From: Leisingera sp. ANG59 | Lineage (GTDB): Bacteria > Pseudomonadota > Alphaproteobacteria > Rhodobacterales > Rhodobacteraceae | Direction: 5' to 3' | Length of the DNA stretch: 64,000 nucleotides | NCBI RefSeq assembly: GCF_013317235.1 | Contig: NZ_WLCM01000013.1 | Location: 1-64,000, forward strand | Shown: piece after piece, positions 1 to 64,000 of the stretch | How positions within the stretch are numbered: the stretch's first letter is position 1 | Layout of the letters: the number at the start of each line of letters is the position of its first letter | Program-made: the position numbers and the translations under genes | Notes under the pieces: model-generated | Databases searched by the model: none | What the model saw: only the letters and a program-made list of their open reading frames with translations | What the model was told of the DNA's origin: nothing

Positions 1-220
1 CCTGGGCGACGATATCGCAGGCTTTCCACAGCGCCGCCGGGGTCTGGATGATCTCCACCCCCGCGGCCTCATAGGCGGCATCGGAAAACCCCGCCGCCGC
101 CCCCGCCCCGGTCTCCACCGCGCATTCATAGCCCAGTTTCTGCAGCTGCACCGCAGACTCCGGCGTCATCGCAACCCGGTTTTCACCCGGGAATGTTTCT
201 TTTGGTGTACCTATTTTCAC
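1..220 (-). CDS. pntA: NAD(P) transhydrogenase subunit alpha, N-terminal fragment
   Basis: Only the first 73 codons lie in the window; the gene continues off the left edge. The product is the NAD(H)-binding alpha subunit of the proton-translocating transhydrogenase of the inner membrane, which couples proton entry to NADPH formation. The translation opens with KIGTPKE and contains GENRVAMTP near residues 13-21, the hallmark start of the alanine dehydrogenase/PNT N-terminal domain. I chose a GTG start at 220 because a GAGGGG Shine-Dalgarno sits a few bases upstream; the first ATG is internal. The ICMT-like gene lies upstream on the same strand, separated by 137 bases rich in repeats. Identification is firm, but nothing can be said about the rest of the protein. 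Confidence 0.9.
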   Translation of the reverse strand, partial: MKIGTPKETFPGENRVAMTPESAVQLQKLGYECAVETGAGAAAGFSDAAYEAAGVEIIQTPAALWKACDIVAQ

Positions 221-280
221 CTTTTGGTTCCCCTCGTCTTGCCCGCGCCAGCAACGCCCGGGTTCGGATCACAATAATTC

Positions 281-309
281 TCTCTACATTGCGCAATTTT
301 ATTGCGCAA
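281..309 (-). promoter_or_regulatory. Putative pntA promoter with duplicated TTGCGCAA palindrome
   Basis: The 8-bp palindrome TTGCGCAA occurs twice, at 289-296 and 302-309. On the minus strand the first copy supplies a possible -35 (TTGCGC, 309-304), 17 bases before a possible -10 (TAGAGA, 286-281), about 60 bases ahead of the pntA start. Two palindromes 13 bases apart suit a dimeric regulator. An Lrp/AsnC-type protein is one possibility but is a guess. Confidence 0.45.
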
Positions 310-315
310 GGATTT

Positions 316-351
316 TGCCGCATTGCCGCAAAGTCATGCCGCATTGCCGCA
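316..351. repeat. Direct repeat made of four TGCCGCA motifs
   Basis: A 15-bp sequence, TGCCGCATTGCCGCA, is present exactly twice (316-330 and 337-351), offset by 21 bases or two helical turns. Each copy holds two TGCCGCA heptamers 8 bases apart. The repeat lies upstream of pntA and just beyond the stop of the ICMT-like gene. It looks like a regulatory array; the protein that would bind it is unknown. Confidence 0.5.
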
Positions 352-357
352 TTGACG

Positions 358-810
358 TCACATCCAGCGACGCACCTTTTGCTCGTACCGGGCCCAGTCC
401 ACCCGGAATTCACGCCGCATCCTGTTTTCCTCCGGGATGACAAAGCGCTTCTCGAGCAGCCACAGGAAGACCGGGATCAGCGGCAGCGACAGGACCGCAT
501 CGAACCACAGGATGAGGCCTGCCAGGATCAGAACGTCGCCCAGGTAGATCGGGTTGCGGCTGCGGCTGAAGATCCCCGATTGCACCAGGCGGCTGGGTGT
601 CCGATGCGGGATAACAGTGGTGTTCTGGCGCCGCATCTCAGAGATTGCCAGCAGCGCCAGAAGGATGCCGCCGCCGGTCAGAATACCTGCCAGAAATTCC
701 GCCCAGGCCCCGCCGAAGGAAAGGCCGAAGGAGAAACGGTCCGCCTGAAGCCAAGCCGCCGCAACAAACACGGCCAGCCAGACCGGCGGCACATCCAGCC
801 ACCGTGTCAT
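358..810 (-). CDS. Isoprenylcysteine carboxyl methyltransferase-like membrane protein
   Basis: This 150-residue integral membrane protein has about four hydrophobic segments (roughly 8-22, 40-57, 93-103 and 106-119). It carries the ICMT/PEMT-family signature SRNPIYLGD at 84-92 and a downstream PEEN...REF stretch at 126-135, the conserved S-adenosylmethionine-binding region. Family members methylate isoprenylated cysteines in eukaryotes or phospholipids and other small substrates in bacteria; the substrate here cannot be deduced. The start has AGAGGG six bases upstream. It may be cotranscribed with pntA, although the repeats and putative promoter between them suggest separate control. Confidence 0.75.
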   Translation of the reverse strand: MTRWLDVPPVWLAVFVAAAWLQADRFSFGLSFGGAWAEFLAGILTGGGILLALLAISEMRRQNTTVIPHRTPSRLVQSGIFSRSRNPIYLGDVLILAGLILWFDAVLSLPLIPVFLWLLEKRFVIPEENRMRREFRVDWARYEQKVRRWM

Positions 811-1161
811 GCCCTGCCCTCTTGCAGAATTCTGTTTGCATCAACACGCATCGCGGGCAACTTTCCCTTATCCGGCCTGCTCGTCCAGCCCGCTTCGGCC
901 GGGATTGAAAGAAAAGGACAATTTGCCCCACATGCCGCGAAAACGGCGAATCCGTTCCCGCATGCGGCATGATCCTGCATAGTTTCGTCCGGATGCCTAT
1001 GTATTTCTTTGTGTACTGAGCAGAGCCCCGGCCGCGCTCAACGCAGCTGCTGCCGCTGAAACGCGCCTTTCCCCGTGCCAATGGCACCGTAACGGCACGG
1101 CGGGCTTGCCACACGACGGTGCCCGTATAGGCTGAACGGTAAAACAGGGAGGCCGGACTTC
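811..1161. other. Intergenic region between divergent ICMT-like and SDR genes
   Basis: I see no gene here. The stretch holds an inverted repeat with arms CATGCCGC (931-938) and GCGGCATG (964-971), related to the TGCCGCA motifs near pntA. It also has a nested hairpin around 1075-1100 (GTGCC..GGCAC inside CCGTGCC..GGCACGG) and the putative SDR promoter. Confidence 0.5.
1106..1133 (+). promoter_or_regulatory. Putative promoter of the SDR-MmcQ gene pair
   Basis: TTGCCA (1106-1111) and TAGGCT (1128-1133) are 16 bases apart, about 28 bases before the SDR start. The same ATAGGCTGAAC string occurs ahead of the DUF427 gene near 30,133, which supports its being a real -10 region in this genome. Confidence 0.45.
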
Positions 1162-1914
1162 ATGGCATTGCAAGGCAAACACGCGCTGGTCACCGGCGGC
1201 GGAACAGGGATCGGGCTGGCCATCGCCCGGGGCTTGGCCGCAGAGGGAGCACAGGTCACCATCACAGGCCGCAGGCAGGAGGTGCTGGACGAAGCTGCAA
1301 CCGAAGGGCTGCATCCGCTGGCAATGGATGTGCGCAGCGAAGAAGACGTGGCGGTCAAGGTGGGCGCAGCGATGTCGGCCCGCGGCCCCATCCAGATCTG
1401 CGTTGCCAATGCCGGCGTTGCCGAGGGCGCCGCGCTGCACAAGACCTCGATGGAATTCTGGCGCAACATGATGGCAACAAACCTGGACGGCGCCTTTCTG
1501 ACCATCCGGGAGTGCTTCAAGTCGATGCGCCAGACCGATTGGGGGCGGGTTATCAGCGTCTCCTCCGTCGCGGGCATCAGAGGGCTGAAGGGGGCGTCCT
1601 GCTATTCCGCCACCAAACACGGGCTGATCGGCCTGACCCGGGCGCTGAGCGAGGATTACCTGGGTACGCCGTTCACCTTCAATGCGCTGTGTCCTGGCTA
1701 TGTGGACACCCCGATTGTCGAGCGCAACATCACCTCGATCGCCCAGCGCGCAGGCCTCAGCGCGGTAGAAGCGCTGGATGTGATGGTCAATGCCAACCGC
1801 CACAAGCGGCTGATCGAGCCGGAGGAAGTCGCCGCCGCCGCCTTGTGGCTGTGCGGGCCGGGATCCGGGTCAGTGAATGGACAATGCATCGAAATCTCGG
1901 GCGGACAGATGTGA
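1162..1914 (+). CDS. Short-chain dehydrogenase/reductase (SDR) family oxidoreductase
   Basis: This 250-residue classical SDR would catalyse an NAD(P)-dependent alcohol/ketone interconversion in the cytoplasm. The nucleotide-binding motif TGGGTGIG is at 11-18, NAG at 83-85, the catalytic Ser near 134 and YSATK at 148-152. It resembles 3-oxoacyl-ACP reductase or 3-hydroxyacyl dehydrogenase types, but motifs alone do not fix the substrate. The start follows a GGGAGG ribosome site by 8 bases. Its stop overlaps the next start by one base, and kynU and kynA lie downstream, so a role in breaking down an aromatic or acyl intermediate is conceivable but is inference. Confidence 0.85.
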   Translation: MALQGKHALVTGGGTGIGLAIARGLAAEGAQVTITGRRQEVLDEAATEGLHPLAMDVRSEEDVAVKVGAAMSARGPIQICVANAGVAEGAALHKTSMEFWRNMMATNLDGAFLTIRECFKSMRQTDWGRVISVSSVAGIRGLKGASCYSATKHGLIGLTRALSEDYLGTPFTFNALCPGYVDTPIVERNITSIAQRAGLSAVEALDVMVNANRHKRLIEPEEVAAAALWLCGPGSGSVNGQCIEISGGQM

Positions 1915-2291
1915 TGGACCGCAAGGCATTCAATGAATTCTGCGCCACCTTCCCCGCCGCAGAGCATGTGGTGCAATGGGGCAATTCTGACGTCTGGAAG
2001 GCGGGCGGCAAGCTGTTTGCGGTCTGCGGCTGGGCCGATGGCAAGGACGCCTTCACCTTCAAGGCCGGAGAGATTGCCTATGAGGTGCTGCAGGAGCGCC
2101 CCGGGGTCCGCCCGGCGCCCTATCTGGCGTCGCGGGGCATGCAATGGCTGCAGCAGTTTGATGTCGACGGCCTGACGGATGCGGAGCTGAAAGAACAGAT
2201 CACCCTGTCCTATCAGATGGTCACTGCGAAGCTTTCGAAGAAGAAGCGCGCCGAGTTCGGGATACCGGACCCGCAGCCCGCGGGCGGCTAA
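1914..2291 (+). CDS. MmcQ/YjbR family DNA-binding-fold protein
   Basis: This 125-residue protein has the MmcQ/YjbR (CyaY-like fold) pattern: an N-terminal helix with FNEFCATFPAAEH, a central VWKAGGKLFAV strand pair, and a C-terminal helix with SYQMVTAKLSKKKRAEF. Family members are small cytoplasmic proteins; some bind DNA in vitro, but no enzymatic role is established. The start overlaps the SDR stop (TGATG), which implies translational coupling; a GTG three bases earlier is a possible alternative. It is probably the second gene of the SDR operon. Confidence 0.8.
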   Translation: MDRKAFNEFCATFPAAEHVVQWGNSDVWKAGGKLFAVCGWADGKDAFTFKAGEIAYEVLQERPGVRPAPYLASRGMQWLQQFDVDGLTDAELKEQITLSYQMVTAKLSKKKRAEFGIPDPQPAGG

Positions 2292-2372
2292 GCACTGGAC
2301 AGAACGGCCCGGATGCGGTAGCAAACCGGAAAAGCTTCAAGCTTAAAATACCCATCAGACGTGAGGCCCTCC

Positions 2373-3566
2373 ATGACCGATTTTGCTGCGACCAAGGCGA
2401 CGTTCGACCTGCCCGAAGGCGTGATCTACCTGGACGGCAACTCGCTGGGCCCCCTGCCCCGCGCCGCCAAGGAGCGGGTCGGAGCGATGATGCAGGACGA
2501 ATGGGGCCAGATGCTGATCACCGGCTGGAACAAGGCCGGCTGGATGGACAAGCCCAAGGCGCTGGGGGACCGGATCGGGCGGCTGATCGGGGCGGAGCCC
2601 GGCCACGTTGTGATGGGTGACACGCTGTCGATCAAGGTCTATCAGGCGGTCGCCTCGGCGCTGGAGCTGAATCCGGGCCGCAAGGTGGTGCTGTCGGACA
2701 ACGGCAACTTCCCCACCGACCTGTATATGGCAGACGGGCTGCTGAAGTCGCTGGGGCCGGACTACGAGCTGCGGGTCGTCGACCCGGAGGCGGTCGAGGA
2801 CGCCATCACCGACGAGATCGCGGTGCTGATGATCACCGAGGTGGACTACCGCACCGGCCGCAAGCACGACATGAAGGCGCTGACCGAGAAGGCCCACGCC
2901 CTTGGCGTGCTGACGGTCTGGGATCTGGCCCATTCCGCGGGCGCCATTCCGGTGGATCTGGCCGGGTGCAAGGCGGATTTCGCGGTGGGCTGCACTTACA
3001 AATACCTGAACGGCGGCCCCGGCGCGCCGGCCTTCATCTATGTCTCGCCGCGCCACGCGGAGACCGCCCGCCCCGCCCTGTCGGGCTGGCTGGGCCATGA
3101 GGCGCCCTTTGCCTTTGACCTGGATTACCGGCCGGGCCAGGGCATCGACCGGATGCGCGTCGGCACCCCGCCGATCCTGCAGCTGACCGCGCTGGAGGCG
3201 GCGATGGATATCTGGGACATGGCGGATATGGATAGCGTGCGCGCCAAGTCCATCGCGCTGTGCGACCTGTTCATCGCCGAAGTTGAGAAGAGCTGCCCGC
3301 AGCTGGAGCTGGCCTCACCCCGCGATCCGGCCTTCCGCGGCAGCCAGGTGTCGTTCAAGTTCGACGAGGGCTATGCCGCAATGCAGGCGCTGATTGCCCG
3401 CGGCGTGATCGGCGACTTCCGGGCGCCGGATATCATGCGGTTCGGCTTCACCCCGCTGTATATTGACGAGGGCGACGTGCGCGCCGCGGTCGAGATCATT
3501 GCAGATGTCATGACAAACGCCCTGTGGGACCGGCCGGAATACATGGTCCGCCACGCGGTCACCTGA
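2373..3566 (+). CDS. kynU: Kynureninase
   Basis: This PLP enzyme cleaves kynurenine to anthranilate and alanine (or 3-hydroxykynurenine to 3-hydroxyanthranilate) in tryptophan catabolism. It has 397 residues, close to the family norm. [11 protein letters not shown] at about 19-29 is the family N-terminal signature. WDLAHSAG at 183-190 supplies the aspartate and histidine that contact [14 protein letters not shown] places the Schiff-base lysine at 210. I chose ATG 2373 because GTGAGG lies 6 bases upstream; a GTG at 2361 would add four residues. kynA follows 148 bases downstream on the same strand, so both ends of the kynurenine branch are encoded together, but no kynurenine formamidase is visible in the window. 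Confidence 0.95.
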
Positions 3567-3714
3567 TGCGCCGATCCCGCTCATACCATCTGCCGCTTTG
3601 CCGCCCGGCGGGCTGGGTCGCGCTGTGGCGCCGCCTGGCCCAATGCGGCACCCTGAACCGGAGGACGGCTTCCTTTCCCTGACTTATGCTACATTTAGGA
3701 AAAGGAAAGATCCG

Positions 3715-4548
3715 ATGACCCAACCCTACGATCCCGCCGACGACGGCGCCCAGATGTCCTTTGACGGGCGCATGTCCTATGGCGATTACCTGTCGCTCGA
3801 CATGCTGCTGAACGCGCAGAAGACATGGACCAATACCCATGACGAGATGCTGTTCATCATCCAGCACCAGACCTCAGAACTGTGGATGCGGCTGGCCATT
3901 CACGAAATCAGCGCCGCCCGAGAACGGCTGCTGGGCGGCCAGGCGCGGCAGGCCTTCAAGATGCTGGCGCGGGTGGCGCGCATCTTTGAGCAGCTGAATT
4001 CCGCATGGGACGTGCTGCGCACCATGACTCCCTCAGACTACACCGCCTTCCGCGATGAGCTGGGCCAAAGCTCCGGCTTTCAGTCGCATCAGTACCGGCT
4101 GATCGAATTCATGCTGGGCAACCGCAACAAGGCGATGCTGCGCCCGCATGCCCACCGCCCGGACATTCTGGAGCTGCTGGAGGCAGAACTTAAGCAGCCC
4201 TCGCTTTATGATGTTGCGCTGAAGGCGCTGGCGCAGAGCTTTGCGCTGCCGGAGGAGGTGCTGAACCGCGATGTGTCGGAAGCCTATCAGCCGCACGAGG
4301 CGGTGCAGGCCGCCTGGACCGAGGTATACCGCGACACAGAGGCCCATTGGGAGCTGTATGAGCTGGCAGAAAAGCTGGTGGATTTCGAGGACTACTTCCG
4401 CCGCTGGCGCTTCAACCATGTGACCACGGTGGAGCGCGTCATTGGCTTCAAGCGCGGCACCGGCGGCACCGGCGGCGTCAGCTATCTGAAACGGATGCTG
4501 GAAGTGGAGCTGTTCCCCGAGCTCTGGCACCTGCGCACCGAGCTGTGA
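3715..4548 (+). CDS. kynA: Tryptophan 2,3-dioxygenase
   Basis: This haem enzyme oxidises L-tryptophan to N-formylkynurenine, the first step of the kynurenine pathway. It is 277 residues long, normal for bacterial enzymes. [11 protein letters not shown] at 47-57 is the conserved N-terminal haem-pocket segment. [15 protein letters not shown] near 234-248 contains the axial haem histidine (about 235), and GTGGTGG near 248-254 is the substrate-binding loop. AAAGGAAAG lies just before the ATG; upstream in-frame codons lack a ribosome site. A hairpin 9 bases after the stop closes the unit. It probably works directly with kynU. Confidence 0.95.
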
Positions 4549-4556
4549 AATAGTTG

Positions 4557-4578
4557 ACGGGCCGCACTGACGGCCCGT
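4557..4578. terminator. Hairpin between convergent kynA and tetR
   Basis: Arms ACGGGCC (4557-4563) and GGCCCGT (4572-4578) enclose a loop of 8 bases. The hairpin lies between the stops of kynA and the convergent TetR gene. The T-tract is weak, so it may act as a shared bidirectional or partly Rho-dependent terminator. Confidence 0.5.
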
Positions 4579-4581
4579 TCA

Positions 4582-5163
4582 TCACCGGGGCGTCAGCCCG
4601 GCCCCGGCCAGGGCTGCCAGCTGGCGCACCCCGGCTTGATACTCGGCATAGTCGCCGGCCGTTTGCTTGATCCCTTTCAGGGAGGCGCAGATGGTGCGGG
4701 CGACTTCTACGGCATCGCCGCTCAGAACCGCCCGGCCTGCCTGGGCCTCCTTCTGCAGCCAATCGGCATAGATCCCGCTCAGGTCGGCTTCACCCTCCGC
4801 AATCACCTCGCCCGCGACGCTCTTGGTGATCTCGAACAGCTCCATCCCGTGCGGCGAGGACATCATCATTTGCACGCCCTCCCCGGCCTGGCCCTGGAAC
4901 GCCGCCAGCAGCCGCTCCGGCAGCGGCCCCGGCTCCGCCAGCGCCGCCCGCACCCCGGCAGCCGCGGTGCCGTAATAGGCGGCTACCAGCGCCCGGAAAA
5001 TCGCGTCCTTGTTCTTGAAATGCAGATACAGCGCCGGCCGCGACATGCCCGCGCCCTTGGCGATGTCATCCATCGAGGTCTTGCGGAATCCATAGGTGGA
5101 GAACGCCGCCCAGGCGGCCTCCAGGATTGCCTGCTGTTTCGGATCAATGCCTGCCATGTTCAT
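4582..5163 (-). CDS. TetR family transcriptional regulator
   Basis: This 193-residue repressor has an N-terminal TetR helix-turn-helix at roughly 12-58. It reads ILEAAWAAFSTYGF, then TSMDDIAKGAGMSRPALYLHF, followed by a helical ligand-binding domain. The ATG at 5163 is the best start; in-frame codons upstream run into the operator region. It is transcribed divergently from the iorA-iorB-like pair with 92 bases between the starts, and two perfect palindromes lie there. The simplest reading is a local repressor of the molybdenum hydroxylase that also controls itself. The inducer is unknown but may be a substrate of the oxidoreductase. Confidence 0.88.
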   Translation of the reverse strand: MNMAGIDPKQQAILEAAWAAFSTYGFRKTSMDDIAKGAGMSRPALYLHFKNKDAIFRALVAAYYGTAAAGVRAALAEPGPLPERLLAAFQGQAGEGVQMMMSSPHGMELFEITKSVAGEVIAEGEADLSGIYADWLQKEAQAGRAVLSGDAVEVARTICASLKGIKQTAGDYAEYQAGVRQLAALAGAGLTPR

Positions 5164-5174
5164 GTTTCCGCTTC

Positions 5175-5232
5175 TGACATTGTTTGTAAAAAATGTCAAT
5201 TGACACCCTGACAAAACCCGTTATTTTGTCAG
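5175..5232. promoter_or_regulatory. Two palindromic operators between tetR and iorA-like
   Basis: Palindrome 1 has arms TGACATT (5175-5181) and AATGTCA (5192-5198). Palindrome 2 has arms CTGACAAAA (5208-5216) and TTTTGTCAG (5224-5232). The two share the TGACA half-site core. Their positions in a 92-base divergent spacer fit one TetR dimer site per promoter. Confidence 0.7.
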
Positions 5233-5255
5233 GAGCACAGCTAGGGAGCCCCGCC

Positions 5256-5720
5256 ATGCCAACAGACCTGCGCATCAATGGAAAAACCCACCAGGTGGAC
5301 CTGCCTGATGATGTTCCCCTCCTCTGGGTTCTGCGGGATGAGGTTGGCCTCACCGGCACCAAATTCGGCTGCGGCGTGGCCGCCTGCGGCGCCTGCACCG
5401 TGCATATTGACGGCGAGGCGGTACGCTCCTGCCAGGTGGCACTGTCGGACGTCTGGGGAGAGGTGACGACGATCGAGGGCCTTGGCACACCTGAGGCGAT
5501 GACTGTCCTCCAGCAGGCCTGGGTCGAGCACCAGGTGGCCCAGTGCGGCTATTGCCAGTCCGGCCAGATCATGCAGGCGGCGAGCCTGCTGGCGGCGAAC
5601 CCGGCACCCTCGGACGCGGAGATTGACGAGGCGATGCAGGGCAACCTGTGCCGCTGCGGCACCTACCCGCGCATCCGTGCCGCCATCCATTCCGCCGCCC
5701 AGAAGATGCAGGAGGCGTAA
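5256..5720 (+). CDS. (2Fe-2S)-binding subunit of a molybdenum hydroxylase (IorA-like)
   Basis: This small subunit has 154 residues and two iron-sulfur clusters. The plant-ferredoxin type domain has cysteines at 39, 44, 47 and 59 ([16 protein letters not shown]). The C-terminal helical domain has CGYC at 97-100 and CRC at 132-134. It passes electrons from the molybdenum centre of the partner subunit to an external acceptor. The arrangement matches the isoquinoline 1-oxidoreductase/aldehyde oxidase family; substrates there include N-heterocycles and aldehydes. The start has AGGGAG 7 bases upstream. The stop is only 3 bases from the large subunit, so they form one operon. Confidence 0.9.
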
Positions 5721-5723
5721 CCG

Positions 5724-7964
5724 ATGGCCAGCTTCAAGAAAATCGCCCGCCGCAGCTTCCTGATCGGCTCTGCCGCCATTGTCGGCGGGGTTGCCTTTGG
5801 CGCCTATTACGTCAGCCGCCCGGCCCCGAACCCGCTGAAACCGGCAGAAGGCGAAGCGGCGTTCAACCCGTTTGTGATGATCTCAAGCGAAAAGATCACC
5901 CTGATCGCCCCACGCGCCGAGATGGGCCAGGGCGTGCACACCACTTGGGCCGCGCTGATCGCCGAGGAACTGGACGTGACTCTGGATCAGGTGGAGGTCA
6001 TCCACGGGCCTGCCGCCACGGCCTATTACAACTCTGCCCTGCTGGGGGAGGTGATCCCCTCCAAGGGCTACGACAAGTCCCGCTTCATGCATTCGCTGGG
6101 CGAGGCGCTTGGCCATGCAGGCAAGCTGATGGACATGCAGGTGACCGGCGGCTCCTCCTCGATGAAGGACGGGTATGAACGGATGCGGGCCGCGGGCGCC
6201 TCTGCCCGGGAAACGCTGAAACTTGCAGCGGCCAACCGGCTGGGCATTGCCAGCAGCCAGCTGTCCACCAAGGACGGCAAGGTGATTGCGCCCGGCAACA
6301 TCGAGATTGCTTATACCGATCTGGCTGCTGAGGCCGCCGGGCTGGAACCGGTCGAGGCCCTGTTGCGCCACCGCAGCGAATGGAAACTGCTGGGCAAGGC
6401 GCAGCCGCGTGTGGACATGCCCGGCAAGGCCACCGGCACCGCAGAGTTCGGTATCGACGTCCGCCTGCCGGGGATGAAGTTCGCAGCCCTCAAGGCGAAC
6501 CCGCACCTTGGCGGCACCATGAACGGCTTTGATGCCAGCGAAGCGCTGCAGATGCCGGGCGTTGAAAAAGTTGTGGACCTGGGCAATGGCTATGCCGTTG
6601 TCGCGAACAACACATGGCTCGCCATCCAAGCCGCCGAGGCAGTAGTGGCAGACTGGGTCCCCGCGCCCATTCCGGCGACGCAGGGCGAAATCCAGGATGC
6701 CATCCGCGCCGCCTTTGACGCCGAGCCGAACTCCACCCTGCGCGATGATGGCGATGTCTCGGCACTTCCCCAGGGCGCGCAGGAAGTCTCCGCCGAATAC
6801 GAGGCGCCTTTCCTAGCCCACGCGACGATGGAGCCGCTGAACGCCACTGCCCTGTTCGATGGCGGCAAACTGCAGCTCTGGAGCGGCAACCAAGGGCCGC
6901 TTCTCACCCGCAACCACTGCGCCGATGCTTTGGGGATTGATGCGGAGCAGGTCGAGGTGAACACTCCGCTGATGGGCGGCGGCTTCGGGCGGCGCGGCGA
7001 GATGGACTTCTCAGTCTACGCCGCCAGGCTGGCGCGGCAGATGCCGGGCACCCCGGTGCAGCTCACCTGGAGCCGGGAAGAGGACATGACCCACGACTTC
7101 TACCGCCCCGGCGCCATGGCCCGGATGCGGGGCGCGGTGAAGGACGGCAGCGCGGTGCTGCTGGACGGCCAGATCGCCAGCCAGGCGCTGACCCCGCAGC
7201 TGATGAACCGCTGGTTCGGCATGACCCCTGCCGGCCCGGACACAACGCTGGTCGACGGCGCCTTCAACCAGCCCTACGGCATCCCCAACTTCCGCATCCG
7301 CGGCCACGCCGCGGAGCTGCAGGTCCCGGTTGGCGCCTGGCGGTCTGTCGGGGCGTCCTTCAACGGCTTCTTCATGGAGAGCTTCCTGGACGAGATGGCC
7401 CATGCGGCCGGCGCCGACCCGCTGGAGTTCCGGCTGGCCCTCACCCGCCAGGAATGGGCGCCAGCAGCCGCGGTGCTGGAAGCGGTCAAGGAGATGTCCG
7501 GCTGGACCGGCAAGACGCCTGACGGCGTGGGCCGAGGCGTCGCCATGACCTACAGCTTCGGCACCCCGGTCGCCCAGGTGATCGAGGTGGCAGAGGAAGA
7601 CGGGCTGATCCGCCTCAGGAAGGCCTGGATCGCCGCCGACCTGGGGGTCGCGCTCGACCCGCAGAACTTGGAAGCACAGATGTTCGGCGGCATGGCCTAT
7701 GGGCTGTCAGCGGCGATGTTCGGAGAAATCACCTTTGCCGAAGGTGCTGCGGAGCAAGGCAACTTCCCCGATTACGACGCCATCCGCATGCACACCATGC
7801 CGCAAGTGGAGGTGCGCATTCTGGAAGAGCAGACCCATATCAGCGGCGCGGGCGAACCCGGCACCCCGCCGGCCGCCCCGGCCCTGGCAAATGCGCTGTT
7901 CGACCTCACCGGCAAGCGCGCGCGGCGGCCGCCGCTGATGCATGATTTCGATCTGCTCATCTGA
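5724..7964 (+). CDS. Molybdopterin-binding large subunit, isoquinoline 1-oxidoreductase beta type (IorB-like)
   Basis: This 746-residue protein begins with a twin-arginine signal (RRSFLIG at 9-15 followed by a hydrophobic stretch), so the complex is probably exported folded to the periplasm. The body has the two-part aldehyde oxidase/xanthine dehydrogenase molybdopterin domain, including the MGGGFGRRGEMDF loop near residue 415 and a C-terminal GAGEPGTPPAAPA segment carrying the expected catalytic glutamate. There is no FAD subunit, so electrons probably leave through the partner's FeS clusters to a cytochrome; no cytochrome gene is adjacent. The substrate is unknown. Control is probably by the divergent TetR protein. 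Confidence 0.88.
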   Translation: MASFKKIARRSFLIGSAAIVGGVAFGAYYVSRPAPNPLKPAEGEAAFNPFVMISSEKITLIAPRAEMGQGVHTTWAALIAEELDVTLDQVEVIHGPAATAYYNSALLGEVIPSKGYDKSRFMHSLGEALGHAGKLMDMQVTGGSSSMKDGYERMRAAGASARETLKLAAANRLGIASSQLSTKDGKVIAPGNIEIAYTDLAAEAAGLEPVEALLRHRSEWKLLGKAQPRVDMPGKATGTAEFGIDVRLPGMKFAALKANPHLGGTMNGFDASEALQMPGVEKVVDLGNGYAVVANNTWLAIQAAEAVVADWVPAPIPATQGEIQDAIRAAFDAEPNSTLRDDGDVSALPQGAQEVSAEYEAPFLAHATMEPLNATALFDGGKLQLWSGNQGPLLTRNHCADALGIDAEQVEVNTPLMGGGFGRRGEMDFSVYAARLARQMPGTPVQLTWSREEDMTHDFYRPGAMARMRGAVKDGSAVLLDGQIASQALTPQLMNRWFGMTPAGPDTTLVDGAFNQPYGIPNFRIRGHAAELQVPVGAWRSVGASFNGFFMESFLDEMAHAAGADPLEFRLALTRQEWAPAAAVLEAVKEMSGWTGKTPDGVGRGVAMTYSFGTPVAQVIEVAEEDGLIRLRKAWIAADLGVALDPQNLEAQMFGGMAYGLSAAMFGEITFAEGAAEQGNFPDYDAIRMHTMPQVEVRILEEQTHISGAGEPGTPPAAPALANALFDLTGKRARRPPLMHDFDLLI

Positions 7965-7990
7965 CCCGTTTCCACTCACCAAGCAGCAGC

Positions 7991-8016
7991 TGCGGCCCGC
8001 CTTTGCGCGGGCCGCA
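7991..8016 (+). terminator. Hairpin after the IorB-like gene
   Basis: A perfect 10-bp stem, TGCGGCCCGC (7991-8000) pairing with GCGGGCCGCA (8007-8016), has a 6-base loop and lies 26 bases after the stop. No T-tract follows, so it may be an mRNA-stabilising or Rho-assisted end. Confidence 0.45.
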
Positions 8017-8058
8017 ACCGTTCCGGATGCCGGCTCCGGAATAAAAGATAGCCGGCCA

Positions 8059-8102
8059 CCTAAGTTTCTCTTGACCGGAACCGCGCGCTGATAATACTTA
8101 GG
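8059..8102 (+). promoter_or_regulatory. Promoter and inverted repeat ahead of the arsR-like gene
   Basis: Perfect half-sites CCTAAGT (8059-8065) and ACTTAGG (8096-8102) flank a possible promoter, TTGACC (8071-8076) and TAATAC (8092-8097). The second half-site ends three bases before the ATG. This layout fits autorepression by the ArsR-type protein. Confidence 0.55.
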
Positions 8103-8105
8103 CGC

Positions 8106-8465
8106 ATGGCTAAGCATGATCCGGACCTCGATCTCCTGTTCACCGCGCTTGGCGACCCGACCCGGCGCGCGATCCTGTCGCGGCTGGCGCGCGGCCCCGC
8201 CAGCGTGAGCGAACTTGCCGCGCCGCACGACATGGCGCTGCCCTCCTTTCTGGGCCACCTGAAGAAACTTGAGGACGCCGGCCTGATCGCAACTGCCAAA
8301 TCCGGGCGCGTCCGAACCTGCACACTTCTGCCGTGGGCATTGCGCCCCGCCCGGAACTGGCTGGATGAGCAGAAGGCTGTCTGGGAAGAGCGGCTGGACC
8401 AGTTCGACGACTACGTAATGCAACTCATGAAGGAACGCCAACATGGACCTGGATCCGAAGACTGA
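8106..8465 (+). CDS. ArsR family (SdpR-like) transcriptional regulator
   Basis: This 119-residue winged-helix protein reads LFTALGDPTRRAILSRLARG near 11-30. A recognition region follows (VSELAAPHDMALPSFLGHLKKLEDAGLI, about 35-62). No metal-binding cysteine motif is seen, so it belongs with the non-metal SdpR-like members that typically pair with an AHSA1/SRPBCC gene. It overlaps the next gene by 23 bases, which implies coupled translation. The flanking inverted repeat suggests it represses its own operon. Confidence 0.88.
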   Translation: MAKHDPDLDLLFTALGDPTRRAILSRLARGPASVSELAAPHDMALPSFLGHLKKLEDAGLIATAKSGRVRTCTLLPWALRPARNWLDEQKAVWEERLDQFDDYVMQLMKERQHGPGSED

Positions 8466-8913
8466 CCTCAGCTTTACCCGCAGCCTGGCGGCGCCGGCGC
8501 CGCTGCTGTGGGAGTGCTGGACCACACCCAAGCACATCTTGCAGTTTTTCATCCCCGCGCCGCACAAGGTGACTGCCTGCGACATCGACCTGCGGGTTGG
8601 CGGCCGGTTCAACACGACCTTTGAGGTCGAAGGCAACGAGATGCAGAACACCGGTGTCTTCCTGGAGATCATCGACCAGAGAAAACTTGTCTTCACAGAC
8701 AACTACAGCGAAGGGTGGAAGCCCGCGCCGGACCCGTTCATGACCGCGATGTTGCTGTTCGAGGATGACGGCAAAGGCGGCACAACCTATACCGCAATTG
8801 CCCGCCACAGGTCCGCGGAGGCGCGGGAAACACATGAGAAGATGGGCTTCTACGATGGTTGGGGCACAGTTGCGGAGCAGCTCGAAGCCTACGCCAGAAC
8901 ACTTATCCGGTAA
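8443..8913 (+). CDS. AHSA1/SRPBCC (START-like) domain protein
   Basis: This 156-residue protein matches the activator-of-Hsp90-ATPase-homologue branch of the SRPBCC superfamily. It opens with FTRSLAAPAPLLWECWTTP; mid-protein DLRVGGRFNTTFEV and the closing WGTVAEQLEAYARTL are typical. Members have a helix-grip pocket for hydrophobic ligands. In bacteria they are usually encoded after an ArsR gene, as here, and may serve as ligand sensor, detoxification or signalling partner. The ligand is unknown. The ATG lies inside the arsR-like reading frame. Confidence 0.85.
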   Translation: MDLDPKTDLSFTRSLAAPAPLLWECWTTPKHILQFFIPAPHKVTACDIDLRVGGRFNTTFEVEGNEMQNTGVFLEIIDQRKLVFTDNYSEGWKPAPDPFMTAMLLFEDDGKGGTTYTAIARHRSAEARETHEKMGFYDGWGTVAEQLEAYARTLIR

Positions 8914-8974
8914 CGCCGCCAGGGCCTGGTCCCTGCCGAACGGCGCCTGCGGGCAATCGCCGCGGCAGCGGTCT

Positions 8975-9754
8975 TCAGGCTGACTTCTGCAAACCGGCCT
9001 GCGGACCGCCTTGTGCCCAGGCCCTGACAGCCGTGCCAAAGGCTTCGAACAGCGGCCGAGACACCGGGTCTGCGGCTGCTTCCCACTCCGGGTGCCATTG
9101 CACCGACAGGGTGAAGCCCGGTGCATCCTTGATATAGACAGCCTCCGGCGTGCCGTCCGGTGCGTGGCCGTCGATGACAACCCGCGCGCCGGGGCGCTTG
9201 ATACCCTGGCCGTGCAGGGTGTTAGTCATCACTTCTTCGGCGCCGAACAGGCGGTGGAACACCCCGCCGGAGTTGAATTTGACGGTGTGGCGCAGGGCGA
9301 ATTTTTCCTCCAGCGTGCCGTCCGGCGGCATCCGGTGGTTCATCCGCCCCGGCAGGTCGCGGATTTCCGGGTGCAGCGTGCCGCCCATTGCCACGTTCAC
9401 CTCCTGAAAACCGCGGCAGATGCCTAGGAACGGCTGGCCGCGCTCGACGCAGGCGCGTACTAGCGGCAGGGTGATAGCATCGCGCGCCCGGTCAAAGGCG
9501 CCATGCGCCTCGGTCTCGGCCTCGCCGTATTCGTTGGGATGCACATTGGGCCGCCCGCCGGTCAGCAGGAAACCGTCGAATGTATCCAGCAGTTCCGCCA
9601 CCGTCACAAAGCGCGGGTCCGAGGGGATCATCAGCGGCATGCACCCCGCCACCTCGGCAATCGCCTCGGAATTCATCGTCCCGCCCGCATGCACGGGATA
9701 CTGATCGTTCAGCAGATAGGAATTGCCGATAATGCCAACCTTGGGTCGCGCCAT
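8975..9754 (-). CDS. Gamma-glutamyl-gamma-aminobutyrate hydrolase-like (PuuD/peptidase C26)
   Basis: This 259-residue class I glutamine-amidotransferase-fold hydrolase has its nucleophile Cys113 in FLGICRG and the His/Glu pair at about 221 and 223 in QWHPEW. In enterobacteria PuuD releases GABA from gamma-glutamyl-GABA in putrescine use. Roseobacters carry several paralogues, and no other putrescine gene is nearby, so the substrate stays open. The MARPKVGIIGNSY start is the usual N-terminus of the family. The gene lies upstream of nothing obvious on its strand and converges with the AHSA1 gene. Confidence 0.85.
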   Translation of the reverse strand: MARPKVGIIGNSYLLNDQYPVHAGGTMNSEAIAEVAGCMPLMIPSDPRFVTVAELLDTFDGFLLTGGRPNVHPNEYGEAETEAHGAFDRARDAITLPLVRACVERGQPFLGICRGFQEVNVAMGGTLHPEIRDLPGRMNHRMPPDGTLEEKFALRHTVKFNSGGVFHRLFGAEEVMTNTLHGQGIKRPGARVVIDGHAPDGTPEAVYIKDAPGFTLSVQWHPEWEAAADPVSRPLFEAFGTAVRAWAQGGPQAGLQKSA

Positions 9755-9856
9755 GTGCTGCTTGTCTCCGTTTCCTGACAGAAAACCTAGCTCTGCCAGT
9801 GGCCGGGTTCAACCGCAGTGACGGCGCAACAGATTGTTCACAGGCGCACGGGAGGG

Positions 9857-10285
9857 TCAGATTTCGCCTTGCAGGCCAGCAGCTTCGATGCCTGCCATTG
9901 CAGCAACCGCATCATTGTCGGAGGTGTCGCCGGTGACGCCGACCGCGCCGATCACCGCCCCCTCCGCGCCGCGCACCAGCACGCCGCCCGGCACCGGCAC
10001 CACCTGGCCGCCGTATACGCCATTCACCGCCGCCATGAAATAGGCCTGCGCCTCTGCCCGCGCCATCTGGGCGCTGCCCGCCATGCCCAGCATCACCGAG
10101 CCGTAGGCCTTGCCATGCGCAATCGGGAAACGGCCCGGCGCGGCGCCGTCCTCGCGCTCGAACGCCTGCACATGGCCGCCGGCATCCAGCACCACCACCG
10201 ACAGCGGCTTCAGGTTCAGTTCGCGCCCTTTCTTCAAGGCCACCCGGATAATGGTGCGCGCCTGTTCCAGTGAAATATCAGCCAT
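9857..10285 (-). CDS. GlcG/HbpS family protein
   Basis: This 142-residue protein is of the GlcG/HbpS (DUF336) family, with LSVVVLDAGGHVQAFERED near 28-46 and VPVPGGVLVR followed by GAVGVTGDTSDND near the C-terminus. Its position 114 bases downstream of malate synthase G recalls the glc (glycolate) operon, where glcG sits beside glcB. Members bind haem or small oxidised compounds, but the molecular role of GlcG itself is not settled. A purine-rich site (AGGGGCAGGA) precedes the ATG. A hairpin separates it from glcB. Confidence 0.8.
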   Translation of the reverse strand: MADISLEQARTIIRVALKKGRELNLKPLSVVVLDAGGHVQAFEREDGAAPGRFPIAHGKAYGSVMLGMAGSAQMARAEAQAYFMAAVNGVYGGQVVPVPGGVLVRGAEGAVIGAVGVTGDTSDNDAVAAMAGIEAAGLQGEI

Positions 10286-10325
10286 GGGTCCTGCCCCTTC
10301 CGTTCGCGTGACGTTACGGAACAGA

Positions 10326-10349
10326 AAAGGAGGCCAAAAGGCCCCCTTT
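10326..10349 (-). terminator. Hairpin after glcB
   Basis: Read on the minus strand, AAAGGGGGCC-TTTT-GGCCTCCTTT (one mismatch) is followed by TCTGTT. It lies about 50 bases past the glcB stop and would terminate or attenuate read-through into the glcG-like gene. Confidence 0.55.
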
Positions 10350-10399
10350 GACTACCCCTTTCTGCGGGGAAACTGTTTCATCCGGTCAGTTTGCCGCGG

Positions 10400-12547
10400 T
10401 CAGCCTGCGGCTTCCCGGGCCTTCAGCTCCAGGCGGCGGGCGTGCAGCACCGGCTCGGTATAGCCCGACGGCTGCACCCGGCCCTTGAACACCAGATCGC
10501 AGGCCGCCTTGAAGGCAATGGTGTCATAGCCCGGCGCCATCGGGCGGTAAGTATTGTCGCCGCGGTTCTGCTCGTCCACCACCTTTGCCATCTTGCGCAG
10601 AGAGCCCATCACCTCCTCCTCGGAAACAACGCCATGGTGCAGCCAATTGGCGATGTGCTGGGCGGAAATCCGGCAGGTGGCGCGGTCTTCCATCAGGCCG
10701 ACGTCGTTGATGTCCGGCACCTTGGAGCAGCCGACGCCCTGGTCGATCCAGCGCACCACATAACCCAGGATCCCTTGCGCGTTGTTGTCCACCTCGCGGG
10801 CAATCTGGCGCGGAGTCCACTTGCGGTAGGTCGCCAGCGGGATTTCCAGGATGCCATCCACATGGGCGCGGCGGCCGACCTCTTTCAGCTTGGCCTGCAC
10901 CGCCAGCACATCCACCTTGTGGTAATGCAGCGCGTGCAGGGTTGCAGCGGTCGGGCTCGGCACCCAGGCGCAGTTGGCACCGGATTTCGGGTGTTCGATC
11001 TTCTGCTCCAGCATCGCCGCCATCATGTCGGGCATTGCCCACATGCCCTTGCCGATCTGCGCCTTGCCGGACAGGCCGCATTCCAGGCCGATATCCACAT
11101 TCAGGTTCTCATAGGCGCCGATCCAGGCCTTGCGCTTGATGAAGTCCTTGCGGGAGAACGGCCCCGCCTCCATCGAGGTGTGGATCTCGTCGCCGGTGCG
11201 GTCCAGGAAGCCGGTGTTGATGAAGGCCACCCGGTGCTTGGCGGCGCGGATGCATTCCTTGAGGTTCACCGAGGTGCGGCGCTCCTCATCCATGATGCCG
11301 ATTTTCACCGTGTGGCGCGGCAGGCCCAGGATATCCTCGACCTTGCCGAAGATCCGGTCGGTAAACGCGACCTCTTCCGGCCCGTGCATCTTGGGCTTCA
11401 CCACATAGACTGAACCAAGGGCCGAATTGCCGCCGTCGCGTTTCAGGTCGTGCTTGGCGATCAGGACGGTGATAAGCGCGTCCAGAAGCCCCTCGTAGGC
11501 CTCATTGCCGTCTTTATCCAGCACCGCCGGGTTGGTCATCAGGTGGCCGACGTTGCGCACCCACAACAGGGCGCGGCCCTTCACGGTCTTGGCAGTGCCA
11601 TCCGGCGCGGTGAAACCGAAATCGGGGTTCAGGCGGCGGGTGATGATCTTGCCGCCCTTTTCCAGGTTGGTCTCCAGGTCGCCCTTCATCAGGCCCAGCC
11701 AGTTGGAATAGGCCAGCACCTTGTCTTCGGCATCGACGCAGGCGACCGAGTCCTCGCAGTCCATGATCGCCGACATCGCGCTTTCCAGCCGCACATCGGC
11801 CAGACCGGCCTGATCGCGGGCGCCGATCGCATGGGCGCGGTCAAAGACCAGCTCCACGTGCAGCCCGTTATTGCGCAGCAGCACGGATTCCGGCGCCTTG
11901 GGGTTGCCGCGGTAGCCTGCAAATTTCTCCGGCTGCGCCAGCGGCAGGTCGTCGACCAGCAGCTGACCGTCCTGCACATGGTAGCGCCGCACGTCGGCGT
12001 GGCTGGCACCGTTGACCGGGAAGGCCTCATCCAGGAACACCCGCGCCCGCGCCACAACGCGCGCACCGCGGCCCTTGTCATAGCCGCCCTTGGGGGCCGG
12101 AGAGCCCATGGCGTCAGTGCCATAGAACCCGTCATAGAGGCTGCCCCAGCGCGCATTGGCCGCGTTCAGCGCATAGCGGGCGTTGGTGATCGGCACCACC
12201 AGCTGCGGCCCAGGCACCGATGCGATCTCGGGGTCCACATTCTGCGTTTCGATCTCGAAATCGCCGCCTTCCGGCAGCAGATAACCAATATCGCTCAGGA
12301 ACGACTTATAGGCCTCGTGGTCGTGCGGCTTGTCGCGGTTGGCGATGTGCCAGGCGTCGATCTTGGCCTGGATCTCTTCCCGCTTGGCCAGCAGCGCGCG
12401 GTTTTCCGGGCCAAAGCCGTTCACCAGTTCCGCCAGCCCCCTCCAGAATGCCTCGGCCTCGATCCCGGTGCCCGGCAGCGCCTGTTTCTCGATGAACTCC
12501 GCCAGCTCCGGCGCAACCTGAATTCCCTGTTTTTCGACCCGGCTCAT
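10400..12547 (-). CDS. glcB: Malate synthase G
   Basis: This enzyme condenses glyoxylate with acetyl-CoA to malate in the cytoplasm, for growth on glycolate, acetate or ethylmalonyl-CoA-pathway products. It has 715 residues, as expected for isoform G (about 720). Recognisable blocks include [10 protein letters not shown] near 100, [19 protein letters not shown] near 135 and [12 protein letters not shown] followed by [19 protein letters not shown] in the second half. I chose the ATG at 12547 because AAGGAG precedes it by 7 bases; nine more residues are possible from 12574 but without a ribosome site. A perfect palindrome about 100 bases upstream is a candidate operator. The glcG-like gene follows. 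Confidence 0.95.
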
Positions 12548-12648
12548 GACTTGCTCCTTCCGGCGGTACACCACTGTATGCTGACATCTAACTAGGGCAG
12601 AAGTTTCCGGTCAGCAACAAAACACCCCATCGGCGAAACCGAACTCAA

Positions 12649-12667
12649 TTTCTTGATTTTCAAGAAA
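12649..12667. promoter_or_regulatory. Palindrome between glcB and pepN
   Basis: TTTCTTGA and TCAAGAAA form a perfect inverted repeat with a 3-base centre, in the 222-base divergent spacer. It is about 102 bases from the glcB start and just upstream of the pepN promoter candidate. It looks like a dimeric-regulator site; the regulator is unknown. Confidence 0.5.
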
Positions 12668-12711
12668 GTGCTGCGGATTTTCCTGAACCCGCAATTCTGC
12701 CGCCAATCCGC

Positions 12712-12739
12712 TTGCAGTCCCGCCCCCATCCTCTACACC
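12712..12739 (+). promoter_or_regulatory. Putative pepN promoter
   Basis: TTGCAG (12712-12717) and TACACC (12734-12739) are 16 bases apart, 30 bases before the pepN ATG. The -10 is a weak match. Confidence 0.35.
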
Positions 12740-12769
12740 TGAACAGAAGCAGTGCAGAGGAGAACGAGA

Positions 12770-15322
12770 ATGGCCAAAGACACGCCCCAGACCTTCTACC
12801 TGAAAGACTACACCCCCTTCGGGTTCGACGTCGAAAGCGTTCACCTGACCTTCCGCCTGGCGCCGGAAACAACGCGCGTCCTCAGCAGGATCCGCTTTGC
12901 ACCGAAACCGGACGCGGCGGACAAGACGTTCTTCCTGTACGGCGAGGAACTGCAGCTGATCTCGGCCAAAATCGACGGCCAGGCGGTGACGCCGGAACTG
13001 GTGGACGGCGGCCTCAAATGCGCGGTGCCCAGCGCTCCCTTCACCTGGGAGGCCGAGGTTGAGATCAACCCGGCCGGCAATACCGCGCTGGAGGGGCTTT
13101 ACATGTCAAACCGCATGTACTGCACCCAATGCGAGGCCGAGGGCTTCCGCAAGATCACCTATTACCCCGACCGGCCCGACGTGATGTCCACTTTTACCGT
13201 GCGGATCGAAGGTGACGAGCCGGTGATGCTGTCAAACGGCAACCCCGTGGGCGCGGGCGAAGGCTGGGCCGAGTGGCACGATCCCTGGCCGAAACCGGCC
13301 TATCTGTTTGCGCTGGTGGCGGGCGACCTAGTGAACCACCCCGGTTCCTTCACCACCAAATCCGGCAAGGAGGTGGAGCTGAACATCTGGGTCCGTCCGG
13401 GTGATGAGAACAAATGCGCCTTTGGCATGGAAGCGCTGAAGAAGTCGATGAAATGGGACGAGGACGTCTACGGGCTGGAGTACGACCTGGAGCTGTTCAA
13501 CATCGTTGCCGTCGATGACTTCAACATGGGCGCGATGGAGAACAAGGGCTTGAACATTTTCAACTCCTCCTGCGTTCTGGCGTCGCCTGAAACCTCCACA
13601 GATGCCAATTTCGAACGTATTGAGGCGATCATCGCCCATGAATACTTCCACAACTGGACCGGCAACCGCATCACCTGCCGCGACTGGTTCCAGCTCTGCC
13701 TGAAGGAAGGCCTGACCGTCTTCCGCGACGCCCAGTTCACTGCTGACATGCGCTCTGAACCGGTGAAGCGGATCGACGATGTGATCACCCTGCGCGCCCG
13801 CCAGTTCCCGGAGGACAACGGCCCCCTCGCCCATCCGCCGCGCCCGGAAGCCTTCCAGGAGATCAACAACTTTTACACCGCCACCGTCTATGAAAAGGGT
13901 GCCGAGGTGATCGGGATGCTGAAGCGGCTGGTGGGGGATGAGAGCTACTACAAGGCGCTGAAGCTCTATTTCGAACGCCACGACGGCCAGGCCTGCACTA
14001 TCGAGGACTGGCTGAAGGTGTTCGAGGACGCAACCGGGCGCGACCTCAGCCAGTTCAAGCTGTGGTACAGCCAGGCCGGCACCCCGCGGGTCAAGGTTAC
14101 TGAAGACTATGCCGGCGGCACCTATACCCTGACATTCGAGCAATCGACACCTCCGACGCCCGGCCAGCCCGACAAGGCACCGCGGGTCATTCCGATGGCG
14201 GTGGGCCTGCTGTCGCCCAACGGCGACGAAGTCCGCGCGACTGAGGTGCTGGAACTGACAGAAGCCAAGCAGAGCTTCACCTTCGAGGGGCTCGCCTCCA
14301 AACCTGTGCCCTCGATCCTGCGTGAATTCTCCGCCCCGGTGATCCTGGAGCGCGAGACCAGCAACGCCGAGCGCGCGTTCCTGCTGGCCCATGACACCGA
14401 CCCGTTCAACCGCTGGGAGGCCGGCAACGCGTTGGCCAAGGAAACCCGCGTGGCGATGGTGCTGGACGGGGCTGCGCCTGATGCCGCCTATCTGGATGCG
14501 CTGGAGAAACTGGTGCGCGACGACGAACAGGACCCGGCCTTCCGCGCCCTGGTGCTGTCGCCGCCCAGCCAGTCGGACATCGCCCAGACCCTGTATGAAC
14601 GCGGCTATACCCCAGATCCGCAGAAGATCTACGACGCGGCTGAAACCTTCACCCAGACCTTGGCGCAGCAGCTGGAAACCAGCCTGCCCAGGCTGTATGC
14701 GGCGACCACGGTCGAAGGCTCTTACTCCCCGGATGCCGAAAGCGCCGGCAAGCGCGCCCTCAACGGCCGCATCCTGTCGCTGCTGACCCGTCTGGACGGC
14801 GGCGAGCAGGCCGCGCGCCAATACGCTGCCGCGGACAACATGACCCAGCAGTATGCCGCCCTTGCCGCGCTGATGAAGGCTGAGAAGGGCGAGGTGCAAA
14901 GCCGGGCCTTCTTTGAGCAATGGCAGGACGACCGGCTGGTGATGGACAAATGGTTTGCCCTGCAGATCGCCTGCGCCGCGCCAGAGAAGACCGCCGCCAC
15001 CGCAAAGGCCCTCACTCAACACGCGCTGTTTGACATGAAGAACCCCAACCGCTTCCGCGCCGTCTTTGGCGCGCTGGCGGGCAACCATGCGGGCTTCCAC
15101 CATGCCAGCGGCGAGGGCTACCAGCTGCTGGCGGACAACCTGATTGCGCTGGACAAGCTGAACCCGCAGACCACCGCCCGCATGTGCGCGGCTTTCCAGA
15201 CCTGGAAGCGCTACGACGCGGGCCGCCAGTCGCTGATCCGCGCCCAGCTCAGCCGGATTGCAGGCACCGAAGGCCTCAGCCGCGACACCAATGAAATGGT
15301 CACCCGGATCCTGGATGCCTGA
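12770..15322 (+). CDS. pepN: Aminopeptidase N (M1 zinc metallopeptidase)
   Basis: This broad-specificity cytoplasmic aminopeptidase removes N-terminal residues from peptides during protein turnover. It has 850 residues, typical of the proteobacterial PepN group. The exopeptidase motif GAMENKG is at 254-260. HEYFH at 290-294 supplies two zinc ligands and the catalytic glutamate, with the third ligand in KEGLTVF about 20 residues on. The long C-terminal helical domain (after about 540) is complete. I chose the ATG at 12770 because AGAGGA lies upstream. The stop overlaps the next gene by 8 bases. Confidence 0.95.
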   Translation: MAKDTPQTFYLKDYTPFGFDVESVHLTFRLAPETTRVLSRIRFAPKPDAADKTFFLYGEELQLISAKIDGQAVTPELVDGGLKCAVPSAPFTWEAEVEINPAGNTALEGLYMSNRMYCTQCEAEGFRKITYYPDRPDVMSTFTVRIEGDEPVMLSNGNPVGAGEGWAEWHDPWPKPAYLFALVAGDLVNHPGSFTTKSGKEVELNIWVRPGDENKCAFGMEALKKSMKWDEDVYGLEYDLELFNIVAVDDFNMGAMENKGLNIFNSSCVLASPETSTDANFERIEAIIAHEYFHNWTGNRITCRDWFQLCLKEGLTVFRDAQFTADMRSEPVKRIDDVITLRARQFPEDNGPLAHPPRPEAFQEINNFYTATVYEKGAEVIGMLKRLVGDESYYKALKLYFERHDGQACTIEDWLKVFEDATGRDLSQFKLWYSQAGTPRVKVTEDYAGGTYTLTFEQSTPPTPGQPDKAPRVIPMAVGLLSPNGDEVRATEVLELTEAKQSFTFEGLASKPVPSILREFSAPVILERETSNAERAFLLAHDTDPFNRWEAGNALAKETRVAMVLDGAAPDAAYLDALEKLVRDDEQDPAFRALVLSPPSQSDIAQTLYERGYTPDPQKIYDAAETFTQTLAQQLETSLPRLYAATTVEGSYSPDAESAGKRALNGRILSLLTRLDGGEQAARQYAAADNMTQQYAALAALMKAEKGEVQSRAFFEQWQDDRLVMDKWFALQIACAAPEKTAATAKALTQHALFDMKNPNRFRAVFGALAGNHAGFHHASGEGYQLLADNLIALDKLNPQTTARMCAAFQTWKRYDAGRQSLIRAQLSRIAGTEGLSRDTNEMVTRILDA

Positions 15323-15773
15323 GGCCCCCGGCACACAAGTCCCGGCGGAGGACTACAGCTTCTCCCGCCGGGGCCGCTCTGCCGCCGTCATCATGGCGGC
15401 GGGCGGCTGGCTGGCTGCGCTTCTGGTGCTCTGGCTGGTTCTGGATGCGGCCCTGTGGCTGGTGGTCATCCTGGCCCTGCCCGTTCTGCCCGCCATTGCC
15501 GACCTGATCCGCAACCCGTTGTCCGGGCTGAAAATTTCCCGGCACCGGATCGATTGGTTCAGCGGCAAGCTGACCGGACAGGCACAGCTGGACGAGATAG
15601 ACCGGGTGCGGTTCGACACCCGCTGGGACTTTTCCGTGCGCGCCACGCTGATCCTGAAGAGCGGCAAACGAATCCGCCTGCCGCAAGAAGCCACCCCGCC
15701 GCATGACGAGGCTGACGCGGAGTTTCAGTTGCGCGGTATCCGCACCGAACGCCACCATTTCACTGCGTTCTGA
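15315..15773 (+). CDS. Small inner-membrane protein of unknown function
   Basis: This 152-residue protein has a hydrophilic N-terminus and two closely spaced membrane segments at about 24-45 and 47-63. A cytoplasmic C-terminal part with a beta-rich pattern (RIDWFSGKLTGQAQLDEIDRV) resembles a PH-like domain. I do not recognise a named family with certainty. The start lies inside the last codons of pepN (8-base overlap), so translation is probably coupled. A link to peptide turnover is only suggested by that arrangement. Confidence 0.7.
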   Translation: MPEAPGTQVPAEDYSFSRRGRSAAVIMAAGGWLAALLVLWLVLDAALWLVVILALPVLPAIADLIRNPLSGLKISRHRIDWFSGKLTGQAQLDEIDRVRFDTRWDFSVRATLILKSGKRIRLPQEATPPHDEADAEFQLRGIRTERHHFTAF

Positions 15774-15829
15774 GTCCGGCCGTCAAAACCCCGCGAATTC
15801 CAATTCGGATTTTAAACAGCCTTGCGCGA

Positions 15830-15850
15830 TTAACCGCCCGCAGGCGTTAA
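15830..15850. promoter_or_regulatory. TTAA-bounded inverted repeat
   Basis: TTAACCGCC and GGCGTTAA form an imperfect inverted repeat (one extra base) around CGCA, about 85 bases before the 423-residue hypothetical gene. The TTAA elements are too far apart for a standard CtrA site. Confidence 0.3.
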
Positions 15851-15933
15851 CTTCCTCAGTGCCGCCATCTTTGCGCCCCATTGCCTGACGAAACTGGCAG
15901 CAACGATAAGCTGCCACCCATCAGGAAGCACAA

Positions 15934-17205
15934 ATGCTCACACAGTCTCGACAGGCACTGGATCTTTTCTCCCGGATTTCAAGCCTGGTTTCCAGCCGGT
16001 CCCGGCCTGGTGCACGCCAGGCTCCAGCCCCTGCGGAACAGCCTTTCTCCCGGCGCCCCGAAGACAGCCTGTCCATTCCGGTGCTGCGCGCGCAGGACGC
16101 CCCCGAAGGCACCCAGGCCCAGGATCGCGGCCAGTTTCTGGCCCGTCAGGAACGCTGGGACGACCTGTCACGGCAAATCCGCGAGGCCGACGAAACCCGC
16201 GCCGCCACCCGCTGCGGAATGCCGCTGGCGGATCTCATCGCCTATGGCGCCCGCGCCGATGTGGTGACCGCCACAGAACACGCGCTGGCCGAACATCAGG
16301 ACGCCCGCAGCCGCGCCCTGATCCGCGGGCTGATGGCCTTTGAAACGCTGCGCGCGGAGAACCGGCACGACCCGTATCTGACAGCCCTGGTGGCACTCGC
16401 CCACATTGACATCGGCTGGGCCTGGCGCGGAACCGGCGGCCAGGATACGCCGCCATCGAACCAGCGCCGCTGCGCTGCCCATTTCGACCGTGCCGCCGCG
16501 CTGCTGGAGCCCATTGCCGGGGACAGCCGGCGCAGCCCGTTCCTGCTGGCAGCACAGTGCGCGCTTTTTGCAGGCCGCAGCGGCGGCACCCTGCAGGTGG
16601 CGGACACCTACAGCGCGCTGATTGACCTGGCCCCCGCCAACCACCGCCACATGCGGGCGCTAGGCACCCATATGCTGCCGCGCGGTTCCGGCTCTTACGC
16701 CGCGCTGGAGCTGGAGGCGCGCCGCGCCGCTGCCCGCACTGAAGACACCTGGGGCGCGGGCGGCTACACATGGGTTTACTTCGATGCCATCACCATCGAC
16801 AGCCAGGCCTGCGCCCGTGTCGATACCCGTTTCTTCCTGGATGGGCTCCGCGACATCGTCCAGGCCGACTCCTCGCAGGAAATGATCAATCTGCTGGCCG
16901 CCTATTGCACCGTTGCCCTGCCCAAGGAGACGGGGCAGGATCTGCAGGCCGACGAGCCGCGGCTGCAGATTTCCGCGGCCGCTGACTGGCTGATCCGCGA
17001 TCACCTGACAGAGCTTCACCCGCTGGTCTGGGCGCACGCCGAGGAAGGCTTTGACAACAGCGCTCTGGTCCGCTCCGTCAGCCGCTTTGCCGCCCGCGGG
17101 CACGCAGGCGCGCTGCAAGCCATCGCCAACCAGTTCCGGCAAGAGATCGAAAGCGGCCAGAAGGTCGCCTTCACCGAACAGGGGCTGCACCTCAGCCCCG
17201 CCTGA
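15934..17205 (+). CDS. Hypothetical protein, 423 residues, helical
   Basis: I do not recognise a named family. The first 60 residues are polar and Pro/Ala/Ser/Arg-rich and look disordered. The rest is almost wholly helical, with alternating Ala/Leu/Arg patterns that recall TPR-like solenoids (for example ALIRGLMAFETLRAENRHDPYLTAL cut into helical turns near 130-155). There is no signal peptide, membrane segment or catalytic motif. AGGAAG precedes the ATG by 6 bases, and codon use matches the neighbours, so it is a real gene. It stands alone between pepN and the convergent tex gene. Confidence 0.7.
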   Translation: MLTQSRQALDLFSRISSLVSSRSRPGARQAPAPAEQPFSRRPEDSLSIPVLRAQDAPEGTQAQDRGQFLARQERWDDLSRQIREADETRAATRCGMPLADLIAYGARADVVTATEHALAEHQDARSRALIRGLMAFETLRAENRHDPYLTALVALAHIDIGWAWRGTGGQDTPPSNQRRCAAHFDRAAALLEPIAGDSRRSPFLLAAQCALFAGRSGGTLQVADTYSALIDLAPANHRHMRALGTHMLPRGSGSYAALELEARRAAARTEDTWGAGGYTWVYFDAITIDSQACARVDTRFFLDGLRDIVQADSSQEMINLLAAYCTVALPKETGQDLQADEPRLQISAAADWLIRDHLTELHPLVWAHAEEGFDNSALVRSVSRFAARGHAGALQAIANQFRQEIESGQKVAFTEQGLHLSPA

Positions 17206-17234
17206 AACGGAAAACGGGGCCTCCGCCCTGCCCC

Positions 17235-19592
<2,358 letters not shown>

Positions 19593-19687
19593 GGCGGCCT
19601 CCTTAAATTCTGCTCGGGCTGCCAGTTCTAGCCCCGCTGGTGCGCGCCGCCAAGAGGCACAATCAAGACCAGGCGACCAATCGCTAA

Positions 19688-19764
19688 GGGCAGCGCCCGT
19701 CCCGAGGGTGGGCGTGAAGCGCCCGCCCATGGGGGCGGGACGGGCGCTGCCCGGGCCTGCGGCC
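19688..19764 (-). repeat. Palindromic dispersed repeat, copy A
   Basis: Arms of 17 bases pair perfectly: GGGCAGCGCCCGTCCCG (19688-19704) and CGGGACGGGCGCTGCCC (19736-19752), with an inner GC-rich inverted repeat at 19720-19739. It lies between the divergent tex and gatB genes. Copy B, in the opposite orientation, is at 25934-26013. Shared blocks are GGCCGCAGGC, GGGCAGCGCCCG, GGGCGGGCGCTTC and CGCCCACCC. This is REP-like extragenic DNA. Confidence 0.75.
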
Positions 19765-19877
19765 CGCGCAAAGGGGGTATCGATGTGCCCTCCGGTACTT
19801 CATTGCCCCCTTGCCCCTGCCCGCGCACGGGCCTAGAACGCTTGCCAACCAAGGACATTCGGATACGGCGGAAAACC

Positions 19878-21389
19878 ATGCTCGACCTGACATATGAACT
19901 CCCCAAGCCCAAGGTGATCGCGGGCGCCAAGCATGACTGGGAACTGGTCATCGGCATGGAGGTGCATGCCCAGGTCAGCTCCAATGCCAAGCTGTTCTCC
20001 GGCGCCTCCACCAAGTTCGGCGCCGAGCCGAACTCCAACGTGGCCTTCGTGGACGCGGCGATGCCCGGCATGCTGCCGGTGATCAACGAATACTGCGTCG
20101 AGCAGGCGGTGCGCACCGGCCTGGGCCTGAAGGCGGACATCAACCTGTGGTCGGCCTTTGACCGCAAGAACTATTTCTACCCCGACCTGCCGCAGGGCTA
20201 CCAGATTTCCCAGCTTTATCATCCCATTGTGGGCGAAGGCGAAGTGCTGGTGGAACTGGGCGACGGCACCGCGCGCACCGTGCGGATCGAGCGCATCCAC
20301 ATGGAGCAGGACGCGGGCAAATCGATCCACGACATGGACCCGCATATGTCCTTTGTCGACCTGAACCGCACCGGCGTCTGCCTGATGGAAATTGTCTCCC
20401 GCCCCGACATCCGCGGGCCGGAGGAAGCCGCCGCCTATATCGCCAAGCTGCGCCAGATCATGCAGTATCTCGGCACCTGCGACGGCAACATGCAGAACGG
20501 CAACCTGCGCGCCGACGTGAACGTCTCGGTCTGCCTGCCGGGCCAGTACGAGAAGTACCAGGAAACCCAGGACTTCTCGCATCTCGGCACCCGCTGCGAG
20601 ATCAAGAACATGAACTCGATGCGCTTCATCCAGCAGGCGATCGAGGTGGAGGCCCGCCGCCAGATCGCCATCCTCGAAGCTGGCGGCGAGATCGTGCAGG
20701 AAACCCGCCTCTATGATCCCGACAAGGGCGAGACCCGCTCCATGCGTTCCAAGGAAGAGGCGCATGACTACCGCTATTTCCCCGACCCGGATCTGCTGCC
20801 GCTGGAAATCGAGCAGGCCTGGGTCGATGACATCGCCGCCAATCTGCCGGAGCTGCCGGACGAGAAAAAGGCGCGGTTCATCAACGACTTCGGCCTCTCC
20901 GACTATGACGCGTCGGTACTGACCGCGGATGTGGAATCGGCGGCATTCTTCGAGGAAACCGCCAAGGGCCGCAGCGGCAAGCTGGCTGCAAACTGGGTCA
21001 TCAACGAGCTGTTCGGCCGCCTGAAGAAAGAAGACCACGCGATCACCGAATCCCCGGTTTCCCCGGCCCAGCTGGGCGGCATCATCGACCTGATCGCCTC
21101 CGACGCCATTTCCGGCAAGATCGCCAAGGACCTCTTTGAGATCGTCTACACCGAAGGCGGCGACCCGGCGCAGATCGTCGAAGAGCGCGGCATGAAGCAG
21201 GTGACCGACACCGGCGCCATCGAGACCGCTCTGGACGAGATCATCGCCGCCAACCCGGCGCAGGTGGAGAAGGCCAAGGTGAACCCGAAGCTGGCGGGCT
21301 GGTTTGTCGGCCAGGTGATGAAGGCCACCGGCGGCAAGGCCAACCCCAAGGCGGTGAACGAGCTGGTCGCCAAGAAACTGGGCGGCTGA
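19878..21389 (+). CDS. gatB: Aspartyl/glutamyl-tRNA(Asn/Gln) amidotransferase subunit B
   Basis: GatB is part of the GatCAB complex that converts misacylated Glu-tRNA(Gln) and Asp-tRNA(Asn) to the correct amide forms. It has 503 residues, near normal. The kinase-like core shows [11 protein letters not shown] near 23-33, [19 protein letters not shown] near 94-112 and RADVNVSV near 213. The C-terminal GatB/YqeY tail domain ends with [11 protein letters not shown]. The start MLDLTY has only a weak upstream GGCGGA. gatA and gatC are not nearby, so the subunits are dispersed. A strong intrinsic terminator follows. Confidence 0.95.
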
Positions 21390-21411
21390 TTCCCGCGGGA
21401 CAGGAATTTCG

Positions 21412-21440
21412 AAAGGGCGCCCCTCGCGGCGCCCTTTTTT
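21412..21440 (+). terminator. Intrinsic terminator of gatB
   Basis: Perfect 10-bp stem, AAAGGGCGCC (21412-21421) and GGCGCCCTTT (21428-21437), with a 6-base loop running into TTTTTT. It lies 22 bases after the gatB stop. Confidence 0.85.
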
Positions 21441-21586
21441 GTGCCGGAAACGGGGGTGACATGCGTGCACCCCCTGTACACCCCCTGTGCACCAAGCGGT
21501 GCCTATTCCCGCCGCTGCAGCGGATTTCCCCGCCTTGACCTTCCCCGCGACAGCGGCTTTGCTCCTGCCAAAATCCCGGAGGTTTC

Positions 21587-22828
21587 ATGCAGACCAATTT
21601 CGATCAGGAACTCGAGGACCGTCTGGTGCGCTACGCCGCCATAGACAGCCAGAGCGACGAGACATCCGCCGCCACTCCCAGCACCGAAATCCAGTTCGAT
21701 ATGCTGAACCTGCTGGTGGCGGAGCTGCAGGAGATTGGTGCCGCCGACGTGACGCTGACGGAATACGGCGTGGTGCTGGCGACCATCCCCGCCACCGCGC
21801 CGGGACCGGCCATCGGCCTGCTGGCCCATGTCGACACCGCACCGCAGTTCAACGCCACCGGCGTCAAGCCGCGGGTGATTAAGGGCTACGATGGCGGCGA
21901 CATCACCTACCCCGACAACCCGGACCTGGTGCTGTCGCCGCAGAAATCGCCCTACCTCGCCTCAAAGCAGGGTGACGATCTGATCACCGCCTCCGGCCTG
22001 ACCCTGCTGGGCGCCGATGACAAGGCGGGCGTCGCCATCGTGATGACACTGGCCCGGCATCTGCTGGCAAACCCGGGCAGCAGGCACCCGAAGATTCGCC
22101 TCGCCTTCACCCCGGACGAGGAAATCGGCCGCGGCGTCGGCGAACAGCTGCCCAAGGATTTGGGCGTCGATTTTGCTTATACGCTGGACGGCGGCGAGGC
22201 AGGCGAGATCGTCTATGAGAGCTTCTCTGCCGACCGCGCTGTGGTCACTGTCAAGGGCGTGTCGATCCACCCCGGCTGGGCCAAGGAAAAGATGGTCAAC
22301 GCCGCGCATCTGGCAGCGAAGATCGTGCAAACGCTGCCGCAGGCCACGATGACTCCTGAGACGACGGACGGGCGCGAAGGCTTCCTCCATATCACCGACA
22401 TGAACGGCGGCTCCTCGGAGATGGAGATCAAGCTGATCCTGCGCGACTTTGAACTCGACGGGCTGGCCGCCAAGGGCGATCTGCTGCGCAAGGTCTGCGA
22501 GGCCGTGCAGGCCTCGGAACCGCGGGCCAAGATCACGTGCGAAATCTTCCCGCAATACCGCAACATGCGGTACTGGCTGGAAAATGACATGACCCCGGTG
22601 GAGCTAGCCCTTGCGGCCTGCAAGGCGCATGGGATCGCCCCCATCTCCGCCCCGATCCGCGGCGGCACCGATGGCTCGCGGCTGACCGAGTTCGGGGTGC
22701 CAACACCCAATATCTTCACCGGCATGCAGAACGTGCACGGCCCGCTGGAGTGGATTTCGGTGCAGGACATGGCCAAGGCCACGGAAGTCTGCCTGACGCT
22801 GGTTCAGTTGGCGGCGGCAGAGGGGTGA
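21587..22828 (+). CDS. pepT: Peptidase T (tripeptide aminopeptidase)
   Basis: This M20-family zinc peptidase removes N-terminal residues from tripeptides in the cytoplasm. It has 413 residues, the family length. Metal-site motifs are LLAHVDTAP near 83-91, GADDKAG near 144-150 and TPDEEIGRG near 180-188. IRGGTDGSRLTEFGVPTPNIFTG near the C-terminus is the substrate and second-metal segment, also characteristic of PepT. It is a single gene with a weak terminator (GCCGG..CCGGC-ATTTT at about 22833-22851) just after the stop. Confidence 0.93.
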   Translation: MQTNFDQELEDRLVRYAAIDSQSDETSAATPSTEIQFDMLNLLVAELQEIGAADVTLTEYGVVLATIPATAPGPAIGLLAHVDTAPQFNATGVKPRVIKGYDGGDITYPDNPDLVLSPQKSPYLASKQGDDLITASGLTLLGADDKAGVAIVMTLARHLLANPGSRHPKIRLAFTPDEEIGRGVGEQLPKDLGVDFAYTLDGGEAGEIVYESFSADRAVVTVKGVSIHPGWAKEKMVNAAHLAAKIVQTLPQATMTPETTDGREGFLHITDMNGGSSEMEIKLILRDFELDGLAAKGDLLRKVCEAVQASEPRAKITCEIFPQYRNMRYWLENDMTPVELALAACKAHGIAPISAPIRGGTDGSRLTEFGVPTPNIFTGMQNVHGPLEWISVQDMAKATEVCLTLVQLAAAEG

Positions 22829-22996
22829 AACAGCCGGGGAACCGGCATTTTGCGTATGTCCCGGTCGGGAAACGCGTGATTTCCGGACTGTTTGCCGCAA
22901 CCGGAAACGGCGAACGGCCGCGCATTGGCAGTGCCCCCGGCCCCTTGACCGTTCCCCCCATTCCGCTAAACCTGCGGCCTCAGACAGGAGACGTTC

Positions 22997-23494
22997 ATGC
23001 AAGCATTTGAGTATAAGGTTGTCCCCGCCCCGGCCAAGGGCACCAAGGCCAAGGGGGTGAAGACACCGGAGGCGCGCTTTGCCAATTCGATCGAGATCCT
23101 GCTGAACGAAATGGCCGCCGAAGGCTGGGAGTTCCAGCGCGCCGAGCTGCTGCCGAGCGAGGAGCGCTCCGGCATGATGGGCTCTGCCACCAACTGGCGC
23201 AACGTGATGGTGTTCCGCCGTGCGCTGGCAGCGGAGAAAAAGCCCGCCAAGGCGCCGGAAACAGGCCGCAAGGAGCCCGCCGCGCCGTCGGTGGAATTCC
23301 GTCACAGCGAACCGGAAACACCGCGGCTGACGGCCGCCGCAGGCGATCCCGAGGCGCCGCCGGAAGCGGAACAGGTGCCCGGCCCCGGCGCGGCAAAAAT
23401 GCAGGCCGATGACGGGGTCGAGGAGCTGAGCCCGGTCTCCGGCATGACCGCAGCGCTGAAGGCGCGGGCCGGTCTGAAAGACGGCGACAAGTAA
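22997..23494 (+). CDS. DUF4177 domain protein
   Basis: This 165-residue protein has an N-terminal DUF4177-type domain (about 1-77), with FEYKVVPAP, the helix SIEILLNEMAAEGWEFQRAELLP and the closing strand NVMVFRR. The remaining half is low-complexity, rich in Ala, Pro, Glu and Lys, and probably disordered. No function is established for the domain. AGGAG-type spacing precedes the ATG. It converges on the BolA-like gene with a shared hairpin. Confidence 0.75.
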   Translation: MQAFEYKVVPAPAKGTKAKGVKTPEARFANSIEILLNEMAAEGWEFQRAELLPSEERSGMMGSATNWRNVMVFRRALAAEKKPAKAPETGRKEPAAPSVEFRHSEPETPRLTAAAGDPEAPPEAEQVPGPGAAKMQADDGVEELSPVSGMTAALKARAGLKDGDK

Positions 23495-23504
23495 CCCCGG
23501 CAAA

Positions 23505-23526
23505 CGGCGGGCGCTTCCGCCCGCCG
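23505..23526. terminator. Bidirectional hairpin between DUF4177 and bolA-like genes
   Basis: CGGCGGGCG (23505-23513), CTTC loop, CGCCCGCCG (23518-23526). The stem is perfect at 9 bp but has no T-tract; it sits between two convergent stops. Confidence 0.5.
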
Positions 23527-23535
23527 CAGCACGCC

Positions 23536-23790
23536 TCAGACGCCGATATCCAGCGCCAGCGCATGGATGCGCGGCACGATATCGCCCAGCGCCTTGTGCA
23601 CTGCGCGGTGCTGCTGCACCCGGTTCATGCCCTGAAAGGCGCCCGCGCGGATCATCACTGCAAAGTGGCTTTCGCCGGAGCCGTCATCGCCGGCATGGCC
23701 CGCGTGTTTGTGGCTTTCATTGACCACCTCAAGCGCGGTTGGCTCAAACGCCGCTTGCAGCGCCGCTTCCATTTCCTGCTTCATGCTCAT
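23536..23790 (-). CDS. BolA family protein
   Basis: This 84-residue protein is of the BolA family, with an N-terminal helix (MKQEMEAALQAAFEPTALEV), the NESHKHAGHAG segment and SHFAVMIRAGAFQGMNRVQQHRAVHKAL. The invariant C-terminal histidine (HALAL) is present. BolA proteins partner monothiol glutaredoxins in iron-sulfur and iron homeostasis; some act as DNA-binding regulators. No glutaredoxin gene is adjacent. It is divergent from the DnaJ-like gene, a pairing commonly seen in this family of bacteria. Confidence 0.88.
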   Translation of the reverse strand: MSMKQEMEAALQAAFEPTALEVVNESHKHAGHAGDDGSGESHFAVMIRAGAFQGMNRVQQHRAVHKALGDIVPRIHALALDIGV

Positions 23791-23896
23791 TTTCTGCTCA
23801 TCCCCATCTTTTTTGCCTGCGCCCCCTTCAATCTGGCGCCCCTTAGACTAAACTGCTGCCTCCGAGTCGAACAGATGCGTCTAGAAGGTGCGCCCC

Positions 23897-24520
23897 ATGA
23901 GCAAATCCGATCCCTTTGGCTTCGATATGTCCGTCCGCTCCGCCAAGAAGAAGAACCCGCGCGGGCGGCGCGCAGCCACCGGTGCCTCCGAGACGTCCCA
24001 GCGCGTGTGCGACAAGGACGGCTGCCAGGAAGCCGGCAAATTCCGCGCGCCCAAGGCGCCGGATGTGCTGGATGACTTCTACTGGTTCTGCCAGGAGCAC
24101 GTGCGCGAGTACAACAACCAGTGGAACTTCTTCGAAGGCACCACCGAGGCGGAGCTGAACGCGCAGCGCTCCAAGGACAAGGTCTGGGAGCGCGAAACCA
24201 AGCCGATGGGCGACCCGGAAGCGCGCGCCTGGGCGCGGCTGGGCATCGAGGACCCGCACCAGGTGCTGGGCGCCAACGCGACGCAGAACCCGGGCCGGGC
24301 CGCTAAGACGGGCCGCCGCCTGCCCCCCACCGAACGCCGCGCCATCGAGATCCTGGAGGCCAAGGACGACTGGTCCAAGGCCGACATCCGCAAGGCCTAC
24401 AAGAAGCTTATCAAGGTGCTGCATCCCGACATGAACGGCGGCGACCGCAGCCAGGAGGAGCAGCTGCAGGAGGTCCGCTGGGCCTGGGACCAGATCAAGG
24501 ACAGCCGCAGCTTCAAGTGA
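23897..24520 (+). CDS. DnaJ-like protein with C-terminal J domain
   Basis: This 207-residue protein has a basic N-terminus (about 1-35) and a middle region with conserved CDKDGC and FYWFCQEHVREYNNQWNFF that may form a small Cys-containing fold. A J domain occupies about 145-205, with the HPD motif at HPDMNGGD. A J domain stimulates Hsp70 ATPase, so this should be a DnaK co-chaperone. The J domain is at the C-terminus rather than the N-terminus as in DnaJ, and there is no G/F or zinc-finger region. The client is unknown. The cobS-cobT pair lies downstream after a terminator. Confidence 0.82.
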   Translation: MSKSDPFGFDMSVRSAKKKNPRGRRAATGASETSQRVCDKDGCQEAGKFRAPKAPDVLDDFYWFCQEHVREYNNQWNFFEGTTEAELNAQRSKDKVWERETKPMGDPEARAWARLGIEDPHQVLGANATQNPGRAAKTGRRLPPTERRAIEILEAKDDWSKADIRKAYKKLIKVLHPDMNGGDRSQEEQLQEVRWAWDQIKDSRSFK

Positions 24521-24545
24521 GCCAGGGGCAGATCAGCGGAAGGAC

Positions 24546-24572
24546 GGGCGGCAGCAGCCGCCCTTTTTCTTT
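24546..24572 (+). terminator. Intrinsic terminator of the DnaJ-like gene
   Basis: GGGCGGC (24546-24552), AGCA loop, GCCGCCC (24557-24563), then TTTTTCTTT. It lies 26 bases after the stop. Confidence 0.85.
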
Positions 24573-24929
24573 GTGATTTCAGCGGTTGCGATGCGCGGTC
24601 TTTTGCCGAAAGTTTATGATAGAAACTTTATTTCTTTGACGCATGCCGCCCCGACCGGTTACGCAAGGACATGCCGGATGCAGCTGTCCCCCCAAAAGCT
24701 CGACATAACCGGCAAAATGCGCCCCCTGCTGCCCGGCTGGGGGCGCTTTGACGCCGGTGGGCCGGCGATGATCCGGCCTGCCTGCGCCGCTCAGCCTGTC
24801 CAGTTCCGCACCAATCGCTGTCTCAGCTGGTTTGCCGCGACGGTTTCCCTTGCCCTTGGCCGCCAGATCAGGCACCAATCCCGCGAATTGGCCCCTGAGA
24901 CCAGGGAAGAGGGATAAGGACCGACTGCG
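24573..24929. other. Leader/intergenic region upstream of cobS
   Basis: No convincing gene is seen in these 357 bases. An inverted repeat AAAGTTT (24609-24615) and AAACTTT (24623-24629) with a 7-base centre could be an operator. A hairpin GCGCCCCC..GGGGGCGC lies around 24720-24748. I looked for the conserved blocks of a cobalamin riboswitch and did not find them. Confidence 0.4.
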
Positions 24930-25916
24930 ATGACCGATGGCTTTGTGGATATGAATGCGAAACCGACCGAAGCGATTTCGGTGCGCGATGTGTTCGGGAT
25001 CGACACCGACATGACGGTCAAGGGCTTTGCCGAGGGCTCCGAGCGGGTGCCGGCCATGGACCACACCTACAAGTTCGACCCGGAAACCACGCTGGCGATT
25101 CTGGCCGGCTTCAGCCACAACCGCCGCGTGATGATCCAGGGCTACCACGGCACCGGCAAGTCGACCCATATCGAACAGGTCGCGGCGCGGCTGAACTGGC
25201 CCTCCGTGCGGGTGAACCTCGACAGCCACATCTCCCGGATCGACCTGATCGGCAAGGACGCGATCAAGCTGCGCGACGGCAAGCAGGTCACTGAATTCCA
25301 CGAGGGCATCCTGCCCTGGGCGCTGCGCAACCCGGTTGCGATCGTGTTCGACGAATACGACGCGGGCCGCGCCGACGTGATGTTCGTGATCCAGCGGGTG
25401 CTGGAGCATGACGGCAAGCTGACCCTCTTGGACCAGAACGAGATCATCACCCCGAACCCGTTCTTCCGCCTGTTTGCCACCGCCAACACCGTCGGCCTGG
25501 GTGACACCACCGGCCTCTATCACGGCACCCAGCAGATCAACCAGGCGCAGATGGACCGCTGGTCTCTGGTCTCGACCCTGAACTACCTGAGCCACGACGC
25601 CGAAAGCGCCATCGTGCTGTCCAAGGCGCCGCATTACAACACCGAGAAAGGCCGCAAGACCATTTCCCAGATGGTGACCGTTGCCGACCTGACCCGGACC
25701 GCCTTCATGAACGGCGACCTGTCGACCGTGATGTCGCCGCGGACAGTGATCAACTGGGCCCAGAACGCCGAGATCTTCCGCAACGTGGGCTATGCCTTCC
25801 GCCTGTCGTTCCTGAACAAATGCGACGAGCTGGAGCGCCAGACCGTGGCCGAGTTCTACCAGCGCTGCTTCGACGAGGAGCTGCCGGAGAGCGCCGCAAG
25901 CGTTTCGCTGGGCTAA
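24930..25916 (+). CDS. cobS: Cobaltochelatase subunit CobS
   Basis: CobS is the AAA+ ATPase subunit of the aerobic ATP-dependent cobaltochelatase (CobNST), which inserts cobalt into hydrogenobyrinate a,c-diamide in B12 synthesis. It has 328 residues, as in characterised CobS. The Walker A motif is GYHGTGKST near 71-79. The Walker B region is [12 protein letters not shown] near 134-145, and sensor-type [17 protein letters not shown] follows near 177-193. cobT follows on the same strand. cobN and other cob genes are absent from the window. Confidence 0.95.
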
Positions 25917-25933
25917 CTGGTAAAATGCCGCCC

Positions 25934-26013
25934 GGCCGCAGGCCGGGCAGCGCCCGACCCGCCCCCCACGGGGCGGGCGCTTCTCGCCCACCCCGCCGGG
26001 CCGGCCGCTGCCC
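25934..26013 (+). repeat. Palindromic dispersed repeat, copy B
   Basis: This GC-rich element between cobS and cobT aligns with the reverse complement of 19688-19764. It keeps the blocks GGCCGCAGGCC, GGGCAGCGCCCG, GGGGCGGGCGCTT and CGCCCACCCC in order, with scattered substitutions in the arms. The inner CCCGCCCC..GGGGCGGG inverted repeat is intact. It is transcribed within the probable cobS-cobT mRNA. Confidence 0.75.
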
Positions 26014-26082
26014 TATCCGCAGCACACTCGCTGGACTTTCAATCAGGCAAGGGCGATGCTGACTGGCGGAAAAGGTGCGACC

Positions 26083-27960
26083 ATGAAAAAGCCGAACGAT
26101 AACCCAGCCGATCCGTTCAAGAAGGCCCTGTCTGAGGCCACCAAGGTGATGGCCAATGACCCGGAGCTGACGGTCAGCTACACGGTCGACCCCTCGGGCC
26201 TGTCGGGTGACACCATGCGGCTGCCGCAGGTCTCCCGCCGGATGACCCGCGAGGAAGTGCTGCTGGCCCGCGGCACCGCCGACGCGCTGGCGCTGCGCCA
26301 CAAGTTCCACGACGACGCCACCCACGCCAAATACGTGCCGCAGGGCGAAATGGCCCGCGATCTGTATGAGGCGATGGAAACCGCCCGCTGCGAGGCGATG
26401 GGCGCCCGCCACATGCCCGGCACCGCGTCCAACATCGACGTGAAGATCCGCAACGAGTCGATCCGCCGCGGCTATGACCAGATGAAGTCCTCCTCCGAGG
26501 CGCCGCTGGCGGCGGCCGCGGGATATCTGGTGCGCCATCTGGCAACCGGGCGCGAGCTGCCCGAGGGCGCGGGCAACATCATGGAGCTGTGGCGCGGCTT
26601 CATCGAATCCCAGGCCGGCGGCACGCTGGAGAACCTGGACGAAACCATTGCCGATCAGGCCGCCTTCGCCAAGCTGGCGCGGCAGGTGATCTCTGATCTG
26701 GGCTATGGCGACCAGCTGGGCGACGACCCGGATGAGCTGGACGACGACGCGGGCGACGAGGCTGAGGACAGCGCCGAGGAGCAGCAGGACCCGGACAGCA
26801 CCGGCCAGGACGATAGCGAGGAGGAGCAGGCCGACGCTTCCCCCGAGCAGAGCCAGGAGCAGCAGCAGGACGAAAGCCAGGCCCAGGTCTCAATGGACGA
26901 GATGGCTGATGATGATCTGGCCGAGGACACCGAGATGCCCGACGGCGAGGCGCCGCTGGAACCGCCTGCCCCGCCGCCGGTCTCCGACGCCGACCCGGAC
27001 TACAAGGTGTTCCTGGATGCCCATGACGAGGAAATCAACGCCGAGGAGCTGGCCGAGCCGGCCGAGCTGGAGCGCTTGCGCGCCTATCTCGACCAGCAGC
27101 TGGAGCCGCTGAAGGGCGCAGTCTCGCGGCTGGCGAACAAATTGCAGCGCCGCCTGCAGGCGCAGCAGAACCGCAGCTGGGAGTTCGACCGCGAGGAAGG
27201 CATCCTGGATGCCGGCCGTCTGGCGCGGGTGGTTGCCAACCCGACCACGCCGCTCAGCTTCAAGGTCGAAAAGGACACCGAGTTCCGCGACACCGTGGTG
27301 ACGCTGCTGCTCGACAACTCCGGCTCGATGCGCGGCCGCCCGATCTCCATCGCGGCGATCTGCGCCGATGTTCTGGCCCGCACGCTCGAGCGCTGCAACG
27401 TGAAGGTTGAGGTTCTCGGCTTCACCACCCGCGCCTGGAAAGGCGGCATGGCGCGCGAGGCCTGGCTGAACGACGGCCGTCCGCAGCAGCCCGGCCGCCT
27501 CAATGACCTGCGCCACATCATCTACAAGGCCGCCGACGCCCCGATGCGCCGCACACGCACCAATCTGGGCCTGATGATGAAAGAGGGCCTGCTGAAGGAG
27601 AACATCGACGGCGAGGCGCTGGAATGGGCGCACCGGCGGATGGTGGCGCGGCGCGAGGCCCGCAAGATCCTGATGGTGATTTCCGACGGCGCGCCGGTGG
27701 ATGATTCGACGCTGTCGGTGAACCCGGCGAACTATCTGGAGAAACACCTGCGCGACGTGATTGCCATGGTGGAAAAGCGCAAGCAGGTGGAACTGCTGGC
27801 GATCGGCATCGGCCACGACGTTACCCGCTATTACCAGCGCGCGGTGACGATCACCGATGTTGAGCAGCTGGCCGGGGCGATGACAGAGCAGCTGGCCGCC
27901 CTCTTTGACAGCGACCCGCGCGCCCGCGCCCGCGTCATGGGCATCAAGCGCGCCAGCTGA
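26083..27960 (+). CDS. cobT: Cobaltochelatase subunit CobT
   Basis: CobT is the chaperone-like subunit that forms hexameric rings with CobS and drives cobalt insertion with CobN. It has 625 residues, matching the family. The N-terminal helical domain (1-215) is followed by a long acidic Asp/Glu/Gln-rich stretch (about 215-310). A C-terminal von Willebrand A domain starts with [15 protein letters not shown] (about 406-420), where DxSxS is the metal-ion-dependent adhesion site. I chose the ATG at 26083 because AAAGGTG precedes it. The gap from cobS is 166 bases and contains a REP-like repeat, which could set the CobS:CobT ratio. Confidence 0.94.
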
Positions 27961-28327
27961 TCCCGCACCGGAAACGGCCAGGGCGCGCTCCCGCGCTTTC
28001 AGCCTGCATCAATGATGCCGCCCTCAGCCTTGGGCGCCGCCGCGCGCTGATGCGCGCGGCGGCGCCGGATGCCTGTATCCGGCGCTTGGCCCAACGGGCC
28101 GCAGGGCATCTTGGATGCGCCAAGGCCGGGCGGGAGCGCGCCCCGGGTTAAGCGTCTCCTGTTCGTTCCGTCAGGTCCCGGCAAATCTCTCTGCCGCCGC
28201 CCTTGCCAGCAGCAGGGCGATTTGGGACAAGAAGGGGCGCGCGGCTGCTCAGCCCCGCGCCTTTTCTTTGCCGCGGCCACCGGGATTTCCCCTGCTGCCG
28301 CCCCGCCCTTCTGCAGGAGAGACGCCG
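27961..28327. other. Structured intergenic region after cobT
   Basis: No gene is seen. The stretch contains several hairpins in a row: the 15-bp stem at 28033-28066, GCGCCGGAT..ATCCGGCGC (28062-28085), GGCCC-AAC-GGGCC near 28088-28100 and GCATC-TTG-GATGC near 28106-28118. The aminopeptidase P ribosome site (GGAGAG) is at its right end. Confidence 0.5.
28033..28085. repeat. Nested, mutually exclusive hairpins
   Basis: GGCGCCGCCGCGCGC (28033-28047) pairs perfectly with GCGCGCGGCGGCGCC (28052-28066) around a TGAT loop. A second perfect 9-bp stem, GCGCCGGAT (28062-28070) with ATCCGGCGC (28077-28085), reuses the 3' arm, so both cannot form fully at once. It could act as a cobT terminator, an mRNA 3'-end protector or a REP-type element. 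Confidence 0.55.
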
Positions 28328-30118
28328 ATGTACCAGACCTTCGATGTGACTGCCCGCCCGGAACAGGGCCCGCCGTGGCTGGCCGCCCTGCGCAAGGAAC
28401 TGGCGGCGGAAGGTCTCGACGGCTTCCTGGTGCCCCGCGCCGACGCGCATCAGGGCGAATACGTGGCGCCGCATGACGAGCGCCTGTCCTGGCTCACCGG
28501 TTTCACCGGCTCCGCGGGCTTTTGCGCAGTGCTGCAGGGCATTGCCGGCGTCTTCATCGACGGCCGCTACCGCACCCAGGTGAAACGTCAGGTGGCGGCG
28601 GACTACACGCCGGTGCCCTGGCCCGATGTGCAGCTGGCGGACTGGCTGAAGGAACAGCTGCCCAGTGGCGGCAAAGTGGGCTTTGACCCCTGGCTGCATG
28701 CCGCCGGACAGATCACCTCGCTTGAAAAGGAGCTGAAGGGCAGCGGCATCACCCTGGCGCAATGCGAGAACCTTGTGGACCGGATCTGGGAAGACCAGCC
28801 CGCCCCGCCGATGCAGCCGGTGGCGGCACACCCGCTGGACTACGCAGGCGAAAGCGCCGCAGACAAATGCGCGCGGCTGGCCAAGGACCTGCGTGAAGCC
28901 GGACAGGCGGCAGCGGTCATCACCCTGCCCGACAGCATCATGTGGCTGTTGAACATCCGCGGCAGCGACGTGGCCCGCAATCCGGTGGCGCATGGCTTTG
29001 CCATCCTGCACGGCGACGCGCGGGTGGACCTGTTCATGGCGGCGGAGAAGCTGGCAGGGCTGCAGGGCCATTTCGACAGCTCCGTCACCGTGCACCCTCC
29101 CGAGGACTTCCTCAAGGCCGCCGGGGCGCTCAACGGCTCCGTCGCCGCTGATTCCGGCACCGTGCCGCAGATCGTGGCCGATGCGCTTGGCGAACGGCTG
29201 GTGCCCGCAGGCGACCCCTGCGCCCTGCCCAAGGCCCGCAAGAACGCAGCCGAGATCGAAGGCAGCGCGGCTGCCCATCTGCGCGACGGTGCCGCCATCG
29301 TGGAGATGCTGGCCTGGCTGGATGCGCAGGCCCCCGGCACCATCACTGAGATAGATGTGGTGAAGAAGCTGGAAGGCCTGCGCAGCGAAGATCCGGCCCT
29401 GCGCGATATCAGCTTTGAAACCATCGCAGGCACCGGCGAGAACGGCGCCGTCATGCACTACCGCGTGACCGAGGAGACGGATACACGGCTGGAGGACGGC
29501 CACCTGCTGGTGATGGACAGCGGCGGCCAGTATCTGGACGGCACCACCGACATCACCCGCACCATCGCCATCGGCCCCCCCGGCGCGGAGGAGCGCGCCG
29601 CCTTCACCCGCGTGCTGCAGGGCATGATCGCCATGTCCCGCCTGCGCTGGCCCAAGGGGCTGGCGGGCCGCGACATCGAATGCATCGGCCGGATGCCGCT
29701 GTGGCTGGCCGGGCAGGATTTCAACCACGGGCTCGGCCACGGCGTCGGTGCCTACCTCAGCGTTCATGAAGGACCGCAGCGGCTCGCCCGCACCAGCCAT
29801 GTGCCGCTGGAGCCCGGGATGATCCTGTCGAATGAGCCCGGATACTACCGGGAGGGCGCATTCGGCATCCGCATCGAGAACCTTCTGGTTGTTGAGACCG
29901 CCCCGGCCCTTGACACCAGCGACCCGGAGCGCGACATGCTGTGCTGGCGCACGCTCACCTTTGCCCCGGTCGACCGGCGGCTGGTGAATGCCTCCATGCT
30001 GACAACAGACGAAAAAGACTGGCTCAACAGCTATCACCAGGAGGTTCTGGCAAAAATCGGCCCGCTGCTCAGCCCCGCCGCAAAGGCGTGGCTTGATGCC
30101 GCAACCGCCCCCTTGTGA
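28328..30118 (+). CDS. Xaa-Pro aminopeptidase (M24B family)
   Basis: This 596-residue metallopeptidase removes N-terminal residues preceding proline. It has two creatinase/prolidase-type N-terminal domains (about 1-310), then the pita-bread catalytic domain. Metal ligands appear in VMDSGGQYLDGTTDITRT (Asp pair near 397 and 408), in HGLGHGVGAYLSVHEGP (His near 472) and in the Glu of ILSNEPGYY and IRIENLLVV. The length matches the long, eukaryote-like aminopeptidase P1 group rather than the 440-residue PepP. I chose the start because GGAGAG lies upstream. DUF427 follows 62 bases on. Confidence 0.9.
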   Translation: MYQTFDVTARPEQGPPWLAALRKELAAEGLDGFLVPRADAHQGEYVAPHDERLSWLTGFTGSAGFCAVLQGIAGVFIDGRYRTQVKRQVAADYTPVPWPDVQLADWLKEQLPSGGKVGFDPWLHAAGQITSLEKELKGSGITLAQCENLVDRIWEDQPAPPMQPVAAHPLDYAGESAADKCARLAKDLREAGQAAAVITLPDSIMWLLNIRGSDVARNPVAHGFAILHGDARVDLFMAAEKLAGLQGHFDSSVTVHPPEDFLKAAGALNGSVAADSGTVPQIVADALGERLVPAGDPCALPKARKNAAEIEGSAAAHLRDGAAIVEMLAWLDAQAPGTITEIDVVKKLEGLRSEDPALRDISFETIAGTGENGAVMHYRVTEETDTRLEDGHLLVMDSGGQYLDGTTDITRTIAIGPPGAEERAAFTRVLQGMIAMSRLRWPKGLAGRDIECIGRMPLWLAGQDFNHGLGHGVGAYLSVHEGPQRLARTSHVPLEPGMILSNEPGYYREGAFGIRIENLLVVETAPALDTSDPERDMLCWRTLTFAPVDRRLVNASMLTTDEKDWLNSYHQEVLAKIGPLLSPAAKAWLDAATAPL

Positions 30119-30139
30119 CACGGCAGTGTTACATAGGCT
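30113..30139 (+). promoter_or_regulatory. Putative promoter of the DUF427 gene
   Basis: TTGTGA (30113-30118) and TAGGCT (30134-30139), 15 bases apart, overlap the end of the upstream gene. The ATAGGCTGAAC string matches that of the SDR promoter near 1127. Confidence 0.4.
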
Positions 30140-30180
30140 GAACACAAGACGACACGAACGAAGAGAATGGGAAAACACGC

Positions 30181-30522
30181 ATGACCACTATCCGCATCCG
30201 CAAGGCCGAAGGCACCTGGACTGTCCGCTCTGGCGGCGCCGTATTGGGGGAGACCGCCAATGCACTGGAGCTGTCCGAGGGCGATCTGGATCCGGTCATC
30301 TATTTCCCGCGCGAAGACATTGCGATGGCGTTCCTGGACCGCACCAGCAAGACCACCCATTGCCCGCACAAGGGCGACGCCAGCTACTTCTCGATCGCCA
30401 ACAAGTCTTCGGTGACGGAAAACGCCGCCTGGAGCTATGAGGATCCCCAGGGAGAGGTGGCGGAGATCAAGGGCCACCTGGCTTTTGTGCTCAGCGATTC
30501 CGTCAAGGTGGAGCAGGTCTGA
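30181..30522 (+). CDS. DUF427 domain protein
   Basis: This 113-residue single-domain DUF427 protein has YFPREDIAMAFLDRTSKTTHCPHKGDASYFSI at about 40-72, where the HCPHKG segment and following WSYEDP are the conserved core, and a C-terminal HLAFVLSDSVKVEQV strand. The fold is a small beta-tent; its biochemical role is not established. A strong terminator follows, so it ends its transcription unit. Confidence 0.88.
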   Translation: MTTIRIRKAEGTWTVRSGGAVLGETANALELSEGDLDPVIYFPREDIAMAFLDRTSKTTHCPHKGDASYFSIANKSSVTENAAWSYEDPQGEVAEIKGHLAFVLSDSVKVEQV

Positions 30523-30591
30523 GCAAGCCCGCCGGCTGCGGTGCCGCCCCTGCGGCGCCCCGCCAGAGGGCGGGCAGTCTGAAACATCCCG

Positions 30592-30621
30592 CACCGGCGC
30601 CCTGGCGCCGGTGTTTTATTT
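30592..30621 (+). terminator. Intrinsic terminator of DUF427
   Basis: Perfect 10-bp stem, CACCGGCGCC (30592-30601) and GGCGCCGGTG (30604-30613), then TTTTATTT. It lies 70 bases after the stop. Confidence 0.85.
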
Positions 30622-30699
30622 GCGGGGCCGCGCAGAACAGCAGCGGCTATCTGCCGCTGCAAGCAGCGCCCGCTTATTGCTGCAAAAGGCTTGGGAGCG

Positions 30700-30891
30700 T
30701 CAGGTGAGCACGGCCCGGCTGAGGTTCTGTCTGGCTTGCTCCAGAGAGTCGCCTGCGCCGAGAATGTCCGTTTCCCGCGCGCACTGAATCGCGTAGTTGA
30801 TCACCGCTTCCAGTGCCGCCCGCTCGTTTTCCCGCTCTTCTGCCTTGTGTTTCGCACCAGCCTCTTGCGGGCCAGTTTCGAAGTTTCGCAT
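30700..30891 (-). CDS. Small hypothetical protein with a CtrA-type site upstream
   Basis: This 63-residue acidic, helical protein begins MRNFETGPQEAG. It contains EERENERAALEAVINYAIQCARETDILG and ends LEQARQNLSRAVLT. I do not recognise the family. The codon pattern looks coding and the length is short. The ribosome site is weak (GGCAGGC), so the start is uncertain; the same frame stays open to 30969. A consensus TTAA-N7-TTAAC site lies about 82 bases upstream, which suggests control by the cell-cycle/motility regulator CtrA. Confidence 0.55.
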   Translation of the reverse strand: MRNFETGPQEAGAKHKAEERENERAALEAVINYAIQCARETDILGAGDSLEQARQNLSRAVLT

Positions 30892-30972
30892 TTTGTTGCC
30901 TGCCGATGTGAGTGTTTTTGCGGTCTTCTCACGTAATGTGCAGCCAGACTTTGATGCAGGGCAATGCACAGA

Positions 30973-30988
30973 TTAATTAAACCTTAAC
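30973..30988. promoter_or_regulatory. Consensus CtrA binding site
   Basis: TTAA (30973-30976), seven bases, TTAAC (30984-30988): an exact match to the alphaproteobacterial CtrA box TTAA-N7-TTAAC. It lies in the spacer upstream of the small minus-strand gene and after the clc stop (31087). Confidence 0.6.
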
Positions 30989-31086
30989 CTGTAGCGGAAA
31001 TCTCACATATCCGGGGAGCGCCGGGGAAAGTTTCCCCTAAACCGCCACGGGTTTGCGCGGGCAGAATCGCAACCCTGCCGCCAGCC

Positions 31087-32814
31087 CTACCGGTGCTCCT
31101 CAGCTGCGGTGGCAGCCAGGGCGCGGTTGTAGGCCTTCAGCGCATCCACATGATACAGCGCGCCAATGACCTGCTCCCTGCCGCCGTCCTCCATCACCAC
31201 TGGCAGATAGGCCGTGTCCGCCCGGTCGAACACCGGCATCGCCGCCTCCAGCGAGGCGGCGGCGCGGACGCAAAGCCCCTCCTCCGCCAGCGCCTCGCAA
31301 TCCTCCAGGCTGGCGCAGCGGCTGTCGCCCATCGGCCGCATCACCGCGCCTGCCCGGATCATCCCCAGCAAATAGGCCTGCGGCCCGGCGGCGCAGTGGA
31401 TGTCGCGCCGCTCCAGCTGGGTCAGGAAGAAGGAGCGGTCCACCATGCGCGACGCCAGCGCGGTGGACATGGAGACCGATACCATCACCGCCAGGCCAAT
31501 CTGCCAGTCGCCGGTCAGCTCGAACACGATGAGCGTGGTGGAGATCGGCGCCCCCAGAACCGCGGCGGCTACCGCCCCCATGCCGGCAAAGGCATAAAGC
31601 GTGTGGGTGCCCGACACATCCGGCAGCACCGAGGTCGCAATCAGCCCGAACGCCAGCCCGGTCAGCGCCCCGATCATCAGAGAGGGCGAAAACACCCCGC
31701 CGCCCATGCGCCCGCCCATGGTGATTGCCACGGCCGCAGTCTTGACCACGGTGAACACCACCGCCTGCCCCAGCAGCAGCCCGCCGGTCAGCGCCAGCAC
31801 GGTGGTTTCATAGCCGACGCCGATGACATGCGGGAACCACACCGCAATCATGCCCAGCATGGCGCCGGACACCGCAGGGCGCAGCCAGCGCGGCAGCGAC
31901 AGGCGCTGCTGCACCGCGTTGCCCACCTTGTCGGCAAAGAAGATCGCCCGCATCAGCGCCACTGCCACCAGGCCGCAGATCAGGCCGAGGATCAGGAAGG
32001 CGGGCAGCTCCACATAGAACTGCAGCGCGCCTGGCGTGTTGAGAGTAAATTCGGTCACGTCGCCGTATTCCAGCCGGTTGATCACGGTGCCAGCAACCGA
32101 GGCCACCACGATCGGTGCAAAGGCGTTGACGGAGAAATGCCGCAGCACCACCTCCATCGCAAACAGCGCCCCCGCGATGGGGGCGTTGAAGCTGGCAGAG
32201 ACACCCGCGGCCACCGCACAGCCCAAGAGGTCGCGCCCGGTGATGCCGTCAGCGTTGATCCGGTTGCTGACCCAGGTGGAAATCACACCCGCCAGATGCA
32301 CCACCGGCCCTTCCCGCCCGGTAGAGCCGCCGGTCGACAGCGTGATGAAGGATGCCAGCGCCGAGGCCAGGCCCTCCTTGTGCTCAACCCGGCCGTCATG
32401 CAGCGCAGCGCCTTCGATCACGTCGGCGACCGAGCGCACCCGCGCATCCGGCGTGAACCGGTCGAGGATCACCCCCACCACCAGCCCGCCGCCGGCAGCG
32501 ATGCTGACCAGCACATACCAGGGCAGCCCTTGCGCATAGGAATGCAGGTAATTGACATCCGGCGCGCCATAGACCCAGGCCTGCAGCGCCGCGATCCCCT
32601 TGCGGAAGAACAGCGCGGCAAAGCCCGCGGCGATGCCGATCAGCAGCGCGATCAGCCAGAACTGGAACTGGCTGGGGCCGCGGTGGCGCAGCACCCGCCA
32701 GATGTCCTTGAGGCCGGCCAGCCATTGCAGGAGCATTGCGGAAAGGGATCTGCGGATTTCTTCTACCATACTTGTCAGCGGGTCTTTTTGTCTTTTGCGG
32801 CTCCTTGCTGCCAC
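31087..32814 (-). CDS. CLC-type chloride channel/antiporter with C-terminal CBS region
   Basis: This 575-residue membrane protein has the CLC fold with about ten or more hydrophobic helices between 50 and 455. Selectivity-filter motifs are GSTGREGP near 169-176 and GGGVFSPSL near 385-393, with the GxFxP pattern present. The soluble C-terminus (about 470-575) resembles a CBS pair, which regulates CLC proteins by nucleotide binding. Whether it is a channel or a chloride/proton exchanger cannot be settled by eye. The listed start is GTG; an internal ATG 15 codons on is an alternative. It lies 43 bases after recN and is probably cotranscribed. Confidence 0.88.
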   Translation of the reverse strand: MAARSRKRQKDPLTSMVEEIRRSLSAMLLQWLAGLKDIWRVLRHRGPSQFQFWLIALLIGIAAGFAALFFRKGIAALQAWVYGAPDVNYLHSYAQGLPWYVLVSIAAGGGLVVGVILDRFTPDARVRSVADVIEGAALHDGRVEHKEGLASALASFITLSTGGSTGREGPVVHLAGVISTWVSNRINADGITGRDLLGCAVAAGVSASFNAPIAGALFAMEVVLRHFSVNAFAPIVVASVAGTVINRLEYGDVTEFTLNTPGALQFYVELPAFLILGLICGLVAVALMRAIFFADKVGNAVQQRLSLPRWLRPAVSGAMLGMIAVWFPHVIGVGYETTVLALTGGLLLGQAVVFTVVKTAAVAITMGGRMGGGVFSPSLMIGALTGLAFGLIATSVLPDVSGTHTLYAFAGMGAVAAAVLGAPISTTLIVFELTGDWQIGLAVMVSVSMSTALASRMVDRSFFLTQLERRDIHCAAGPQAYLLGMIRAGAVMRPMGDSRCASLEDCEALAEEGLCVRAAASLEAAMPVFDRADTAYLPVVMEDGGREQVIGALYHVDALKAYNRALAATAAEEHR

Positions 32815-32857
32815 ATCCCGGTTAAAGAACCCTCACCCAAGCCATGGAAGCGGCGGA

Positions 32858-34507
32858 TCATCCGGCCAGCAATGCGCGGGCCGCGGCACGGGCCTCTTCG
32901 GTGACGGTATCTCCGGACACCATCCGGGCAAGCTCGTCCACCCGCTCGGCTTCGGCCAGCGGCACCACCTGCGACAGGGTCATGCCGTCAACCACCTGCT
33001 TGCGCACCTGCCAGTGATGGCCGCCAAGGGCTGCAACCTGCGGCGAGTGAGTCACCACCAGCACCTGTCCGCCGCCCGCAAGACTGCGCAGACGGCGGCC
33101 GACGGCATCCGCGGTGGCGCCGCCGACTCCGCGGTCAATCTCGTCAAAGATCAGCGTCTTGCTGGAATCTTCGCCCCGCAAGCAGACCTTCAGCGCCAGA
33201 AGGAACCGGCTCAACTCGCCGCCGGAGGCAATCTTGTTCAACGGGCCTGCCGGCGCGCCGGGGTTGGTGGCAACGGTAAAGGCCACCGCATCCATGCCTT
33301 CCGGGCCCGGCTCTGCCGTGGTGATGCGGGTCTCGAACACCGCCCGCTCCATCTTCAGCGGCGCCAGTTCCGCCATCACCGCCTGGTCCAGCGCCGCGGC
33401 GCTTTGGCGGCGCACCGCGCCCAGTTGCTTGGCGGCCTCCGCATAGGCCGCTTCCGCCGCTTTCAGCGCAGCTTCCTGATCGGCCAGTTCCTGGTCTCCC
33501 GCATCCAGTGCCGCCAGCTTGGCGCGCAGGGTTTCCGCATAGCCTGCCAGCTCATCCGGCTGGACATCATGCTTGCGCGCGAGGCCCCGGATCGCAAACA
33601 GGCGCTCCTCGCAGTCCTCCAGTTCACCGGGATTGAAGTCGAGGCTGTCCAGCACCCGTTCGACCCCGTCCTGGGCTTCGCCCAGTTCGATCATCGCCCG
33701 GCTGAGGGCCGCCAGCGGCTCATCCAGCCCGCCCTCGGCCTCCTGTCCCGCAACCCCTTCCAGCCAGCGCTGCGCCTCGCCCATGGCGCTCTCGGCGCCC
33801 TCGCTGAGGAGCGCATGGGCGCGGGCGATGTCGCCGCGGATGCGCTCTGCCGCCTGCATCTGGCGGCGGCGGGTATCCAGCGCCTCATCCTCGCCGGGCT
33901 GCGGGTCCAGCTTGTCCAGCTCCCCGACCGCGTGGCGCAGGAATTCCTCCTCTGCCCGCACCGCCTCCAGCGCGGCCCGGGTCGCCGCCACCGTCTTGCG
34001 TGCCTTCGCGGCCGCGCTCCAGGCGCTGCGCACCTGTGCAAGCAGGTCCTGCACTCCGGCATACTGATCCAGCAGCGCCAGGTGCCCGCGCGGATTGAGC
34101 AGCCCCCGGTCGTCATGCTGGCCGTGCAGCTCCACCAATGTCTCCGACAGCGCCCGCAGCACCTCGCCCGAGCAGCGGCGGTCGTTGACCCAGGCGGTCT
34201 TGCGCCCCTCAGCGGTGTTCACCCGGCGCAGGATCAGCTCATTGCCGCCCGGCAGCCCGGCTTCCTCGAGGATGGCATGGGCCGGATGGCCCTCGCCCAG
34301 TTCGAACTCGGCCAGCACCTCGCCCTGCTTGGCGCCCTGGCGCACCAGCTCAGCACGGCCGCGCCAGCCCAGCACAAAGCCAAGACTGTCGAGAAGAATG
34401 GATTTCCCTGCCCCGGTCTCGCCGGTCAGCACATTCAGGCCGGGCTGAAAGTTCAGCTCCAGGTGATCGATGATCAGGATATCGCGGATATCAAGCGCGC
34501 GCAGCAT
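32858..34507 (-). CDS. recN: DNA repair protein RecN
   Basis: RecN is an SMC-like ATPase that holds broken DNA ends during recombinational repair. It has 549 residues, the normal size. The Walker A motif is GETGAGKSILLDSL near 28-41. A long coiled-coil middle region (about 155-360) is Ala/Glu/Leu-rich. The ABC signature SGGELSRFLLALK and Walker B TLIFDEIDRGVGG lie near 425-460. It sits 27 bases after bamD and 43 before clc in one probable operon. No LexA box was evident upstream, and bamD-recN linkage is common in this group. Confidence 0.95.
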   Translation of the reverse strand: MLRALDIRDILIIDHLELNFQPGLNVLTGETGAGKSILLDSLGFVLGWRGRAELVRQGAKQGEVLAEFELGEGHPAHAILEEAGLPGGNELILRRVNTAEGRKTAWVNDRRCSGEVLRALSETLVELHGQHDDRGLLNPRGHLALLDQYAGVQDLLAQVRSAWSAAAKARKTVAATRAALEAVRAEEEFLRHAVGELDKLDPQPGEDEALDTRRRQMQAAERIRGDIARAHALLSEGAESAMGEAQRWLEGVAGQEAEGGLDEPLAALSRAMIELGEAQDGVERVLDSLDFNPGELEDCEERLFAIRGLARKHDVQPDELAGYAETLRAKLAALDAGDQELADQEAALKAAEAAYAEAAKQLGAVRRQSAAALDQAVMAELAPLKMERAVFETRITTAEPGPEGMDAVAFTVATNPGAPAGPLNKIASGGELSRFLLALKVCLRGEDSSKTLIFDEIDRGVGGATADAVGRRLRSLAGGGQVLVVTHSPQVAALGGHHWQVRKQVVDGMTLSQVVPLAEAERVDELARMVSGDTVTEEARAAARALLAG

Positions 34508-34534
34508 AGCCCCGCCCCATTGCCGCGGCGGCCG

Positions 34535-35383
34535 TTACAGCCACCGCCCCTTGATCGTCTGACGGTAAATCTGGCTCAGCCAGTTGTTGCCGCGGTCCTT
34601 GGGCTTGAGCCCGTTTGCGGTCAGCAGCCTGTAGCTGTCCTCATACCAGTCGGTGGACTGGAAGTTATGGCCAAGAATGGCCCCGGCGGTCTGCGCTTCT
34701 GCGGTCAGACCCAGCGACAGATAAGCCTCGACCAGGCGGTGCAGCGCCTCCGGCGTGTGGCTGGTGGTCTGGAAATCCTCCACCACCACCCGGAATCGGT
34801 TGATCGCAGAGGTGTAATGGCCGCGGCGCAGATAGTAGCGGCCGATCTCCATCTCTTTGCCCGCCAGATGGTCAAAGGCCAGGTCGAATTTCAGGATCGC
34901 CGAGTTGGCGTATTCGCTGTCCGGGTAGACCTCGATCACGGTGCGCAGCGCCTGCAGCGCCTGGAAAGTCAGCCCCTGATCGCGGCCGACTTCGTCGATC
35001 TGGTCGTAATAGCTCAGCGCCAGCAGATACTGGGCATAGGCCGCATCCTCATCCGCCGGGTAGAAGTCGATGAACCGCTGCGCCGCGGCGCGGCTGTTTT
35101 CGTAGTCCTTGATCTGATGATAGGAAAAGGCCTGCATGATCACCGATTGCTTGGCCCATTCGGAATAGGGGTACAGGCGCTCGATCTCGGCGAAGTAATA
35201 GACCGCATCCTTGGGACGCCGGTTGGCCAGTTCGAACTCGGCCCGCTCATAGATCTGATCGGGCGGGAAGGCTTCGACAGACTCGCCGCGCTTCACCGCG
35301 CCGCCGTCGCCGCCGCAGCCAGCAAGGGCCGCCATCAAAAGCACCGCGCCGAGGGTTTTGGCTCCCGCCCAGATGCCGTTCAT
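34535..35383 (-). CDS. bamD: Outer membrane assembly lipoprotein BamD
   Basis: BamD is the essential lipoprotein of the BAM complex that inserts beta-barrel proteins into the outer membrane. It has 282 residues. An N-terminal signal ends in the lipobox LAGC with the acylated cysteine at about 23. The rest is a chain of TPR-like helical repeats (YERAEFELANRRPKDAVYYF, then YPYSEWAKQS, YPDSEYANSA and so on), as in E. coli BamD. A GTGAGG ribosome site precedes the ATG. recN follows; lpxC lies upstream with its own terminator, so envelope-assembly genes are grouped here. Confidence 0.93.
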   Translation of the reverse strand: MNGIWAGAKTLGAVLLMAALAGCGGDGGAVKRGESVEAFPPDQIYERAEFELANRRPKDAVYYFAEIERLYPYSEWAKQSVIMQAFSYHQIKDYENSRAAAQRFIDFYPADEDAAYAQYLLALSYYDQIDEVGRDQGLTFQALQALRTVIEVYPDSEYANSAILKFDLAFDHLAGKEMEIGRYYLRRGHYTSAINRFRVVVEDFQTTSHTPEALHRLVEAYLSLGLTAEAQTAGAILGHNFQSTDWYEDSYRLLTANGLKPKDRGNNWLSQIYRQTIKGRWL

Positions 35384-35567
35384 TATGCCTCACCTCACCG
35401 TCGTTGCCTTACGGGTGTCCGCCCCGGTTATGCCGTCTCTAGCATATTCAAATGGCGCGCAAAACGCCTTTCGCCACTTCCGTCCTCACTTGGCAGAGAA
35501 AGCCGGCAATGGTCAAGACCGGCCGGCAGCGCGGGACCGCATCTGCGGTCATACCCGCGGTAAAAGA

Positions 35568-35589
35568 CCCGGGACAATCACGTCCCGGG
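35568..35589 (-). terminator. Terminator of lpxC
   Basis: CCCGGGAC (35568-35575) and GTCCCGGG (35582-35589) form a perfect 8-bp stem with a 6-base loop. On the minus strand it is followed by TCTTTTAC, 34 bases past the lpxC stop. Confidence 0.65.
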
Positions 35590-35622
35590 CCAGTCTGTCC
35601 GCTCGTTCTTTGGTTTTCTGCC

Positions 35623-36558
35623 TTATGCCACGCGGCGCTGCTCGGCCGGGATTTCCGACCAGATCAGCCCCTGCCCCGGCAGCCGTGCGGTCATCGCTGC
35701 ATCGCAAGCGACGGCCCGGACCGCACCCGGCTCCGCAAACAGGGCCCGCAGCAAGGTGTTGGTCAGCGCGTGCCCCGCGCGCTCGCCAACATAGCGCCCC
35801 AAGATCGGCCCCCCGGCCAGCGCCAGATCGCCCAGCGCGTCCAGCATCTTGTGGCGTACAGGCTCGTCCGAGTGGCGCAGGCCCGCGCCGCTCTCGACCC
35901 GTTCTCCGTCAAACACAACGGCGTTCTCGCCGGGCACACCGCCCAGGGCCAGGCCGTTGGCCTGCATTGCCTCGACATCTGCCTGGCGGCAGAAGGTGCG
36001 GCTGTCGCACAGCTCACGCGCAAAGCTGCCGTTGCGCATGTCCAAGGACTTGCTCTGGCGGCCGATGGCCGCCTCGGCAAAGTCGATGTGGAATTCAATG
36101 GTCAGCCGGTCGCTGGGCAGCAGGGTGGCGCGGGCGCCGTCCTTCTCGACCGTTACCGGCTTCAGAATTTCGTAGGCAATGATCGGCGCATCCTGGCGCT
36201 GCACGCCGTGCTGCATGATGCCGCGCACGAACGGGGCGGAGGAGCCATCCGCGATCGGCACTTCCGGGCCGTCGATTTCAATCAGCGCGTTGTGCACGCC
36301 GCAGCCGGCCAGCGCCGCCATGATGTGTTCGACAGTGGAGACGCTGACGCCGGCCTCATTGACCAGACGGGTGCAGAGCGGGCTGCGCTCAACCAGGTCC
36401 CAGCGGGCCGGAACCAGGGTATTGCCCAAGGCGATGTCGGTGCGCTTGAACACGATGCCATGCCCGGCCGGAGCTGGGATCAGTACCATGCGTGCGGGTT
36501 TGCCGGAATGCAGGCCGGCCCCTTCGAATGCCACCGATGCTTTGAGCGTGTTCTGCAC
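35623..36558 (-). CDS. lpxC: UDP-3-O-acyl-N-acetylglucosamine deacetylase
   Basis: LpxC is the zinc amidase catalysing the committed step of lipid A synthesis in the cytoplasm. It has 311 residues, near the usual 305. VSTVEHIMAALAGCGV near 76-91 supplies the first zinc histidine. RHKMLDALGDLALAG near 240-254 contains the second zinc histidine and the Asp ligand, and GHALTN near 268 the catalytic histidine. I chose a GTG start at 36558 because GAGG lies 7 bases upstream and the protein then begins QNTLKASVAFEGAGLHSG as in relatives. It lies directly downstream of ftsZ but has its own 211-base upstream region. Confidence 0.95.
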   Translation of the reverse strand: MQNTLKASVAFEGAGLHSGKPARMVLIPAPAGHGIVFKRTDIALGNTLVPARWDLVERSPLCTRLVNEAGVSVSTVEHIMAALAGCGVHNALIEIDGPEVPIADGSSAPFVRGIMQHGVQRQDAPIIAYEILKPVTVEKDGARATLLPSDRLTIEFHIDFAEAAIGRQSKSLDMRNGSFARELCDSRTFCRQADVEAMQANGLALGGVPGENAVVFDGERVESGAGLRHSDEPVRHKMLDALGDLALAGGPILGRYVGERAGHALTNTLLRALFAEPGAVRAVACDAAMTARLPGQGLIWSEIPAEQRRVA

Positions 36559-36645
36559 GTTGCGCCTCGTCTCACTGTTTCCGGCCTCGGGGGCCGTGTT
36601 GCGGATGAGAGTTAAGGTTTTGCTCAAAAACGCACAACTCAATCT

Positions 36646-36673
36646 TTGTAACGGATTGAAACATGGTTGTAAC
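36646..36673 (-). promoter_or_regulatory. Direct TTGTAAC repeats upstream of lpxC
   Basis: TTGTAAC occurs at 36646-36652 and again at 36667-36673, exactly 21 bases apart, about 90 bases upstream of the lpxC GTG. Same-face spacing suggests a protein-binding pair. Confidence 0.35.
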
Positions 36674-36725
36674 AGCTCGGCAAAACACCGCTCAGAACAC
36701 ACCAAGCACCTGTAAACAAAAAAGA

Positions 36726-36749
36726 AAAAGCCGCCCGAAGGCGGCTTTT
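36726..36749 (-). terminator. Intrinsic terminator of ftsZ
   Basis: AAAAGCCGCC (36726-36735), CGAA loop, GGCGGCTTTT (36740-36749). Read on the minus strand it ends in TTTTTCTTTTTT, 21 bases after the ftsZ stop. Confidence 0.88.
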
Positions 36750-36769
36750 GAAGCGTGATATGTGAAGCG

Positions 36770-38506
36770 TCAGTTGGCCTGGCGGCGCAGGAACGCGGGG
36801 ATTTCGATGCGCTCCTGGTCTGGATCGGCCTGCTGCTGCTGCGCCGGCTGCGGCTGGGCCGCCGGTGCATGCGCGTGCATGGACGGCTGCTGGCGCACCG
36901 CCTGCGGCTGCTGTTTGGCGGCAGGGGCGTCGTTGCTGCCGGTCATCCGGTGGATCAGCGAGTTGAGGCCGAAACGGCGCTGCCCTTCGGGCTGCTGCTG
37001 GGCCTGTTGCTGATGTTGTTGCTGCGGAGCCTGGGCAGCAGGCGCCGCCGGGCGCATCGGCTGCTGGGCCTGCGGCTGCTGAGCCTGGGGCTGCTGCACC
37101 CGCTGGGCTGCAGCCTGCAGACGCTCCAGCGCTTGCGGCGACGGGGTGCCCGGTGCCGGCGCCTTGGGGGCAACGAAGGCAGCTTGCGGGGTTTCCGCGA
37201 CATCCGCCTGCGGGCGGAATTCCGGCACCTGCGGCTGGTACGCCGGGGGCGGCAGGCCGTCGTCGGCCATCCGCTCCACGGGTTCCACGACGTCTGCCAC
37301 CAGATCCTGATCCGCAGCCTGCTGCGTGTTCATCTCTTCGAACAGCGACGGTTCTTCCAGAGCCGCGGCGGCGGCAGGCGCCTCTGCTGCGGTGGCAGGA
37401 GCCGCGGCCTCTGCGGCTGCGGGCTGCTGGACCGGGGTTTCCAGCTCCAGCGGCGCGGCGCGGTTTTCCTCGACGCTGACGGTCTGGCGCAGCGGTGCCG
37501 ACATCGGGCGGCGCGGCACCGGCATATCAGTGTTCACGTCGGTTGCGTCGATGCCCGTGGCCACGACGGAGACCCGCATCTTGCCTTCCATGCCGGTATC
37601 AAGGGTGGAGCCGACGATGATGTTGGCATCCGGATCCACTTCCTCGCGGATGCGGTTGGCGGCTTCGTCCAGTTCGAACAGGGTCAGGTCGTGGCTGCCG
37701 GTGATGTTGATCAGCACGCCCTTGGCGCCCTTGAGGCTGATTTCGTCCAGCAGCGGGTTGGCAATCGCCTTCTCGGCGGCCTGGACCGCGCGGTCCTCGC
37801 CCTCGCCCTCGCCGGTGCCCATCATCGCCTTGCCCATCTCGTCCATCACCGCCCGGACGTCGGCAAAGTCGAGGTTGATCAGGCCCGGGCGGACCATCAG
37901 GTCGGTCACGCCTTTGACGCCCTGGTACAGCACGTCATCGGCCATCGAGAACGCCTCGGTGAAGGTGGTCTTCTCGTTGGCGAGGCGGAACAGGTTCTGG
38001 TTCGGGATGATGATCAGCGTGTCGACCACCTTCTGCAGCGCTTCGACGCCGGCCTCGGCCTGGCGCATCCGCTTCAGGCCCTCGAACTGGAACGGCTTGG
38101 TGACAACACCCACGGTGAGCACGCCAAGTTCGCGTGCGGCCTGCGCGATGATCGGCGCCGCGCCGGTGCCGGTGCCGCCGCCCATGCCCGCTGTGATAAA
38201 GCACATATGCGCGCCCGCCAGGTGATCGACGATCTGCTCGATGCTTTCCTCGGCGGCGGCGGAGCCCACCTGCGGACGGGCGCCTGCGCCCAGGCCTTCG
38301 GTGACCTTGATGCCCAGCTGCACCCGGCTCTTGGCCGAGCTTTGCTGCAGCGCCTGTGCGTCGGTATTGGCCACGACGAATTCGACGCCATCCAATTCCT
38401 TGGCGATCATGTTGTTGACGGCATTGCCGCCCGCGCCGCCGACACCGAACACGGTGATCTTCGGCTTCAACTCTTCATTCCCGGGCATTGAAAGGTTCAA
38501 CGTCAT
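36770..38506 (-). CDS. ftsZ: Cell division GTPase FtsZ, long-linker form
   Basis: This tubulin-like GTPase forms the division ring at mid-cell. It has 578 residues, much longer than the 383 of E. coli. The GTPase core (about 1-320) has [17 protein letters not shown] near 17-33 and the tubulin signature GGGTGTG near 108-114. Residues from about 320 to 555 form a low-complexity Ala/Pro/Gln/Glu linker with tandem QQPQAQ runs. The protein ends [12 protein letters not shown], the conserved C-terminal peptide that binds FtsA and other partners. I prefer ATG 38506 because AGGCGG lies 7 bases upstream, although ATG 38512 is possible. ftsZ has its own 386-base leader and terminator. Confidence 0.95.
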
Positions 38507-38892
38507 GCTCATACCGCCTGTGTTACCTGCCCTTCCCGCAAAGGGCTTATTCCTGTCCTATTCACCATAATCTACCGCGGAGAGGGTGTTTCGTCATCCC
38601 AAAAAGCACGACGACCCACAAAATAAGGCCTCATTCTAAGGCAAAAACCGCGGTATTTCGCCGTCCCTAGCAGATATTGCGGATTGAGCACAAGCCACAC
38701 ACAACAAATCCTCCCCAGCCGCAAAATCGCTCTGCGGAGAGGGTCGGTTCCGAGATTTGGCTGGCCACTGCCCGGCCTGCTGAATCGCCGCGTTTGCCGC
38801 GGGCGTTAACGGCAGACTAACGGGTCAGGAGGGCGCTGTCACGCCCTCTTTGCCCGTTCCGGCTGAATTGATTTGCCCGCTTGCGCCCTGCT
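38507..38892. other. ftsA-ftsZ intergenic region
   Basis: There is no gene. Near the ftsA end is a hairpin GAGGGCG-N6-CGCCCTC (about 38830-38850) that may end the ddl-ftsQA message. The rest should carry the ftsZ promoter; A/T-rich patches lie around 38580-38660, but I cannot name a clear -35/-10 pair. Confidence 0.45.
38806..38821 (-). promoter_or_regulatory. CtrA-like site upstream of ftsZ
   Basis: TTAA (38806-38809), seven bases, CTAAC (38817-38821): one mismatch to the TTAA-N7-TTAAC consensus. It lies about 300 bases upstream of ftsZ. In Caulobacter CtrA represses ftsZ; a similar role here is inference. Confidence 0.35.
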
Positions 38893-40227
38893 CTACCAGT
38901 TTTCGCGGAACCAGCGCACGGCGCGGCCCAGGGTGCCCGCCGGATGGCGGCTGGCGGGCATGTCGAAGTCCCACCACTCATCCTGCGGATGGGCCGCGAA
39001 CAGGCACAGGCCCACGGCTGACGCAAAGCCCGGCCCGGTTGCCGACTGCGGCAGGCCGTGAACGCGCAGCGGGCGGCCCAGGCGCACCTGCTGGCCCAGG
39101 ATCCGGCTCGCCAAGCCATCCAGCCCCATGATCTGGCTGGAGCCGCCGGTCAGCACGATCTGCTGGCTGGGCAGGTATTCGAACCCGGCCGCATCCAGCC
39201 GCGCCCGCACCTCTTCCAGGATCTCCTCGACACGGGGGCGCATGATGCCGATCAGCTCGGCCCGGCTGACGGTGCGCCGGTCGTGCTCCCAGTCGCCGGT
39301 GTCGCCGCCGATGTCGATGATTTCGCGGTCGTCGGCGCCGGTGGCATGCACCCCGCCGTTGAAGGTCTTGATCCGCTCCGCATTGGCCATCGGAATGCCC
39401 AGCCCCATCGAGATGTCGCTGGTGATATGGTCGCCGCCCAGGCGCACCGCGTCGGCATAGATCATGTGCTTCTTCATGAAGATCGAGATCGAGGTGGCGC
39501 CGCCGCCCATGTCGATGCAAGCCGCGCCCAGCTCCTGCTCATCCTCGACCAGCGCCGAAAAGCCGGAGGCATAGGCCGAGGAGGCAATCCCCGCCAGCTC
39601 CAGATCGCAGCGCTGGATGCAGCGCACCAGGTTCTGCACCGCGATGGCATCCACCGTCAGCATGTGCATGTCGACTGCCAGCGTCTGCCCCATCTGGCCG
39701 CGCGGATCGCCCAGGCCGGAGCGGTTGTCGAGCGCGAAATTCACCGGCTGCGCATGCAGCACCTCGCGGCCCGCCCCGTATTCCGGCACTTCGCAGGAGG
39801 CCAGCACCTGCGCCACCTCATGCTCGGAGACCACCTGACCCTCCAGGTCCAGCTTGGCATCCAGCCCGTAAGAGCGCGGATTGGCACCGGAGAAACAGGC
39901 GATCACGTGATCGACCCGCACCTCCGCCATCTTCTGCGCCGCCTGCACCGCAGTGCGGATCGCACGCTCGGTCTCCTGCATGGCGTTGATTTCGCCGAAC
40001 TGCACCCCGCGCGAGCGGGTTGTCGCGGCGCCGATCACCCGGAACCCCGACTGCCCGGCCAGGGCGCCGATGGAGCCGTCCTCGCTGAGCCGCCCGGTGC
40101 CGTCAAAGCGCAGCACCAGGCAGGCGATCTTGGAACTGCCCACGTCCAGGATCGCGACCACGCCGCGCTGCATCGCCTGGCGCCGCATCTGCCGCATCGC
40201 CCGCTGCGATTGATAAAGATCTGTCAT
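38893..40227 (-). CDS. ftsA: Cell division protein FtsA
   Basis: FtsA is the actin-like protein that anchors FtsZ to the membrane and recruits later division proteins. It has 444 residues, about 20 more than E. coli. ATPase motifs are AILDVGSSKIACLV near 26-39 (phosphate 1) and CIDMGGGATSISIF near 236-249 (phosphate 2), with VLTGGSSQIMGLD near 362-374 for adenosine binding. A basic N-terminus (MRQMRRQAMQR) is typical of alphaproteobacterial FtsA. The end NTLGRAVRWFREN-type helix is the membrane-binding tail. ftsQ ends one base before the ATG. Confidence 0.95.
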   Translation of the reverse strand: MTDLYQSQRAMRQMRRQAMQRGVVAILDVGSSKIACLVLRFDGTGRLSEDGSIGALAGQSGFRVIGAATTRSRGVQFGEINAMQETERAIRTAVQAAQKMAEVRVDHVIACFSGANPRSYGLDAKLDLEGQVVSEHEVAQVLASCEVPEYGAGREVLHAQPVNFALDNRSGLGDPRGQMGQTLAVDMHMLTVDAIAVQNLVRCIQRCDLELAGIASSAYASGFSALVEDEQELGAACIDMGGGATSISIFMKKHMIYADAVRLGGDHITSDISMGLGIPMANAERIKTFNGGVHATGADDREIIDIGGDTGDWEHDRRTVSRAELIGIMRPRVEEILEEVRARLDAAGFEYLPSQQIVLTGGSSQIMGLDGLASRILGQQVRLGRPLRVHGLPQSATGPGFASAVGLCLFAAHPQDEWWDFDMPASRHPAGTLGRAVRWFRENW

Positions 40228-40228
40228 G

Positions 40229-41122
40229 TTACTGCCCGCCCCCGTTCAACTGCCGGATCCGCCACCAGTTTTCCACTGAGTTCTCGGTCATCCGCACGGT
40301 GGGGCGCCCAGCCAGACGCATATCCACCGCTGCCACATCGCGTTCCAGCAAATCCTGTACTTCACTGACCGCCAGCACCCGCTCCAGCGCCCGGACCGGA
40401 TTCTGCGCGGGCAGCATGATGCGCTGCTTGCGGTCCAGCACCACGTCCCAGCGCCGTTCGCCGACACGCACCAGCCCGCGCAACCGCGGTCCCAGCGGTT
40501 TTGCCGCCGCAAACAGCCGCAGCGCCTGCTCCGCATGCTTGGCCGCCCCCTTGCCCGCGATCAGCGGCAGGTCCGGGTGCAGGCTGCGGCGGCCCAGCTC
40601 GGCCACGTGAATGCCGTTTTCGTCCAGCAGCGCCAGCCCCTCGCGGCTGCGCCAGATCAGCGCCGGCTCGCGCTCCTCGACATCGACCTGCAGGATGCCG
40701 CCGGGGCGGATCCTGACGCTGGCGGTCTTCACCGGGTCCAGGCCGGTGATCACGTCGCGGATCTGCTCCAGATCCAGATCGAAGGAGCTGACCGGGAAAT
40801 CCACCGGCACCACCTCGCGGATGTCGCGCGCCACGCTGGCGCCGGCGCCGTCCACCGCCATCACCTTGACCATGAACTCCGGCCGCTCCTGGATCGCGGC
40901 GCGGGCGTCATTGTAAAGCCCCACCAGACCCGCGCGCCGGGTCTCGTCGGCCAGATAGGCGCTGCCCGCGGCAAAGATCAGGCAGAACGGCACCCCGAAG
41001 CGCAGGCCGAAGCGGATGCCCGGCGTCAGCATCCAGCGCTGCAGACGGTACTTCAGCCGCGACGGCGCCGGGTCGCACCGACCCTCCTCCGGCTTGCGGA
41101 ACCAGCCTCTCAGCGGTTGCAT
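40229..41122 (-). CDS. ftsQ: Cell division protein FtsQ
   Basis: FtsQ is a bitopic inner-membrane protein linking early and late divisome proteins. It has 297 residues. A cytoplasmic basic N-terminus (1-37) precedes one membrane helix (about 38-55). A periplasmic POTRA domain then begins VKVMAVDGAGASVARDIREVV, and the FtsQ beta domain continues to the C-terminus (RIRPGGILQVDVEEREPALIW). GGAGG lies 7 bases before the ATG, within the end of ddl (13-base overlap). ftsA follows after one base, giving a tight ddl-ftsQ-ftsA unit. Confidence 0.93.
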   Translation of the reverse strand: MQPLRGWFRKPEEGRCDPAPSRLKYRLQRWMLTPGIRFGLRFGVPFCLIFAAGSAYLADETRRAGLVGLYNDARAAIQERPEFMVKVMAVDGAGASVARDIREVVPVDFPVSSFDLDLEQIRDVITGLDPVKTASVRIRPGGILQVDVEEREPALIWRSREGLALLDENGIHVAELGRRSLHPDLPLIAGKGAAKHAEQALRLFAAAKPLGPRLRGLVRVGERRWDVVLDRKQRIMLPAQNPVRALERVLAVSEVQDLLERDVAAVDMRLAGRPTVRMTENSVENWWRIRQLNGGGQ

Positions 41123-42033
41123 GAGGCATCCTCCACCATCCAGGCGCAGAGCTGGCCGAAAGTCATCCCGCAATGGGCCGCCTGTTCCGGCGCCAGCGAG
41201 GTCGGCGTCATGCCGGGCTGGGTGTTGGTCTCCAGGAGCACCAGACCGCTGGCGCCGCGGGCCTCATCCCAGCGGAAATCGGTGCGGCTGACACCGCGGC
41301 AGCCCAGCACCTCATGCGCCCTCAGCGCGTACTCCAGGCACAGGTCGAAGATTTCCCGCGGCACGTCGGCGGGCAGCACATGGCGCGAGCCGCCCGGCTT
41401 GTACTTGGCGTCGTAGTCATACCAGCCGTCGGTCAGGATATCCGTGACGGTCAGCGCCCGGTCGCCAACCACGGTGGTGGTCAGCTCGCGCCCCGGCGCA
41501 TAGGTCTCCACCATTACCTGCTGCGGCATTTCCTCCGACAGCTGCGGCGGGCCGTTGGCGGCCTCATGCACGATATAGATACCAACGCTGGAGCCCTCGT
41601 TGTTGGGCTTCACCACATAGGGCGGCGCCATCACATGGCCGGCGCTCACCTCGTCCTTGGCAAACAACCCGCTCTCGACCACCGGCAATCCGGCGGCGCG
41701 GTAGACCTCCTTGGAGCGCTGCTTGTCCATCGCCAGCGCCGAGGCCAGCACCCCGGAGTGGGTATAGGGGATCTGCAGCCATTCCAGCACGCCCTGAGCG
41801 CAGCCGTCCTCGCCCCAGCGCCCGTGCAGCGCGTTGAACGCCACATCCGGTTTGATTTCCAGAAGGCGCGCATGCAGGTCGGCGCCTGCATCCACTTCAA
41901 CAACCTCGAACCCCTCACCGCGCAGCGCCGCCGCGCATTCACGGCCGCTGGACAGCGATACCTCGCGTTCGGCTGACGGTCCGCCCATCAGCACCGCGAC
42001 TTTCGGGAGTGCCCTGCTCGACTTACTCACCAC
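41110..42033 (-). CDS. ddl: D-alanine--D-alanine ligase
   Basis: This ATP-grasp enzyme makes the D-Ala-D-Ala dipeptide added by MurF. It has 307 residues. The N-terminal KVAVLMGGPSAEREVSLSSG (about 12-31) is the family signature. HGRWGEDGCAQGVLEWLQIPYTHSG gives the central domain (about 69-93). FRWDEARGASGLVLLETNTQPGMTPTSL near 260-287 has the metal-binding Glu/Asn. I chose GTG 42033 because GAGG precedes it by 6 bases; an adjacent in-frame GTG at 42030 and a TTG at 42045 are alternatives. Confidence 0.94.
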   Translation of the reverse strand: MVSKSSRALPKVAVLMGGPSAEREVSLSSGRECAAALRGEGFEVVEVDAGADLHARLLEIKPDVAFNALHGRWGEDGCAQGVLEWLQIPYTHSGVLASALAMDKQRSKEVYRAAGLPVVESGLFAKDEVSAGHVMAPPYVVKPNNEGSSVGIYIVHEAANGPPQLSEEMPQQVMVETYAPGRELTTTVVGDRALTVTDILTDGWYDYDAKYKPGGSRHVLPADVPREIFDLCLEYALRAHEVLGCRGVSRTDFRWDEARGASGLVLLETNTQPGMTPTSLAPEQAAHCGMTFGQLCAWMVEDASCNR

Positions 42034-42211
42034 GAAGCGCCTCAATATATGCGGGGCTTTGCGCCCCTGTTTCTTAGGGCCTGCAACAGACCCGTTTTAT
42101 CTCTTTGCGCCGGCTTGCCGCCGGCTGATGCGTGCAGGGCGTTGCGCCCCTTAATCCGGCAGTGCATTGCCGCCTCTCCGGCACCCTAACGCCCGAAGTC
42201 TTACCGGGATG

Positions 42212-42227
42212 TTAACAATGCCTTTAC
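42212..42227 (-). promoter_or_regulatory. CtrA-like site upstream of ddl-ftsQA
   Basis: TTAA (42212-42215), seven bases, TTTAC (42223-42227) has one mismatch to the CtrA consensus. It lies about 180 bases before ddl in the 291-base spacer after murB. In other alphaproteobacteria CtrA activates ftsQA. Confidence 0.3.
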
Positions 42228-42324
42228 CACGGTTAAGTAATCACGCTTCCCAAGCCCGCTCCGGGGCGACAGTCCACCTCAGGCTGCGGCCGGACAAACC
42301 TTTGTCAGCGCAGGGGTTTTCCGG

Positions 42325-43248
42325 TCATTCGGGAAGCGGATCACCAATCCGCATGATTTCCCACTCTAGCGTGATGCCGGAATCTTCGTAAACCTTTTTC
42401 CGCACATCTTCGCCCAGCCCCTCCAGATCTGCGGCAGTTGCGCCACCGGTGTTGATCATGAAGTTGGAATGCTTCTCGCTCATCTGGGCGCCGCCGCGGC
42501 GGGCGCCGCGCATGCCGGCATTGTCGATCACCTTCCACGCCTTCAGGTCATGCACGTCATCGGCACGGCCGGTGGAGGAAAACCCCGCCGGGTTGCGGAA
42601 GGTGGATCCGGCCGAGCGGTCCTTGGTCGGCTGGGTCTCGTCCCGCTTCTGCAGCTGCGCTTCCATGCGCGCGTGCAGCTCCGCCGGGTCGCCCTTCGGC
42701 CCGCGCAGGGTGGCAGAGACCAGCACCGCGCCCTCCGGGAACGCCGTCTGGCGGTACTGAAAATTCAGCTCCTCAGCGGTGATCTCGCGGACCTCGCCCT
42801 CGCGGGTGACGATGGTGGCCGACACGAATACATCAGCGGTATAGCTGCCGTAGCAGCCCGCGTTCATCCGCACCGCGCCGCCGATGGAGCCGGGAATGGT
42901 GCGCAGGAAAGTGAGGTCTATCCCTGCATCCGCTGCGCGTTTCGCAACATGCGCGTCCAGCGCCGCTGCACCCGCAGTCACGGTGCCGCCGTCTGCCTCG
43001 ATACTGTTGAAGCCGCGGCCCAGCCGGATCACCACCGCCCGCATGCCGCCGTCGCGCACGATCAGGTTGGACCCCACGCCCATCGGGAACACCGGCACCG
43101 CCGGGTCGAGCTGGCGCAGGAAATCCGCCAGGTCATCAATGTCGGCAGGCTGGAACAGATGCTCCGCAGGCCCGCCGACCCGCAGCCAGGTCAGATCCGC
43201 AAGATCGCGGTTGGGAGTCACCTTCCCCCGGATACCATTCAAGTTCAT
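42325..43248 (-). CDS. murB: UDP-N-acetylenolpyruvoylglucosamine reductase
   Basis: MurB is the FAD-dependent, NADPH-using reductase that makes UDP-N-acetylmuramate. It has 307 residues and is of the type II (short) MurB group. FAD-binding blocks are [15 protein letters not shown] near 54-68 and [21 protein letters not shown] near 113-133. The substrate region is STFRNP near 220-225 and the proton-donating Ser/Glu lie around there and near the C-terminus ([11 protein letters not shown]). GAGGGA precedes the ATG. It is separated from DUF2484 by 126 bases and still reads in the murC direction. Confidence 0.95.
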
Positions 43249-43374
43249 GTCGCCCGTCCCTCGCAGCTTTGCCGCAAGCCTCTAGCAAGGAAGCATACAG
43301 CAAGACAATGCGTCAGTCGCTATTGCTAACGGTGGTATTTTGCCATCCCGCCCGGAATTTCCGGATCGGCACGA

Positions 43375-43629
43375 TCACTTCCCCGCGCTTGCAACCCGCC
43401 GCAGCCAGCGCCCGAAGTACAGCACCGGCCAGCGCAGCACCGACATCCCCGCCACGAGCACCGCCAGCCCCCACCAGGGGCCGTTTTCATAGGTGACATA
43501 TCCCAGCAGCGGGATGCCCAGCGCAATCAGCACATAGGCGCGCCGCCAGTGATTGTCGCGGCTGGGCAGCATCGCCAGCACGTTTGCTGCCAGCGCCCAG
43601 ACGGCGGCGAGGGTCAGCGACAGCGTCAT
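43375..43629 (-). CDS. DUF2484 family small membrane protein
   Basis: This 84-residue protein has three hydrophobic segments (about 3-20, 31-47 and 52-68) and a basic C-terminus (YFGRWLRRVASAGK). It matches the DUF2484 family that, in Rhodobacteraceae, is found between murC and murB. Function is unknown, but the fixed position suggests a role linked to cell-wall precursor synthesis at the membrane. The ATG lies 4 bases after the murC stop, so coupling to murC is likely. Longer in-frame starts fall inside murC. Confidence 0.75.
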   Translation of the reverse strand: MTLSLTLAAVWALAANVLAMLPSRDNHWRRAYVLIALGIPLLGYVTYENGPWWGLAVLVAGMSVLRWPVLYFGRWLRRVASAGK

Positions 43630-43633
43630 CGCC

Positions 43634-45031
43634 CTAGCGCTCCAGCCGTTCCGGCAGGCCGTTGGCCCAGGTGCTGATGGTGCCGGCGCCGAGGCAGACA
43701 ACCATGTCGCCGGGCCTTGCCTGCTCGCGCACCAGGCGCTCCAGGTCTTCTTCGTTCAGGATGGCGCGGGCATGGCGGTGGCCGTGGCGGATCAGCCCCT
43801 CGACCAGATCATCGCGGCTGGCGCCCTCGATCGGCTCCTCGCCGGCGGCAAACACTTCGGCAATCGCCACCACGTCGGCCTCGTTGAAACAGGCGCAGAA
43901 ATCGTCGAACAGGTTGGACAGGCGCGAGTAGCGGTGCGGCTGATGCACCGCGATCACCCGGCCCTCGCAGGCCTGGCGCGCCGCCTTCAGCACCGCGGCG
44001 ATTTCCACCGGGTGGTGGCCGTAGTCGTCGATTATGGTGACGCCATTCACTTCGCCCACCTTGGTGAAGCGGCGGTTCACGCCGCCGAAGTTGGCCAGCG
44101 CCTCGCGGATTTCGGTGCTGTTCATGCCCAGGTGCCGCGCCACCGCAACGGCGGACAGGGCGTTGGAGACATTGTGGTCCCCCGGCATCGGCAGGGTGCA
44201 GCCCTCGATCACCCGGTCCTCGGCCTGAAGCACCACGTCGAAATGGGCGACCCCCGCCTTGTAGGTCAGGTTCACCGCCCGCACGTCAGCCTGGGCGTTG
44301 AAGCCATAGGTCACCACGCGGCGGTCGGAGATCCGGCCCACCAGCGCCTGAACCTCGGGATGGTCGGTGCAGCAGACCGCGACACCGTAGAACGGGATGT
44401 TGGAGACAAACTCCAGGAAGCCGTCGCGCAGCGTGTCGAAATCGCCCCAGTGCTCCATATGCTCCGGGTCGATATTGGTCACCACGGCGATGGTCGCGGG
44501 CAGCCGGTTGAAGGAGCCATCGCTCTCATCCGCCTCGACCACCATCCATTCGCCCTGCCCCATCCGCGCGTTGGAGCCATAGGCGTGAATGATGCCGCCG
44601 TTAACGATGGTCGGATCAAAGCCGCCGGCCACCATCAGTTCGGCCATCATGGTGGTGGTGGTGGTCTTGCCGTGGGTGCCGGCGATGGCGACGTTGGACT
44701 TGAGCCGCATCAGCTCCGCCAGCATGTCGGCCCGGCGCACCACCGGCAGGCCGCGCAGGCGGGCCTCGTCCAGTTCCGGGTTGCCCGGTTTGATCGCCGA
44801 GGAGATCACCACAACCGCGGCCTCCTCCAGGTTCTCCGCCTTCTGGCCCACGAAGATGCGCGCGCCCAGCTTCTCCAGCCGCTGAGTGATCTTGGAGGAT
44901 TTCAGGTCCGAGCCCTGCACCATGTAGCCGAGGTTCAAGAGCACCTCGGCGATGCCCGACATGCCGATGCCTCCGATACCCACAAAATGGATCGGGCCGA
45001 CGTCACCGGGCAGTTTGGTTGCAGGGTTCAT
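43634..45031 (-). CDS. murC: UDP-N-acetylmuramate--L-alanine ligase
   Basis: MurC adds L-alanine to UDP-MurNAc, the first step of the stem peptide. It has 465 residues. [17 protein letters not shown] near 16-32 is the Rossmann start typical of Mur[17 protein letters not shown] near 117-132 is the ATP P-loop and [10 protein letters not shown] near 334-343 the C-terminal ADP-binding region. AAGGAT precedes the ATG. murG ends 5 bases upstream and DUF2484 begins 4 bases downstream. Confidence 0.96.
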
Positions 45032-45036
45032 AACGT

Positions 45037-46128
45037 TTATCCTTCCTCGGCCAGCTGTTCCACCAGTGCCGCCAGACGTTCGGCGGCATCGGGAACCCCG
45101 GCGCTCAGTGCAGCGGTTGCCATCTGCGCGGCAGCCTGCGGGTTACTCAGAATCGCGCCCATATGCTCTGCCAGCACCGGGATATCAAGGGCGCTTTCGG
45201 GAATCATCACGGCAGCATTGGCATCCACCAGCCCGCGGGCATTGGCGGTCTGGTGGTCGCCTGCGGCAGCAGCAAAGGGGATCAGGATCGACGGCCGTCC
45301 GATGATCGAGATATCGGCGACCGAAGACGCGCCGGAGCGCGAGATCACCAGCTGCGCCTCCGACATGCGGGCGGGCACATCGGTAAAGAACGTCTGCACA
45401 TCGGCGTTGATGCCGTGCTCGGCGTAGAAGGAACTGACCCGCTCCAGGTCATCCTCGCGCGCCTGATGCGACACCCGCAGGTGCCGGCGGATATTCTCCG
45501 GCAGCACCGCCACCGCGGCGGGCACCACGTCGGACAGGATGCGCGCGCCCTGGCTGCCGCCCATCACCAGCAGCGACATCGGGTAATCCCCCGGCGGAAT
45601 ATAACCGGCACCGGCCCGCTCCTTCACAGCACCCCGCACCGGGTTGCCCACATGCTCATGCGCGACCCCGTCCGGCAGGGTGGTCGGCCAGGTGCCGCAG
45701 GCGACGCCCGCGACGCGGGTGGCAAAGATCTGATTGACGCGCCCCAGCACGCCGTTCTGCTCATGGATCATCCGCGGCAGTTTCAGAAGCGTCGCCGCCC
45801 CCAGCGCCGGGATCGACGGGTAGCCGCCGAAACCGATGACCGCATCGGGGCGATCACTGCGCATCTGCATCGCCATCGACAGGACCCCGCCAGCAATCTT
45901 CGGCGCCACCAGCGCCTTGGCCAGCAGCCCGCCGCGGGCAAAGGTGGCAGAGGACACCTGCGAGATTTCAACCGCGCTGGGGAAGGAGGCTGTGTAGCGC
46001 GCACCGCGCGCATCGGTCGACAGCTTCACCCGCCAGCCGCGCGCCAGCATCATCTCGGCCAGCGCCTGTGCAGGAAACATATGGCCGCCGGTTCCGCCGG
46101 CAGCCATCAAGAGCAATTTCTGTGCCAT
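45037..46128 (-). CDS. murG: UDP-GlcNAc:lipid I N-acetylglucosaminyltransferase
   Basis: MurG is the peripheral inner-membrane GT-B glycosyltransferase that makes lipid II. It has 363 residues. [18 protein letters not shown] near 8-25 is the N-terminal G-loop. [11 protein letters not shown] near 123-133, [14 protein letters not shown] near 188-201 and the second-domain [19 protein letters not shown] near 263-281 are all family motifs. It lies between ftsW and murC with 25 and 5 base gaps, in the standard dcw order. Confidence 0.96.
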
Positions 46129-46153
46129 CGCAGCGGGTCTCTTTTCTCTCTCG

Positions 46154-47320
46154 TCAGCGGCCGCGGCCGTTCAGGTAATCGGCAATCCCGCCCTGCGGGC
46201 GCGTCCGGGTAAAGGCCAGGAGCATACCTACCGCGATCCCGGTGGCAATCAGCGAGGATCCGCCGTAGCTGACAAACGGCAGGGTCATGCCCTTGGCGGG
46301 CAACAGCCGCACCGCAACACCCATGTTGATCATCGCCTGGACGCCGAACATGCACACGAGGCCAGTGCCTGCGAGGCGGATAAAAGTATCGCGCTCGCGC
46401 ATCAGCCTAAACAGCGAGCGCACCACGATCGAGGCGTAAAGCACGATCAGCACCGCCACCAGCACCAGCCCGTATTCCTCTGCCGCCACGGCGACGATGA
46501 AATCGGTGTGGGCATCCGGCAGCGACCATTTCACCTGCCCTTCGCCGACGCCGACCCCGAACAGCCCGCCCTCGCGGATCGCGTTGGTGGCATAGCCCAG
46601 CTGGGTGGTCGGATCGACATCGGGGTTAAGGAAGCCGTCGATGCGGCGGGCGAAATGCTCCGAACTGTTATAGGCAAAGACGCCGCCCATCACGACCACA
46701 GCCGCCATGCACACAAGCAAAAGCATCGGCGCCCCGGCCACAAAATACATCACCCCCCAGCCGAACAGGATCAGACTCGCCTGGCCGAAATCCGGCTGCA
46801 GAACCAGCATCATCACCACCATCATGCACAGCGCGAAGGACATCAGCGTGCCCGGCGGGCCGTTGATCTGCTGGCTGGCGGCGATCATCCAGGCGGCAAC
46901 CACGATGAAACCGGGCTTCAGAAACTCCGAAGGCTGCAGCGAGGCAAAGCCCAAGCTGTACCAGCGCACCGCGCCCTTGCCGAAATCGGTGCCGAAAATC
47001 GGCAGGAAGGCCAGCGCGACAAAGGCCACGGCAAAGCCCAGCACCGCCAGCCGCCGCACCAGCGTGGGCGACATCACCGAGGTCATCAGCATCGCGACCA
47101 ACGCCGTCAGCCCGAACACCGCCTGCCGCTGCACATAGTGGAAATTGCCAAACCCGTTGCGCTCTGCCAGCGGAACCGAGGCCGCCAGCCCCAGCAAGAG
47201 CCCGATCACGAACAGCATCAGGATGCAGGACATCGTCCATTTATCCAGCGTCCGCCACCACTTGGGAAGAATCGGCTCACCAGCCTGCACGGGAACCGCG
47301 CCATAGACCATCTCAGTCAT
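46154..47320 (-). CDS. ftsW: Lipid II polymerase FtsW (SEDS family)
   Basis: FtsW is the multispanning SEDS glycosyltransferase that polymerises septal peptidoglycan with FtsI. It has 388 residues and about ten hydrophobic helices. [25 protein letters not shown] near 123-147 contains the conserved periplasmic loop with the catalytic-Asp region further on ([30 protein letters not shown] near 237-266). [18 protein letters not shown] near 345-362 is the SEDS C-terminal signature. I chose ATG 47320; the longer frame has no ribosome site. It starts the second dcw block and faces a divergent flavoprotein gene. Confidence 0.95.
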
Positions 47321-47556
47321 GGGAATACCGCCACTATATGCCTCGTTCCGCCCCATTTTTCGGGGTCTCAAGGAAACTGTAACGAAACGTGAGCCGCGGC
47401 GCCAGAAAAAGAACACAGTTCGGCAAGAATCCACCGCCCGCGCCGCGGTCTGTCTTGACAGGCGGGAAGCTGCCCGCGTGGCGGCGGCCTTCCGCCAGCC
47501 GGTGCCTGTCCGGGCTTCCCCTTGCGCCGCCGGCGGTTCCGTGGTGGATGCGCGCC

Positions 47557-48738
47557 ATGCGGATAAACACCCTGATTCTCGGCGCCGGCGCGGCCGGCAT
47601 GATGTGCGCGCGCTACTCCGGCGGCAGCACTTTGGTTATCGACCACGCCAAGGCGCCGGGCGAGAAGATCCGCATCTCCGGCGGCGGCCGCTGCAATTTC
47701 ACCAACATGTATGCGGAGGCGAAGAACTTCCTCTCCGCCAATCCGCATTTCTGCAAGTCGGCGCTGGCCCGCTACACCCAGTGGGACTTCATCGGATTGG
47801 TGGACCGCCACGGCATCGCCTGGCACGAGAAAACCCTGGGCCAGCTGTTCTGCGACGGCTCCTCCAAGCAGATCATCGCCATGCTGGTTGAGGAGATGGC
47901 GCAGGCCGGCGCGGACCTCTGGCTGCACACCTCCGTCGAGGCGGTGGAGCGGACCGCGGACGGCTACATGGTCAAGCTCCTGCGCGAGGGCAAGCCGCAG
48001 AGTGTCACCTGCCGCAACCTGGTGCTGGCCACCGGCGGCAAGTCGATCCCCAAAATGGGCGCCACCGGCCTTGCCTATGACCTCGCCCGCCAGTTCGGGC
48101 TGGAGCTGACCGAGACCCGCCCGGCGCTGGTGCCCTTCACCTTCCCGGACGGGCGTTTCCAGCCGCTAGCCGGCGTCTCCCTGCCCGCGCGGCTGTCGAA
48201 CACCCGCACCTCGTTTGACGAGGCGCTGCTGTTCACCCACCGCGGCCTCTCCGGCCCGTCGGTGCTGCAGCTTTCCTCCTACTGGCGCGAGGGAGAGGAG
48301 ATCACCGTGAACCTGATCCCGGAAACGCCGCTCTTCGATCTCCTGCGCGAACAGCGCCAGGCCGAGGGCCGCCGCGACCTGACCACCGAGCTCTCCCGCC
48401 ACCTGCCAGGCAAGCTGGTGGACTTCCTTGCCCCGCAACTGGGCCTCAAGGGCCGTCTCGCCGACCAGTCCGACGCCGCGCTATCCGCGCTGTGTGAGGC
48501 GCTGCAGACCTGGCATCTGCTGCCCGCAGGCACCGAGGGCTACCGCACGGCGGAAGTCACCCTGGGCGGCATCTGCACCGATGGCCTGTCCTCCAAGACC
48601 ATGGAGGCCAAGGCCGCCCCCGGGCTTTATGCGATCGGTGAAGCAGTGGATGTGACCGGCTGGCTCGGCGGCTTCAATTTCCAATGGGCCTGGGCGTCGG
48701 GCCATGCCGCGGGCACAGCAATCGCCGCCGGCAGATGA
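47557..48738 (+). CDS. NAD(P)/FAD-dependent oxidoreductase, BaiN/HI0933 (YhiN) family
   Basis: This 393-residue flavoprotein has the dinucleotide-binding motif ILGAGAAGMMCAR near 7-19. The HI0933-family segment EKIRISGGGRCNFTNM near 36-51 follows, then LATGGKSIPKMGATG near 158-172 and a C-terminal EAVDVTGWLGGFNFQWAWASG that completes the FAD site. Physiological substrates of most members are unknown; one gut homologue, BaiN, acts on bile acids. I prefer ATG 47557; 47548 is in frame. It is transcribed away from ftsW and is the first gene of the cassette separating ftsW from murD. Confidence 0.88.
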   Translation: MRINTLILGAGAAGMMCARYSGGSTLVIDHAKAPGEKIRISGGGRCNFTNMYAEAKNFLSANPHFCKSALARYTQWDFIGLVDRHGIAWHEKTLGQLFCDGSSKQIIAMLVEEMAQAGADLWLHTSVEAVERTADGYMVKLLREGKPQSVTCRNLVLATGGKSIPKMGATGLAYDLARQFGLELTETRPALVPFTFPDGRFQPLAGVSLPARLSNTRTSFDEALLFTHRGLSGPSVLQLSSYWREGEEITVNLIPETPLFDLLREQRQAEGRRDLTTELSRHLPGKLVDFLAPQLGLKGRLADQSDAALSALCEALQTWHLLPAGTEGYRTAEVTLGGICTDGLSSKTMEAKAAPGLYAIGEAVDVTGWLGGFNFQWAWASGHAAGTAIAAGR

Positions 48739-48771
48739 CGCCGGCTTGACTTTGGACGCGGGACCGCCCAT

Positions 48772-48792
48772 TTAGTTACCATGATAACATAA
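48772..48792. promoter_or_regulatory. Near-palindrome, candidate MarR operator
   Basis: A 21-bp nearly symmetrical sequence, TTAGTTAC-CATG-ATAACATAA, lies immediately before the ABM gene. A possible -35 (TTGACT, 48746-48751) is about 20 bases upstream. The MarR regulator two genes on is the likely ligand. Confidence 0.5.
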
Positions 48793-48804
48793 ATGGAGCC
48801 TATG

Positions 48805-49098
48805 ATGACCAGCCCCTTTCAACTCGTCGCCAAGATCACCCCGAAACCCGAGCACATGCAGGATGTCCGCCAAAGCCTGCTGGATGTTCTGGAGCCGACC
48901 CGCGCTGAAGCCGGCTGTCTGAAGTTCCGCCTTCTCGAAAGCCGCGACGGCACTTGCTTTTACTTGGACGAAGAATGGGCCAGCGACGACGCCTTGGCAG
49001 CGCATTACGCAACAGATTACATCACCCCGATCTTTGCCAAATACGAGGACTGGCTGGCGGAACCGGTAGAGATCCACAAGATGACTGCCCTGGCCTGA
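48805..49098 (+). CDS. Antibiotic biosynthesis monooxygenase (ABM) domain protein
   Basis: This 97-residue protein is a single ABM/dimeric alpha-beta barrel domain, with FQLVAKITPKPEHMQDVRQSL, then AGCLKFRLLESRDGTCFYLDEEWAS and the closing HYATDYITPIFAKYEDWL. Members include cofactor-free monooxygenases of quinone-like substrates and proteins of unknown role. ATG 48805 has GGAG six bases upstream; ATGs at 48802 and 48793 are alternatives. The MarR gene starts 5 bases after the stop, so they form a regulator-enzyme pair. Confidence 0.85.
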   Translation: MTSPFQLVAKITPKPEHMQDVRQSLLDVLEPTRAEAGCLKFRLLESRDGTCFYLDEEWASDDALAAHYATDYITPIFAKYEDWLAEPVEIHKMTALA

Positions 49099-49103
49099 CC
49101 CTT

Positions 49104-49553
49104 ATGTTCTTCCTCAAGGAACTGCCATCGCAGCAGATGGTCGGCACTTACGCCGAAATCTACGGCGCCGATCCTGCACATATCACCAGCGCGCTCTTGA
49201 TGATGCGCCGTGCCAGCCTGCTGATCCGCAGGCTTGATGCCTATTTTGCCGCGCATGGCCTGTCGCAGCTGCGCTTTCTGGTGCTGATCGTTATTGACCG
49301 GGAACCTGAACGCAAGTCGCTGACGCCGAATGAGATAGCCAGCCGCATTGATGTGTCAAAACCGGTCATGACACGCACCCTGCAATCCCTGCAGCAGGAC
49401 GGGCTGATCAGCCTTGCGGCCAGCCAGACCGACAAGAGATCCAAAGAAGCCGCGCTGACAGCGGAAGGGCGGCAGCAGCTGCAAGATGCCCTCCCCGGTT
49501 ATTTCAGGATTCTGTCGGAAGAAATGGCCCGGCCGCCCGACGCCGGGGGTTGA
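49104..49553 (+). CDS. MarR family transcriptional regulator
   Basis: This 149-residue winged-helix repressor has SLLIRRLDAYFAAHGLSQLRFLVLIVI near 38-64. The recognition helix region is LTPNEIASRIDVSKPVMTRTLQSLQQDGLI, and the wing with the usual Asp-Lys-Arg (TDKRSKEAALTAEG) lies near 112-125. It is directly downstream of the ABM gene; the near-palindrome ahead of that gene is its likely operator. The inducing compound is unknown, possibly a phenolic or quinone processed by the ABM protein. Confidence 0.88.
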   Translation: MFFLKELPSQQMVGTYAEIYGADPAHITSALLMMRRASLLIRRLDAYFAAHGLSQLRFLVLIVIDREPERKSLTPNEIASRIDVSKPVMTRTLQSLQQDGLISLAASQTDKRSKEAALTAEGRQQLQDALPGYFRILSEEMARPPDAGG

Positions 49554-49790
49554 GCCTCCAGCCTGCTGCCTGGGGATTTTCCGCTTCGGAGCCGCCTTCG
49601 CTTGGGCACAGACGGCCGGGGAGGACGGGCGGGGCCAAGGGAAATCGCGGAGGCTCAGCCGCAGGCGGATACCGCTGTTTCGCTTGGGCGCGCGCGGCAG
49701 CCCTGGCAGGCCAAGACCAAGTGAAGGCGGGTCAGAGGCGGAAGTTCCGCTTGGGTGAGCCTGAAGCCCTCCACCCTCACCTGCCGGACC

Positions 49791-50693
49791 TTACCCCGCC
49801 AGTTCCGCCACCTCCGCCAGCAGCCAGCTGCGGAAGGCGGCTATGGCCGGCGCGGCGCGGCGCGACTCCGGGTAGACCAGCCAGACAGAGATATCATCCT
49901 CCGTCACCAGATCGAACGGCTGCACCAGCGCCCCGCTGGCAATCAGGCCGCGGGCATAGGCCGGTGTCAGCAGGCAGGCGCCCTGGCCCGCCAGCGCGGC
50001 CTGCACTTCCAGCATCTGGGTGCCAAGGCTGTGCTGCTCCGCCCGCTTCGGCGGCTCCACCCCGGCCGCGCGGAACCACAGGGCCCAGGCCGGATCGCCG
50101 GCGTCCACCAGCGGCACCCGCAGCAGGTCGGCAGGTTCCTTGAAGGGGCCATAGGCCTCCATCAGCGCCGGCGTCAGCAGCGGCGTGTAGCTGCCGCGGA
50201 TCAGCAGGTCCGCCGCCAGTCCCGGCCAGCTCCCCCGGCCGGCCCGGATCGCCACGCTGGCCTCCCCCGCCAGCAGGTCCGCAACCCGCGGATTGACATC
50301 GACCCGGGTGGTGATGCCGGGATGCGCCACCTGGAACAACCCCAGCCGGGGTGCCAGGATGAAGGCGGCAAAGCTGGTGATGGTGCTGATCACCAGCTCC
50401 TCGCCGCCGCTGCCGCGCACCTCCGCCCAGCCCTGGCGCAGCATATCCAGCGCCTCGCTGGCATGGCGCTGGAATGCCTTGCCGGCCGCGGTCGGCGCCA
50501 CCCCGCGCGGCAGCCTGTTGAACAGGGGCTGGCCCGCCCGGTCCTCCAGCAGCTTGATCTGGTAGCTGACCGCCGCCTGCGTCATCGCTAGCTCCTCCGC
50601 CGCGCGGCTGAAACTGCCCAGCCGGGCCGCCGCCTCAAAGACGCGCACCGCCGGCAGCGGCGGCAGGGGATTTACAGAACGATCCATCAACAC
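49791..50693 (-). CDS. LysR family transcriptional regulator (GcvA-like)
   Basis: This 300-residue LysR-type regulator has an N-terminal winged HTH at about 10-68 (LPAVRVFEAAARLGSFSRAAEELAMTQAAVSYQIKLLE). A periplasmic-binding-protein-like effector domain starts near 95. The N-terminal NPLPPLPAVRVFEAAAR string is typical of the GcvA/AmpR subgroup. It is divergent from the DUF1127 gene with 86 bases between, the usual arrangement for a regulator and target, though a 54-residue protein as sole target would be unusual. The 237 bases after its stop hold no gene that I can support. Confidence 0.88.
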   Translation of the reverse strand: MLMDRSVNPLPPLPAVRVFEAAARLGSFSRAAEELAMTQAAVSYQIKLLEDRAGQPLFNRLPRGVAPTAAGKAFQRHASEALDMLRQGWAEVRGSGGEELVISTITSFAAFILAPRLGLFQVAHPGITTRVDVNPRVADLLAGEASVAIRAGRGSWPGLAADLLIRGSYTPLLTPALMEAYGPFKEPADLLRVPLVDAGDPAWALWFRAAGVEPPKRAEQHSLGTQMLEVQAALAGQGACLLTPAYARGLIASGALVQPFDLVTEDDISVWLVYPESRRAAPAIAAFRSWLLAEVAELAG

Positions 50694-50779
50694 AGCTTAT
50701 ACCAGAGCCGCTGAGATTCAATTGGTCATTGGCGCGGCAAGCGCCCACATCTTGCTCACACAGAACAAGGATCGCCCCC

Positions 50780-50944
50780 ATGGCTGAAATGCTTTCGCAG
50801 ATGAACCTCTGGCACGTCATCAATGGAATTTTTACCTCGCACCGGCACAGGGGCGACCGGGCCAGCCAGGCTGCTGGGCAGCAGCTGGCCCGCAGGCGGC
50901 TGAGCCACCTGCCCGAGCACCTGCTGCGCGACATCGGGCTTTGA
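50780..50944 (+). CDS. DUF1127 micro-protein
   Basis: This 54-residue basic protein ends ARRRLSHLPEHLLRDIGL, the Arg-rich DUF1127 (YjiS-like) motif. Such proteins in alphaproteobacteria are involved in small-RNA and RNA turnover and in phosphate or stress adaptation; CcaF1 of Rhodobacter sphaeroides is the best-known example. It is divergent from a LysR gene and ends 7 bases before the convergent murD stop. A second DUF1127 gene lies at 63785-63994. Confidence 0.8.
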   Translation: MAEMLSQMNLWHVINGIFTSHRHRGDRASQAAGQQLARRRLSHLPEHLLRDIGL

Positions 50945-50951
50945 GCCTGGG

Positions 50952-52352
50952 CTAGGTATTCAGCCGCTTTGCAACTTCGGCCACGAAATCATCGCCGCGC
51001 TGCTCGAAGTTGTCGTACTGGTCAAAGCTCGCGGCGGCCGGCGCCAGCAGCACGGTGTCGCCCTCCTGTGCCTCGGCCACGGCACGCTCCACCGCGGCCG
51101 CCATGGTGGTGCAGACCTCGGCTTCCACGTCCAGCTGCAGCGCAAAACCCGCCGCCTCGCGGCCGATCACATAGGCCTTCACCACATTGCCGGTCTGCCC
51201 TTTCAGGGCCTCCAGCCCGCCGTCCTTTTCCAGCCCGCCGCAGATCCAGCGGATGTTCCTGAACGCGCTCAGCGCCTTCACCGCGCTGTCCAGGTTGGTC
51301 GCCTTGCTGTCATTCACATAGCGCACCCCGCCCGACTCGGCGATGGTCTGGCTGCGGTGCGGCAGGCCCGGGAAAGTGGCCATCGCCTCGCCGATCAGCC
51401 GCGGCGCCAGCCCCAGGGTGCGCGCCGTCGCATAGGCCGCGCAGGCGTTCTGGTGATTGTGCGCGCCCGGCAGGCCCATCATCTCCCGCAGGTCGATGGA
51501 GGCCGCCTGCCGCCCCTTGCGGTATTCGCTCAGGAAGCCCTTCTTTGCAAAGACCTGCCAGCCCGGCCCGGTCAGCTTTTGCGCCGCGGAAATGCGGATC
51601 ACCCGGTCGTCGCTGGCGCCCTCGGACAGCTGGCCAGCCAGAAACAGCCCCTCGTCCTCATCAATGCCGATAACGGCGCGGTCGGGCCCGCCCTCGGCAA
51701 ACAGGCGGCGCTTGGCGGCGAAATAGCCCCCCATGCCGCCGTGCCGGTCCAGATGGTCGGGCGACAGGTTGGTGAACACCGCCACATCCGGCGTCAGCGC
51801 GCGCGCCAATTCGGTCTGGTAGCTGGACAGCTCCAGCACCACCACACCGCCCTCGCCCGGCGGGTCGATGTCCAGCACGCCGCGGCCGATGTTGCCCGCC
51901 AGCTGGCTCTCGCGGCCCGCCTCCTGCAGGATGTGGTGCAGCAGCGCCACCGTGGTCGATTTGCCGTTTGAGCCGGTGACCGCCACCACCCGCGGCGGCT
52001 GGTCGTGCATTTGCCAGTCGGCATCGGCAAAGGAGCGGAAGAACAGGCCGATGTCATTGTCCACCGGCACCCCACCCTCCATCGCGGCGCGGATCACGGG
52101 GTTGGGCTTGGGATAGAGATGCGGAATGCCGGGCGAGGTGATCAGCGCCGCCACATCGTCAAAGGCGCCGGCTTTATGCAGATCGCGGCAGGCGAAGCCT
52201 TCCGCCTCGGCCGCCTCGCGCGCCGCCGGGTTGTCATCCCAGCACAGCGGCTCCGCACCGCCTGCGTGCAGGGCCCGTGCGGTTGCCAGACCGGACCGCC
52301 CCAGCCCCAGCACCGCCACCTTGGCGCCCTCATATCCTTTGACCGGGATCAT
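50952..52352 (-). CDS. murD: UDP-N-acetylmuramoylalanine--D-glutamate ligase
   Basis: MurD adds D-glutamate to UDP-MurNAc-L-Ala. It has 466 residues. [17 protein letters not shown] near 12-28 is the UDP-binding domain and [19 protein letters not shown] near 124-142 the P-loop. [13 protein letters not shown] near 188-200 and [15 protein letters not shown] near 327-341 complete the Mur ligase motifs. ATG 52352 has GGAGG 7 bases upstream; the preceding GTG would add one residue. It stands alone here, cut off from mraY by glsA and from ftsW by a five-gene cassette, and must have its own promoter in the 130-base spacer shared with glsA. Confidence 0.96.
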
Positions 52353-52482
52353 CACCTGCCCTCCCTTAGACCTGTTGCCAGAACCGCTAACCGATCCCGC
52401 CGGCCTTTGCCAGAGCCGTCAGATTGACAAGCCCCGGCCCATGCCGGAGATTCCGCGCAAATCAATAAGGAAGGATCGCCCC

Positions 52483-53397
52483 GTGGCCGCGGATATGCAG
52501 GTTTTGCTCGACCGTATCAGTGCTGAAATGCAGGGCCGCAGCGACCGCGGCGCCGTCGCCAGTTACATCCCGGAACTGGGGCAGGTTGATCCCAACCAGT
52601 TCGCCATCTCGGTGGCCACTGCCGAGGGCGGACTGTTCCACGCGGGCGATGCGCTGACCCGGTTCTCCGCGCAAAGCATCACCAAAGTGTTCACCCTCGC
52701 CATCGCGCTTGGCCGCGCGGGCGACCAGCTGTGGAGCCGTGTCGGGCGGGAGCCCTCGGGCACCGCCTTCAATTCCATCGTCCAGCTGGAGCATGAACGC
52801 GGCCGCCCCCGTAACCCTTTTGTCAACGCAGGCGCCATCGTCACCACGGATGAGCTGCTGGCCGGCCGCGCGCCGAAGGAGGCGCTGGCGGAAATCCTCG
52901 CCTTCATCCGCGCCGCCGCAGGGGACGAGGACATCCACATCAACAAGGCGGTGGCCAGTTCTGAGACCCGCCACGGGCACCGCAACTTTGCTCTTGCCAA
53001 TTTCCTGGCCTCCTTCGGCAACCTGAAGAACACGCCAGAGAAAACACTGGGCACCTATTTCCACCAATGCGCCACCGAACTGACCACGGTGCAGCTCGCC
53101 AGGGCCGGGCGCTTCCTGATCGGCGGCGGCGCCAAGCCGGCGCTGGTGTCGCAAGGCAGGGTGCGGCGGCTCAATGCGCTGATGCTGACCTGCGGCCATT
53201 ACGACGGGTCGGGCGAGTTCGCCTACCGCGTCGGCCTGCCCGCCAAGAGCGGGGTCGGCGGCGGCATCCTGGCCATCGTGCCGGGCAAGGCCAGCATTGC
53301 GGTCTGGTCGCCGGGGCTGGACCACAATGGCAACTCCAAGCTGGGCACCGAAGCGATGGAAGTGCTGGCGCGGGAGATGGACTGGTCGGTGTTCTGA
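52483..53397 (+). CDS. glsA: Glutaminase
   Basis: This enzyme hydrolyses L-glutamine to glutamate and ammonia in the cytoplasm. It has 304 residues, the standard size of the bacterial GlsA/YbaS type with a beta-lactamase-like fold. The catalytic Ser-x-x-Lys is in [10 protein letters not shown] near 62-71. [13 protein letters not shown] near 108-120, [21 protein letters not shown] near 158-178 and [14 protein letters not shown] near 250-263 are conserved. I chose a GTG start at 52483 because AAGGAAGG lies 7 bases upstream. It is divergent from murD inside the dcw region; glutamate supply for MurD (via MurI) is an attractive but unproven link. Confidence 0.93.
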
Positions 53398-53444
53398 ACC
53401 CGGTTGCACCGAGCCCCCTGAACAGCCTGTACAGAGCGGTGGAG

Positions 53445-53475
53445 GGAAGGCGCCAAAACGTCCCTGGCACCTTCC
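53445..53475 (+). terminator. Hairpin after glsA
   Basis: GGAAGGCGCCA (53445-53455) pairs with TGGCACCTTCC (53465-53475) with one mismatch and a 9-base loop, then ATTTC. It lies 48 bases after the glsA stop. Confidence 0.55.
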
Positions 53476-53785
53476 ATTTCAATCCGGTCTAAGGCCTTAA
53501 TTAAACCGGGCACCAAATCGCATAGAGTTTGAAACCCCGCGTCCACCACCGAGGGCGGAAGGCTTTTGAAAGGTGTTGCGCACCCACCGTACGCTGTACT
53601 CACCACATCTTCACCCGGCCGCGCTACGGTCAATCCGTTGCAACGAGAAGACCAGGAGACCGGCCCCCTCAAACCACCTCCTCATTGGGTGCAGGGCGGG
53701 TCCGAACAGGCCGCTAGACGGACATGGCTGCTGACAACAGCCATCCGATGCTCCGCCCCTCCGGCGGCGCCGCCTTCTTCTAAAT
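53476..53785. other. Unexplained structured intergenic stretch
   Basis: About 310 bases with no gene I can defend. Short frames exist on both strands but lack ribosome sites and family resemblance. Visible structure includes CCGGT..ACCGG around an AAGGCCTT palindrome (about 53485-53508), ATGGCTG (53724-53730) pairing with CAGCCAT (53738-53744), and GGCGGCGCCGCC (about 53763-53774). It could be a small RNA gene or the remnant of an insertion. Confidence 0.4.
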
Positions 53786-53818
53786 GAAAAACCGCCCGAA
53801 GCAGCAGCCCCGGGCGGT
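53786..53818 (-). terminator. Intrinsic terminator after mraY
   Basis: ACCGCCCG (53791-53798) pairs with CGGGCGGT (53811-53818). Read on the minus strand the stem runs straight into TTTTTCAT. It closes the mraZ-to-mraY transcription unit about 66 bases after the mraY stop. Confidence 0.8.
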
Positions 53819-53883
53819 TCCATGAAAAAGAGAATTCAAACCGCCCCGCCAAAGACATGGCGCGGCAGCCAAAACGGCGTGCT

Positions 53884-54966
53884 CTACCGCACCTTCAGCG
53901 TCGCCAGCCCGATCATCGCCAGGATCAGCGAGATGATCCAGAAGCGGATCACGATCTGCGGCTCGGCCCAGCCCTTCTTCTCATAGTGGTGATGGATCGG
54001 CGCCATCAGGAACACCCGCCGGCCGGTGCGCTTGAAGTACAGGACCTGGATGATCACCGACAGCGCCTCGACCACGAACAGACCGCCGACGATGGCCAGC
54101 ACCAGCTCGTGCTTGGTGGCAATGGCGATGGCGCCCAGCGCGCCGCCCAGGGCCAGCGAGCCGGTGTCGCCCATGAACACCGCCGCGGGCGGCGCGTTGT
54201 ACCACAGGAACCCCAGACCCGCGCCGAACAGCGCCGAGCAGAAGATCAGGATCTCGCCGGTGCCAGGCACGTAATGCACGTCCAGATATTCGGTGAAGTC
54301 GACGCGGCCCACTGCATATGCGATGACGCCCAGGGTGCCTGCCGCGATCATCACCGGCATGATCGCCAGACCGTCCAGGCCATCTGTCAGGTTCACCGCA
54401 TTGGCAGCACCGACGATGACGCAAATCGAGAACGGCACGTAGAAGATCCCGAGGTTGATCAGCGTGTCCTTGAACACCGGCAGCGCCAGATGGTTCTGCA
54501 AGGGCGCCGGGTGATAGGCCGCGGCCCAGACTGCCGCAATCACCGCAATCATGATCCCCAGCGCCAGCCGCACCTTGCCCGGCACACCCGCGGTGTTCTG
54601 CTTGGAGACCTTGGCGTAATCATCGGCAAAACCGATCAGGCCGTAGGCCAGCGTCACAAACAGCACCAGCCAGACAAAGGGATTGTCCCAACGCGCCCAC
54701 ATCAGGGTTGCGGTCAGCAGCGCGCCCACCACCAGCAGGCCGCCCATGGTGGGGGTGCCCGCCTTGGAAAAATGCCCCTCCGGCCCGTCATCGCGGATCG
54801 GCTGGCCCTTGCCCTGGCGCTTGCGCAGCACGTTGATCAGCGGCTTGCCGAACAGGAAGCCGAAGATCAGCGCAGTCATAAAGGCGCCGCCTGCGCGGAA
54901 TGTGATGTAGCGGAAGAGGTTGAAAACATCCCCCCCGTCCGACAAAGCGGTCAGCCAATAGAGCAT
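53884..54966 (-). CDS. mraY: Phospho-N-acetylmuramoyl-pentapeptide transferase
   Basis: MraY is the polytopic inner-membrane enzyme that transfers phospho-MurNAc-pentapeptide to undecaprenyl phosphate, giving lipid I. It has 360 residues, as in E. coli, with about ten membrane helices. [10 protein letters not shown] near 71-80 and [16 protein letters not shown] near 111-126 hold the first metal-site aspartates. [16 protein letters not shown] near 188-203 and [16 protein letters not shown] with the terminal-loop [12 protein letters not shown] near 322-333 complete the active site. GAGGGAAGGG precedes the ATG. An intrinsic terminator follows. Confidence 0.97.
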
Positions 54967-54987
54967 CTGAGCCCTTCCCTCGTTCTC

Positions 54988-56388
54988 TTATGCGTTTTCT
55001 TGTGTGGGGGTGGAGTGACCCATTTCGCGGATGCCGTCAACGATCTTGGCCAGCGCCATGCTGAGCGAGCCCTTGGCCAGCACGATGTCGCCGCCGTGGA
55101 TCTCGCCCGCCAGATCGGGCACCGCCTCGGCGCTGGTCCGGTACCAGCCGCCGCGTTTCCCCTCCGGCAGGGCGTCGTGCAGCGCCTGCATCAGCGGGCC
55201 GATGCAGTGGATCCTGTCGATGCCCTGTACCGCGTCCAGAGCCGCCAGCCCGGCGTGCAGTTGCACCTCCTGCGGCCCCAGTTCCTTCATGTCGCCGACA
55301 TAGGCGATCCGGCGCCCCTGCCCCGGCGTCGCCGCCAGCACCGCCAGCGCTGCCGCCATCGAGGTCGGGTTGGCGTTGTAGCTGTCGTCCAGCAGGGTGA
55401 TGTCGCCGCCCGCCAGCCGGACCGTCTCGCGCACGCCGCGGCCCTTGACCGGCGACCACAGGGCGAGGCTTTCGACGGCTTTAACCGGATCAGCACCCAG
55501 CGCCTCGACACAGGCCAGCGCACCCAGCGCATTCATTGCAAAATGGGCGCCAAGCGATTGAATGTGCAACTCAACCTCGCGGCCATTGGCGGTGGCGCGG
55601 GCGACGGTTTCCTCGCATTCGATCCCGGCGGACTGCAGAGTGTAGTCTGCGGCGCTTTCGCCAAACCAGCGGGCGGTTGCGCCCAGATCCGCGGCCACGT
55701 CCCTCAGCACATGGGCCTCGGCAATATCGGCGTTCAGGACCGCGACGCCGCCAGGCTCCAGCCCTTCCATGATCGAGGCTTTTTCTCGGGCGATGCCCTC
55801 GACGTTGTCAAACGCCTCCAGGTGTACTGCCGCGACGGTAGTCACCATCGCCACATGCGGGCGCGCCTGTTTCGCCAGAGGCGCAATCTCGCCGGGATGG
55901 TTCATGCCGATCTCGATCACCGCGTATTCGGTGCCGCGCGGCATCCGTGCCAGCGTCAGCGGCACGCCCCAATGGTTGTTGTAGCTGGCAACGGCGGCAT
56001 GAGTGCGGCCCTGATCGCTGAGCATCCTCGCCAGCATTTCCTTGGTCGAAGTTTTGCCAACCGAGCCGGTGACGGCAACAACCTTGGCCTGCGTGCGGGC
56101 GCGCGACGCGCGGCCCAGGGCCTCCAGCCCCGCCTGCACATCGTCGACGATCAAAATCGGCGCATCCGCAGGCACTCCATCCGGAATGCGGGATACCAGC
56201 GCGGCGCCTGCCCCCTTTTCCAGCGCCTGCGCCACGAAGTCATGGCCGTCGCGCGCGGCCTTCAACGCCACGAACATGTCGCCGGATTCGATGGTGCGGG
56301 TGTCGATCGACAAGCCGGAGACAGCCCAGTCCCCCTGCGCCCGCCCGCCGGTGGCCGCGGCGGCCTCAGATGCGGTCCAGAGCGTCAT
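54988..56388 (-). CDS. murF: UDP-MurNAc-tripeptide--D-alanyl-D-alanine ligase
   Basis: MurF adds the D-Ala-D-Ala dipeptide made by Ddl to complete the pentapeptide. It has 466 residues. VVAVTGSVGKTSTKEMLARML near 106-126 is the ATP loop. YNNHWGVPLTLARMP near 138-152 is the MurF-specific segment and LLDDSYNANPTSMAAAL near 333-349 the C-terminal motif. Its ATG overlaps the murE stop (ATGA), so translation is coupled. mraY begins 21 bases downstream. Confidence 0.96.
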   Translation of the reverse strand: MTLWTASEAAAATGGRAQGDWAVSGLSIDTRTIESGDMFVALKAARDGHDFVAQALEKGAGAALVSRIPDGVPADAPILIVDDVQAGLEALGRASRARTQAKVVAVTGSVGKTSTKEMLARMLSDQGRTHAAVASYNNHWGVPLTLARMPRGTEYAVIEIGMNHPGEIAPLAKQARPHVAMVTTVAAVHLEAFDNVEGIAREKASIMEGLEPGGVAVLNADIAEAHVLRDVAADLGATARWFGESAADYTLQSAGIECEETVARATANGREVELHIQSLGAHFAMNALGALACVEALGADPVKAVESLALWSPVKGRGVRETVRLAGGDITLLDDSYNANPTSMAAALAVLAATPGQGRRIAYVGDMKELGPQEVQLHAGLAALDAVQGIDRIHCIGPLMQALHDALPEGKRGGWYRTSAEAVPDLAGEIHGGDIVLAKGSLSMALAKIVDGIREMGHSTPTQENA

Positions 56389-57872
56389 GCGATCCTCCCG
56401 TCCAGCGCGGCCACGGCAATGCTGGCCTGCTCCACATCGTCAAACGGCAGCACCGTGTCGCCGACGGTCTGGCCGGTCTCATGACCCTTGCCGCAGACAA
56501 TCAGCGCATCACCCGCCTGCAGCATGTCAGCGCCGCGCAGGATCGCCTCGGCGCGGTCTCCGATCTCAATACAGTCCGGCGCGCCGCCCTTGACCGCGGC
56601 GCGGATGATGGCTGGGTCCTCGCTGCGGGGGTTATCGTCGGTGACAATCACCACATCGGCGTTCTTGTGTGCCGCCTGCCCCATCAGCGGGCGTTTGGTG
56701 GTGTCGCGGTCGCCGCCGGCGCCCACAATGGCAATCAGCCGCCCCAGCACATGCGGGCGCAGCGCCTTGATGGCACTGGCCACCGCATCCGGCGTATGGG
56801 CGTAGTCGACAAACACCGCCGAGCCATTGTCGCGCGATGCCGCCAGCTGCATCCGGCCGCGCACGGTGGTCAGATGCGGCAAGGTTTCAAACACCCGCTC
56901 CGGGTCCTCGCCACCGGCAATCACCAGCCCGCAGGCCAAGAGCACGTTTTCTGCTTGGAAGCCGCCGATCAGATTGAGCCGCACCTGGTACGGCTTGTCA
57001 TGCCAGGCGAACCGCACATCCTGGCCGGTGCCGTCATAACGCATGCCCATCAGGTTCAGATCGCCCAGGCCGCGGCCCACAGAAATCACTTCCTGCCCGC
57101 GGGCAGCGGCCACCGCGCGCATCTCGGCGCCGCGGGGGTCGTTCATGTTGATGACGGCGACACCCTCGTCCGGCAGCACCCGGCGGAACAGGCCTGCCTT
57201 GGCGGCGAAATAGGCGTCAAAGGTCTCGTGATAATCCAGGTGGTCCTGGGTGAAGTTGGTGAAGCCCGCGGCTGCCAATTGCACCCCGTCCAGGCGGCGT
57301 TGGTCCAACCCGTGCGAGGAGGCCTCCATCGCCGCATGTGTCACACCTGCCGCCGCGGCCTCTGCCAGCGCGCGGTGCAGGGTGATCGGCTCCGGCGTGG
57401 TATGGGCCAGCGGGTAGCTCCAGGCGCCCTCGATGCCGGTGGTGCCCATGTTGACGGCCTCATGGCCCAGCTCGGACCAGATCTGGCGCACGAAGGTCGC
57501 CACGGAGGTCTTGCCATTGGTGCCGGTGACCGCCACCACGGTCTGCGGCTGGCCGCCGAACCACAAGGCGGCGGCGTAGGCCAGCGTCTGGCGCGGGTCC
57601 TCGACCACCACCAGCGCGGCATGGCTTTCGTCCAGAACCTTGGCGGCAATTTCTGCCCCTGCGGCGTCCGTCAGGATGGCGGTTGCGCCTTTCTCCAGTG
57701 CTCCGGGAATGAACTTGGCGCCATGCACCTGTCTGCCCGGTAGGGCGGCAAACAGGAACCCGTCGCGCACCTCGCGGCTGTCCACCGCCAGTCCGGAAAT
57801 CTGCGGGTCGGCGCCGCCGCGGGCAGTGAGCCCCAATTGGCTCAGAGGCTGGTCTGGTCTGCTGCTGCTCAT
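56385..57872 (-). CDS. murE: UDP-MurNAc-L-alanyl-D-glutamate--2,6-diaminopimelate ligase
   Basis: MurE adds meso-diaminopimelate as the third residue of the stem peptide. It has 495 residues. The P-loop is AVTGTNGKTSVATFVRQIW near 115-133 and ATP/UDP contacts include MEASSHGLDQRRLDG near 182-196. TDDNPRSEDP near 405-414 is the DNPR motif that distinguishes meso-DAP-adding from lysine-adding MurE, so the cell wall is DAP-type. I chose ATG 57872 because GTGAGGG lies 6 bases upstream. ftsI ends 17 bases before it; murF overlaps by four bases. Confidence 0.96.
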   Translation of the reverse strand: MSSSRPDQPLSQLGLTARGGADPQISGLAVDSREVRDGFLFAALPGRQVHGAKFIPGALEKGATAILTDAAGAEIAAKVLDESHAALVVVEDPRQTLAYAAALWFGGQPQTVVAVTGTNGKTSVATFVRQIWSELGHEAVNMGTTGIEGAWSYPLAHTTPEPITLHRALAEAAAAGVTHAAMEASSHGLDQRRLDGVQLAAAGFTNFTQDHLDYHETFDAYFAAKAGLFRRVLPDEGVAVINMNDPRGAEMRAVAAARGQEVISVGRGLGDLNLMGMRYDGTGQDVRFAWHDKPYQVRLNLIGGFQAENVLLACGLVIAGGEDPERVFETLPHLTTVRGRMQLAASRDNGSAVFVDYAHTPDAVASAIKALRPHVLGRLIAIVGAGGDRDTTKRPLMGQAAHKNADVVIVTDDNPRSEDPAIIRAAVKGGAPDCIEIGDRAEAILRGADMLQAGDALIVCGKGHETGQTVGDTVLPFDDVEQASIAVAALDGRIA

Positions 57873-57889
57873 GGCGGCCCTCACCTGTG

Positions 57890-59674
57890 TCAGTTCGAGG
57901 TGAGGGTTATACCAGTCACCTCTGCGGGTTCAACTTGCGGACGCAGGCCCAGGAGCGGCGCGACACGGCCGATCATCTCAGCCGCCACCGGGGTGGCGGT
58001 CCAGCCTGCGGTGCGGCGCTCCTCGCCGTGGGCGATGATGGAGGGTTCGTCCAGCGTCACGATCAGCACGTATTTCGGGTCATGTGCCGGGAAAATCGAG
58101 GCAAAAGTGGCAATCACCTTGTCATCATAATAGCCGCCGCGGGGCTTGGGCTTGTCGGCGGTGCCCGTCTTGCCGCCCACCTGATAGCCCTCGACCTCGG
58201 CAAAAGACGCAGTGCCCTCGCTCACGACTTTGCGCAACATCTTGCGCGCGGCGGCGGCGGAGGCCTCGCTCATCACCCGCGCGCCCAGCTGCGGCGCGGT
58301 CTGTTTCAGAATCGTTGGCGCCACGTAACGGCCGCCATTGGCCACCGCCGCATAGCCCGCCGCCAGATGCATCGGCGTGGTGGAGATGCCGTGGCCGTAG
58401 GAGATGGTCATCGCCGACAGCTCCGACCAGTTGGCGGGCAGCAGCGGCTTGCCGCCTGCGGCCTCGGAAATCTCGAACGGGGTCGGCTCCAGCATGCCAA
58501 GGGTGTCGAGGAAGCTTTTCTGCCGCTCCACACCGATCTGCTGCGCCAGCCGCGCGGTGCCGATGTTTGAGGATTTGACGATGATCTTGGTCACCGACAT
58601 CTCGTTGCCGTAGTTTCGGAAATCGCGGATCGCAAAGCGGCCCCAGCGCAGCGGGCCGCGGGTGTCGATGACGGTGTCGGCGTTGACCAGGCCCAGGTCC
58701 ATCGCCTGCGCGGCGGTGAAAATCTTGAAGGTCGAGCCCAGCTCATACACCCCCTGCACCGCGCGGTTGAACAGCGGGCTGTCGGAGGGGTCGAAGCCGG
58801 AAGTCGGCGGCCGCGGCCGGTCGTTGGGGTCGAAATCCGGGAAGGACACCACCGAGATCACCTCGCCGGTATGGACGTCCATCAGGATCGAGGTGGCGCC
58901 CTTGGCGTTCATCAGCTTCATGCCGCCATAAAGCACCTGCTCCGCCGCTGCCTGCACGGTGAGGTCCAGCGACAGCTGCAGCGGCTTGCCGGCATTGGCC
59001 GGGTCGCGCAGGTAGTCGTCGAACTGGCGTTCGACACCGGCAACGCCGATCACCTCTGCCGCGTTCACGCCTTCCTTGCCGAAACCGGCCCCGCCCAGCA
59101 CATGGGCGGCCAGGCTGCCGTTCGGGTAAAGCCGCATTTCGCGCGGGCCGAACAAGAGGCCGGGGTCGCCGATATCATGCACCGCCTGGAGCTGCTCGGG
59201 GCTGATTTTCTTCTTCACCCACAGGAACTTGCGCTTGCCGGTGAAGTCCTTGATCAGGCGCTCGCGGTCGAGGTCGGGGAAGATCTCCACCAGCTTTTCC
59301 GCGGCACCGACGGGGTCGATCATCTGCGGCGGCTGGGCATAGAGCGAATGGGTTTCGAAATTGGTGGCCAGCAGGCTGCCGTTGCGGTCGACGATGTCGG
59401 CGCGCTGCGCGGCAATGGCAGCGCCGGGAACGCTGGCCACGGGTTCCGCCGGTTCAGACACCGCGGTCATGCCCATGCGGGCGATGATCGCCCCGAAGGC
59501 GCAGACGAAAAACAGGCCCAGCACCAGAAGCCGGCCCTCGGCGCGCTGGCGGGCCTGCACCTGCATCTCATGGTGGCGCAGGCTGATGTTTTCCTCTTCG
59601 ATCACATCCGGGTTTTCGCCGCTTGCGCGGGCGTGCAGGATGCGGGCCAGCGGGCGGAGCGGCGTGCGGATCAT
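57890..59674 (-). CDS. ftsI: Septal peptidoglycan transpeptidase FtsI (PBP3)
   Basis: FtsI is the bitopic class B penicillin-binding protein that crosslinks septal peptidoglycan with FtsW. It has 594 residues. A short cytoplasmic N-terminus precedes one membrane helix (about 47-68), followed by the pedestal domain. The transpeptidase domain has the active-site ELGSTFKIFT (Ser near 311), KSSNIGT near 367-373 and GGKTGTADKP near 506-515. The four-base overlap with ftsL and the 17-base gap to murE show operon organisation. Confidence 0.96.
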   Translation of the reverse strand: MIRTPLRPLARILHARASGENPDVIEEENISLRHHEMQVQARQRAEGRLLVLGLFFVCAFGAIIARMGMTAVSEPAEPVASVPGAAIAAQRADIVDRNGSLLATNFETHSLYAQPPQMIDPVGAAEKLVEIFPDLDRERLIKDFTGKRKFLWVKKKISPEQLQAVHDIGDPGLLFGPREMRLYPNGSLAAHVLGGAGFGKEGVNAAEVIGVAGVERQFDDYLRDPANAGKPLQLSLDLTVQAAAEQVLYGGMKLMNAKGATSILMDVHTGEVISVVSFPDFDPNDRPRPPTSGFDPSDSPLFNRAVQGVYELGSTFKIFTAAQAMDLGLVNADTVIDTRGPLRWGRFAIRDFRNYGNEMSVTKIIVKSSNIGTARLAQQIGVERQKSFLDTLGMLEPTPFEISEAAGGKPLLPANWSELSAMTISYGHGISTTPMHLAAGYAAVANGGRYVAPTILKQTAPQLGARVMSEASAAAARKMLRKVVSEGTASFAEVEGYQVGGKTGTADKPKPRGGYYDDKVIATFASIFPAHDPKYVLIVTLDEPSIIAHGEERRTAGWTATPVAAEMIGRVAPLLGLRPQVEPAEVTGITLTSN

Positions 59675-60036
59675 GGCTGGCTGCCCCCCGTGGCCCGGCC
59701 GGCATTCAAACCGGAGACTTCGATTTCGTTTTCGATCTCCAGCTCCGGCGGCGCCGGGTAGGAGACCTCATCGACGCGGCCGAACTGGTCGGGGCGCAGC
59801 GGCAGCAGGCCGAGGCTATCGAAGTTGATGTCGGCCAGGTCGCGCAGGCGCTGCGGGCGGTTGAGATAGGCCCATTCGGCGCGCAGCACGCTGAGGCGCA
59901 CCTGGGCGGCGCCGATTTCGCGCTGCAGCGCGCGGGTGTCTTTCAGCACCTGCTGGGTGGCGTAGTTTTCGCGGTAGGCCCAGAAGGCGAGGCCGAAGAC
60001 GGCCAGGCAGGTTGCGGCATACAGCAAAGTCTTCAT
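59671..60036 (-). CDS. ftsL: Cell division protein FtsL
   Basis: FtsL is a small bitopic membrane protein that activates FtsWI together with FtsB. It has 121 residues. One N-terminal membrane helix (about 3-20) is followed by a periplasmic coiled coil ([19 protein letters not shown] and [19 protein letters not shown] pattern). The [14 protein letters not shown] motif near 56-69 is conserved in alphaproteobacterial FtsL. It overlaps rsmH upstream and ftsI downstream by ATGA. Weak overall conservation means the call leans on position plus the motif. Confidence 0.9.
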
Positions 60037-61025
60037 TTACGCGCCTCTTTCAACTGCGGCATTCCAAGCTCCTTGGCCGAGATCGGCCCCGGTGCGGCGT
60101 CCGTCCGGCGCCCGACCCGCAGGCGGGCGGAGCGGGAGCGCGGGTTTTCGGCCAGCTCCTGCTCGTCCGGGCCCACCGCCTTGCGGGTGACCAGTTCGAA
60201 CTGTGACGGCGCCTCTTCCTGCTCCGGCGCCCAGCGGTTGGCACGGCCGGTCTTGCCCGCGCGGTGCTGGAAGAAGCGCTTGACCATGCGGTCCTCGACC
60301 GAGTGGAAGGTCACGACGGCCAGCAGGCCGCCGGGCTTCAGCGCCCGTTCGGCGGCCAGCAGGCCCTCGAACAGCTCGTCATATTCGGCGTTCACCGCGA
60401 TGCGCAGGCCCTGGAAGCTGCGGGTCGCCGGGTGCGACTGGCCGGGCTTGGGGCGCGGCAGGCAGCTCTCGATGATGCCTGCAAGGCGCAGGGTGGTGGT
60501 GATCGGCTCGATTGCGCGCTCCCGGACAATCGCCTTGGCAATGCGGCGGCTGGCGCGTTCCTCGCCGTAGTGGAACAGGATGTCGGCGATCTGCGCCTCG
60601 GTGAGTTCCGCGATCAGATCGGCGGCGGAAGGGCCGGACTGGGACATCCGCATGTCCAGCGGGCCGTCCTTCATGAAGGAGAAGCCGCGTTCGGCCAGGT
60701 CCAGCTGCATCGAGGAGACGCCAAGGTCCAGCACCACGCCGTCGAGGTCCTGGGCGTATTCATCCATGCGGGAAAAGACGCCCGGCTGCAGGATCAGGCG
60801 GTCGCCGTACTCCCCAGCCCAGGGTTTTGCCAATTCAAAGGCCAGCGGGTCGCGGTCGACGCCGATCACCTGCTCGGCGCCCGCCTCCAACAGGCCGCGG
60901 GTATAGCCGCCGGCGCCGAAGGTGCCGTCCAGCCAGCGGCCCGCGACCGGGGCCACGGCCGCAAGCAGCGGGCGGAGGAGAACCGGGATGTGGGGACCAT
61001 TGGCAGCTGTTTGGTCCTGGGTCAT
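60033..61025 (-). CDS. rsmH: 16S rRNA (cytosine1402-N4)-methyltransferase
   Basis: RsmH (MraW) methylates C1402 in the decoding centre of 16S rRNA using S-adenosylmethionine. It has 330 residues. [15 protein letters not shown] near 12-26, [17 protein letters not shown] near 31-47 (SAM motif I) and [20 protein letters not shown] near 97-116 are family blocks. [15 protein letters not shown] and [16 protein letters not shown] complete it. The ATG is 3 bases after the mraZ stop. Confidence 0.96.
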
Positions 61026-61028
61026 GTC

Positions 61029-61532
61029 TTAAGCGCCCCCGGCGCCGTCTAGGAATTCCATCGGATCGAAGCCTTCGGGCAGGTCTTCCATCCATTCTTC
61101 GGCCTGGGCCAGTTCTTCCTGCTCGTAGGTTTCCGGCTTCCAGATCTGGAAGGTGTCGCCCGCAGCGATGAAAAAGGCCTCTGCCTCAAGGTCGATCTTC
61201 TGGCGCAGTTTTGCAGGCAGCACCAGGCGGCCGGTTTCATCCACGTTGGTCGGGAACGACTGGCCGTGGAACATGCGCTGCAGCATCTTGCGCTGCATCG
61301 AGCCGCGCGGGAGCTGGTCGATCTTGGCGTCGACCTCCTCGATCGCCTCTATAGTATAGCATTCCAGGAAGTTGCGGCGCTGGTCGCCGTAGACGATCAC
61401 CAGTTCCGGGTTCTGGCCGGGCTGCCAGTTGGGATCGGCGGCCTCCAGCACACGGCGAAAGGAGGCAGGAATTGACACCCGCCCCTTGCTGTCCACCTTG
61501 TGGTGGCTTTCGCCTCTGAACCTGCGGCCCAA
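61029..61532 (-). CDS. mraZ: Transcriptional regulator MraZ
   Basis: MraZ is the first gene of the dcw cluster and, in E. coli, a ring-forming repressor of its own operon that binds TGGGN repeats. It has 167 residues. Two SpoVT/AbrB-like half-domains each carry the DxxGR signature: HHKVDSKGRVSIP near 10-22 and NVDETGRLVLPAKLR near 92-106. I chose a TTG start at 61532 because AGGA lies 7 bases upstream and the protein then begins GRRFRGESHHKVD as in relatives. A longer frame from 61655 would run through a strong hairpin and has no ribosome site. Upstream DNA contains many matching boxes. Confidence 0.93.
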   Translation of the reverse strand: MGRRFRGESHHKVDSKGRVSIPASFRRVLEAADPNWQPGQNPELVIVYGDQRRNFLECYTIEAIEEVDAKIDQLPRGSMQRKMLQRMFHGQSFPTNVDETGRLVLPAKLRQKIDLEAEAFFIAAGDTFQIWKPETYEQEELAQAEEWMEDLPEGFDPMEFLDGAGGA

Positions 61533-61580
61533 TTTCCCGTCCTTTTCGCGCGTCCCTCGCGTTGATCCGTCCCCCAGAAT

Positions 61581-61621
61581 GAAAAGGGGCGGGTTGATCT
61601 GCTGCCACTGATCAACCCGCC
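61581..61621 (-). terminator. Attenuator-like hairpin in the mraZ leader
   Basis: GGCGGGTTGATC (61588-61599) pairs perfectly over 12 bp with GATCAACCCGCC (61610-61621), with a 10-base loop. On the minus strand the stem is followed by CCTTTTC (61587-61581). It lies 56 bases upstream of the mraZ TTG, inside the probable leader, so it would terminate or pause transcription before the operon. Confidence 0.65.
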
Positions 61622-61795
61622 GCCTTGGCCCGCTTTGCGGGATGTCCGACTGCACGCGCCACCTGGGGGGATGTCTGCTCGCCCGCGCGCCGGATCTCTT
61701 GTTCGATGAAAGCGAAGGCCTGTATGAAACCTGCTTGTTTTGTTTTTGGCTCTGGGGTCGTTTGGCGCCCCGTCCCTCGTCTCATCTGATGAACT

Positions 61796-61841
61796 AGGGA
61801 TACTATGGGAATTGATGGTCCCGCAACTGTTTTTTGCGGGA
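61796..61841 (-). promoter_or_regulatory. Proximal mraZ promoter candidate with three MraZ-like boxes
   Basis: On the plus strand AGGGA, TGGGA and TGGTC follow each other with 10-base periodicity (61796-61820). On the minus strand these overlap a possible promoter, TTGCGG (61826-61821) and TAGTAT (61805-61800). An 8-bp hairpin, TCCCGCAA (61819-61826) and TTGCGGGA (61834-61841), overlaps the -35. The box orientation is opposite to that of the upstream array. Confidence 0.5.
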
Positions 61842-61943
61842 AGCCGCCGAAGCCTTGACAGGGAATCCGAAGATTCGGACCAGATTCGCGATTGATTCAG
61901 CGGAGGTTTCGGAACTTGTTGTGAGAAAACCCCATACAAACAC

Positions 61944-61993
61944 CAGATATAGAGGTGAGTTGCGGCCGCAATTTTTTTCCCATAGTTTCCCGC
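61944..61993 (-). promoter_or_regulatory. Second mraZ promoter candidate with two MraZ-like boxes
   Basis: On the minus strand CGGGA and TGGGA boxes 10 bases apart (GGG at 61991-61989 and 61981-61979) lie directly upstream of TTGCGG (61971-61966) and TATCTG (61949-61944), spaced 16. A further TGGGG lies just downstream at about 61934-61930. The resulting leader would be about 400 bases. Confidence 0.4.
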
Positions 61994-62145
61994 GATTCCG
62001 CCTGCCCGGCGCCAGAATTCCGAAAAGTTCCCCTTACGTTCGCACACTCCAGCCCGCGGAAGCGCCGGAAATGCCCCGCAACAGCGTTTCAACACCGGGT
62101 GATTCGCGTCTGCAAGAGGGATTGGGCGGAAAACGGACCATGATT

Positions 62146-62226
62146 TCCCATGCCGCCCATGAAATCCCGCCGATCCCATGATTTCCCGGCTGTCCCATGG
62201 TTTCCCGGCCGCCCCATAAGATCCCA
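62146..62226 (-). promoter_or_regulatory. Phased array of nine YGGGN boxes, candidate extended MraZ operator
   Basis: On the plus strand CCC triplets start at 62147, 62156, 62166, 62175, 62185, 62194, 62204, 62213 and 62223, alternating 9 and 10 bases. They form four 19-bp tandem units with consensus TCCC-G-S-C-Y-G-Y-CCCATG. On the minus strand, the coding strand of mraZ, each is a YGGGN box. A degenerate box in phase lies at 62251-62256. The array is about 615-695 bases upstream of mraZ and 152 bases after the mrp stop. Confidence 0.6.
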
Positions 62227-62315
62227 CGCGGTGCTGCAGGTGCCATGCAGTCCCATTTGCAGCAGGCAATCTCATCCGCGCCCGAATTGCAGCGCGGTTG
62301 GCCGTGCTGACTCAC

Positions 62316-62340
62316 AAGGCCCGCCGGAATGGCAGGCCTT
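62316..62340 (-). terminator. Hairpin after mrp
   Basis: AAGGCCCGCC (62316-62325) and GGCAGGCCTT (62331-62340) pair with one mismatch around a 5-base loop, 38 bases after the mrp stop. No clear T-tract is present, so terminator function is tentative. Confidence 0.45.
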
Positions 62341-62377
62341 TCAGTGCTCTCTCTATATTTAGGGGCGGATGAGCGCC

Positions 62378-63442
62378 TCAGGCCATGCCGCCGCCGATCA
62401 GGCCTTCGGCGATGCGGGCGTAGGCCCGGGCCATCGGCCCCTCCCCCGCCGCGATGGGCGTGCCGCCGTCTCCGGCCAGGCGGGTTTCCAGATCAATCGG
62501 CAGCGCGCCCAAAAGCGGCAGCCCCAGCGTCTCGGCCTCTGCCGCGACGCCGCCGTGGCCGAAGATGTGATGCTCGCCGCCGCAGTCCGGGCAGGTGAAG
62601 AAGGACATGTTCTCGATCAGCCCCAGTACCGGGGTCTTCAGCGTCTTGAACATGTCCATCGCCTTGCGCGCATCCAGCAGCGCCACGTCCTGCGGGGTGG
62701 AGACGACGATGGCGCCGGACAGCTCCGCCTTGGTGCAGAGCGTCAGCTGCACGTCACCGGTGCCGGGCGGCAGGTCGACGATCAGCACGTCCAGCTCGCC
62801 CCAGTTCACCTGGCCCAGCATCTGCTGCAGCGCGCCCATCAGCATCGGGCCGCGCCAGACCACCGCCTTGCCCTCCTCCAGCATGAAGCCGATCGACATC
62901 AGGGTGACGCCATGGGCGTGCAGCGGCTCGATGATCTTGCCGTCGGGGCTGGCAGGCCGCCCCTTGGCGCCCATCATGCGGGGCTGGGAGGGGCCGTAGA
63001 TATCGGCGTCCAGCAGCCCTACCTTGCGCCCCTGTTTGGCCAGCGCCACGGCGAGGTTCGACGCAACGGTGGATTTGCCCACCCCGCCCTTGCCGGAGGC
63101 AATCGCCAGGATGCGCTTGACGCCTGCCGGCTTCAGCGGCTCCGCCTGCGGTTTCGGGTGGCCGCCGACCTTGAGGCTGGGGGCGGGCTGCTGCGGCGCA
63201 TGGGCGGTCAGGGCAGCGGAGACGGTTTCAACACCTTCCAGCGACAGCACCGCCGCCTCCGCGGCCTTTCGCAGCGGCTCCATCAGCTTGGCGATCTCGG
63301 GGCTTGGCGCCTCGATCACAAAGCTTACCTTACTGCCCTCGATGCGCAGCGCCCGCAGCATGTCGCGCGACACCAGGGTGCCGCCATCCGGCAGCGCCAG
63401 CCGCTCCAGCACCGCGCGAATCTGTTCCTGTGTGACGGTCAT
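62378..63442 (-). CDS. apbC: Mrp/ApbC family iron-sulfur cluster carrier ATPase
   Basis: This P-loop protein binds and transfers [4Fe-4S] clusters to apo-proteins. It has 354 residues. An N-terminal MIP18/DUF59-like domain (1-90) precedes the deviant Walker A IASGKGGVGKSTVASNLAVAL near 113-133 (written here in part; key Lys in GKGGVGKS). GLLDADIYGPSQPRMMG near 139-155 and the cluster-binding CPDC in SFFTCPDCGGEHHIFG near 279-294 are conserved. GGGGAG precedes the ATG. It reads toward mraZ but is separated from it by an 845-base control region and a hairpin. Confidence 0.94.
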   Translation of the reverse strand: MTVTQEQIRAVLERLALPDGGTLVSRDMLRALRIEGSKVSFVIEAPSPEIAKLMEPLRKAAEAAVLSLEGVETVSAALTAHAPQQPAPSLKVGGHPKPQAEPLKPAGVKRILAIASGKGGVGKSTVASNLAVALAKQGRKVGLLDADIYGPSQPRMMGAKGRPASPDGKIIEPLHAHGVTLMSIGFMLEEGKAVVWRGPMLMGALQQMLGQVNWGELDVLIVDLPPGTGDVQLTLCTKAELSGAIVVSTPQDVALLDARKAMDMFKTLKTPVLGLIENMSFFTCPDCGGEHHIFGHGGVAAEAETLGLPLLGALPIDLETRLAGDGGTPIAAGEGPMARAYARIAEGLIGGGMA

Positions 63443-63784
63443 GGCTGCTCCCCTGTGTCAAATCCGGCCTATATATATGCGCGGGCCGGCGCGCAGGAAA
63501 CCCGGCTAGCGCGTTTGCCGCAATTAAGGGGAGGCGGATGTGTCAATCCGCTGCCGCCCAAGCCATGCACGGCCCGCAGCGGCATGCCCGGAAACTATAC
63601 AGCTGCGCAACAAACTGCTGAAAATCTTGGCCGATTACAAAGACCTACCCCGCGTCACCCATGCACATGCCGCATAGCAGCAATGACGAAGCACGGGATT
63701 GTGCATCTGCAGCATATCCTTAAATTGTCATTCAAGAAATGCCACAGCGGCAGACGACGAGACGATAGACGAAGGAACAGAACG
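63443..63784. other. Intergenic region between mrp and a DUF1127 gene
   Basis: There is no gene here that I can support. It must hold divergent promoters for mrp (left) and the DUF1127 gene (right). A TATATATATG run at about 63470-63479 lies 30 bases upstream of the mrp ATG and could be its -10 region. One TGCCGCA motif (63669-63675), as seen in the pntA repeat, is present. Confidence 0.4.
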
Positions 63785-63994
63785 ATGGCAGCAGCACAAC
63801 AGATCTCCGCGGTGAGCATTGCATCCCCGGTAGGCTTCCTGGATGCCCTGCTGGTCAAGTTCGTTCGCTACCGCCTGTACCGCCAGACCGTCAACGAGCT
63901 GTCCGCGCTGACCAACCGCGATCTGGCAGACCTGGGCCTGAACCGGTCCGAAATCAAACGCGTCGCCTATCAGGCGGCCTACGAGAACAACTGA
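63785..63994 (+). CDS. DUF1127 micro-protein
   Basis: This 69-residue protein has a C-terminal DUF1127 domain: YRLYRQTVNELSALTNRDL followed by ADLGLNRSEIKRVAYQAA. The first 25 residues are hydrophobic and variable. AAGGAA precedes the ATG by 9 bases. Like the gene at 50780-50944 it is a stand-alone small gene; relatives in Rhodobacter and Agrobacterium influence RNA turnover and stress or phosphate responses. The stop codon lies six bases before the window edge, so the gene is complete. Confidence 0.85.
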   Translation: MAAAQQISAVSIASPVGFLDALLVKFVRYRLYRQTVNELSALTNRDLADLGLNRSEIKRVAYQAAYENN

Positions 63995-64000
63995 ATAGAG

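Follow-up and report, generated by a model that had tools for sequence, protein, structure and literature searches.

The mraZ locus and its leader

On the minus strand of the 64,000-base stretch of DNA that was analysed (hereafter the window), mrp is followed by an 845-base spacer, mraZ, rsmH and a penicillin-binding protein gene. The features of this region are collected in Table 1.

Table 1. Genes and regulatory features of the mrp-mraZ region, in window coordinates
Feature	Position	Strand	Remarks
mrp (P-loop NTPase)	62378..63442	-	upstream neighbour of mraZ, same strand
Upstream extension of the array	62241..62284	-	conserved; boxes at 62284, 62274, 62255 and 62245, partly degenerate in the window
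Distal array	62137..62226	-	nine strict YGGG boxes in 10/9 alternation, plus a tenth degenerate box
Middle MraZ-box pair	61978..61992	-	CGGGAAACTATGGGA
Probable UpsM/mraZ promoter	61797..61826	-	TTGCGG, 18 bases, TATCCC
Core triad, inverted	61796..61820	+	boxes at 10-base steps, overlapping the probable promoter
mraZ 5' leader, UpsM-type	61533..61795	-	probable extent
Terminator-like hairpin with T run, in the UpsM-type leader	61582..61621	-	from sequence and fold; family feature in PMC5089854
mraZ	61029..61532	-	likely TTG start at 61532; Pfam PF02381, E=1.2e-17
rsmH (mraW)	60033..61025	-	gene after mraZ in the division cluster

Within the genus the mraZ leader hardly varies (mean entropy 0.08), and its fold, which has z=-4.5, includes the terminator-like hairpin at 61588-61621. 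A simple terminator scan did not include the leader hairpin among its calls, and a search of positions 61400-62500 against Rfam gave no match at E<=1. According to the account available in PMC5089854, transcription in R. sphaeroides starts 268 nt before mraZ with no nearer promoter, and an intrinsic terminator closes the UpsM leader, a feature said to be found in Rhodobacteraceae alone. This known leader places the promoter near 61800 and not near the array. Since a sigma-70 consensus scan of the spacer found no promoter, our assignment of a probable promoter draws on conservation and on the published R. sphaeroides start site.

The array had been placed more than 600 bases from the start, and it does lie 618-694 bases from the likely TTG codon, but about 260 of these bases are probable transcribed leader, so the distance from the array to the probable promoter would be just some 320-430 bases. 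A further terminator-like hairpin is present on the minus strand at 62318-62341, after mrp and just upstream of the array, and is well conserved in the genus.

A strictly spaced array of YGGG boxes

The strict part of the distal array (62147-62226) is composed of nine YGGG boxes on the minus strand, starting at 62226, 62216, 62207, 62197, 62188, 62178, 62169, 62159 and 62150, with steps of 10/9/10/9/10/9/10/9 bases between them. The tenth box, a degenerate TGGT, is found at 62140. The array can be read as four to five modules of YGGGAAATCA-YGGG with a period of 19 bases, and TRF likewise reports a 19-base unit in 4.2 copies (62138-62217).

Chains of GGG in 9/10 steps reach no more than three members elsewhere in the 64-kb window. 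Sixty shuffles of the whole window gave a longest chain of five when order-1 composition was kept and of four with order-2 composition, while the local 190 bases, shuffled 20,000 times, yielded a best chain of six that was reached twice. In the 5.33-Mb genome, the four-box 10/9/10 pattern occurs at three overlapping places within the array and at one place elsewhere. A genome-wide repeat family was rejected as the array is unique in the genome, and tandem-repeat noise was rejected because the register is held while the linkers drift. The array in the spacer before mraZ is thereby confirmed as real.

Conservation and history of the array

The genus set comprises the 20 of 21 Leisingera genomes with mraZ, our own counted among them. 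The remaining member (G212) cannot be taken as a true absence, as its locus falls at a contig break and only contig C5:1-602 matches. The longest YGGG chain has nine boxes in 11 of the 20 genomes, eight in four, seven in three, six in one and three in one. Within the genus alignment the GGG columns have a mean entropy of 0.15 versus 0.90 for the linker columns (MWU p=1.5e-7), and the DNA flanking the array on either side stands at 0.93-0.94. The genus consensus is YGGGAAATCA for the 10-base step, followed by YGGG and five loosely kept bases for the 9-base step. In the upstream extension, whose boxes are one base out of the strict array register, GG is kept at the Y positions 62284, 62274, 62255 and 62245 in 20/20, 19/20, 19/20 and 17/20 genomes, respectively, and the window genome is itself the exception at 62274 (TGAG).

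The earlier note, made from the letters of this stretch, had described nine copies of CCC/GGG in strict 9/10 alternation with degenerate in-phase copies at both ends. Both observations are borne out: shuffles reach six boxes at most, and the degenerate copies upstream are conserved and extend farther than had been noted. The boxes are real, but treating them as one nine-copy array missed that the basic module is a 10-base pair, YGGGAAATCA-YGGG, repeated every 19 bases, rather than nine equal boxes. The note had also named absence or aperiodicity in close relatives as speaking against its reading; the array is present, in 10/9 register, in each of the 20 genus genomes whose locus is assembled. 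The pattern it suggested looking for, a period that persists while the linkers drift, is seen within the genus; outside it there is usually one pair or less and no array.

Distal YGGG chains in the 143 other genera have a maximum length of one box in 56 genera, two in 71, three in seven, four in eight and five in one, compared with shuffles that give chains of two in 22%, three in 1.7% and four in 0.1%. Among named loci outside Leisingera, long chains of 10, 7 and 6 boxes are seen, for example, in a Phaeobacter MAG, Roseovarius nubinhibens ISM and Roseobacter sp. SK209-2-6, respectively. Most Ruegeria-named loci (23 of 26) possess a single distal pair. From these counts the usual state of the distal site looks like a single pair, and growth by 19-base modules may have taken place more than once, in separate lineages. 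One record titled Nocardioides marinus (JAHVJD010000007.1; L166) contains a Leisingera-type mraZ locus with 90% MraZ identity and an eight-box array, and looks mislabelled.

Three box clusters across Rhodobacteraceae

We found mraZ in 194 of 198 Rhodobacteraceae genomes, our own included, and from these took 149 other genomes, one per genus. The upstream DNA was long enough in 145 of them, and in 143 where the distal site is concerned. Sites were scored with a matrix set by hand from genus frequencies and the listed sites, at a threshold of 9; on the other 63.2 kb of the window this matrix gives six matches above 9. Three positions stand out. A distal pair site is seen on the forward strand in 105/143 genera, mostly at -575 to -700 from the mraZ start, a middle pair site on the forward strand in 118/145 (-425 to -525), and a core site on the reverse strand in 135/145 (-250 to -350). 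All three are present in 92 genera and none in five, while 38 of the 143 show no distal site at the threshold used; the distal arm is hence not indispensable. Their counterparts in the window are the array (distal), the pair at 61978-61992 (middle) and the triad at 61796-61820 (core). The array is, by this comparison, the outermost of three clusters of putative MraZ boxes common across Rhodobacteraceae.

In the window genome the pair pattern YGGGAWWNNRYGGGA has seven matches, three of them in the mrp-mraZ spacer. A strict triad pattern with an initial Y has no match, because the first box of the triad starts with A. A strict distal pair is present in 31 of the 42 genera with a detected upstream mrp and also in 27 of the 45 where none was detected, which indicates that it goes with mraZ rather than with mrp.

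The nine G3 tracts of the array, with loops of 6-7 bases, also fit the loose G-quadruplex rule G3N1-7, and might be thought to fold as such in single-stranded DNA or RNA. A structure of this kind has been reported in the S. aureus mraZ promoter region, in the part of PMC11796246 available. However, a quadruplex would leave its loops free, whereas here the Y before GGG, the A after it (in the 10-step boxes) and the exact alternation of loop lengths between 6 and 7 are all conserved. The middle site usually has two tracts only, the core triad lies on the other strand, and the phasing between distant clusters described below would be left unexplained. We therefore consider this explanation very improbable.

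MraZ as the putative binder

The DNA upstream of mraZ in E. coli reads TGGGAAATTG TGGGGCAAAG TGGGAATAAG. Its first operator pair, TGGGAAATTGTGGGG, reaches 18.0 bits when scored with the matrix built from our sites, a value that none of 400,000 random 15-mers attained, and the second pair scores 8.7, just under the threshold of 9. Across the class, 28 of the 29 alphaproteobacterial mraZ loci with the best-scoring matches have a 10-base reverse-strand pair within 700 bases of mraZ. Within 500 bases in these same 29 best-scoring loci, 73 reverse-strand CCC[AG] pairs are spaced by 10 bases, and any single spacing of 4-9 or 11-18 bases is seen once at most; further pairs sit near the multiples 20 and 30.

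For comparison, 10 were taken of the 58 class genomes that had no MraZ match, and one of these 10 (L147) was dropped as it has a mraZ-like frame. In the remaining nine, where rsmH is assumed to carry the operon promoter and one rsmH match (L155) is partial, a 10-base pair lies within 700 bases of rsmH in two, one reverse and one forward. Reverse-strand pairs are thus present at 28/29 mraZ loci versus 1/9 rsmH loci without mraZ (Fisher p=1.6e-6). Moreover, the MraZ model (mean pLDDT 74.5) aligns best to MraZ structures, with Z of 16.1 to the M. genitalium MraZ-promoter cryo-EM structure 9r4j and 15.8 to the four-box complex 9sz7, while other families stay below Z of 5.

Taken as the marks of an operator, the locus has tandem YGGG boxes about 10 bases apart, an intact mraZ downstream and a cluster at the probable promoter, and the boxes are not kept where mraZ is missing (n=9). 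The boxes are consequently well supported as a putative MraZ operator. A regulator other than MraZ could in principle bind them in Rhodobacteraceae, given that binding by MraZ here is read from sequence and that GANTC sites and a palindrome in the spacer suggest further factors acting there. Against such a regulator speak the match to the E. coli operator, the occurrence of the boxes at mraZ across the class, the lack of enrichment before rsmH in genomes missing mraZ and the lack of a second array in the genome, and we judge it improbable. The comparison with E. coli, with the class and with the nine mraZ-less genomes thus backs the earlier proposal of an MraZ operator, but that proposal, in taking the operator as one array, passed over both the UpsM leader and the two further clusters at 61978-61992 and 61796-61820. 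In E. coli, MraZ represses its own gene cluster, as told in the available part of PMC8475190.

Other elements in the spacer

Several other conserved elements share the spacer with the boxes. A palindrome-like element, CNATATNTNGTG, is located downstream of the middle pair (61940-61952, minus strand), is conserved and is also found in L304, L306 and L307; it is close to the NrdR box. Of 116 loci, 58 have this element on the downstream side of their middle pair, and in 47 of the 58 the distance is 40-42 bases. The exact form CWATATNTDGTGT exists in the genome only at mraZ and just before gyrA, and looser matches occur at four places, two of which lie between rnhB and ccrM and before smc (NCBIfam names), versus one match for a control pattern. 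These sites look like a candidate cell-cycle regulon. The palindrome was rejected as a -10 element, as no -35 is conserved.

GANTC, the methylation site of CcrM, accumulates between the distal and middle clusters (-600 to -500; about 62101-62105 in the window), where 142 sequences give 46-72 sites per 25-base bin compared with 3-9 from -800 to -625. The stretch that separates the middle pair from the core triad holds a second GANTC cluster, with four sites in the window genome (61863-61898). Two more conserved blocks, CTTGAAGTTGCGAATCAC..GGTGTTGAAACG and GAACGTAAGGGGAAC, are seen in the genus alignment within the stretch between the distal and middle clusters (62030-62125, minus strand).

Helical phasing of the distal and middle sites

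The distance between distal and middle sites falls into classes with means of 114.0, 124.6, 135.1, 145.6, 155.9, 167.6 and 177.6 bp, plus one genus at 101. These cover 90 of 93 genera, within 100-185 bp, with the values 203, 221 and 254 set aside. The best period for the 90 genera is 10.70 bp (bootstrap 10.50-10.90). When only unambiguous sites are considered, that is, sites without a second candidate nearby, 37 genera give R=0.71 at 10.5 bp (naive p=8e-9) and a best period of 10.55 (bootstrap 10.30-10.95). Twelve named loci with unambiguous sites agree (R=0.64, p=8e-3), and a very strict single-site filter that leaves 12 genera has the same sign (R=0.72, p=2e-3). The distances from each site to the mraZ start, used as a control, show no phasing (R=0.02 for the distal site in 54 genera, 0.02 for the middle in 73 and 0.16 for the core in 28; R=0.26, p=0.16 for 28 distal sites of named loci).

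Kinship was handled by non-overlapping closest pairs on an MraZ tree, built from one short protein, that holds genera and named loci together. Among 23 unambiguous independent pairs there is no difference of 4-7 bp, and the 16 differences of 4 or more have a mean cosine of 0.50 (P=1.8e-3). All 83 independent pairs include one difference of 4, and the 56 differences of 4 or more have a mean cosine of 0.33 (P=1.7e-4), while start-codon controls in the same test give P=0.69 and 0.95. Distal and middle sites are held in fixed helical phase across genera. The agreement is strong, if incomplete, since differences such as 34 and 37 bp are out of phase. Within the genus, the middle pair lies 157, 158 or 159 bases from the innermost distal pair in 20/20 genomes, though the interval is 58% identical on average (minimum 42%). 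For the middle and core sites, 26 independent differences over all sites give P=1.6e-4, although the triad leaves the position of its site ambiguous by 10 bases. Restricted to unambiguous sites, R is 0.69 in 15 genera, with only four independent differences (P=0.45).

The quantised distances could also be a relic, if a long ancestral array had decayed to one pair at differing register positions. Arrays of 9-10 boxes do exist, so that such an ancestor is conceivable, and next to the 54 distal sites made up of a single pair, GGG is slightly more frequent than background (11% versus 4%) at offsets -11, 21, 40 and 73. However, the box register predicts a period of 9.5 or 10.0, and the observed periods of 10.55 and 10.70, whose bootstrap intervals begin at 10.30 and 10.50, speak against that register as the cause of the phasing. 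No strong box remnants stand beside the single pairs either (at most 11% at any other offset), and decay of this sort seems quite improbable.

A length that varies by whole helical turns points instead to one protein body bridging the two sites. Spacing that varies in length but stays in phase with the DNA repeat is what a bridging protein is expected to leave, as established for looping repressors such as Lac. Alternatively, the clusters may form a multi-site MraZ operator without looping, each bound independently, with the distal array serving as a titration sink or as a roadblock against read-through from mrp. The array is indeed closely preceded by mrp and a terminator-like hairpin, its many boxes would act as a buffer for free MraZ, and MraZ operators elsewhere have 3-4 boxes in one cluster near the promoter. 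Independent binding would not, however, lead one to expect helical phasing between clusters over seven length classes, and a roadblock fits poorly with the strict distal pair being found both with and without mrp in the counts given above. We regard this version as rather unlikely.

A proposed looped operator

We propose an autoregulatory MraZ operator in three parts that works by looping, with the array as its distal part, enlarged in Leisingera, and put the probability of this reading at roughly two in three. MraZ, a ring-forming repressor, would bind YGGG boxes one helical turn apart. The inverted triad would sit on the promoter of the UpsM/mraZ leader, with the middle pair about 170 bases upstream of the triad and the distal site another 115-180 bases upstream. 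Matching helix faces would let one MraZ assembly, or touching rings, bridge the distal and middle sites and probably the triad. The DNA between the clusters would then be looped and the promoter kept under cooperative repression, which would amount to autoregulation by MraZ. In Leisingera, and apparently on separate occasions in several other lineages, the distal arm may have grown by two-box, 19-base modules until it held six to ten boxes, and such an arm, with its high avidity, should steepen or strengthen the feedback.

The period inside the array is 9.5 bases versus 10.6 between clusters, hence the array is not simply DNA read from one face. With a step of 9.5 bases, successive boxes turn slightly around the helix, so that a long array would need overtwisted DNA or a superhelical path. 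This fits wrapping and does not show it. The earlier note had suggested that the DNA could wrap around a complete MraZ ring; our data point to helically phased bridging between clusters. A more far-reaching picture of the Rhodobacteraceae division operon, which we offer as tentative, would have MraZ rings on three phased clusters with loops of 115-180 bp and 150-180 bp. In it, the Leisingera arm of nine or more boxes spaced at 9.5 bp would wrap a whole ring, and the GANTC sites inside the distal loop could couple the state of the loop to replication.

MraZ stands at the head of the division cluster in a great many bacteria, yet the purpose of its rings and the benefit of its control are not settled. 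The family-wide phased sites offer a direct and cheap test of DNA looping by MraZ, and structural studies of a filled MraZ ring have a natural DNA substrate in the nine-box array. More generally, the spacing of operators across genera can point to looping ahead of experiment.

Comparison with known systems

The closest described relative of the leader is UpsM of R. sphaeroides, which, in the account available in PMC5089854, shares with our locus a long mraZ leader, an intrinsic terminator and one distant promoter. The terms 'MraZ box', 'TGGG' and 'binding site' do not occur in the main text of that paper, and the operator clusters are new relative to it. For Burkholderia, an MraZ operator of four repeats is described in the available part of PMC7761207, and for Mollicutes, operators of direct repeats in that of PMC8475190; the PDB entry 9sz7 is titled 'MraZ in complex with 4 box promoter'. 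As far as these accounts go, both resemble our locus in having tandem short repeats bound by MraZ, about one turn apart in Burkholderia, and differ from it in having at most four boxes in a single promoter-near cluster, with no phased remote clusters described. Our search of the open-access literature, with subscription papers and preprints outside its scope, found nothing on phased or looped MraZ operators or on such an array.

Looping operators are known from lac, gal and the lambda CI octamer, and the Lrp family wraps DNA around octamers. These systems share with the proposed operator the placement of remote sites on matching helical faces and bridging by a cooperative oligomer. Their proteins and boxes are unrelated, and for the Leisingera operator the bridging is read from comparative spacing.

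The E. coli mraZ operator, with its TGGGN MraZ boxes, was reportedly described by Eraso et al. in 2014. Both operators have YGGG boxes in 10-base steps upstream of mraZ. The one in E. coli is a single cluster of three boxes near the start, on the mraZ strand, with no further 10-base pairs in 434 upstream bases. In contrast, the Leisingera locus has three clusters, of which the one at the probable promoter is inverted and the distal one is an array whose nine or more boxes alternate between 10- and 9-base steps.
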